Of a stretch of DNA of 34,777 nucleotides, positions 1 through 34,777 are shown piece by piece. Source of the stretch: Pedosphaera sp. (GTDB taxonomy: Bacteria > Verrucomicrobiota > Verrucomicrobiia > Limisphaerales > UBA1100); NCBI GenBank assembly GCA_009695465.1, contig SIAW01000018.1:1-34777 (forward strand), read 5' to 3'. The translations under genes and the position numbers were made by a program. Every line of letters begins with the position of its first letter. Position 1 is the stretch's first letter. The notes beneath the pieces were generated by a model. It ran no database searches. It had not been told where the DNA came from and worked only from the letters and a program-made list of their open reading frames with translations.

Positions 1-44
1 TCGACACCCCGAACGACTAATCTCGTTCCGGTAATGCAAATTCA

Positions 45-71
45 AGGCGCCCGAAAGGGCGCCTCTTTTTT
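45..71 (+). terminator. Intrinsic terminator of an upstream gene
   Basis: A perfect 8-bp GC-rich stem (45-52 with 57-64) is closed by a GAAA tetraloop and followed directly by C and seven T residues. This is a textbook Rho-independent terminator for plus-strand transcription. The gene it serves lies mostly outside the window; an in-frame stop at 18-20 could be its end, but too little is present to identify it. It is the only convincing intrinsic terminator I found in the window. Confidence 0.92.
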
Positions 72-142
72 TGCCCAAATCAGATGCACGCATCAGGCAG
101 CCGCCCACGCAGAAAACAGCCGCAGGCTGGAGGCAAATTAGC

Positions 143-171
143 TTGAGCGTCCGGTGTGTGCGCGGTAGATT
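143..171 (+). promoter_or_regulatory. Possible sigma-70-type promoter for the 205-3500 gene pair
   Basis: TTGAGC (143-148) and TAGATT (166-171) are separated by 17 bases, each matching four of six consensus positions. The predicted start, near 178, is about 27 bases before the ATG at 205. It lies between the upstream terminator and the first gene, where a promoter is expected. The match is moderate and could be chance. Confidence 0.35.
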
Positions 172-204
172 GCTCACCGGTTCCAACCAACAGATTGCTG
201 CGAT

Positions 205-978
205 ATGAATCTTTCCGATCCAACTCACGCGACTGGCAAGCCGGTCGCGTCATCGGCTGCCAAACTTCAGATTGGGATCGTGCTGGCCTCCTTTGCCGCA
301 GCGGTGACGCTGATGGCCACGGCCAAGCCCGCTGCGCCTGCGCGCGGGACGGCGCCGACGACTCCCGGCGCGGTGGCGAAGCCTTTTAACATGCTCGCCT
401 TTGTGGACGAACGCATCGGCACGCAGGAGGACAAGAAGGACGTGCGCTGCTGGAGCTCGTTCAACAAGCTGCAGATGTTCATCACGCAATGCGAAATCAG
501 CGAGGAGGCCAAGTCCGTGCGCATTGACGAGCACATGAGGCTCATCCAATCCATCTGGCAGGAGGCGCAGCAACGGTTGCCGGGCAGCGGCGACATTCCT
601 GCCAGTGCGGTCGAGGCGGTGTTGGACAGGCGATTCCCCCACGTGTCGCGTAATGACACGGCGCAGTTCGGGCTCAAATCCGGTAGCGGCGTGTTGCAGC
701 GGCTCAGCGGGGATGATCTGAAGGATTACGGCGACACCATTGAACCGTGGCGGTTGCTGCAAACCTGGGCGGCGCGGCGCGTGGACGCACGGGGCGTGCT
801 TGTCATCACGCCGACGTTTGAGGAGAAGTCGCTGCACGTGCTCTACCGGTTTTTCCGCGCGTACGATTTGGTGGTGTTACAGCAGGCGCGTGAGGCGGCG
901 CACAAAAAGAAACTCACGTTGATTGACGAAAAATCCATGGCCGAGGCGTTCCTGTCTGAAGGGCCGCGCGGGCAATGA
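205..978 (+). CDS. Exported or membrane-anchored protein related to the N-terminal domain of its neighbour
   Basis: A 257-residue protein of unknown function. A hydrophobic segment at about residues 22-40 suggests a signal anchor, followed by an Ala/Pro/Thr-rich linker and a mainly helical domain from about residue 60. By eye this domain aligns with residues about 75-240 of the next gene: Ile117-Trp118, Phe144-Pro145, Asp177-Thr178 and Trp182-Arg183 here correspond to 123-124, 150-151, 183-184 and 188-189 there, a constant offset of six with no gap. The stop overlaps the next start as ATGA, so the two are probably translationally coupled and may pair in the envelope. No clear Shine-Dalgarno precedes the ATG. 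Function is unknown. Confidence 0.82.
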   Translation: MNLSDPTHATGKPVASSAAKLQIGIVLASFAAAVTLMATAKPAAPARGTAPTTPGAVAKPFNMLAFVDERIGTQEDKKDVRCWSSFNKLQMFITQCEISEEAKSVRIDEHMRLIQSIWQEAQQRLPGSGDIPASAVEAVLDRRFPHVSRNDTAQFGLKSGSGVLQRLSGDDLKDYGDTIEPWRLLQTWAARRVDARGVLVITPTFEEKSLHVLYRFFRAYDLVVLQQAREAAHKKKLTLIDEKSMAEAFLSEGPRGQ

Positions 979-3500
979 GCGCGATGAAAGTGCGCGACGT
1001 GCGACATCGGCGCTTTGAGCGCGGTGAAACGCTGGTGGGCTGGCTGCTCACGCTGGTGCTCAGTGTGGGCATGATGGGCGGCGCGTGGCATTGGCGCCAA
1101 CAGCGCATGGCCGCGCCCGTGGTGCCGCCCAACAATCCGGACATCCCTGCGGGGGAAGTGTTGCTGCCGCGCACCACCGCGTTGACCAAGCAGAAGATTG
1201 ACGCGTTGACGGCGTATAACAAGGCGATGACGCAGCAGGAGTTGCTGGGGTTTTTCCAGCGCACCATCGAAGGCCGGACGGTGTTGGCCTCCGCCTTTGA
1301 GGAATTGGATGCGCGCCTCACGCGGCAAGTGCTGCCCAAAATCTGGAGGATGGCGCAGGAACGCAGCGAGCTGACCAACTACGTTTCGCTCAAGGCGATG
1401 TCCGAGGCCATCCGCGAGTTGTTCCCGCAATACACATTGCCCAACGCCGATGTCGTGCTGTTTCCCGAAGACCCCAAATGGCGCAGTCCCATCGCCGAGC
1501 CGCCCCGGGATTATGTCAACGACACGGCGTGGCACTGGCGTTGGATGGCCTTGACGATGGAGCGCGCCTCGTTGGAGGAGCGCCGCCGCATGCGCGAGCT
1601 GGACGTTTACGCCGCCGAAGAATTGAGCGAGTTCATCTCCCTGCTCGCCGTGGCGGTGATTGATTACGCGCACCGCTTCCATCTCGACGCCGATTCCCCG
1701 TTCGGCAGCCGGCCGGTGGACGCGGAGTTGGTGGCGCGCATCTTTAACATGCTCGAGCAGCACCAGAAAACGATGGTGCCCACGCCTCCGGAGCATCGGC
1801 CCGTGCTCTTTTCCGCGCTGGTCAAGCAACGCGTGCTCGAGGGCATTCCCAAGCCGATGTTTGTGGACGCGAGCAAGGCGCTGGGACTGGACTACGTGCA
1901 TCAGCCCAACGCGGAATTGAACCTGTTGCGGGCGCGGCTGGAAGTGCCCACGGGCATCGAAGGCGGCGGCGTGGCAGCGGGGGATTTTAACGGTGACGGA
2001 TTCGTGGATCTCTATTTGGCGGGCGACGGCGGCGGGCGTTTGTACCGCAATGACGGCGGGAAAAAGTTGGTGGACATCACCGACGCGGCGGGCCTGTTGC
2101 GGGAAGGCGAAACGCGCGCGGGCTACTTTGTGGATTACGACAACGATGGCGACTTGGATTTGTTCCAGACCTGCGTGTGGCTGCCGTTGCGCCTCTATCG
2201 CAACGAAGGCAACGGCAAGTTCACCGATGTGAGTGCCGAGACAAAGCTCGCCACCGACAAGGCCATCCGCCACGAGGCGGTGTGGTTTGATTTCGATAAC
2301 GACGGGCTGCTCGATGTGTACGTTGCCAATTTCGGCACGTGGCCGGAGGGAGCCTCGCCCACCTTGGGGCGGCACAATGATTCCGCGCCGCCCAACCAGC
2401 TCTTTCATCACCGCGTGGAGAACGGCAAACATTACTTCGTGGACATCGCTGCGGCGGCGGGCGTGGCCGATCGCGGCTGGACGCATTGCGTGGGCGCGTG
2501 GGATTACGATCAGGACGGCTACACCGATCTGTTTTCCTTGAACGATTTCGGGGTCAGCAAAGTTTTCCACAACATCGGCGGGCGCAAATTCGAGGAGGTG
2601 TCGCGCCAGCTCCATCTGGACGCGACCTACAACGCGATGAACTTTCACCTGCTGGATTTGGACCGCAGCGGACACCCGGCCATCTACGTGACGCAGATCC
2701 ACAAGCTGACGCACCGCGAGCGCTATCGCAAACCCGAGGAGGGCACCAAGCTGCGCTTCGAGAATCTGGGCAACCTGCGCGCGTTGGTGGCAAACACCCT
2801 CTACCAGCGCCGGCCCGATGGCACCTACGCCAACGTGCATGACATCTACATCGAGCCGGCCGATCTGGGCTGGGCGTGGGACGCCAGCACGTTTGACTAC
2901 GAGAACGATGGCGACGAGGAATTGCTGGTGCTCAACGGCACCGAAGACAAAAGCAAGATTCCCACCACTCCCAATGAGCAGCGGCCCAGCTTCAAGGGCG
3001 GGCGCGATTTCCTGAGCAAGTACGATGGGCAGACCAACGTCTGTTTCTTTTCCGAGGGGCGCTATTTCTACGATGTCTCCAAGGAAAGTCCGCTGTGCTA
3101 TCCCAGCAATGCCCGCGGCTCGGCGATGTTTGATTTCGACAACGACGGCGACATTGACGTGCTCATCACCGAGTACAACGGCCCGGCGCGCATCTTCGAG
3201 AACAAACAACCCGGCGTGAACCAGTGGCTGCGGCTGAAACTACAGGGCACGCGCTCCAACCGTGACGCCGTGGGGGCGCGCGTGGAGCTGCGCGCGAGCG
3301 GACAGAAATTCTTCACGCAGGTCGTCTCGCGCAAAGGATTCCTTTCGCAGAATCCGCACGCGCTGCACTTCGGGCTGGGCGCGGCCAAGCAGGCCGATCA
3401 GGTGATTATCACCTGGCCCTCCGGCGAAAAACAGACGATTGGCCCCCTGCCCGCCGGCCAGTTGCATCTCATCCGCGAGCCTGCGGCTGCCGCCCCATAA
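975..3500 (+). CDS. Exported FG-GAP/VCBS repeat protein with ASPIC/UnbV C-terminal domain (CRTAC1-like)
   Basis: An 841-residue protein. A hydrophobic segment at residues 22-39 is a signal anchor. Residues about 75-240 form a helical domain shared with the preceding gene. From about residue 310 there are roughly seven FG-GAP/VCBS units carrying calcium-binding Asp-rich loops such as DFNGDGFVD, DYDNDGDLD, DFDNDGLLD, DYDQDGYTD and DFDNDGDID, which form an integrin-like beta-propeller. The last ~100 residues, including GARVELRASG and ITWPSGE, are the ASPIC/UnbV domain usually found after such propellers. The ATG overlaps the previous stop; a second ATG at 984 is possible. The likely role is calcium-dependent binding or adhesion outside the cytoplasmic membrane, inferred from the family; the ligand is unknown. 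Confidence 0.93.
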   Translation: MSAMKVRDVRHRRFERGETLVGWLLTLVLSVGMMGGAWHWRQQRMAAPVVPPNNPDIPAGEVLLPRTTALTKQKIDALTAYNKAMTQQELLGFFQRTIEGRTVLASAFEELDARLTRQVLPKIWRMAQERSELTNYVSLKAMSEAIRELFPQYTLPNADVVLFPEDPKWRSPIAEPPRDYVNDTAWHWRWMALTMERASLEERRRMRELDVYAAEELSEFISLLAVAVIDYAHRFHLDADSPFGSRPVDAELVARIFNMLEQHQKTMVPTPPEHRPVLFSALVKQRVLEGIPKPMFVDASKALGLDYVHQPNAELNLLRARLEVPTGIEGGGVAAGDFNGDGFVDLYLAGDGGGRLYRNDGGKKLVDITDAAGLLREGETRAGYFVDYDNDGDLDLFQTCVWLPLRLYRNEGNGKFTDVSAETKLATDKAIRHEAVWFDFDNDGLLDVYVANFGTWPEGASPTLGRHNDSAPPNQLFHHRVENGKHYFVDIAAAAGVADRGWTHCVGAWDYDQDGYTDLFSLNDFGVSKVFHNIGGRKFEEVSRQLHLDATYNAMNFHLLDLDRSGHPAIYVTQIHKLTHRERYRKPEEGTKLRFENLGNLRALVANTLYQRRPDGTYANVHDIYIEPADLGWAWDASTFDYENDGDEELLVLNGTEDKSKIPTTPNEQRPSFKGGRDFLSKYDGQTNVCFFSEGRYFYDVSKESPLCYPSNARGSAMFDFDNDGDIDVLITEYNGPARIFENKQPGVNQWLRLKLQGTRSNRDAVGARVELRASGQKFFTQVVSRKGFLSQNPHALHFGLGAAKQADQVIITWPSGEKQTIGPLPAGQLHLIREPAAAAP

Positions 3501-3802
3501 CGGCGCAGCAACAATTCCCCGCAGCTTCGTCGTATTCCCTGCGCAGAAATATTCTTTGTAAGGTTCGCGCGCTCTTCAGCGAACAATGTAGGTACAGGCT
3601 AGGCATGCAGATTCTCCGAAATCATTCCGGGCGCAGCGCGCGCAAACAATGCGGCGCAGTTTTGTTGGAGATGCTGGGCGTGGCGCTGATCTTCAAAGGC
3701 CTCTGGCTGGAGCGCGCATCAAAGATGGCTGCGGATAAAAAGCCCAAGCACTAGCAGTGCCCTTCGCGCTCTTTAGTCGGCACTCCGGTGCCCCATCTAA
3801 AA
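3501..3802. other. 302-bp gap with a possible small ORF and weak hairpins
   Basis: This gap separates the plus-strand FG-GAP gene from the minus-strand permease end. It holds a 49-codon candidate ORF (listed separately) and three small inverted repeats: 3563-3568 with 3579-3584 (6 bp, loop 10), 3748-3752 with 3756-3760 (5 bp, loop 3, overlapping the small ORF stop), and 3779-3783 with 3788-3792 (5 bp, loop TCCG). None is followed by a T-run on either strand, so they are poor intrinsic terminators, although the last two sit where transcripts from both sides should end. Confidence 0.4.
3605..3754 (+). CDS. Possible 49-residue small membrane peptide
   Basis: An open frame from ATG 3605 to TAG 3752-3754. 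The product would have a basic N-terminus (several Arg/Lys in the first 16 residues), a hydrophobic stretch at about residues 17-34 (AVLLEMLGVALIFKGLWL) and a basic tail rich in Lys. That pattern fits a single-span small membrane peptide. There is no Shine-Dalgarno and no known family. It is open, in a gap, and has a plausible composition, but it could be chance. Confidence 0.25.
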   Translation: MQILRNHSGRSARKQCGAVLLEMLGVALIFKGLWLERASKMAADKKPKH

Positions 3803-4774
3803 TCATTCCGCCTGCTGCTGCGCGCGGCGACGTGCGGCGAAGCGTTTGACTAGCTCATCGACAGTCACGCCGGCCAGAATCACCGCGCCGATGATGGCGT
3901 ATTCCAGGTGCGTGGAGATGCCGAGCATGTTGATGGAGTTGTACAGCAGCCGGATGACCGCCGCCGCGATGATGACGCCGAGGATCGAGCCTTCGCCGCC
4001 GCGCAGACTGCAGCCGCCCAGCACGGCCGCGGCGATGGCGTAGAGTTCGTAGAATTCGCCGGTGGAAGCGGGCTGCACGGAGTTCAGCTCGAAGGCGAAA
4101 AGCACGCCCGCCAGTCCTGTCAGTGTGGAGCAGACGACGTAGGAGAGAATCTTGAGGTGGTCGGTGTTGATGCCGCTGTAGCGCGCCGCGTTTTCGTTGT
4201 TGCCCAAGGCGAAAAGGTAACGGCCCCACACGGTGCGATTGAGAAAGATCGCCGCCAACACCGCCAGCGCGACGAGAAAAAAGAATGGCGCGGGCAGGGC
4301 GAACTTCGCCGTGATCGCCACTTTGCCGCTGAAAAAACTGTCCAGTGCATCGTGGCCTTGGAAGCCCATGCTTTGATTGTCGGTGAGGTAGCGCGCGAGG
4401 CCGCGATAGAAAAGCAGTCCGCACAAGGTCACCACGAACGGCTGCAGTTTGACCTTCGTGATGAGCAGTCCGTGCAGCAACCCGATGCCCGCCGAGAGCA
4501 CCAGCACCAGCGCCATGCAGGTGGCGGGGTTGATGCCTTTGCTGAGCATGAGCGCCAGCAGCGAGGCCACCAAGCCGATGACCGATCCGATGGAAAGATC
4601 AATGCCGCCGGTGATGATCACGAAGGACACGCCCAGCCCGATGATCGCGTAGAGGCTCGACCACTTGATGAGGTTCTGCATGTTGTACGCGTTGAGGAAC
4701 GAGTCGTTCTTCAGCGCGGTGAAGATGAAGATGGCGAGGAACAAGCCGAGGATGCCGAGGATGTTCTTTTTCAT
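3803..4774 (-). CDS. Ribose-type sugar ABC transporter permease
   Basis: A 323-residue, strongly hydrophobic protein with about 8-10 membrane spans. It matches the RbsC/XylH/YphD branch of BPD_transp_2 permeases: the segment [15 protein letters not shown], the [12 protein letters not shown] loop that contacts the ATPase, and the [19 protein letters not shown] region are all hallmarks. It forms the channel of a sugar importer in the inner membrane. Its ATG overlaps the ATPase stop by four bases, so translation is coupled. It is the last gene of a three-gene operon. The sugar cannot be told from sequence; no kinase, isomerase or regulator lies nearby. Confidence 0.95.
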
Positions 4775-6300
4775 TTCGCTAATTCAGTCCGCGCAGTTGC
4801 GCCCGTGGCCAGAGACATGACGGCTTCTTCGTTGAGTTGATCGCGAGCCAACTCGCCCGCGAGTCGCCCTTCGTGCATCACCAACACGCGGTCGGCCATG
4901 CCCAGCACTTCTTCCATTTCGCTGGAGGCAAACAGCACGGCCACGCCTTCGGAGGCGAGCTGATCCATGAGGCGATAGATTTCGCGCTTGGCGCCGATGT
5001 CAATGCCGCGCGTCGGTTCGTCCAGCAGCAACAAGCGCGGTTTGAGCGCCAGCCATTTTCCCAGCACGATCTTCTGTTGGTTGCCGCCGGAGAGATGTTG
5101 CACCGTCTGCTCCAACCCCGGTGTTTTAACGCCGAGCTGTTCGACGGTGTTGCGCGCGACGGTCTGTTCCGCCTCGCGATTGAGAAAGCCGCTGCGTTGA
5201 TCGCGGCGCAGACTGGGCAGGCTGGCGTTTTCGCGCACGGACATGGCGAGGATGAGTCCGTGTTGCTTGCGATCTTCCGGCGCCAACGCCATGCCGGCAG
5301 CGATGGCCGCCTGCGGACTGCGCGGGCGCAGCGTTTGGCCGCGCACCCGCATCTCGCCGCCGACGGCGGGCGTGACGCCAAACACCGTCTGCAACAATTC
5401 CGTGCGCCCCGCGCCGACCAATCCCGCGATGCCGACAATCTCGCCGGCGCAGACTTGAAATGAAATCTCACGACGTGGATGCGCAGGTGTGCGCAGGCGG
5501 TCCACCTCCAACACCGGCTCGCCGTGCGGGCGCGGTTGGCGTTGATAAAACTGCGAGAGATCGCGCCCCACCATCAAGCGCACCATCGCGGCGTGCGTGA
5601 TCGCTTCGCGCGCCAGCTCGCCGGCATTCTCGCCATCGCGCAGCACCACCACGCGATCGGCCAGCGCCGTTACCTCGCCGAGCCGATGGGAAATATAAAT
5701 GACGCTGATGCCTTGCGCGCGCAGATCGCGCACGACGCGGAAGAGCGTTTCAGTCTCGTGCTGCGAAAGACTGCTGGACGGCTCGTCCATGATGAGCACG
5801 CGCGCTTGGCTGGACAGCGCCTTGGCGATTTCCACCAACTGTTGCCGGCCGATGGGCAACGTGCCGACGATTGTCTCGGTCGGCAGATCCAATCCCACGC
5901 GCTGCAAGTGAGTGCGCGCTTCCGCGTGGATGCGCGCGTTGTCCACAAAACCGCAGCGACGCGGTTCGCGGCCCAGAAAAATATTCGCGCCGATGTCGAG
6001 ATTGTCCGCGAGGTTCAGTTCCTGATGGATCAACGCGATGCCCAACTGCTGCGCCGCGCGGACAGTGGCAATGCGCACGGGCTGGCCCTCCACGAGAATC
6101 TCGCCGGCATCGGGCAGTTGCACGCCCGCGAGGATTTTCATCAACGTGCTTTTGCCCGCGCCGTTCTCGCCAATCACCGCGAGCACTTCGCCGCGTTGCA
6201 ACGTGAGGCTGACGCCGCGCAGCGCGCGCACGCCGGGGAACTGTTTGCTCAGCAGCCGGGCTTCCAGGAGCGGTTGAGGGGCGGCCTCGGCCATGAGCAT
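4771..6300 (-). CDS. Sugar ABC transporter ATP-binding protein with two nucleotide-binding domains (RbsA/MglA type)
   Basis: About 509 residues with two fused ATPase domains, as in RbsA, MglA and XylG. The first has Walker [10 protein letters not shown], the family's variant signature [15 protein letters not shown] and Walker [10 protein letters not shown]. The second has the degenerate Walker [11 protein letters not shown], a full signature LSGGNQQK and Walker [13 protein letters not shown]. It powers uptake through the adjacent permease. The ATG at 6300 overlaps the last base of the upstream TGA stop; an in-frame GTG at 6303 and ATG at 6294 are alternatives. Its stop overlaps the permease start. 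The length is normal for the family. Confidence 0.95.
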
Positions 6301-7340
6301 CACGGCTGTTTGCCCAGTGCCTCCATCTTTTTCTTCTCGGCCCAGAACTCGTCGATGTTCGCCTTGGTCACGATCAGAAACGGGATCTCGAAGAATTTAT
6401 TTTCGGGCACGCTCTTCATGTCGCCATCGAGGATCTGCTTGAGCATGCGCACCGATTCGTAGCCGTACTTCCACGGCTGCTGGCTGATGGTGCCGTGCAC
6501 CGTGCCGTCCTTGATGCCCTGCAGCGCGGCGTCCTGTTCGTCGAAGCCGACGATCTTGATCTTGCCCAGCTTGCCCGCCTCTTTCACCGCGTCCAGACAG
6601 GCCGGCGGATTGTAGGCGAACAGCCCGACCATGCAGGCCAGATTCTGATGCTTGGTCATCGCGTCCTCGGCGTTGGACTTGGCGCGGGCTTTGTCGAAGT
6701 CATCCGTGCGCGTGTCCAGCACCGTGAATTTATCACCCTTGATCACGCCGGCGACGGGATCGAACTTCACATCGGCGGTGGTCTGCACGGGGCGATCGAG
6801 CAACTCATCAATCGTGCCCTGCCGCCGCTGGCGCGCGTTGAGCTGTTCCAAGCGGCCCACAAAAATCATCACCTCACCGCCGGCGGGCAGCGCTTCCTTC
6901 ACCAACTTGCCCACGGCGCGGCCGGCCTTGTAATTATCCGTGCCGATGTAGCAGAGACGCGCGCTCTTGGGCGCATCGGCGTCCTGCGTGATGAGCTTGG
7001 TCTGCTTGGCGGCCTCGTTGAGATCGGGCGTTTGGTTCTCCGCATCAATCGGGCTGACGGCAATGCCCGCGATGCCCTTGGCCAACAACGTTTCCAGAAT
7101 GCGCTTCTGATCCGCCAATCCTTTGGGCGGCATGTGCACTTCGCACTCGATGCCAAACGCCTTCTCCGCCTGTCGCACGCCGCCCGCGCAGAGATCCCAG
7201 AACGGATCCACGCCATTGGTCACGTAAGCGATCTTGGGCTTCTTGGCGGCACCGGCTTTCTTGCCGTCGCCAGATTCATTGCAGCTTGAAAAAAGCAGCA
7301 ATGCCGCTGCGAGACCCGTGGAGATAATGGCAGGCTTCAT
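6300..7340 (-). CDS. Periplasmic sugar-binding lipoprotein of the ABC importer
   Basis: A 346-residue type I periplasmic binding protein (Peripla_BP_4, ribose/galactose-binding family). I start at ATG 7340 because the product then begins with a lipoprotein signal: [10 protein letters not shown], a hydrophobic run and FSSC with Cys20; the longer frame upstream would bury this signal. The opening strand [14 protein letters not shown], the [17 protein letters not shown] segment and the [13 protein letters not shown] loop are typical of sugar binders. It is first in the operon with the double ATPase and permease and delivers ligand to them. Its stop overlaps the ATPase start. The sugar bound is unknown. 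Confidence 0.93.
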
Positions 7341-7350
7341 TGGTGCGGTG

Positions 7351-7379
7351 GTTCTAACGGAGAAAACTCGCAGCGTCAA
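7351..7379 (-). promoter_or_regulatory. Promoter of the sugar ABC operon
   Basis: On the minus strand TTGACG (7379-7374) and TAGAAC (7356-7351) are separated by 17 bases, matching the sigma-70 consensus at five and four positions. A start about seven bases downstream would be near 7344, only about four bases before the ATG at 7340, so the mRNA would be nearly leaderless. No Shine-Dalgarno is visible, which is consistent with that. Confidence 0.55.
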
Positions 7380-7412
7380 CCAACCCACGCGCGACACAGC
7401 GCGGAGGGAAGG

Positions 7413-8342
7413 TCAGCGCAAGGCTGCGCCGGCCAGCGGCTGGCCGCGGTCGTTGAGGATCTGGAAATGATGGATGCCCGGCCGACGCGCGTCGGTGTAC
7501 GTCCACACGATCTTCTTTTCGCGCGTGACCTCAATGAGCTGCGGGGCGCCCTGCTTGCCGTGGTAACTGGTCAACACCGTGTTGCCGTTGGGCAAGCGTT
7601 GCACGCCGCAGACATCATTGAACGGTTTGCCCGGCAACTCCTCGCTCGTCAGTTGCCAGACCGTTTTGCCTTTTGCGTCCACCTCGATGATCCGGTTGGC
7701 GATCGTGCAGGCGATGAGCGTGTGGCTGTTCTCCAGACGGATCGCGGTGAACGGCATGCCGAGCGTCTTCACCTCCCAAATCACTTTGCCCTCTGCGCTG
7801 TATTCGCGCACCACCTTGTCGAGCATCTGCGGCACCAGATAATTTCCATTGGCCAACTTGCGCGCCATCCGGCTCTGCAAATGGAAATCGTTGGTCTGGC
7901 ATTGCAGACGGAACTGCACATGCGCGCGGCCGGTGCGGTCAATCTCCTTGAGGCACGGCTCCGGCCCTGCTTCGGTGATCAACACCCGGCCGTTGGGCAA
8001 CGGCTGCACCGTGTTCACCTCCGCCTGCGTGCCTTTGTATTCAAACACCCGCTGGCCCGCGCGGGTGACCTCGATCACACCGCCGCCGTAGTTAGGCCCT
8101 TTTGCCAGCGCCAAGAGAATGTTGCCGCTGGGCAATACCCAGCCATCGCGCGTGGGCCGTTCGTAACTCCAGATCACCGTGTCGCGGTGCGAGATGATGT
8201 GCGTCTCCTGCCCCGTGGCGAGGAAGGCGTGGTTGATGCCCGTGGCCGATTGCTGCGCCGCCCCGGCAATCTGCGGTGACGACAGTTCCACTGCAAGGAG
8301 ACAGCCGAAACCAAAAAGAGCCGTTGGGCACGCGGTCTGCAT
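7413..8342 (-). CDS. Exported PQQ-like beta-propeller repeat protein
   Basis: About 309 residues from ATG 8342. This start gives a signal peptide (hydrophobic core FGFGCLLAV, likely cleavage after QIAGAA); the longer frame from GTG 8378 has no such signal at its end. The mature part has about six blades with the recurring pattern of a Val/Ile-Trp strand followed by LPNGN or similar and a hydrophobic strand, for example TVIWSYERP, VQPLPNGRVLIT, KVIWEVKTLG, VQRLPNGNTVLTSYHG and KIVWTYTDAR. That resembles PQQ-like or arylsulfotransferase-like propellers common in Planctomycetota and Verrucomicrobiota. I see no catalytic residues, so it is probably a periplasmic binding or scaffold protein. It lies upstream of the ABC operon on the same strand but is separated from it by a promoter. 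Confidence 0.85.
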   Translation of the reverse strand: MQTACPTALFGFGCLLAVELSSPQIAGAAQQSATGINHAFLATGQETHIISHRDTVIWSYERPTRDGWVLPSGNILLALAKGPNYGGGVIEVTRAGQRVFEYKGTQAEVNTVQPLPNGRVLITEAGPEPCLKEIDRTGRAHVQFRLQCQTNDFHLQSRMARKLANGNYLVPQMLDKVVREYSAEGKVIWEVKTLGMPFTAIRLENSHTLIACTIANRIIEVDAKGKTVWQLTSEELPGKPFNDVCGVQRLPNGNTVLTSYHGKQGAPQLIEVTREKKIVWTYTDARRPGIHHFQILNDRGQPLAGAALR

Positions 8343-8533
8343 GGGGCTGGATTGACGTTGGAAAGTAGGCGTGGCCACAGCGGATGTCCACGTAAAACAT
8401 GGCGGCGCTGGCGGCGCGCAGTCCGCGTCACACAGTGAATTTCAGGCTCAACATCCGCCGCGCCAAACGGTTTCCTGATATTCTGCGCATTGCGCCGAAC
8501 TTGCCACGCGGTGCCGCGCGGCTACGGTGGGGC

Positions 8534-9043
8534 ATGGGTTTGCAGCCATGCGCCGAGTGCGGCGGGGTGATCAGCACCGTCGCCGTGATGTGCCCGCACT
8601 GCGGTGCGCCGCCGTCAGTGGCGTTGCGCGCCGTATCGCACGCGGCAGGCTCGGCGGTGTTTGACGAGCCACTGGAGCAGGCCGTGCGCGCCGCATTGCG
8701 CCTGCCGGAAGGCGAGCTGGGCCACGAACAATTGGCGCGCGTGGAGTCGTTGAAGCTGGATGAAAACTTCTCCGGCGATCTGCACAGTTTGGTGGAGGCA
8801 TTGTTGCGCCTGCCCTCGCTAAAAATGCTGGGCATTTCCCGTGGCGGACTGACGGACGTGTCGCCACTGGCCCGACTGCAGTCGCTGCGTTATCTCTATC
8901 TGGAAGGCAACCGCATCCACGACGTCGGCCCGCTGTGCGAGATGAAGGCACTGCGCCAGTTGTGGCTTTACGGCAATCCGCTCTCGCGCGAGGACATCGC
9001 GATGGTCGAGCAGGCGCTGCCGAGATGCGAGGTGTTCTTCTAA
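8534..9043 (+). CDS. Zinc-ribbon and leucine-rich-repeat protein
   Basis: A 169-residue protein from ATG 8534, which places a zinc ribbon at the N-terminus (CAEC at residues 6-9 and CPHC at 20-23). From about residue 75 come leucine-rich repeats of the internalin type: LPSLKMLGISRGGLTDVSPL, then LQSLRYLYLEGNRIHDVGPL and MKALRQLWLYGNPLS, ending in a short cap. There is no signal peptide, so it is probably cytoplasmic. Such proteins usually bind other proteins; the partner is unknown. A GYF_2/DUF4389 gene follows 74 bases later on the same strand. The 191-bp gap before it (8343-8533), shared with the divergent propeller gene, shows no convincing promoter. Confidence 0.8.
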   Translation: MGLQPCAECGGVISTVAVMCPHCGAPPSVALRAVSHAAGSAVFDEPLEQAVRAALRLPEGELGHEQLARVESLKLDENFSGDLHSLVEALLRLPSLKMLGISRGGLTDVSPLARLQSLRYLYLEGNRIHDVGPLCEMKALRQLWLYGNPLSREDIAMVEQALPRCEVFF

Positions 9044-9117
9044 AGCGGCTGCCCGTTTTTGTGATTGAGCGCGCGCCCTTTTCAATAGCGTGCGCAAGCC
9101 TCAACCGCCTGATTGCG

Positions 9118-9906
9118 ATGCAGATTTTCCTATTTCAAAACGGCGAGCAGCAAGGCCCGTTCACGGCGGAGCAGTTGCGGTCCATGCAGCGGATGGGCGG
9201 TTTGGCGCTCGATGCGTTGGCGTGGCACGAGGGGCAGGATGGCTGGTTGCCGCTGGCGCAGGTGATTGGCGCGGGCGCGCCGGGCGGATCGGGATCGCTA
9301 CCGATTCAAGCGACGGAAGAAGCAGGCATCCACATCGAGCATCAAGAGAGCTACTCGCGCGGGCAATTGGTGCTGCGGGCGTTTTTGGGCTGGCTGTACA
9401 TCGGCATCCCGCACGGCCTGCCGCTTTATTTTCTGGGATTGGCCAGTGCGTTCTGCACGTTCATCGCCTTCTGGGTCATCCTCTTTACAGGACGATATCC
9501 GGAGGGACTGCGTGGGTTTGTGGTGGGGGTGATGCAGTGGCAACTGCGCACGGGCGCGGCATTCTCCCATTTGGTGGACGGGTATCCGCAGTTCGGCTTG
9601 GGCAATCGGGGTGACAAGGTGCGTTCCATCACGGTGCCGCCTTTGGAGTACAGTCGGGGAAACATTCTGCTGCGCGTCTTTTTTGGCTGGCTGTACATCC
9701 TCATCCCGCACGGGATTTGCCTCGCCTTCCGCGGGCTTGCATCGGGGATCATCTCCGTGGTGGCCCTGTTCATTGTGCTGTTCACTGGGGCGTATCCGCC
9801 GGGGATGCACGCCTTTGTCGTGGGCACGATGCGCTGGGGCAATCGCTTGGGGGAATACCTGATGTTCCTGAGCAACACCTACCCGCCTTTCTCCGGCAAA
9901 CCTTAG
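9118..9906 (+). CDS. GYF_2-domain membrane protein with two DUF4389 domains
   Basis: A 262-residue protein from ATG 9118. Residues 1-50 are a GYF_2 (DUF4339) domain (FLFQNGEQQGPFTAEQLR, then LAWHEGQDGWLPL), a likely peptide-binding module on the cytoplasmic side. Two DUF4389 units follow at about 78-160 and 178-258, each starting with YSRG, then GWLYI, IPHG, two membrane segments and LFTG-YP-G. The two copies are alike in both protein and DNA, so this is a tandem duplication. It is an integral inner-membrane protein of unknown role. Its TAG stop overlaps the TAA of the convergent metalloprotease gene by four bases. Confidence 0.87.
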   Translation: MQIFLFQNGEQQGPFTAEQLRSMQRMGGLALDALAWHEGQDGWLPLAQVIGAGAPGGSGSLPIQATEEAGIHIEHQESYSRGQLVLRAFLGWLYIGIPHGLPLYFLGLASAFCTFIAFWVILFTGRYPEGLRGFVVGVMQWQLRTGAAFSHLVDGYPQFGLGNRGDKVRSITVPPLEYSRGNILLRVFFGWLYILIPHGICLAFRGLASGIISVVALFIVLFTGAYPPGMHAFVVGTMRWGNRLGEYLMFLSNTYPPFSGKP

Positions 9907-10664
9907 CGCGGCGTTGCCGTGCGCGATTTGGCGAGGCGCACCTCCGGGCAATCCAGCGGCAGCAGCGAAAGTTTGCGGTACAACGCCGCCGCTTCAGGTT
10001 TGTTGGCGGCGAAGAGGGCGTCGGCTTCCTTCAGCAGAACGGGCGCAGTTTTTGTCCACGCCCACTTGGCCGCAGTGGCGCGGGTGGTCTGAATTTCCTG
10101 CGCGTTAAAAGACCAGCCGGTGGTGCCGCTGGCCATGAGGTTGGTAACGGATTGACGATGTGGCAGGCCCAGCGCGTGGCCGATTTCGTGCGAGGTGACG
10201 CGCGGCAACGGCTCGTCCAGCCCGCCTTCGACGGCGCGCAGGCGGGCAGTGTCTTTAACCACCATGCTTTGTTGGCCGAGGAACACGCCGTTCACGCCGA
10301 ACTGTTTGATGTAATAGACGTGCAGGCAATCGGGCTGGCGCGAGGCTTCCGGACGGCACTGCAAGAGCCAGCCAAGCTCGCCGCCCTTGTTTTTAGCGGC
10401 CAACTCCGGATGCGCCGCCGCTTCGGTGACGATGCTCTCGAGGGTGAGATGCAGTCCAGCCTGCGCCCAGACGAGGTTGACCTTGCCGAGGACGCGCTGG
10501 ATGTCCGCCTCGCTGAGCGTGGTGTGCAACGCCGGCTCCGCCTCCGATTGCAGGCGATGGACGCGCAGCGGGATAATGCGGTAATCGACGAAGGCAAATT
10601 TCTGCGGCGCTTCGGCGGCGGCGCTGGCCAGTTGCAGGCAGAGAAGGGTGAGTATTTTTCGCAT
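9903..10664 (-). CDS. Secreted metzincin-like zinc metalloprotease
   Basis: A 253-residue protein from ATG 10664, chosen because it gives a signal peptide (MRKILTLLCLQLASAAAEA). The zinc site HEIGHALGLPH at residues 159-169 fits the metzincin pattern HExxHxxGxxH, and NLMASG at 175-180 would be the Met-turn (Met177). The order of these elements fits a matrixin/M10-like or archaemetzincin-like fold, though I cannot assign the family. It should be exported and active on proteins in the envelope or outside. The C-terminus past residue 200 is helical. It ends in a four-base overlap with the convergent DUF4389 gene, and the divergent DUF1501 operon starts 150 bases upstream. Confidence 0.85.
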   Translation of the reverse strand: MRKILTLLCLQLASAAAEAPQKFAFVDYRIIPLRVHRLQSEAEPALHTTLSEADIQRVLGKVNLVWAQAGLHLTLESIVTEAAAHPELAAKNKGGELGWLLQCRPEASRQPDCLHVYYIKQFGVNGVFLGQQSMVVKDTARLRAVEGGLDEPLPRVTSHEIGHALGLPHRQSVTNLMASGTTGWSFNAQEIQTTRATAAKWAWTKTAPVLLKEADALFAANKPEAAALYRKLSLLPLDCPEVRLAKSRTATPR

Positions 10665-10813
10665 GCGACAGGCGCAGGGTAGCCCATGGCGGGCGCGCTG
10701 CAACGTGTTTTGCGCGAGCGCTGGAAGCAGCCGGAAAGAATTTGATTTTCCCTGAATAGCTCGGCACACTCTCCCATCGAATAGCCGGTAACAATTATCA
10801 GGATTCAATTACT

Positions 10814-12163
10814 ATGAGCAAACGGAGTGCGTTTCAGTGGTGCGGTGGAACGGATCATGCGGCCAATCCCAATCGCCGCGACTTCCTTTATGTGGGTGCG
10901 CTGGGCGGTTTGGGGCTGTCGCTGGGCGACATGTTCCGGCACGAGGCGCGCGCTGCGGGTGAGGATTGGAAGGACGTGGCCAAACCCAGCAAGGAGAACA
11001 AGGCCAAGAACGTGATCCAGATTTTCCTGCCCGGTGGCTCTGCCCATCAGGAGTCGTGGGATCCCAAGCATCTGGCACCGCAGGAATACCGCGGGCCGTT
11101 GGGCACGGTGGCCACGACCATCCCCGGTGAATATTTCTCCGAGAACATGAAGATGACGGCGAAGATCGCCAACAAGATCACCGTCATCCGCTCCATGACC
11201 CACGGCGAGGCGGCCCACGAGCGTGGCACGCACAACATGATGACGGGCGTGCGCCCCAGCCCGGCAGTGGTGTTCCCCAGCTTGGGCAGCATTGTCAGCC
11301 ACGAATTTGGTCCGCGCAAAAACCTGCCTCCGTACGTGGCCATTCCCTCCATGTTGGGCAATGGCGGCACGGGCTATCTGGGCAGCGCCTTCGGGCCGTT
11401 CAGCTTGGGTGCCGATCCGGGCAATGGCGGTTTCAAGGTGCGCGATTTGTCGTTGCCCACCGGCATCACCGACAAGCGATTTGACACGCGCAAGAGCATG
11501 CGCTCCGTGGTGGACTCGCACTTCAGCGCGTTGGAAAAGGCCGACACGCTGGCGGGCATGGACACCTTCTACGATCGCGCCTATTCGATGATCAGCTCCG
11601 CTGAGGCACGCGCCGCGTTTGATATTGATCAAGAGCCGGCTGCCTTGCGCGACGCGTACGGCCGCAACACGGCTGGTGGCCGTTTCCTGCTGGCTCGGCG
11701 TTTGGTGGAGGCGGGTGTGCGTTTTGTGTCCACCAGCTACGGCGGGTGGGATCACCACAGCAACATCCTTGGCGCCAATCATGGCCAGATGCCGGCGTTT
11801 GACCAAGCGTTCGCCGCATTGATCGCGGATCTGGACAGCCGCGGGTTGCTCGACAGCACGTTGGTGATGGTGACCAGCGAATTCGGGCGCACGCCCAAGA
11901 TCAACCGCGACGCGGGTCGTGATCACTGGCCGAAAGTTTTCAGCGTGGCGATGGCTGGCGGCGGTATGAAGCGCGGTTACATCCACGGTTCATCCGATCC
12001 GACAGGCTCGGAGCCGGACGAGAGCCCGGTGAGCGTGGAAGATTGGGCCGCGACGACGTATTCGTTGATCGGAATTGATCCGCTGCGCCGCCTGCTGGGG
12101 CCGGGCAATCGCCCCATGCCGATCAACTACGACGGCAATTTGTTGAAGGACGCGCTCGCCTAG
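10814..12163 (+). CDS. DUF1501 protein with Tat signal
   Basis: A 449-residue DUF1501 protein, a family related to alkaline phosphatase/sulfatase folds and very common in Planctomycetota and Verrucomicrobiota. The N-terminus carries a twin-arginine motif, NRRDFLYVGALGG at residues 20-32, implying folded export. Family marks follow: LPGGSAHQESWDPK, SMTHGEAAHERGTHNMMTG, SYGGWDHHSN, VTSEFGRTPKIN and GRDHWP. No enzyme activity has been firmly shown for the family as far as I know. It is the first gene of a four-gene plus-strand cluster whose partners are all exported. AGGA lies about ten bases before the ATG, a weak ribosome site. The 149-bp gap upstream (10665-10813) must hold its promoter, but I found no strong match. 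Confidence 0.93.
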   Translation: MSKRSAFQWCGGTDHAANPNRRDFLYVGALGGLGLSLGDMFRHEARAAGEDWKDVAKPSKENKAKNVIQIFLPGGSAHQESWDPKHLAPQEYRGPLGTVATTIPGEYFSENMKMTAKIANKITVIRSMTHGEAAHERGTHNMMTGVRPSPAVVFPSLGSIVSHEFGPRKNLPPYVAIPSMLGNGGTGYLGSAFGPFSLGADPGNGGFKVRDLSLPTGITDKRFDTRKSMRSVVDSHFSALEKADTLAGMDTFYDRAYSMISSAEARAAFDIDQEPAALRDAYGRNTAGGRFLLARRLVEAGVRFVSTSYGGWDHHSNILGANHGQMPAFDQAFAALIADLDSRGLLDSTLVMVTSEFGRTPKINRDAGRDHWPKVFSVAMAGGGMKRGYIHGSSDPTGSEPDESPVSVEDWAATTYSLIGIDPLRRLLGPGNRPMPINYDGNLLKDALA

Positions 12164-12215
12164 TTGGCGCGCTCGCTCTGGGTCAATCGCAACGGAACAG
12201 TTTAGCATTTGCGCT

Positions 12216-12242
12216 GGGGCAATATCACAAGGATGTTGCCCC
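12216..12242 (+). repeat. Strong intergenic hairpin between the DUF1501 and PPC genes
   Basis: An inverted repeat with an 11-bp stem (12216-12226 with 12232-12242, one G-T wobble) and a five-base loop ACAAG. No T-run follows, so it is not a normal terminator. It sits 52 bases after the DUF1501 stop and 35 before the PPC start. It could stabilise or process the mRNA, or tune expression within the operon. Confidence 0.7.
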
Positions 12243-12277
12243 GGCTCGTTTAGGGCTGGTGGGCTTATTGAGATTTT

Positions 12278-14680
12278 ATGAAGAGGGTAATTGCATTGTT
12301 GGGCACTTTGGGATGCGTGAGCTTGGCCTTGGCGGTGGATCCGCGCTTGGGTTCCATCTCGCCAGTGGGCGTTCAGGTTGGCGTGGAGGCCGTGCTGACC
12401 TTCAATGGCGCGCGGTTGGCCGATGCGCAGTCGCTCATTTTCTACAAGCCAGGCATTCAGGTCGTGGCGTTGGAAGAGGCGAAGGATAATTTTGTCCGCG
12501 CCAAGCTCAAAGTCGCCGCCGATTGTCCCTTGGGCGAACATCACGTGCGCGTACGCACGGCGGGTGGATTGACCGAGCTGCGCACGTTTTTCGTCGGGCC
12601 GTTCCCCATCGTCACCAAGGTGCCCGCCAAAATCGGCGAAGGCCCGCAAGTGCTGCCGATCAACTGCACGGTGATGGGTTCGGTGGCCAATGAAACGGTG
12701 GATCGCTATGTGGTGCAGGCCAAAAAAGGTCAGCGCCTCTCGGTGGAAGTGGAGAGCATGCGGCTGGGACAGGCGTTCTACGATCCCTACGTGGCCATCA
12801 TTGACACCAAAGGCTTCGTGCTGTCGCGCTCGGACGACACGCCGCTCTTCGTGCAGGATTGTTTCGCGTCGGCCACCATCCCGGAGGATGGCACCTACAC
12901 CGTGGAAGTGCGCGAGACCAGCTACCGCACCTTGGGCCTTTACCGGATGCACGTGGGCGCCTTCGCCCGGCCGACAGCAATTTATCCGGCAGGCGGACAG
13001 ACGGGGCAGGAGTTGATGGTGAAGTTCATCGACAAAGCCACGGGTGACTTTTCGCAGTCGGTCAAGTTGGTGGCACCGGACACCTGTCAGTTGACCGATG
13101 GCCGCATGGAACAGCCCGGCCTCAACGATCACGGCGTGTTTCCGGCGCGCGATGGCGTGGTGGCCCCGTCGTGGAACCGGGTGCGCATCTCCAATTATCC
13201 CAACGCGCTAGAACAGGAACCCAACGACAACGCGACCAATGCCACCGTGGTCTCGGGCGATCTGCCGATGGCGTTCAACGGCATCATCGAGAAGCCCGGC
13301 GATGTGGACTGGTTCACTTTCAAAGGCAAAGCCGGCCAGCAATATGACGTGCATGTGTACGCGCGGCGGTTGCGCTCAGGCTTGGACTCCGTGCTCGCGA
13401 TTGGCAACGCCGTCGGCGGGACCATCACCGGCAATGACGACTCCGGTGGGCCGGACAGCTACGTGCGTTTCGGCGTGCCGGCCGATGGCAATTACACGCT
13501 GCGCATCACCGATCACTTGGGCGGTGGCGGCCCGGATTTTGTGTACCGCGTGGAATTCCAGCCCGTGGTGGCGAACCTCTCGGTGTACGTGCCGGACACT
13601 TCGCTTTACGACACGCAGACGCGCAAGTCAGTGGTCGTCGCGCGCGGCAACCGTTTTCCGCTGGTCATCAATGCGCGCCGCAACAATTTTGGCGGCGAGC
13701 TAAAGCTGGCGATGAAAGATTTCCCGCCGGGCATCCAGTTGCACAGCGCGCCGATGGCCGCCAATCAAAGTGTGCTGACGATGGTGTTTGAGGCCGCGGC
13801 CGATGCGCCCCTCGGAGGCAACCTCGGCAATCTCATCGCCTCGCTGGTGCCGCCCACCAACGCCGCGCCCAACACGCCCATCATCACCGGCAACATCTGG
13901 CAGAATTTCGACCTCGTGCAGAGCGGCAATCAGGGCGTGTATTACCGCTCGTGGGCGGACAAGATTGCCGTGGTGGTGGTGGAAGAATTGCCGTTCAAGA
14001 TCCGCGTGGAGCCGATCCGCTCGCCGCTGGTCCGCAATGGCACGTTGCCAGTGAAGATCATCGCCGAGCGCACCGGCGATTTCACCGGCAACATCAACGT
14101 GCAGATGTTGACGCGGCCGCCGGGCTTGAATTGTCCCGCCTCGATTGACATCCCCGCAGGGCAAACTTCGGCCATCTACAATTTCAGCGCTGAGGGCGGC
14201 GCGGAGTTGAAGCTGCACCAGATCGCGCTGCTGGGATTGAGTTCCGTGAAGGCTGGCAACGCTTATGTCTCCACCCAATTGACCGGGCTGGACATCAAGG
14301 AACAATTTGTCGCCGGCAACATGCCCATCGCCACGACCATCCAAGGTTATCCCACCCAAGTGAAATGCGAGATCACGCAGAAGCTGGAATTCCCCGGCAA
14401 AGCCACCGTGGAGTTGCTGGGATTGCCCACCGGCGCGACGACGCACACGGTGGAGATGACCAAGGATTCCAAAGAGATCGTGTTCAACATCGTGACGGCG
14501 CCCGACGCCCGCGTGGGGTTGCATCGCTCGCTGCTGTGCCAGATGACGGTGAGCTACAACGACACGCAAGTGACGCAGACCTTTGGCGACCGCGGCACAC
14601 TGCGTGTTGACCCGCCGCCGGCCCCGCCGGTGCCGCGCAAACCCATCGAGACAGGCTTGGCCCCCAAGCCCGCCAACTAA
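12278..14680 (+). CDS. Exported PPC-domain protein of the DUF1501/DUF1549 cluster
   Basis: An 800-residue protein. Residues 1-19 (MKRVIALLGTLGCVSLALA) are a signal peptide. Next comes an IPT/TIG-like beta domain (about 20-110), then a beta-sandwich resembling a bacterial pre-peptidase C-terminal (PPC) domain at about 120-230. A second, clear PPC domain lies at about 310-430 (ALEQEPNDNATNATVV, then GDVDWFTFKGKAGQQYDVHV). Further Ig-like beta domains fill 440-780, and a Pro-rich tail (PPPAPPVPRKP) ends the protein. It has no peptidase domain, so it is probably structural or ligand-binding in the periplasm or on the surface. Genes of this architecture commonly neighbour DUF1501 and DUF1549/1553 genes in PVC bacteria, as here. 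No strong Shine-Dalgarno. Confidence 0.9.
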   Translation: MKRVIALLGTLGCVSLALAVDPRLGSISPVGVQVGVEAVLTFNGARLADAQSLIFYKPGIQVVALEEAKDNFVRAKLKVAADCPLGEHHVRVRTAGGLTELRTFFVGPFPIVTKVPAKIGEGPQVLPINCTVMGSVANETVDRYVVQAKKGQRLSVEVESMRLGQAFYDPYVAIIDTKGFVLSRSDDTPLFVQDCFASATIPEDGTYTVEVRETSYRTLGLYRMHVGAFARPTAIYPAGGQTGQELMVKFIDKATGDFSQSVKLVAPDTCQLTDGRMEQPGLNDHGVFPARDGVVAPSWNRVRISNYPNALEQEPNDNATNATVVSGDLPMAFNGIIEKPGDVDWFTFKGKAGQQYDVHVYARRLRSGLDSVLAIGNAVGGTITGNDDSGGPDSYVRFGVPADGNYTLRITDHLGGGGPDFVYRVEFQPVVANLSVYVPDTSLYDTQTRKSVVVARGNRFPLVINARRNNFGGELKLAMKDFPPGIQLHSAPMAANQSVLTMVFEAAADAPLGGNLGNLIASLVPPTNAAPNTPIITGNIWQNFDLVQSGNQGVYYRSWADKIAVVVVEELPFKIRVEPIRSPLVRNGTLPVKIIAERTGDFTGNINVQMLTRPPGLNCPASIDIPAGQTSAIYNFSAEGGAELKLHQIALLGLSSVKAGNAYVSTQLTGLDIKEQFVAGNMPIATTIQGYPTQVKCEITQKLEFPGKATVELLGLPTGATTHTVEMTKDSKEIVFNIVTAPDARVGLHRSLLCQMTVSYNDTQVTQTFGDRGTLRVDPPPAPPVPRKPIETGLAPKPAN

Positions 14681-14685
14681 TCGCG

Positions 14686-14695
14686 TCCGTACGGA
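14686..14695. repeat. 10-bp palindrome between the PPC and DUF1549 genes
   Basis: TCCGTACGGA, a perfect palindrome in the 30-base gap between the PPC stop and the next ATG. As RNA it would give only a four-pair stem, so a protein-binding site is as likely as a hairpin. It may be chance. Confidence 0.35.
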
Positions 14696-14710
14696 TCTGG
14701 AATACAGCCT

Positions 14711-17134
14711 ATGAAAAAATCGCTGATTGCCCTGCTGGCCCTCGCGCCACTGTGCCTCTTGGCCGCGCCTAAAACTTTGGTGGACGTGCAGGTGCATCCC
14801 AAGCAAGCCAACCTGTCAACCAGCCGCGACCGCCAGTTGCTGGTGGTGCAGGCCAAATACTCCGACAGCACCACGCAGGATGTCACGGCGCTGACGAAGT
14901 TCACGCTGGGCGACGCCAAGTTCGCGCGGTTGGAAGGCAGCACGCTGCGCCCGGTGGCCGACGGCGAGACCTCGCTCAAGGTGGAGTTTGAGGGCCGCAC
15001 CATGACCGTGCCGGTGAAGGTGGAGAAGGCGACGGAAGATCGCCCCATCAGTTTCAATCTGGATGTGATGCCCGTGTTCACCAAGGCTGGCTGCAATGCC
15101 GGCAGTTGCCACGGCTCCACGCGCGGCAAGGATGGGTTTCGGCTGTCGCTCTTTGGCTTCAATCCGGCGAGCGATTATTTCCAGATCACGCGCGAGAATT
15201 TTGGGCGGCGCATCAACACCGCGCTGCCGCACGACAGTTTGATGCTCGAAAAAGCCACGGGCCGCGTGACCCATACCGGCGGCAAATTGTTTGAGGCGGA
15301 AAACGGTCTCTACAAAACCATCGTGCGTTGGCTGGAGGCCGGTGCCCCCAAAGACCCGGATAATGTTGCCAAGGTGATTGATCTGGAGATTCGCCCGTTG
15401 CAGGCGGTGATGGAAGGCAAAGGCGTCAAGCAACAGCTTACGGTTCGGGCCATCTATTCCGACGGCACCGACCGCGACGTGACAGAGGAGACGCAGTACA
15501 TCTCCAACAACAGCATATCCGCCAAGGTGGAAGGGGCGGGAATTATCGTTTCCGGTGAACGCGGTGAGGCGTTCATCATGGCGCGGTACGACCAGTTCAT
15601 GGTGGGCACGCAGATTTTGGCCATTCCCAACGATCCCACCTACGCCTTCCCGGCGGAGTTGGAGGCCAACTACGTGGACACGTTGGTCCACAACAAGCAC
15701 AAGAAGATCCGCATCAAACCCAGCGGCCTGTGCGACGACAGCACGTTTGTCCGCCGCATCTATCTGGACATCGTGGGGCGGGTGCCGGACTCGGAAGTGG
15801 TGGAGAAATTTATCGCCGACAAGACCGCCGACAAGAGGGCCAAGCTGGTGGATGAACTGTTGGCGCGCCCAGAATTTGTGCGCATGTGGGTGATGAAATG
15901 GGCGGAACTGTTGCAGGTGCGCACGGACAACAACCAGTTTGAGTACAAGAACGCGGTGCTGTACTTTGAGTGGCTGCGCACCCAGTTCGAGGCCAACCGG
16001 CCGATGAACGAGATCGTACAGGATTTGCTGGGGGCCAAGGGCGGCACCTTCTCCAATCCCGCCGGCAACTTTTATCAGATTGAGCGCGACACGCTCAAGC
16101 TCACCGAGAACGCGGCGCAGATTTTCATGGGCATGCGCATCCAATGCGCGCAGTGCCACAACCATCCCTTCGATCGCTGGACGATGGACGACTATTATTC
16201 CTTCGCCAATTTCTTCTCGCAGGTCGGCCGCAAAGGCAGCGAGGACAACCGCGAAATCATCATCTACAACTCCGGCGGCGGCGGGGTCATCCATCCGGTG
16301 GGCAACCGCAACATGCCGCCGAAATTCTTGGGTGGCGTGGTGCCCGATGTGGCGGGCAAAGATCGCCGCGAGATTTTGGCCAAGTGGCTGGCGTCTTCCG
16401 ACAATCCGTTTTTTGCCAAGAACATGGCGAACATCGTCTGGGCACATTTCCTGGGCAAAGGCATCGTGGAACCGGTGGATGATGTGCGCATCAGCAACCC
16501 GCCCTCCAATCCGGAGTTGCTGGAGGAACTGGGCAAGCGCTTCCAGCAATCCAACTACAACTTCAAGCAGTTGGTGCGCGACATCTGCAACTCGCGCACG
16601 TATCAGCGTACCGTGCAGTCCAACCCGAGCAACGTGGAGGACGGCGCCAATTTCGCCAAGGCAGCGGTGCGGCGCATCCGTGCGGAGGTGTTGCTGGACG
16701 TGATCACGCAAGTGACCGACACCAAGAACAAATTCCCGGGGCTGCCGCTGGGTGCCAGTGCTGCGGAGATTGTGGATGGCCGCACCTCCACGTTCTTCCT
16801 CACCACCTTCGGCCGGGCCTCGCGCGACACGGTGTGCTCCTGCGAAGTGGCGCTGGAACCCAACCTCTCGCAGGCGTTGCATCTGCTCAACGGCGACACG
16901 GTGAACGACCGCTGCGTGCAGGGCGGCGTGGTGGCCAAGATGTTGGCGGCAAAGAAAACGCCCGAGGAAATTATTGACGCGATCTATCTGCGTTGTGTCG
17001 CGCGTCGTCCAGACGCGACTGAGAAGGCCAAACTCATGGCCTTCTTCGCTGAACCGGGACGCGCACAACAGGAGGTGTTGAACGACATCTTCTGGGCCGT
17101 GCTGAATTCCAAGGAATTCATTTTCAACCACTAG
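14711..17134 (+). CDS. Exported DUF1549/DUF1553 protein with Ig-like and cytochrome-like motifs
   Basis: An 807-residue protein. A signal peptide (MKKSLIALLALAPLCLLAA) is followed by a BIG2-like Ig domain (about 22-110), a segment with CNAGSCHG (Cys128, Cys133, His134), a second BIG2-like domain (about 215-305), DUF1549 (about 310-520) and DUF1553 (about 550-795). DUF1549 contains CAQCHNHPFDRW with the heme-type site Cys479-x-x-Cys482-His483; the first site has four residues between the cysteines instead of two. These families occur almost only in PVC and related bacteria, and their function is unknown; covalent heme and electron transfer in the periplasm are an inference from the motifs. It is third in the four-gene cluster, 30 bases after the PPC gene. 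Confidence 0.93.
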   Translation: MKKSLIALLALAPLCLLAAPKTLVDVQVHPKQANLSTSRDRQLLVVQAKYSDSTTQDVTALTKFTLGDAKFARLEGSTLRPVADGETSLKVEFEGRTMTVPVKVEKATEDRPISFNLDVMPVFTKAGCNAGSCHGSTRGKDGFRLSLFGFNPASDYFQITRENFGRRINTALPHDSLMLEKATGRVTHTGGKLFEAENGLYKTIVRWLEAGAPKDPDNVAKVIDLEIRPLQAVMEGKGVKQQLTVRAIYSDGTDRDVTEETQYISNNSISAKVEGAGIIVSGERGEAFIMARYDQFMVGTQILAIPNDPTYAFPAELEANYVDTLVHNKHKKIRIKPSGLCDDSTFVRRIYLDIVGRVPDSEVVEKFIADKTADKRAKLVDELLARPEFVRMWVMKWAELLQVRTDNNQFEYKNAVLYFEWLRTQFEANRPMNEIVQDLLGAKGGTFSNPAGNFYQIERDTLKLTENAAQIFMGMRIQCAQCHNHPFDRWTMDDYYSFANFFSQVGRKGSEDNREIIIYNSGGGGVIHPVGNRNMPPKFLGGVVPDVAGKDRREILAKWLASSDNPFFAKNMANIVWAHFLGKGIVEPVDDVRISNPPSNPELLEELGKRFQQSNYNFKQLVRDICNSRTYQRTVQSNPSNVEDGANFAKAAVRRIRAEVLLDVITQVTDTKNKFPGLPLGASAAEIVDGRTSTFFLTTFGRASRDTVCSCEVALEPNLSQALHLLNGDTVNDRCVQGGVVAKMLAAKKTPEEIIDAIYLRCVARRPDATEKAKLMAFFAEPGRAQQEVLNDIFWAVLNSKEFIFNH

Positions 17135-17144
17135 AAAACCGGGC

Positions 17145-17165
17145 GGCGCGCGGATACCGTGCGCC
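17145..17165 (+). repeat. GC-rich intergenic hairpin before the cytochrome/WD40/coiled-coil gene
   Basis: A 9-bp stem (17145-17153 with 17157-17165, one G-T wobble) with an ATA loop, in the 52-bp gap after the DUF1549/1553 stop. No T-run follows. It ends five bases before the strong ribosome-binding site of the next gene, so folding could affect translation start or protect the mRNA end. Confidence 0.65.
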
Positions 17166-17170
17166 AGCTT

Positions 17171-17180
17171 GGAGGGAGGA
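17171..17180 (+). promoter_or_regulatory. Ribosome-binding site that fixes the start at 17187
   Basis: GGAGGGAGGA lies six bases before ATG 17187, an unusually strong Shine-Dalgarno for this window. It rules out the upstream in-frame TTG at 17169, which would have this purine run inside the coding region. Confidence 0.8.
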
Positions 17181-17186
17181 CATCCG

Positions 17187-20100
17187 ATGAAACGGAAAGT
17201 TCAGTTGACCATGTTTGTGCTCGGTGCCCTGACGACCGCTGTGTTGTCGGCTGCCGACAAGGCGACCTTCGACGATCAGGTGTTGCCCATCTTCCGCAAC
17301 AAGTGCCTCAAGTGCCACAACCCGGACCGGATGAAGGCCGACTTGGATCTCTCCACGTTCGACGCCGCCATCAAGGGCAGCGGCAACGGCGCGGTGCTGG
17401 CCAGTGGCGACCCCAATGCGAGCAAGCTGCTCAAGGTCGTGACGCACGAGGAAAAGCCCACGATGCCGCCGGAGGACAAGTTGGCCGATGCGGACATCGC
17501 CCTCATCCGCCAGTGGATCATGGGCGGGTTGCTGCAGAATTCCGGCAGCAAAGCCATCGCGGCCAGCAAGCCCAAGGTCAATCTCGCCGTGAACCACAAT
17601 GCGACGGCCCGCCCGGATGGCCCGCCGCCGATGCCCAACGAGGTGTTCGCGCTGGACGCCTATGTGCGCACGACCAACACCAGCGTCTCCACCGCCATGG
17701 CGCACAACCCGTGGTCGCCGCTGGTGGCCATCGGCGGGCAGCGCCAGGTGTTGCTGTATAACACCGACACCCTGCGCGTGGCCGGCATCATCCCCTTCCC
17801 CGACGGCTATCCGCATTCCGTGCGCTTCAGCGCCAATGGCAAGCTGCTCATCATCGGCGGCGGGCGCGGCGCCAACAAAGGCATCTCCACCGTGTGGGAC
17901 ATCACGACGGGCCAGCAGGTGCTGACGGTCGGCGACGATCTGGACGCGGTACTTGCCACCGACATCTCGCCCAATCAACGCTTCATCGCCCACGGCGGGC
18001 CTGATCGCCTCGTGCGCATCTTCTCCACGGAGACCGGCGAGATGGTGCACAAGATCAAGAAACACACCGACTGGGTCACCTCCGTCCGCTTCAGCGTGGA
18101 TGGCAAACATCTGGCCACGGGCGATCGTTCCGGCGGTGTGCACGTGTGGGAAGCCGAGCCGGGCCTGATTGTCGGCAGTTTGATGGGCCACACCGACCGC
18201 ATCACGGGTCTGGAATGGGCCGCCACCAACGTCGTTGTGTCCGCGAGCATGGACAGCACCGTTCGACTTTGGAACACCGACAACGTCTCGCAGATCTCCA
18301 GTTGGAGCGCGCACGGCGGCGGCGCAATGTCGCTGGCGCGCACGCAGGCCGGCCAACTCGTCACCTCCGGCCGCAACAACCGCGCCACGCTGTGGGATCC
18401 CAACGGCGCGCGAGTCATGGATTTTGTGTACCCCGGCGATCTGCCCTCGCAAGCCGCACCCAGCTTCGATGGCAAACGTGTCGTCGGCAGTGATTGGAAC
18501 GGCAACGTGTACGTTTGGAATGCAGCGGACGGCAAGGATGCGGGCCGCATCGCGCTCAATCCCCTGCCCCAGGCCGATCAACATGTCGTCGCGCTCAAGG
18601 TGCAACAGGACAAGCAAACCGTTGTCGCCGCTGCGCAGGCCGTGGTGAAAACCGCGCAGGACCAGATCACTGCTGCGCAGGCCAAGATTGTTGCGCTGGA
18701 CGCCGCTGCCGCTGTGCAACTGAAAGCCGCTGCCGATGCCAAGGTCAATCTGGACAAACTGATCGCTGTCAAACAGAAGCCCGCGCAAGACAAAGTGGCC
18801 GCCACCACGAAGGCCGTCACAGATACGCAGGCTGCCAAGACCGCTGCGGATCTGGCGTTGACCGCTGCGAACGCCGAAGTGCAAACCGCCACGCAAGCGC
18901 ATCAAGCCGCTGTGGTGGCTGCTGATGCCGCCGCCAAACTTTCGGCGGAGGCGCAGAACAACGCCGCCAAGTCTGCCGAAGAAAAACAGAAACTTGCCGC
19001 CGATGCTGTCGCCAAGAAATTGGCCGCCGACACCGCCAAGGCCAACCTCGACAAGCTCATTGCCGCGAAGCAAAAGCCCGCGCAGGAAAAAGCCGTTGCC
19101 GACGCCAAAGCGCTCACCGATTCGCAGACTGCCAAGGTCGAGGCCGACAAAGCGATCGTCGCTGCCAATGCCGAAGTGCTGGCCGCCGATGTCGCCACGA
19201 AGGCCGCTCAAAAAGCGATGACCGACGCGCAGCAAGCCGCGCTGACCGGCAAGCCGCCGATGCAGCAGCAGGCCGACGCGATCACCAAGCAGATGCCCGA
19301 TCTGCAAGCCAAGCTCGCTGCCGCCAATGCTGACTTCGCCACGGCTCAGCAAGATGCGGTTGCCTTTGAACTGGGCAAGACGTTCAGCCAATATTTTTCA
19401 CTGCGCAACGGGCTTGATGAGCAGAAGGAAAAGAACGACCAGATGCAGGCCGCTGCCAAGGCTGCTCAAGCTGCGTTAAAAGCCGCGCAGGACGCCCTCG
19501 TCGTCGCGGGCAAAGTGGATGTCAACGCCGTCAAGGCGCAGCGTCAGGACGCCATCAAACAGGCGCAGGCCCAGCAGACCGGTGCCGAGCAATTGCTGGC
19601 CACGGCTGTGGTTGAGGTGGCCAAGGCCAACACCGCCATCACCGTCGCTGGCAAGACGATGACCGATGCGGAGGCCGCCCACAAAATCGCGCTGACCAAC
19701 GTGGAGACTGCGAAGGCTGAACTGGCCAAGGTCGTTGCCGCCGCCAAGTTGGTTCGCGACAAGGCCAATGTTGAGAAGGCCGCCTACGACAAATTGGTAG
19801 GCGAGAAGCAAGTGCCCATCGTTGCGGTGTTGGATGCCGCCACAAAGGCGTTGGCCCACGCCGCCGCCGCAAAAGCCAACGTGGACAAGGCCCTCACCAT
19901 GCTCAACGCCGAGGTGAACGCAGCCACGGTCGCTTTCCAAAATGCCGACAAAGCTGCGGTGGCTGCTGAAGCCGCCGTGACCGCCGCGAAGGTCGCCGCT
20001 GAAAAATCCATCGTTGATCTCACCGCGAATCTGGCCAAGGCCAAGGTTGATTTGGCGACCAAGCAACAGGCCGCCAACGCCGACAAGGCGCTCTTGGACA

Positions 20101-21257
20101 AATTGATCAACGAGAAACTCAAGCCCGCAGAAGGGGCCTTTGCTGCCGCTGACAAGACGTTTGCCCAAGCGCCCATCGACAAGGCCAACGCCGACAAGAA
20201 TCAGGGCGTGATCAATGCCGAGGTCAAGAATGCGTTGACCACGTTTCATGCTGCCGAGATGGCGGCCCAAGCTGCGGAGATCGCTGCTGCGGGTGCAACC
20301 GTGGAGGCCGAACGCGTCAAGCTGATGGCCGATGCGGTGGCAAAACGCCAAGTGGCGGATGCCTCAAAAACTGCGCTCGATAAGTTGGTGGCGGAAAAAC
20401 AAAAGCCCACGCTGGCCGAGGTGTTGCGTGCAAATCAAGTGAGCACCGTCGCGCCCGCCGCTCGTGCCGCGACCGCGCAGGTATTGGACGTCACCAAAGC
20501 TGAAGTAGCCAAAGCCACTGCGGCATTCCTTGCGAGCCAGCAAGCCGCTGCGGCTGCCGCCCAGCAGGTGGACATTGCTCAGGCCGCGTTGGCCAAGGCC
20601 ACAGGCGACTGGGCTGCGCAGCAGGCCGGTGCTGCAAATCAGCGACTGACGTCAAACACCGCCAAGGTGCTGCTCGACAAATGGGTGGCGGGTCAGCAGC
20701 CGTCCATCGCCGCCGCCGCCGCTGCGGCTGCCGCCACGAATGAGATCACCGCTGCCAAGGCTTCCGGCGACAAGGTGCTGGCTCGCGTGAATCTTGAGTT
20801 GGCTGAGGCCATCAAGCCTTTCCAAGCAGCCGATCAAGTTGCCAAGACCGCCGAGGCCGCGATTCCGTTGGCCGAAGCCAGCGTGACCAAGATGGTCGCG
20901 ACTGCCGATGCCGCCAAAGCCGCCACGGCGAAGGCGCAGCAGGATGTCGCCAATGCAAAAGTCGCGATGACCAAGATGACCGATGAAAAACAAACTCCAG
21001 CCGAGGCGCAGGTAGCGGCGATGAAGCAGACGGTTGCCGCTGCGCAGCTCTCGCATCAAAACACCGAGGTTGACCACGCAAAAAATCTTGCGGCACTCAC
21101 CGAGGCGGCGAAGGCCGAGGCGACCGCAGCGCAGGAGAAAACGACCGCCGCAGGCAAGCTGGCTTTGGATCTGGCCGCGCTCCAAAAGCGATTGGACGAG
21201 ATCAAGGCGGCTTACGACAAGCTCAAGACAGCGACGAAGACGGCTTCAACAAAGTAA
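17187..21257 (+). CDS. Exported cytochrome c/WD40 protein with a giant Ala-rich coiled coil
   Basis: A 1356-residue protein. A signal peptide (residues 1-22) precedes a planctomycete-type cytochrome c domain (PSCyt1, about 25-118) with heme site CLKCH at 40-44. Residues about 155-458 form a WD40 propeller; HTDWVTSVRFSVDGKHLATG, GHTDRITGLEWA, VRLWNT and VYVWNAADG mark blades. From about residue 465 to the end the protein is almost pure helix, rich in Ala, Lys, Gln, Asp and Glu, built from a degenerate repeat of about 99 residues (listed separately). PSCyt1-WD40 proteins are known in PVC bacteria; a coil this long is unusual to my knowledge. It closes the four-gene cluster and should lie in the periplasm, where the coil could act as a spacer or bundle. 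The stop is one base from the convergent lysA stop, with no terminator. Confidence 0.93.
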   Translation: MKRKVQLTMFVLGALTTAVLSAADKATFDDQVLPIFRNKCLKCHNPDRMKADLDLSTFDAAIKGSGNGAVLASGDPNASKLLKVVTHEEKPTMPPEDKLADADIALIRQWIMGGLLQNSGSKAIAASKPKVNLAVNHNATARPDGPPPMPNEVFALDAYVRTTNTSVSTAMAHNPWSPLVAIGGQRQVLLYNTDTLRVAGIIPFPDGYPHSVRFSANGKLLIIGGGRGANKGISTVWDITTGQQVLTVGDDLDAVLATDISPNQRFIAHGGPDRLVRIFSTETGEMVHKIKKHTDWVTSVRFSVDGKHLATGDRSGGVHVWEAEPGLIVGSLMGHTDRITGLEWAATNVVVSASMDSTVRLWNTDNVSQISSWSAHGGGAMSLARTQAGQLVTSGRNNRATLWDPNGARVMDFVYPGDLPSQAAPSFDGKRVVGSDWNGNVYVWNAADGKDAGRIALNPLPQADQHVVALKVQQDKQTVVAAAQAVVKTAQDQITAAQAKIVALDAAAAVQLKAAADAKVNLDKLIAVKQKPAQDKVAATTKAVTDTQAAKTAADLALTAANAEVQTATQAHQAAVVAADAAAKLSAEAQNNAAKSAEEKQKLAADAVAKKLAADTAKANLDKLIAAKQKPAQEKAVADAKALTDSQTAKVEADKAIVAANAEVLAADVATKAAQKAMTDAQQAALTGKPPMQQQADAITKQMPDLQAKLAAANADFATAQQDAVAFELGKTFSQYFSLRNGLDEQKEKNDQMQAAAKAAQAALKAAQDALVVAGKVDVNAVKAQRQDAIKQAQAQQTGAEQLLATAVVEVAKANTAITVAGKTMTDAEAAHKIALTNVETAKAELAKVVAAAKLVRDKANVEKAAYDKLVGEKQVPIVAVLDAATKALAHAAAAKANVDKALTMLNAEVNAATVAFQNADKAAVAAEAAVTAAKVAAEKSIVDLTANLAKAKVDLATKQQAANADKALLDKLINEKLKPAEGAFAAADKTFAQAPIDKANADKNQGVINAEVKNALTTFHAAEMAAQAAEIAAAGATVEAERVKLMADAVAKRQVADASKTALDKLVAEKQKPTLAEVLRANQVSTVAPAARAATAQVLDVTKAEVAKATAAFLASQQAAAAAAQQVDIAQAALAKATGDWAAQQAGAANQRLTSNTAKVLLDKWVAGQQPSIAAAAAAAAATNEITAAKASGDKVLARVNLELAEAIKPFQAADQVAKTAEAAIPLAEASVTKMVATADAAKAATAKAQQDVANAKVAMTKMTDEKQTPAEAQVAAMKQTVAAAQLSHQNTEVDHAKNLAALTEAAKAEATAAQEKTTAAGKLALDLAALQKRLDEIKAAYDKLKTATKTASTK
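18729..21071 (+). repeat. About 99-residue degenerate tandem repeat in the coiled coil
   Basis: Seven copies of a unit with Leu-Asp-Lys-Leu, then Lys-Gln-Lys-Pro, then Asn-Ala-Glu-Val. Counting from ATG 17187, the prolines are at residues 532, 631, 877, 980, 1074, 1172 and 1271, and the Asn (or equivalent) of the second motif at 562, 661, 907, 1010, 1104, 1202 and 1292. The Pro-to-Asn distance is exactly 30 in the first six copies and 21 in the seventh. Unit spacing is 94-103 except for one interval of 246, which holds a less regular segment around residues 684-860 including FELGKTFSQYFSLRNGLDEQ. A run of nine Ala (codons near 20709-20735) lies in the sixth copy. The constant spacing points to duplication, not mere composition. 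Confidence 0.8.
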
Positions 21258-21258
21258 A

Positions 21259-22557
21259 TTACTGCTGCCAGGGCGCCGGTCGTTCGCCAGCCCAGATGGA
21301 TTCGATGGCTTGACGTGGGCGCACCACGGCGGACTTGTTGCCCTTCACCAACACCTCGGCCGCCAGTGCGCGCGTGTTGTAGTTGGAAGCCATCACGAAG
21401 CCGTACGCGCCGGCACTGAGCAGCGCGAGGTGATCGCCTTCACCCACCTTCGGCAGCGGACGATCTTTGCAGAAATAATCGCCCGACTCGCACACCGGCC
21501 CCACGACATCGCTGGCCACGAGCGCGCCACCCTTTTTGCGCAGCGGCACAATCTCGTGGAATGAATCGTAGAAGGCGGGGCGGATGAGATCGTTCATCGC
21601 CGCGTCCACGATGACAAAGTTTTTCTTGCCGGTGCGCTTCACGTACTCGACGCGCGTGATGAGAACGCCGGCGTTGCCGACGATGAACCGGCCCGGCTCG
21701 ACGAGGATACGCAGTCCCAGCGGTTTGAGCAGTGGCACGAGCGTGTCAGCGTATTTGGCGGGCGTGAGGATGTCGCGCGCCGCAGCGGTCTGCCACCAAT
21801 CCGGCCCGGCACTGGCCAGCGCGGTTTTGTAGATGATGCCCAAGCCGCCGCCGATGCTGAAGAATTCAAACGGGTGCTTGGCCGCAAGCCGGGTGACCAG
21901 CGGCAGCATCTTGCGCACGGCCAACTCGAAGGGCTTCACCGCGGTGAGTTGGCTGCCGATGTGCATCTGAATGCCGCGCAGACGCAGGTGCTTCAACTTT
22001 GCCGCGCGGGCGTACACGCCGGCCACCTGCTCGAAGGCGATGCCGAATTTATTATCGTAGGTCCCTGTGGTGATCTTGGCGTGCGTGCCGGCATCCACGT
22101 TGGGGTTCACGCGCACGGCCACCGGCGCAATCTTGCCGAGGCGCGCAGCGACATGATTGATGCGCACCAATTCCGGCTCGCTCTCGACGTTGAAACTGTA
22201 AATGCCCTTGCGCAGGGCGTACTCGATCTCGTGATCCGTCTTGCCCACGCCCGCAAAGACACACTGGCGAGGGTCGCCGCCGGCAGCGATCACGCGCCGC
22301 AGTTCGCCTTCGCTGACGGTGTCAAAACCGCTGCCGCAATCGGCGAGCGTGCGCATCACCGCCTGATTGGAATTCGCCTTCATGGCGAAGCAGATCAGGT
22401 GATCCAGCGGCGCCAGCGCGTGATCCAGCTTTTGGTAATGATCCTCCACTGTGGACTGCGAATACACATAGAGCGGCGTGCCGTGCTGTTGGACGAGCTT
22501 GTCGATGGCGACGCGTTCGCAGTGCAACCGATTACCGACGTACCGGAATTCATGCAT
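21259..22557 (-). CDS. lysA: Diaminopimelate decarboxylase
   Basis: A 432-residue PLP enzyme of the ornithine/DAP decarboxylase family; it converts meso-diaminopimelate to L-lysine and CO2 in the cytoplasm, the last step of lysine synthesis. The PLP lysine is Lys60 in FAMKANSNQ; the phosphate-binding glycine loop GGGLG is at 236-240; EPGR is at 287-290; and Cys356-Glu357 in GPVCESGDYF supplies active-site residues from the partner subunit. MHIGSQL is also typical. The length is normal for the family. It is the last gene of a minus-strand run with argH, a squalene synthase-like gene and a small exported protein, 88 bases after the latter. It meets the convergent coiled-coil gene with a one-base gap. 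Confidence 0.96.
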   Translation of the reverse strand: MHEFRYVGNRLHCERVAIDKLVQQHGTPLYVYSQSTVEDHYQKLDHALAPLDHLICFAMKANSNQAVMRTLADCGSGFDTVSEGELRRVIAAGGDPRQCVFAGVGKTDHEIEYALRKGIYSFNVESEPELVRINHVAARLGKIAPVAVRVNPNVDAGTHAKITTGTYDNKFGIAFEQVAGVYARAAKLKHLRLRGIQMHIGSQLTAVKPFELAVRKMLPLVTRLAAKHPFEFFSIGGGLGIIYKTALASAGPDWWQTAAARDILTPAKYADTLVPLLKPLGLRILVEPGRFIVGNAGVLITRVEYVKRTGKKNFVIVDAAMNDLIRPAFYDSFHEIVPLRKKGGALVASDVVGPVCESGDYFCKDRPLPKVGEGDHLALLSAGAYGFVMASNYNTRALAAEVLVKGNKSAVVRPRQAIESIWAGERPAPWQQ

Positions 22558-22645
22558 GGGGCTTGGTTATGCCAAAGCTGGCGCGCGGCTTCAAAGATAA
22601 AACCAGCGGGGCAAGCAAACGAGGACGGCGGATAACGGTGCCAGA

Positions 22646-23419
22646 CTATCGCTCGGAGAGGATTTCCTGACGGCGCTGGTAGTATTCGCGGGAGGTGATC
22701 TTGTCGGCGAGATACTCATTCACCAAACCGGACAGGCGCTGTTCCTTGGTCTGCACCGGAGTATTCGGGACACTCGGCTGCTGGGCGCGGATGGCGTTGG
22801 CGTAATCCACGATCTTGCGCAGGGCCAGTTGCTTGCTCATCTCGCGTTCCGCTGCGTTGGCCGGCGTCTCCGGCGCAGGTTCGGCGGGCGAGGTGATTTT
22901 GGTGAAGAGCAAATCCAATTCGGGCGCAGCGTGCTGTGCGTAGGTCAGCGGCGGGCCATTTTTCAACGCGGGCAAGTCGAGCAAGTCAGCCACCTGCTGG
23001 CCGGTGGCGCGCAGCGCCAGATCTTTGGCGGCGCGCAACGCATGCTCGCGGAACTGCGGGGAGGTGGCCTCCAACTCCTTGAGGACAGCGGCCATCAGGG
23101 CCTCCTCGGCTTCGTGGCGTTGCTGCAGAATGGCAGCGATGGACTTGGTCTCGGCGAGCGTCCGCGCCTTTTCACGGGCGGTTTCTTCACGATGCTTCGT
23201 CGCAAGATTGACGAGGCGCTGGATCAATTGTTTCTGGCCAAGCGCAGCAGCGACCGCACCGGACAACGCGCTGCGCTGCGCGTCGTAGCGTTCGACCAAC
23301 TGATCGTAATTGAGCGCAGGTGCGGGCGAAGGCGGTGCAGCGTCATCCGCGCCAGTGATGATGGGATACATCACCAAGCAGGCGCAAAGCACAATGACGA
23401 TGGAATATCGGGCGACCAA
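22646..23419 (-). CDS. Exported helical protein of unknown function, TTG start
   Basis: A 257-residue protein. The frame opens with TTG 23419, preceded by AAGGAG eight bases upstream, and the first 23 residues form a signal peptide (IVIVLCACLVMYPIITGA). The rest is mostly helical and charged, with coiled-coil potential at about 40-140 and a Pro-rich linker near 180 (SPAEPAPETP). The end (YLADKITSREYYQRRQEIL) looks like a short oligomerisation helix. I recognise no family. It lies between the squalene synthase-like gene (55-base gap) and lysA (88-base gap) on the same strand. Probably periplasmic. Confidence 0.78.
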   Translation of the reverse strand: MVARYSIVIVLCACLVMYPIITGADDAAPPSPAPALNYDQLVERYDAQRSALSGAVAAALGQKQLIQRLVNLATKHREETAREKARTLAETKSIAAILQQRHEAEEALMAAVLKELEATSPQFREHALRAAKDLALRATGQQVADLLDLPALKNGPPLTYAQHAAPELDLLFTKITSPAEPAPETPANAAEREMSKQLALRKIVDYANAIRAQQPSVPNTPVQTKEQRLSGLVNEYLADKITSREYYQRRQEILSER

Positions 23420-23427
23420 AGCTCTCT

Positions 23428-23433
23428 CTCCTT
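23428..23433 (-). promoter_or_regulatory. Shine-Dalgarno supporting a TTG start
   Basis: AAGGAG on the minus strand, eight bases before TTG 23419. No in-frame ATG lies before the hydrophobic core of the signal peptide, so the site decides the start. Confidence 0.7.
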
Positions 23434-23474
23434 GCGGGCACGCTAGGCAAAACGAGGCAGTTATTCAAACGCAT

Positions 23475-24470
23475 TCAGGCTTGTGTGAACAACTTTTCCC
23501 ATGTGTTACGGAACGGTAGTCGCCAAATCGTGCGCCACAGGATGCCCCGGACTTGCGCGCGCGAAATCTTCAGGCGCGGCTCCGGCTGCAGCGGATTGGC
23601 GCGATGCAACAAGGCCAGTGTTTCCTGTCCCATCAGCAGCGGCCACGCGCACGCGAGGCGCAGTCGGTATTGGCCCGATGGAATCGCCAGCGTGTAACGC
23701 GCGCCGGCACTCAAGTGGGCCTGAGCCTTCGCAAGCCAAGTGTTGTACACGGGACGAAGGCGCGGCCAATTCTCGTGCGCCAACAATTCTTCGGGCTGAA
23801 GGCCCGCTTGCGCCAGTTCATCCAACGGCAGATAGCACCGGCCATTGCGCAGGTCGCGCGGCAGATCGCGCAGGACGTTCACGAGTTGCAGTCCTTTTCC
23901 AAATTGAACGCCGTCCTCCACGAAGGAAGCCGGACAGGGCAACGCGGTGAAGCAATGAGCGAGGGTCATCTTCGTCCAGAACTCACCCACGCAACCTGCG
24001 ACGGCAAAAGTGTAGGCGTCCAGATCCGCCGCATTGGCCAGTGCCACCAATCGGTCGCCGTTGCCGAATCGTTCCAAGTCCAGTTCCTGTCCGCGCGTGA
24101 TGGTGTCCAACACCTCGCGGACTAGTTTGAGGTCATCTGGCGATAGCGCGGTCAGCAGCGCCAGTGTTTCAGGCGTGCGTTGCAGGAGGATTTTCTCCGA
24201 CGGTGTGGATTGTCCAGCGGCCAGTCCGGCGAAGTCCATCGCGTCGGTGCGCGTACCGAGAATGCACGCACGGAATTGGCGCAGTGATTCCACACGTTGC
24301 GCCGGTGGGATGAGTGTCGTGTCCGCGATGGTGTCGCTGGTGCGCGCCAGCAGATAGGCGAGGCCAATCTGAAAACGCACCGCCTTGGGCAGGACGCGCA
24401 GCGTGAGGGAAAACGATCGCGAAACTTCGGCCAGCAACGGCCCGGGCAACTCTGGAGCCGCAGCCGACAT
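23475..24470 (-). CDS. Squalene/phytoene synthase family protein
   Basis: A 331-residue trans-isoprenyl head-to-head synthase. Both Asp-rich metal sites are present: DTIAD at 46-50 and DLPRD at 202-206, with the helix FGKGLQLVNVLRD before the second and AYTFAVAGCVGEF (152-164) matching the squalene-synthase region. It should join two farnesyl diphosphates to squalene or two geranylgeranyl diphosphates to phytoene; squalene is favoured because a squalene-hopene cyclase-like gene lies in this window and no carotenoid gene does. The choice is inference. It starts six bases after the argH stop, so the two are surely co-transcribed. Whether it makes squalene alone, or only an intermediate as in the HpnC/HpnD/HpnE pathway, cannot be told here. 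Confidence 0.88.
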   Translation of the reverse strand: MSAAAPELPGPLLAEVSRSFSLTLRVLPKAVRFQIGLAYLLARTSDTIADTTLIPPAQRVESLRQFRACILGTRTDAMDFAGLAAGQSTPSEKILLQRTPETLALLTALSPDDLKLVREVLDTITRGQELDLERFGNGDRLVALANAADLDAYTFAVAGCVGEFWTKMTLAHCFTALPCPASFVEDGVQFGKGLQLVNVLRDLPRDLRNGRCYLPLDELAQAGLQPEELLAHENWPRLRPVYNTWLAKAQAHLSAGARYTLAIPSGQYRLRLACAWPLLMGQETLALLHRANPLQPEPRLKISRAQVRGILWRTIWRLPFRNTWEKLFTQA

Positions 24471-24476
24471 GGCGAG

Positions 24477-25889
24477 CTAGTGGCGGAGGGATTTGTGCCA
24501 GCGATCCAATTGGCGGCGCACTTCCTTCACGCTGGGCGAGCCTATCCCATGGCGGCGTTGCATGGCGGCTCCGAGGTCAAACACCCGCAGCGCAGCCGGG
24601 GTCAGCGCCTTGTCCACCTTGCGCAGTTCAGCGGGCGTCAGCTTGTTGAGAGGTCTGCCTTTGGTTTCAGCTAGCGCCACAAGCTCACCAACGACGTGAT
24701 GCGCCTGCCGGAAGGGCATGCCTTTTTGAACCAGCCAATCGGCCAGATCCGTTGCGAGCAGTCCGGGGTCGCTGGCGGCGGCGGCGCAGGCGCGGCGGTT
24801 CACGTCCACGTGATGCAACATAGCGGTGAGAATGCACACGCTGGAGCGCGCGGTGTCCACGGTGTCAAACAGTCGCTCCTTGTCTTCCTGCATGTCGCTG
24901 TTGTAGGTCAGCGGCAGTCCCTTGAGCATGGTCAGCACCGAGACCAGATTGCCGATGACGCGGCCGGCCTTGCCGCGTGTCAGCTCGGCGATGTCCGGAT
25001 TTTTCTTCTGCGGCATGAGCGAGGAGCCGGTGGTGTAGGCGTCGCCGATGCGGATGAAACCAAATTCAACGGTGGACCAAAGGGCCAAGTCTTCGCACAG
25101 GCGCGATTGATGCACGGCGAGCAACGCTGCGGCAGCGCAGAATTCCACCACGAAATCGCGGTCAGCCACGGCGTCCATGGAATTCTGAGTGAGCACGGGA
25201 CGATGGCGCGCATCCACGAAACCCAGCTCGCGCGCGACGAACTCGCGATCCAGCGGCAATGTGCTGCCCGCGATAGCGCCGCTGCCCAGCGGACAGACGT
25301 TGACGCGAACCAGACAATCGAGCAGCCGCTCGTAGTCGCGCTCGAACATCTCCACGTAGGCCAGCAGATGATGCGCGAGCAGCACCGGCTGCGCCCGCTG
25401 CAGATGCGTGTAGCCGGGAATAATCACGTCGCGGTATTTCTCGCCCAACTCCACCAGCGCCAGTTGCAGGAGATGAAGTTCATTGGCCAGACTGCAAATC
25501 TCGTCGCGCAACCACAGCCGTGTATCGAGTGCCACCTGTTCGTTGCGCGAACGACCGGTGTGCAGCTTGGCCCCCGCAGGCACGCGCCGCGTGAGTTCGG
25601 CCTCGATGTTCATGTGGACATCTTCCAACTCGCGCTTCCAACGAAAACGTCCCGCCGCAATCTTGCGGCCAATGGCGTTGAGACCGCGCACAATGCTGGT
25701 GGCCTCCGACTTGGTCAGCAGGCCGACGTGATGCAGCATGCGCGCGTGGGCGATGGATCCGGTGATGTCATGCGCCGCCAGTCGATGGTCAAAGCCGATG
25801 GAGGCCGTGTAGGCATTGGCTTCGCGTGCTGCGCCGGCTGAAAAGCGGCCGCTCCGCGCGGGAGGTTGATGATTTGTTTTCTTGGCCAT
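24477..25889 (-). CDS. argH: Argininosuccinate lyase
   Basis: A 470-residue member of the fumarase/aspartase superfamily; it splits argininosuccinate into arginine and fumarate, the last step of arginine synthesis. The superfamily signature GSSLMPQKKNP is at 288-298 with the flexible catalytic-serine loop, HTGRSRNEQ is at 110-118, and the catalytic-base His162 lies in THLQRAQP. The length is normal. ATG 25889 is the only sensible start near the SGRFSAG motif that opens the family. It is followed after six bases by the squalene synthase-like gene, an unusual partner. The 71-bp gap upstream (25890-25960) must hold any own promoter; I see no clear one. Confidence 0.97.
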   Translation of the reverse strand: MAKKTNHQPPARSGRFSAGAAREANAYTASIGFDHRLAAHDITGSIAHARMLHHVGLLTKSEATSIVRGLNAIGRKIAAGRFRWKRELEDVHMNIEAELTRRVPAGAKLHTGRSRNEQVALDTRLWLRDEICSLANELHLLQLALVELGEKYRDVIIPGYTHLQRAQPVLLAHHLLAYVEMFERDYERLLDCLVRVNVCPLGSGAIAGSTLPLDREFVARELGFVDARHRPVLTQNSMDAVADRDFVVEFCAAAALLAVHQSRLCEDLALWSTVEFGFIRIGDAYTTGSSLMPQKKNPDIAELTRGKAGRVIGNLVSVLTMLKGLPLTYNSDMQEDKERLFDTVDTARSSVCILTAMLHHVDVNRRACAAAASDPGLLATDLADWLVQKGMPFRQAHHVVGELVALAETKGRPLNKLTPAELRKVDKALTPAALRVFDLGAAMQRRHGIGSPSVKEVRRQLDRWHKSLRH

Positions 25890-25960
25890 GAAGCGCGCTG
25901 ACCCTGCCGCGATTATTGTTGAAAGTCACGCCGACAATTCGCTGCCCGCGAGACTGTCGT

Positions 25961-26353
25961 TCACGGTTTGGTCACCGGCACAGTGGCATTGTTACTGGCG
26001 ACGGGAACGAAGATCGCCTTGCCGGAAGCCCGTGTGTGACGATCCAGAAATCCGCTGACGAACACGGCTCCGTTATTTTCAGGGTGATCGAGGATGACGC
26101 CGTTCGCGCCCACTCTGCCCGCGCGTTGGCGCAGCTCATTCATGGCGGCGTTGACGGAGGACTGGCCGTGGCCTGCGGCGCGGCTGACCACCGTACCCAC
26201 GGTCTCAAATTGCGGCGGCGCATTGGTGTAGAGGATGACGTCGCGCGGACGAAGCGAAGGCCGCGACTTGCCAGTGACCATGGATTTGCTGGAAGCGCAG
26301 GCCGTGGCCAGCGCAACGGCGAGGAGGCTCGTCCACATTGCAATCTTGTGCAT
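25961..26353 (-). CDS. Small putative lipoprotein
   Basis: A 130-residue protein with a lipoprotein-like signal (MHKIAMWTSLLAVALATAC, candidate Cys19, a borderline lipobox). The mature part, with RPRDVILYTNAPP, FETVGTVVSRAAG, AMNELRQRAGRVGANGVIL, resembles the pattern of small envelope lipoproteins such as DUF4156/YbjQ-like proteins, where a short strand is followed by a helix and a GA-(N)-x-V-I/V-L strand. I cannot assign a family with certainty. It begins nine bases after the GNAT gene stop on the same strand, so the two are probably one operon. Confidence 0.75.
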   Translation of the reverse strand: MHKIAMWTSLLAVALATACASSKSMVTGKSRPSLRPRDVILYTNAPPQFETVGTVVSRAAGHGQSSVNAAMNELRQRAGRVGANGVILDHPENNGAVFVSGFLDRHTRASGKAIFVPVASNNATVPVTKP

Positions 26354-26362
26354 GGGCAGAAA

Positions 26363-26899
26363 CTAATTGGTGGGCGGCTGCAAATCCAGTTTCATCGCCA
26401 GATCACTGCGCGGCGCGGCGTGCGTGGGAGAATAAGGCAGGAACCCGTGGCGTAGATAGAGTTGGTGGGCCTCGCGCAGGACAGTGGCTGTTTCCAGCAC
26501 GACCTGCCTCACGTTTTGCACGCGAGCCTCGGCCAATGCGTGGCGCAGCAGAAAATTTCCAAGCCCGCGCCCGCGCCATGCTCGCGCCAAGTACAGCTTG
26601 CGGATTTCCATCGTGACGTCGCCAGCGGGCAGCCATGCAATGGAGCCGATGATTTCAAGAGTGCCGGTTTCCAGCACGATGAAGCAGCCGGTGGCGTAGG
26701 CGGTTTCAATGTCGGCCAAGTCCGCGTCGGTGCCCGTGGGGTCGGGCTTGAGTCCGTACTCGGTCAGCACCCCAAAAACCAGCGCGCGCACCGCAGGGAT
26801 GTCCGCGTTGATCGCGCGGCGCCAGTGCAGTTCCAGATGGCCCGGCACGGGTTTGGGTTTGTTTGGCACCGGCGCGGATGTTAAGCCATGCGGCGACAT
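26363..26899 (-). CDS. GNAT-family N-acetyltransferase
   Basis: A 178-residue GNAT fold protein. The acetyl-CoA pyrophosphate-binding motif A is clear: IRKLYLARAWRGRGLGNFLL, with the R-G-R-G-L-G loop. The C-terminal motif B-like segment (ETATVLREAHQLYLRHGF) also fits. The upstream half holds the family's first strand and helix (LHWRRAINADIPAVRALVFG). The substrate is unknown. I start at ATG 26899; the longer open frame upstream runs antisense through the rlu gene and is not used. This start is only nine bases from the divergent rlu ATG, so the promoter must lie in or over the neighbour. A lipoprotein gene follows. Confidence 0.85.
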   Translation of the reverse strand: MSPHGLTSAPVPNKPKPVPGHLELHWRRAINADIPAVRALVFGVLTEYGLKPDPTGTDADLADIETAYATGCFIVLETGTLEIIGSIAWLPAGDVTMEIRKLYLARAWRGRGLGNFLLRHALAEARVQNVRQVVLETATVLREAHQLYLRHGFLPYSPTHAAPRSDLAMKLDLQPPTN

Positions 26900-26908
26900 C
26901 GGCAAAGC

Positions 26909-27646
26909 ATGGACGGGCTGTTCGAGATTCTGCACGAGGACGACGGGTTGCTGGTCGTGAACAAACCGGCCGGGCTTGTGTGTCATCCCACCAAAGGCGA
27001 CGAGCGCTCCAGCCTGGCGGGGCGCGTGCGCCTGCACTTGGGCGGGCAATCGCCCGTGCATTTCGTCAATCGCCTCGATCGCGAAACCAGTGGCGTGGTG
27101 GTGCTGGGAAAAACCGATGAGGCAGCGCTGGCCTTGCGCCGACAGTGGGAAAGGCGTTCCGTGCGCAAGATTTACTGGGCCATCGTGCACGGCCACGTGC
27201 AGCCCAATGCAGGCGTGATTGACGCGCCGCTGGGAAAGGACGAGAGCAGCATCATTGCGGTGAAAGATTGTGTGCGCGCGGATGGCGCCGAGGCACAAAC
27301 GAAATTCTGCACGCAATGGAAATTCACGCGGGATGGCAGCGACTTCACTTGGCTGCGCGTGGAGCCGGTCACCGGGCGCAAACACCAGATCCGAATTCAC
27401 CTCGCGCATCTGGGGTATCCGCTGGTCGGCGATAAATTATACGGGCTGGATGAGTCGTGGTATCTGAAATTGGCCAACGACGAATTGACGGCGCAGGATT
27501 GGCAGCGGCTCATCCTGCCGTGCCAAGCGTTGCACGCGCAGCAGACGACTTTTGTGTGGAAGGACGACGAGCGGACTTTCACGGCCGAGCCGGAAGATTG
27601 GTTTGCGGATTTCATCGAGACCATCACGGATGAAGACGAAGCCTGA
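26909..27646 (+). CDS. RluA-family RNA pseudouridine synthase
   Basis: A 245-residue pseudouridine synthase acting on rRNA or tRNA. The catalytic motif is NRLDRETSG at 54-62 with Asp57 as nucleophile; the residue before the Arg is Asn where most RluA/RluD members have His. ILHEDDGLLVVNKPAG opens the catalytic domain, VTGRKHQIRIHLAHLGYPLVGDKLYG is the conserved second half (quoted in part: GRKHQIRIHL, GYPLVGDKLYG), and LPCQALHA closes it. There is no S4 domain, so it is of the short RluA/TruC type; the target base is unknown. I start at ATG 26909; ATG 26888 would overlap the divergent GNAT start. The ADH gene follows 16 bases later. Confidence 0.9.
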   Translation: MDGLFEILHEDDGLLVVNKPAGLVCHPTKGDERSSLAGRVRLHLGGQSPVHFVNRLDRETSGVVVLGKTDEAALALRRQWERRSVRKIYWAIVHGHVQPNAGVIDAPLGKDESSIIAVKDCVRADGAEAQTKFCTQWKFTRDGSDFTWLRVEPVTGRKHQIRIHLAHLGYPLVGDKLYGLDESWYLKLANDELTAQDWQRLILPCQALHAQQTTFVWKDDERTFTAEPEDWFADFIETITDEDEA

Positions 27647-27662
27647 ACCAGTGCCGCGAGTC

Positions 27663-28718
27663 ATGCGCGCCGTGGTGTATCGCGGTGTCGATGATCTGCG
27701 CGTGGAGACTGTGCCGGTGCCGCGCATCGGGCCGGGCGACCTGCTGGTGCGCGTGGCGGCCTGTGGCGTGTGCCCGACGGACATCAAAAAAATTCAGCAC
27801 GGCACCGTACCGCCGCCACGCATTTTCGGACACGAAACCGCTGGCACCGTAGTGAAGGTTGGCGCCCGCGTGACGGACTGGCGCGTGAGCGACCGTGTGG
27901 CGCTGCATCATCACGTGCCCTGCCTGCGCTGCCATGCGTGCCGCCATCGTGCCTTCGCGCAGTGCCCGCAGTACAAGCGTACGGGCATCACAGCCGGCTT
28001 CGAACCCGCCGGCGGCGGCTACGCCGAGTACGTGCGCGTGATGTCATTTTGTTTGCCGGGCGTTGTGCGCATCCCGAAGCGGAACACTTTCGAGGAAGGC
28101 GCGATGCTCGAGCCGGTCAACACGGTGCTCAAGGCAGTGCGCCGACTGGCATTGCTGCGCGGCGATACGGCGTTGGTCATCGGGCAAGGCCCGATCGGGC
28201 TGATGTGCGCACGGCTTTTGGCGCTGCGCGGTGTGCGCGTGCTGGCGACAGATCGAATGCCCGAGCGACTGGCGGTGGCGCGGCGATTGGGCGTGTGGCG
28301 TGCGATGCTGGCGGAGGATCCGCAATTGCCCAAGTGGGTGATGCGGGCCACACGCGGCGCCGGATTGGACGCAGTGATGGTGACTGTGCCTGCCGATGAG
28401 GCGGTGGCCTCGGCGCAAACATTAGTGCGCGGTGGCGGGCAAGTGTTGTTGTTTGCGCACACGCGTCGCGGCGAAATCAGCGGGTTGGATCTGGCGCGTG
28501 TTTGCGTGGACGAGAAGGATCTCATCGGCAGTTATTCCTCCGACATCACGTTGCAACGCGAGGTGGCGCGGCTGGTGTTCTCGCGCCGGCTGGATGTGCG
28601 CCCGCTCATCACGCACTCATTTGCGCTGGAAGAAACGTCGGCCGCAGTGGCGTTGGCGGCGCGCCCCACGGCAACATCGCTGAAGGTGATGGTGTGTCCG
28701 AGGCAAGCGATGGTTTGA
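27663..28718 (+). CDS. Zinc-dependent alcohol dehydrogenase (MDR family)
   Basis: A 351-residue medium-chain dehydrogenase/reductase. Catalytic-zinc ligands are Cys37 (CGVCPTD) and His57-Glu58 (GHETAG); the structural zinc site is complete with Cys87, Cys90, Cys93 and Cys101. The Rossmann nucleotide loop is VIGQGPIGLM. It resembles sorbitol/threonine dehydrogenases; the substrate and coenzyme cannot be fixed. I chose ATG 27663 because the family begins with M-(R/K)-A-V-V; ATG 27630, overlapping the rlu stop by 17 bases, would add 11 residues. It lies in the same direction 16 bases after rlu. Its TGA stop lies inside the -35 box of the tRNA-Glu promoter. Confidence 0.9.
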   Translation: MRAVVYRGVDDLRVETVPVPRIGPGDLLVRVAACGVCPTDIKKIQHGTVPPPRIFGHETAGTVVKVGARVTDWRVSDRVALHHHVPCLRCHACRHRAFAQCPQYKRTGITAGFEPAGGGYAEYVRVMSFCLPGVVRIPKRNTFEEGAMLEPVNTVLKAVRRLALLRGDTALVIGQGPIGLMCARLLALRGVRVLATDRMPERLAVARRLGVWRAMLAEDPQLPKWVMRATRGAGLDAVMVTVPADEAVASAQTLVRGGGQVLLFAHTRRGEISGLDLARVCVDEKDLIGSYSSDITLQREVARLVFSRRLDVRPLITHSFALEETSAAVALAARPTATSLKVMVCPRQAMV

Positions 28719-28743
28719 CAGCTGGGCAATAGGTTTCTAATAT
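28715..28743 (+). promoter_or_regulatory. Sigma-70-type promoter of tRNA-Glu
   Basis: A perfect -35 TTGACA (28715-28720) and TAATAT (28738-28743) are 17 bases apart. The predicted start near 28750 is about six bases before the mature tRNA 5' end. The -35 box overlaps the TGA stop of the ADH gene (28716-28718). It is the best promoter in the window. Confidence 0.8.
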
Positions 28744-28755
28744 GCGCGCCCATTT

Positions 28756-28830
28756 GGCCTGTTCGTCTATCGGCTAGGACGCGGCCCTCTCAAGGCTGAA
28801 AGACGGGTTCGATTCCCGTACGGGCCGCCA
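28756..28830 (+). tRNA. tRNA-Glu (anticodon CTC), CCA encoded
   Basis: A 75-base cloverleaf: acceptor stem GGCCTGT (28756-28762) with ACGGGCC (one T-G pair); the anticodon stem CGGCC pairs with GGCTG around loop CTCTCAA, placing anticodon CTC at 28789-28791; the T arm is ACGGG-TTCGATT-CCCGT. Discriminator G and an encoded CCA end at 28830. CTC reads GAG codons. It has its own strong promoter and a RelE-like gene starting 16 bases downstream. Confidence 0.97.
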
Positions 28831-28846
28831 GTGGGCAAGGAGAAAT

Positions 28847-29230
28847 ATGGAACGCATCAGCGGCAGCAGAAATTATTTTCAGATCATCTTCAACCCGACC
28901 AGCGCGTCGGAGTTGGCGGCGATGCCGCGTGAATTGCAGTTGGAGATTTTGGGCCAGTTCAAAGGCGTGGTGGAAGAATCGCCCGCCGGCTTCGGCACGT
29001 TGGAAAAGGGACGCCAGACGCTGCACCGCTATCGCGTGGGCAACTACCGGATTTATTTTGAGCGCCACGCGCTGGGCGTGGTGGTGCATCGCATCTTGTC
29101 CAAAAACACGCTGCGGGATTTCTTCTTCCGCAACGTCCGTATGAACAGCGACGAGGACGAAGTGCTGGCGGAGAACCCCAAGTTTTGGAAGATGATCGAG
29201 GAAGCCGCGCAGGCTTCGCGCCCCAGTTAG
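28847..29230 (+). CDS. RelE/ParE-like protein downstream of tRNA-Glu
   Basis: A 127-residue protein with the fold pattern of the RelE/ParE toxin superfamily: a long helix (ELQLEILGQFKGVVEE), then YRVGNYRIYFE, and a final strand/helix VVHRILSKNTLRDFFFR that matches the R-x-x-x-R/K region of RelE. It is longer than typical toxins (about 90-100 residues), with an acidic C-terminal tail. AAGGAG lies four bases before the ATG (28837-28842). No antitoxin gene is next to it: upstream is tRNA-Glu, downstream the convergent HNH gene. Toxin activity is therefore inferred only from the fold; it may be a housekeeping ribosome-linked relative. Its TAG abuts the next gene's stop (TAG-CTA) with no gap. Confidence 0.75.
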   Translation: MERISGSRNYFQIIFNPTSASELAAMPRELQLEILGQFKGVVEESPAGFGTLEKGRQTLHRYRVGNYRIYFERHALGVVVHRILSKNTLRDFFFRNVRMNSDEDEVLAENPKFWKMIEEAAQASRPS

Positions 29231-29854
29231 CTACACCGAATCTTCGCCCAGCTCGACGTTCCAGTAGGCGACGTCGATGAAATGCTTCCAGCTATCGTGC
29301 GCTTTCAGCCCGAAACTGATCTGCACAAATGGCCGCCACTTGGGACGCCGTGGTTTGCGGACCAGTCGCATGCCGGCCCCATGAGGCGTACGATGTCCCT
29401 TGCGCGTGTTGCACGGCACACAGGAGCACACGATGTTTTCCCACGTCGTCGGCCCACTTTGGTTTTTCGGGATGACGTGGTCCAAGTTCAGATCACTGCG
29501 CTCGAACACATGGCCGCAGTACTGGCAGGTGTTATGGTCGCGCTCAAAAATGTTATGCCGCGTGAACTTCACTTCCTTGCGCGGCAGTCGGTCGTACGCC
29601 AGCAGCAGGATGACGCGCGGGACGCGGATGCGGAACGAAATGCTGGCGACGGATTCCGGATGCGGCTCCTGCTCTGAAAAATCGCGCCACGCGCCGAAGT
29701 TGAAAGTGCGGAACGCATTGGCACCCTCGTCCCCCAGCACCACCTGCGCGTGTCCCTGGAACACCAAAGTCAACGCCCGCCGCGCTGTGCAGACATTCAC
29801 AGCCTGCCACAGACGGTTGAGCACCAACACAGATTGTCCCAGCATGCCGTTCAT
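29231..29854 (-). CDS. HNH endonuclease
   Basis: A 207-residue protein whose start ATG 29854 precedes the segment SVLVLNRLWQAVNVCTARRA, the usual opening of this family. Earlier GTG 29884 is possible. The HNH nuclease core is at about 100-155: zinc ligands CQYC (110-113) and CVPC (145-148), LDHVIPKNQSG with Asp125-His126, WEN with Asn140, and NTRKG. It is a nuclease of unknown target; no restriction or mobile gene lies around it, and such proteins are common chromosomal genes in PVC and other bacteria. It stops exactly next to the RelE-like gene's stop, facing it. Confidence 0.88.
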   Translation of the reverse strand: MNGMLGQSVLVLNRLWQAVNVCTARRALTLVFQGHAQVVLGDEGANAFRTFNFGAWRDFSEQEPHPESVASISFRIRVPRVILLLAYDRLPRKEVKFTRHNIFERDHNTCQYCGHVFERSDLNLDHVIPKNQSGPTTWENIVCSCVPCNTRKGHRTPHGAGMRLVRKPRRPKWRPFVQISFGLKAHDSWKHFIDVAYWNVELGEDSV

Positions 29855-29939
29855 TTTAACCAGCTTGCGGGCAGACGCTAACACGGGTGCGGCGGCAGTG
29901 TCAACGCGGCCACGGGTTATTCACATGCGGCAATTGGGT

Positions 29940-29968
29940 TTGAAACGTGGCGCGCCCGTTGGTAGCGT
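29940..29968 (+). promoter_or_regulatory. Candidate promoter for the coiled-coil/rsmD pair
   Basis: TTGAAA (29940-29945) and TAGCGT (29963-29968) are 17 bases apart. The -35 is good (five of six positions) and the -10 weak (three of six). The predicted start falls at about 29975, on the A of the ATG itself, so the mRNA may be leaderless; no Shine-Dalgarno is seen before the ATG. Confidence 0.35.
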
Positions 29969-29974
29969 CCTGCC

Positions 29975-30841
29975 ATGAGGAGGTTTGGGTGCGCGCTTTC
30001 CGCGCTGCTGCTATTTCATGCCGGGATTCTTTTCGCTGCGGAGAAACCGGGCGAGACCTACATCCGTGTTTATCACCTTATCGAGCAGGCGGACAAGCTG
30101 GAGGGCACTCAGCCCGTGGCGGCGCTGGAAAAATACATGCAGGCCCAAGCCGCGCTGAAGGTCGTGCAGAAGGATTTTCCGAACTGGAACAACGATGTCG
30201 TGGAGTTCCGGCTGCAATATCTCCAGCGCAAGATTCCGCCGCTGATGTCGCACCTGAAAATCCCGCAGCCCAATAATGCCTCGCCCGCCGATCCTCAGCC
30301 CGCAGGCCCCAGTGAAATTCTCATCGTGGATCTCAACCAGCGTATTGAACGCATGCGGGCCGAGAACAATCAGTTGGTCGCCGAGATGGAGCGGCAGGAA
30401 ACCGAGTGGCGCGAGAAACTCAAGGAAGCCCTCGCCGCCCGGCCGCGCGCGTTGGAGCCGGGCGAACTCGCGCGTGTGGAGGAGCAGAACAAGGCGCTGC
30501 GCGGCAAGATTGTGTACCTCGAATCCAACTTCAAGAAAGGCACGGATGGACAGGATGGACTGCGCACCACACTGGCGGAGACGCAGCGCGAGAGTGAAAC
30601 CCTGCGCAAACAATTGGCGGAATTGAGCGATGAAGGGCAGATGCGCAAGTTGCGCGAGGAGAACGTCCTGTTGCGCAAACGCATTGTGGAGATGAATCGC
30701 GCGTTGATTTCCCCTGTCGCACAGCAAGGGCTGCAACAGCAGCTCGACGTCGTGCAGAAACAATTGGACGAGGAGCGGCAACAGGCGCAACGCCTCAAGG
30801 CCGAGAACGAAAAACTGCGCGAGCTGCTGCAGAAACCCTGA
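29975..30841 (+). CDS. Exported coiled-coil protein
   Basis: A 288-residue protein. The signal peptide is MRRFGCALSALLLFHAGILFAA. Residues about 30-95 form a helical, TPR-like segment (YHLIEQADKLEGTQPVAALE and onward), followed by a Pro-rich linker (about 98-112) and a long coiled coil (about 115-285) rich in Gln, Glu, Lys and Leu heptads, for example ENNQLVAEMERQETEWREKL. It is probably a periplasmic structural or oligomerising protein; the function is unknown. rsmD starts eight bases after its stop, so they form an operon. The ATG has no ribosome site upstream. Confidence 0.85.
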   Translation: MRRFGCALSALLLFHAGILFAAEKPGETYIRVYHLIEQADKLEGTQPVAALEKYMQAQAALKVVQKDFPNWNNDVVEFRLQYLQRKIPPLMSHLKIPQPNNASPADPQPAGPSEILIVDLNQRIERMRAENNQLVAEMERQETEWREKLKEALAARPRALEPGELARVEEQNKALRGKIVYLESNFKKGTDGQDGLRTTLAETQRESETLRKQLAELSDEGQMRKLREENVLLRKRIVEMNRALISPVAQQGLQQQLDVVQKQLDEERQQAQRLKAENEKLRELLQKP

Positions 30842-30849
30842 CCTGCTGC

Positions 30850-31416
30850 ATGCGCATCACCGGTGGGCAATGGAGAGGCGCATCCATCGCCGTGCCGGCG
30901 GGCGATGCCGTGCGGCCCATGCCGGAGAAAGTGCGCCAGGCGCTCTTTAACAGTCTGGGGGATTGGATCGCGGGCCAGCGTGTGCTGGAACTTTTTGCGG
31001 GCACCGGTTGTCTCAGCATCGAATGCCTCAGTCGCGGTGCCGTGTCGGCTACGTGCGTGGAACTGAGCGGTCGCCACGCGCAGTTCATCCATCGCAACGC
31101 GACTGCGGTCGGGGCCACGCAGATCAGCGTGCGCGTGCAGGATGCGCTGGTCGCCGTCCGTGATCTGGCCAGCGCAACACAGACATTTGATTTCATCGTT
31201 GCTGATCCGCCGTATGGCGAAAAGAACGTTGGCCGCCGCTCGCAGTCTTGGGCGCAACGATTGTTGGATGCCGCCGAGTTGCCTGCGTTGCTCGCGCCGG
31301 GCGGCCGACTGATGCTGGGGCACGCCAAACGCGATCAGATTGAATTGGTGCCGCCTTGGCGCGAGGTCAAGGCGCTCAAGCACGGCGACACGTGGGTACG
31401 TCTGCTGGCCCTTTGA
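30850..31416 (+). CDS. rsmD: 16S rRNA (guanine(966)-N2)-methyltransferase RsmD
   Basis: A 188-residue SAM-dependent methyltransferase that methylates G966 of 16S rRNA in the 30S subunit. Family marks in order: MRITGGQWRG start, VRPMPEKVRQALFNSL (RsmD motif), ELFAGTG at 47-53 for SAM binding, and DPPYG at 119-123, the catalytic N-methylase motif. The usual length is about 185-200. It begins eight bases after the coiled-coil gene. The TGA stop is six bases before the stop of the convergent cyclase gene. Confidence 0.93.
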   Translation: MRITGGQWRGASIAVPAGDAVRPMPEKVRQALFNSLGDWIAGQRVLELFAGTGCLSIECLSRGAVSATCVELSGRHAQFIHRNATAVGATQISVRVQDALVAVRDLASATQTFDFIVADPPYGEKNVGRRSQSWAQRLLDAAELPALLAPGGRLMLGHAKRDQIELVPPWREVKALKHGDTWVRLLAL

Positions 31417-31422
31417 GTTGGC

Positions 31423-33252
31423 TCAGGCGGATGGGATGCGCCAGCGCGCGGCCAGTCGAGTCAGTGCGGCCGTGGTGTAAATCACCGGGTACAGTTTTTC
31501 GTAGTACCACAGCTTGGCGAAATAGAAACCGATGGGTGCGGGTTCCGTAAAGGCGCCCGACTCCACGCGTGACATCAGCCACTGCGCGCCGCGTTCGATG
31601 GCTTCCTCCACGGCCGGTGCATCCTCGGCATCGGGTTCTTCGATGGCGGCCAATGCCTCCAATGCCAGCGCGGTTTCCTCGATTGAAGGCGGGCCGGTGG
31701 GATGACCGCTCCAGCCACCGCAGGCGGATTGCAGATGGAGCAGGCCATTGCGCGCGGCGCGTTGTCGCAGTGCGCCGCCGGGCAAGGCGAGCTGTCCGGG
31801 TTGCGCCAAAGCCAGCGCGACGCGCGAGGTGCCGTATGTCCAATTGATTTCGCCCGGTGCCGATTCGTTGCCAAACCACAACGGCTGCCAGCCCGGCGTT
31901 TCATCCGTTGCGGCCAAGTACCGCGCCGCAGTGGAGAGTGCGGTGTTGATGCGCGATTGCAGCTCCGGCAATTCCTCGCGCCACGCCAACCATGCGCGCA
32001 TGGCGTGCGCGGTGAGGTCAGGACTGCTGCGGTCAAAAGGCAGGTTGGTCCAGCCACGACAAAAGGTCGGGATGCCGCCATCACTGTTTTGCAGATTTAA
32101 CAACCAGACAACGCCCTCGCGCACCGCGTCGCGCGGCGCATCTTGAACACCCAGTTGATGCAGCGCCAGCAACGCGCTGGCCGTGTCATCCGCATCGGGC
32201 ACGCCGCCCGGCAGATTCGTCCACGCCCAACCGCCCGGCGGCGCCTGTGTGTAGGCGTGGATCACGCGATGTTGCTGGCCAAGGAGCCAGTCGCGCAGGG
32301 CAGCGCGTTCTTGCGTGGCGAGCGAGTGGCCGGCCGCATCGCCCAGCGCGTTGATGGAAAGCGTGGTGAGCCACGTGGCCAGATTGGTGTCGATGGGCCA
32401 GCACCCATCCGGTCGCGCGGATTGCGCGAGGAAGCGCGCGCCCGCCAGAGCGACGGGGTGATGCGCGTTGCCGCTGCCCGCCAAGCTCATGGTGACAAAC
32501 GCCGTCAGCGGGGTTGCCTCCAGAAAACCTCCGTTGACTGGTTGGATCTGCGACAAGACGCGCAGCGTTTTTTGCCGTGCTCCATTGCGCAGTAAACGCA
32601 GCAATGGATTGCGCGTGGGCCGATGATGATGCCGCGCCTGTCCCATCGCGATGAGCGCGGGCAACGCGTAGCTGACCACCGGCAGGCGCAGTGTGGCGAA
32701 CCACGACGGCGGCAGCACGGCCAATTCAAACGGGAGTGAGAGCACTTCGCGCCACGCATCGCGGCCTTCGCCCAGACAACCGGCGAGCGCGCAGTGGGTG
32801 AGGATGGGGATTGAGAAGGTGCGATCTTTTCCGTAGCGCCGCAGGATGGCGCGCGCAAGCAAGGCGGGCGTGATGCCGCCCGCAGCGTGGGTCAACCAAC
32901 GTTCCGCGCTCGCGATGACGCTGCGATGTTGTTCCGCCGCGCCGGGCACAGCACGCAACGTCGCCCAGCACAAGGTGGTGGTGGAAATATTGGAGCGGCT
33001 TTGGGTGGTGTCGCCCCAGCCGCCGTCCGCATTGACGTGCGCGGCGAGCCAGCGCAGCCCGTTTTGAATCAGCGCGGTGTGCGCGGTGCCCGTCTCATCC
33101 GCCATGCGATGCAACGCGTGAACGGCGGTGGCGGTGGCTAGTGCGCTGCCCGAAAGTTCACCCACCCAATGCCCATCGGGATGGCGCGCGTCCAGCAGCG
33201 CGTGGCGCGCGGTGCGGAGGGCGGCGGCGAGTCTGGCTGGGTCAACCCTCAC
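31423..33252 (-). CDS. Squalene-hopene-cyclase-family terpene cyclase
   Basis: A 609-residue class II terpene cyclase. The protonating motif DADD at 353-356 fits the DxDD site of squalene-hopene cyclase. Several QW-type repeats are present: HPDGHWVGELSG near the N-terminus, QNSDGGIPTFCRGW, and QSACGGWSGHP near the C-terminus; INWTYGTSRV matches the NYIYGT segment of true cyclases. The C-terminus (FYFAKLWYYEKLYP) differs from classic hopene cyclases, and 609 residues is short (they are about 630-720). The product could be hopene or another cyclic triterpene. I start at GTG 33252, five bases after the tadA stop; no ATG fits without deep overlap. It should be a monotopic membrane enzyme. It follows tadA, Nudix and membrane protein genes. 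Confidence 0.85.
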   Translation of the reverse strand: MRVDPARLAAALRTARHALLDARHPDGHWVGELSGSALATATAVHALHRMADETGTAHTALIQNGLRWLAAHVNADGGWGDTTQSRSNISTTTLCWATLRAVPGAAEQHRSVIASAERWLTHAAGGITPALLARAILRRYGKDRTFSIPILTHCALAGCLGEGRDAWREVLSLPFELAVLPPSWFATLRLPVVSYALPALIAMGQARHHHRPTRNPLLRLLRNGARQKTLRVLSQIQPVNGGFLEATPLTAFVTMSLAGSGNAHHPVALAGARFLAQSARPDGCWPIDTNLATWLTTLSINALGDAAGHSLATQERAALRDWLLGQQHRVIHAYTQAPPGGWAWTNLPGGVPDADDTASALLALHQLGVQDAPRDAVREGVVWLLNLQNSDGGIPTFCRGWTNLPFDRSSPDLTAHAMRAWLAWREELPELQSRINTALSTAARYLAATDETPGWQPLWFGNESAPGEINWTYGTSRVALALAQPGQLALPGGALRQRAARNGLLHLQSACGGWSGHPTGPPSIEETALALEALAAIEEPDAEDAPAVEEAIERGAQWLMSRVESGAFTEPAPIGFYFAKLWYYEKLYPVIYTTAALTRLAARWRIPSA

Positions 33253-33257
33253 AGATT

Positions 33258-33749
33258 TTACACCGTGTCGCTGCGGCTGCGTTTCTCCAGAAAGAACTGG
33301 CGCAGCAACGTGCGGCATTCCTCGTCGCGCACGCCGGCGGTGATGTCGCAGCGATGGTTGAGGCCGGGGAACTGCAGGAGATTGAGCGCACCGCCGGCCG
33401 CACCGCCTTTGGGGTCGGGCGCGCCGAAGACCACGCGGGGCAGGCGGCAATGCACGATGGCTCCAGCGCACATGGGGCAAGGTTCCTTGGTCACATACAA
33501 TGTGCAATCGGTCAGACGCCAGTCGCCCACGGCAGCCTCGGCGGCGGTCAAGGCCAGCATCTCCGCGTGCGCGGTGGCGTCCTTGAGCATCTCCACCTGA
33601 TTATGCGCGCGCGCAATCACGAGTCCCTCGCGCACGATGACGGCGCCCACGGGCACTTCCTCCGCTTCGTACGCGCGCACGGCTTGGCGCAGCGCTTCAG
33701 CCATGAAATAGCTATCGCTGTGCAAATCAATAATGGGGGGTTCAGACAA
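33258..33749 (-). CDS. tadA: tRNA-specific adenosine deaminase
   Basis: A 163-residue cytidine-deaminase-fold protein that converts A34 to inosine in tRNA-Arg(ACG). Zinc and catalytic residues are in HAEM (DATAHAEMLAL) and PCPMC; DPKGGAAGGALNLLQFPGLNHR and the EEC-LL-FF end are TadA marks (quoted in part: DPKGGAAGG, LNHRCDITAGV). The start is TTG 33749, overlapping the Nudix stop by eight bases and backed by GGAGGA eight bases upstream; the next ATG (33704) would cut into the first helix of the family (YFMAEALRQAVRAYE). Coupled to the Nudix gene upstream and the cyclase downstream. Confidence 0.93.
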   Translation of the reverse strand: MSEPPIIDLHSDSYFMAEALRQAVRAYEAEEVPVGAVIVREGLVIARAHNQVEMLKDATAHAEMLALTAAEAAVGDWRLTDCTLYVTKEPCPMCAGAIVHCRLPRVVFGAPDPKGGAAGGALNLLQFPGLNHRCDITAGVRDEECRTLLRQFFLEKRSRSDTV

Positions 33750-34239
33750 GACGTGATTCCTCCAAGGCCCATTCCTGTCGCCCCTGCGGATGGCAGTGGC
33801 AATGGGCGGCAAAAAGTCCGCCGCGATGACGCCAGAACAGCGGCCAGATCTGTTCGCGATCCGTCTGCGGCGTGGGCAACGTGTCCAGTTCGTCGCGGGT
33901 GACAAAACGGAAGACGCCCTCCGCATGCGGCGGCGGCAGACTGCGCAGGCGCGGGGTAATCTCGAACAGGAACATCAGCCAATGCGCCTGTCCCTCGTAG
34001 CCGTATTCGCTGACGATGCCCGTGAGCCGACAGTCCGTCGGCGAAAGGCGCAGCCCCATCTCTTCTTCAGCCTCGCGGCAGGCGCAGGCGTGCGGCGACT
34101 CGCCATCGCGGGTGTGAAGCTTGCCGCCCGGCGGACTGAACAAGCCACGGTTGGGCTCCTTGTTCCGTTGCAACAACAGCACGCGGTCCTCCGCATCAAA
34201 ACAATAAAGCAGCGTGGCGATGTGATGCGCCAGAACCAT
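33742..34239 (-). CDS. Nudix hydrolase
   Basis: A 165-residue Nudix protein (MutT-like). The Nudix box is GGKLHTRDGESPHACACREAE followed by EEMGL (shown in parts); the REAEEEMGL half and the E-x7-R spacing are canonical, but two extra residues lie between the leading Gly and the first Glu. It hydrolyses a nucleoside-diphosphate-linked compound; the substrate is unknown. I start at ATG 34239; a TTG at 34278 is an option. The end overlaps the tadA start by eight bases. The gap of 57 bases to the membrane protein upstream shows nothing clear. Confidence 0.87.
   Translation of the reverse strand: MVLAHHIATLLYCFDAEDRVLLLQRNKEPNRGLFSPPGGKLHTRDGESPHACACREAEEEMGLRLSPTDCRLTGIVSEYGYEGQAHWLMFLFEITPRLRSLPPPHAEGVFRFVTRDELDTLPTPQTDREQIWPLFWRHRGGLFAAHCHCHPQGRQEWALEESRLV
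33758..33763 (-). promoter_or_regulatory. Shine-Dalgarno supporting the TTG start of tadA
   Basis: GGAGGA on the minus strand, eight bases before TTG 33749, within the 3' end of the Nudix gene. It decides the start of tadA. Confidence 0.75.
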
Positions 34240-34296
34240 GCGGGCAGTCAAACAATCCACCGCATCCAATTCGAGCAAATTCGCCGTGGGCGCCAG

Positions 34297-34773
34297 TCAT
34301 GGGCTGCCAACAGACGCGGCAGCGGGGGCGGTGGATTTGCGGCGTTGTTCCGACCACAGAGCCATGCCCATGCAAATGGTGTTGGCCAAGAAGCAGGCGA
34401 TCAACGTCAGCAAAATCCAGGCGAGAAGTTGCGCGGGATTAAAGGACAGCCAGCACAACGACAGGATGCCTGCCGGAAAAAGGACGCCCACCGACACGCT
34501 GCCGGCGATGACCCAGCGCGTGTTCATCAGATGCAACGCGGCCAGCGACAACGCCGCCTGCGCGCCACAAGCCAGCACCGCCGCCCCCACCAGCAACCAT
34601 GCGATGGCGGTTTGTTCGGGCGCAAGGCCCAGTTGCGCGATGCGGCGCGGTGTAAAAACAAGAATGACCGCCGCCACCGCCACCGGCGCTGCCAGCACGG
34701 CCAACAGCCTGGCCTTTTGCCCAAACACCACAGCGTTGCGTGGTCGGGTGAGGTAGTCGCGCAGCTTGTTCAT
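34297..34773 (-). CDS. Four-span membrane protein of unknown function
   Basis: A 158-residue protein, nearly complete in the window (ATG 34773, four bases from the edge). A basic N-terminus (MNKLRDYLTRPRN) precedes about four hydrophobic spans at roughly 24-42, 58-80, 88-108 and 116-138, and a hydrophilic tail. I recognise no family. It is the first gene of the minus-strand run Nudix, tadA, cyclase. Because the promoter lies outside the window, whether it leads the operon is uncertain. Confidence 0.78.
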   Translation of the reverse strand: MNKLRDYLTRPRNAVVFGQKARLLAVLAAPVAVAAVILVFTPRRIAQLGLAPEQTAIAWLLVGAAVLACGAQAALSLAALHLMNTRWVIAGSVSVGVLFPAGILSLCWLSFNPAQLLAWILLTLIACFLANTICMGMALWSEQRRKSTAPAAASVGSP

Positions 34774-34777
34774 TGGT

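Follow-up and report, generated by a model that had tools for sequence, protein, structure and literature searches.

An Ala-rich coil of 99-residue units behind the heme and WD40 head of a verrucomicrobial PSCyt1 protein

The window, that is, the whole stretch of 34,777 nucleotides analysed here, carries a PSCyt/PSD operon in which the genes for DUF1501, PSCyt2/PSD1 and PSCyt1 proteins stand side by side. The genes of the operon and the two head domains encoded by the last of them are as follows:

10814–12163, + strand: DUF1501 protein, operon gene 1 (Pfam, E 3e-104; synteny)
12278–14680, + strand: PPC-domain protein, operon gene 2, without the coil unit (Pfam; synteny)
14711–17134, + strand: PSCyt2 and PSD1 protein, operon gene 3, without the coil insert (Pfam; synteny)
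17187–21257, + strand: PSCyt1-WD40-coil protein, 1356 aa, ATG start at 17187
17304–17477, + strand: PSCyt1 planctomycete cytochrome c domain, residues 40–97 (Pfam PF07635)
17694–18536, + strand: WD40 beta-propeller, residues ~170–450 (Pfam PF00400, propeller models, AlphaFold strands)

As judged by eye, residues 1–22 of the PSCyt1-WD40-coil protein form an apparent signal peptide. The PSCyt1 domain is identified by a PF07635 score of 52.3 bits against a cut-off of 22, and the heme motif CLKCH is located at residues 40–44. The WD40 propeller is identified by a PF00400 score of 73.5 bits against a cut-off of 27 and by the strands in the AlphaFold model. The tail gave no match in sequence searches of Pfam, NCBIfam and the PDB. 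Opposite the coil gene lies an antisense open frame of 755 aa (17124–19391, − strand), which is probably a by-product of codon composition or bias.

The tail contains seven units of about 99 residues, each identified below by its repeat proline, and a degenerate unit within the longest interval:

18654–18932, + strand: coil unit 1, Pro532 (unit HMM E 1.3e-18; leave-one-out)
18951–19232, + strand: coil unit 2, Pro631 (unit HMM; leave-one-out)
19422–19673, + strand: degenerate coil unit, residues 746–829 (E 0.029)
19689–19970, + strand: coil unit 3, Pro877 (E 3.6e-22; leave-one-out)
19998–20279, + strand: coil unit 4, Pro980 (E 8.6e-26; leave-one-out)
20292–20558, + strand: coil unit 5, Pro1074 (E 2.6e-17)
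20577–20855, + strand: coil unit 6, Pro1172 (E 1.5e-20), without a skip residue
20871–21149, + strand: coil unit 7, Pro1271 (E 2.9e-13; leave-one-out)

The prolines at residues 532, 631, 877, 980, 1074, 1172 and 1271 are separated by 99, 246, 103, 94, 98 and 99 residues, which is exactly the period of 94–103 with a single interval of 246 given in an earlier note on this DNA. The motifs that the note had assigned to all seven units are less uniform. LDKL is exact in four units and replaced by YDKL, LDKW or MTKM in the others; KQKP is exact in three, the others having KQVP, KLKP, GQQP and KQTP; and Asn is found exactly 30 residues past the proline in five units, not in six as claimed, this place being Lys in unit 5 (KAEV, Pro1074) and Leu in unit 7 (Pro1271).

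The repeat was compared with shuffled sequences. The identity autocorrelation has its maximum at a lag of 99, where the value reaches 0.222, compared to 0.195 for the highest of 200 shuffles, and the best 45-residue ungapped self-match scores 150, compared to a shuffle maximum of 75. Leave-one-out HMMs gave 49–100 bits for the held-out units against shuffle maxima of 29–49, and none of 500 shuffles reached the held-out unit for any of the seven. These results confirm that the repeat of seven units of about 99 residues is real and that the tail, as had been claimed, is not just low-complexity Ala/Lys sequence. Taken with the Pfam domains, they bear out the description of a repeated helical spacer joined to a heme (PSCyt1) and WD40 head. 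In the window, the degenerate unit is recognised only weakly (E 0.029), whereas four orthologues show it more clearly (E about 0.0007–0.0012); it splits the interval of 246 residues into about 147 + 99. The alignment columns separating units 1 and 2 are occupied only in the window and in its genus mate G001.

The register of the coil was analysed over 88 units from the window protein and its orthologues. Hydrophobic residues peak at positions −45, −38, −31, −24, −17 and −10 before the proline and at 5, 12, 26, 33 and 40 after it, while position 19 is usually Lys. The hydrophobic period is 3.50–3.52 on either side of the proline, and one heptad phase stands out with hydrophobic fractions of 0.50 and 0.49. 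This phase is 4 before the proline and 5 after it (permutation p ~3e-4 and 1e-4), a shift of one residue, and the next unit starts in an unchanged register, in agreement with 99 = 14 × 7 + 1. The extra residue falls at the Lys-Gln-Lys-Pro site, as in a heptad coil with a skip residue; the unit of Pro1172 does not have it, and the interval there is 98. The positions a are occupied by large hydrophobic residues and the positions d mostly by Ala, which accounts for 41% of d before the proline and 61% after it. The tail is an Ala-rich coil of 99-residue units, each consisting of 14 heptads and one skip residue. The nine hendecads proposed in the earlier note do not fit this register, since a hendecad coiled coil (11 residues, period 3.67) is ruled out by the phase counts, in which no hendecad phase is dominant among the 88 units. 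The spectrum of the whole tail shows a peak at 3.93, which probably reflects the 99-residue period.

AlphaFold models were obtained for residues 157–1356 of the window protein (pLDDT 70, pTM 0.36) and for the tail of an orthologue (pLDDT 79, pTM 0.30). Both are based on shallow alignments of 13–14 sequences, so that confidence is limited and the topology and packing are left unfixed. The predicted helices are ~96–240 residues long in the two models. In the window model, the helix is continuous through six of the seven prolines and is interrupted at residues 592–596 and 776–794 and at a conserved Gly turn at 1036–1039, which precedes unit 5, and again within the last 150 residues, where confidence is low; in the orthologue model, a break lies beside one proline only. 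A Foldseek search with the tail returned only generic long coils (MukB, PrgA and SMC proteins) with TM below 0.2.

These models bear on the proposal that helices ending at each proline form rigid rods of ~14 nm, or spectrin-like bundles, arranged in series as a spacer. The regular unit length and the retention of the proline in 68 of 94 aligned units are what such rods would lead one to expect. However, the helix passes nearly all prolines in the two shallow models, save one or two, and the heptad register is maintained across the proline with a one-residue skip. A spectrin repeat, with its three-helix pattern of ~106 residues, was also considered as a candidate and rejected, because no Pfam family was matched at E ≤ 10, no PDB sequence was matched and the helix is continuous in the models. 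The note had named models with no break or turn near the prolines as a refutation, and by this standard the two models, shallow as they are, speak against it. Breaks at each proline and spectrin-like folding, both suggested previously, are thus not supported, and we consider the rod arrangement very unlikely.

In each of the 11 family loci whose stretch reaches the DUF1501 gene, the genes follow the sequence DUF1501, PPC, PSCyt2/PSD1 and PSCyt1-WD40, and a convergent lysA comes next after the operon. Four further families of the taxonomic order share this arrangement, but their tail has 160–215 residues and no units. The homology of the window protein to these short tails is confined to two pieces:

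19272–19547, + strand: probably older, putative hairpin core outside the unit pattern, residues ~696–787, common to short-tailed relatives
21057–21254, + strand: C-terminal end piece (Tyr-Asp-Lys-Leu-Lys...), common to short-tailed relatives

The core matches the tails of G002 and G044 (blastp E 8.9e-6 and 1.6e-4), and the end piece matches those of G002 (E 2.7e-7) and G021 (E 1e-4). The G002 protein is intermediate: it is 992 aa long, and two units can be recognised in it. The orthologues within the family have 1142–1356 aa and differ by whole units or deletions; the length of the tail has changed within the family by gain and loss of units. Because the short tail is more widely distributed, it would be the older state, and the change probably ran from short to long. 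The ratio dN/dS is 0.18–0.26 in the tail and 0.15 in the head, rough values given that synonymous sites are near saturation, and the tail is under purifying selection.

The repeat is family-wide, as the unit is recognised both in the orthologues and in other envelope proteins of the family. In the window's own genome, it is found in a two-propeller PSCyt1-WD40-coil-WD40 paralogue (contig C18 and probably C54) and in a PA14 protein of 1229 aa (contig C20, L112:2101-5787), which has four unit matches ~100 residues apart. The ends of contigs C18 (L059) and C54 (L113) appear to overlap inside the gene of the two-propeller paralogue. Within the family, PPC proteins, a PSCyt2/PSD1 protein and a small protein called Spy-like by eye, which matches no Pfam family, also carry the unit. 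Every unit-bearing segment tested in other proteins exceeds its own shuffles (0/1000 each). In a phylum sample of 289 genomes searched at E ≤ 1e-6, only the window's genome and one distant Verrucomicrobiota genome have matches, the latter in a coil-PSCyt2-PSD1 protein of 2025 aa; a scan of a viral collection for the repeat found nothing. In G272, a protein at L188:3261-6455 is built differently: WD40 is followed by a long coil that is rich in Ala and does not contain the unit, then by apparent membrane helices and a C-terminal heme motif.

Several of these sites are filled in some genomes and empty in others. The PSD1 protein has a coil insert of ~75 aa in G013, G005 and G011, as does a 117-aa fragment at a contig end in G003, while five relatives with similar flanks do not have it. 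The PPC inserts are 89, 103, 201, 220 and 399 residues long in different genomes, in steps of about one or two units. The Spy-like protein contains ~100 coil residues in G007 and none in G009, with flanks 83–90% identical, and the copy with the insert in G013 (L181:3873-5039) is frame-broken relative to the intact G007 gene. When the G007 insert is compared with a PPC unit of G013, identical residues have identical codons in 25 of 34 cases, where 14.4 are expected. This excess of shared synonymous codons shows copying of DNA rather than convergence, so that the unit has been copied between genes at the DNA level, at least sometimes. Inverted repeats of at least 12 bases numbered zero in the two stretches tested, which do not have the form of a palindromic in-frame insertion element.

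Such a distribution might be expected of a largely neutral, selfish in-frame repeat, which would spread because envelope proteins tolerate a helix rich in Ala and Lys and which would have no specific role. The presence and absence of the unit among relatives, even in the unrelated Spy-like gene, and the frame-broken copy in G013 are consistent with it, as is G009, a genome of the same family (93% complete) that yielded neither a coil unit nor, at E ≤ 1e-30, an orthologue of the head. Against this stand the dN/dS of the tail, the five C-terminal units, which are collinear in most orthologues, and the fact that most copies reside in PSCyt, PPC and WD40 proteins, including the distant PSCyt2/PSD1 protein. 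A repeat of this kind is in our view unlikely to explain the coil, although the spread of similar coils in itself could be neutral.

The reading to which we give an even chance is that the coil is a reusable Ala-rich antiparallel module, which has grown by units and serves as a spacer and docking part in the periplasm. An ancestral operon protein would have had a short helical tail of 160–215 residues. Within a single marine family of Verrucomicrobiales, both halves of this tail would then have received units, which multiplied to ~900 residues; the unit would also have been copied into other envelope proteins, at least sometimes at the DNA level. An insertion inside a folded domain would force the coil to double back as a hairpin. 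Since inserts within a domain must return to their start and Ala predominates at d, we infer that the coil packs as antiparallel hairpins.

A plain parallel dimeric stalk, which would keep the heme-propeller head off the membrane or surface and make no contact with the operon proteins, is decidedly unlikely in comparison. A long heptad coil behind a head would suit it, and the generic long coils returned by Foldseek, at their low TM, are of this type. However, the inserts within the PSD1 and PPC domains have to double back, the Ala-rich d positions favour antiparallel packing according to the register counts and what is known of such coils, and no C-terminal anchor of the window protein was seen by eye.

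With the antiparallel module, the most likely role is that of a periplasmic spacer and docking element: the coil would hold the heme-propeller head at a distance, and like coils would bring the proteins of the operon together. The WD40 domain on PSCyt genes has been classed as a protein-protein interaction domain, and the role of the PSCyt genes is given as unknown (He et al. 2017, PMC5615132). In the window, neither the PPC protein nor the PSCyt2/PSD1 protein has a unit, so that docking by like coils is not general in this copy of the operon and would be limited to other copies or to self-contact. A further step seems to us somewhat unlikely, namely that unit DNA passes in frame from one unrelated envelope gene to another and multiplies in tandem, and that the like coils form a common docking code by which the members of the PSCyt1/PSCyt2/PPC system come together in the periplasm. 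The shared coil unit, absent at matching sites in relatives, provides a handle on the question whether PSCyt/PSD/DUF1501 proteins assemble, and in what way. It is moreover a bacterial case of a coil-coding sequence that has been copied in frame and has grown in tandem, which the filled and empty sites permit to be tested.

Planctomycetes and Verrucomicrobia are rich in PSCyt, PSD and DUF1501 proteins, and the window's operon resembles the planctomycete-type operons in domains and gene order. Whereas its PSCyt1-WD40 relatives from other families end in 160–215 residues without units, the window protein has ~900 residues of units. The PrgA stalk and the SMC and MukB coils, the top Foldseek matches, are similar as long coils and have no sequence relation. 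In the myosin rod, a heptad coil has one extra (skip) residue at regular intervals. The window coil is likewise interrupted regularly by one residue; however, its skip falls at Lys-Gln-Lys-Pro every 99 residues, and the coil is bacterial, periplasmic and probably antiparallel. In the Alacoil, an antiparallel pair of helices has Ala at one core position per heptad. In the window coil, too, Ala is frequent at a single position of the core (d, with 0.41 and 0.61), although this coil is much longer and its antiparallel packing is a prediction. Rickettsia palindromic elements are inserted in-frame in genes, and they resemble the coil unit as repeat DNA in unrelated genes with empty sites. In contrast to them, the coil unit showed no inverted repeats in the two stretches tested, encodes a selected coil and multiplies in tandem.
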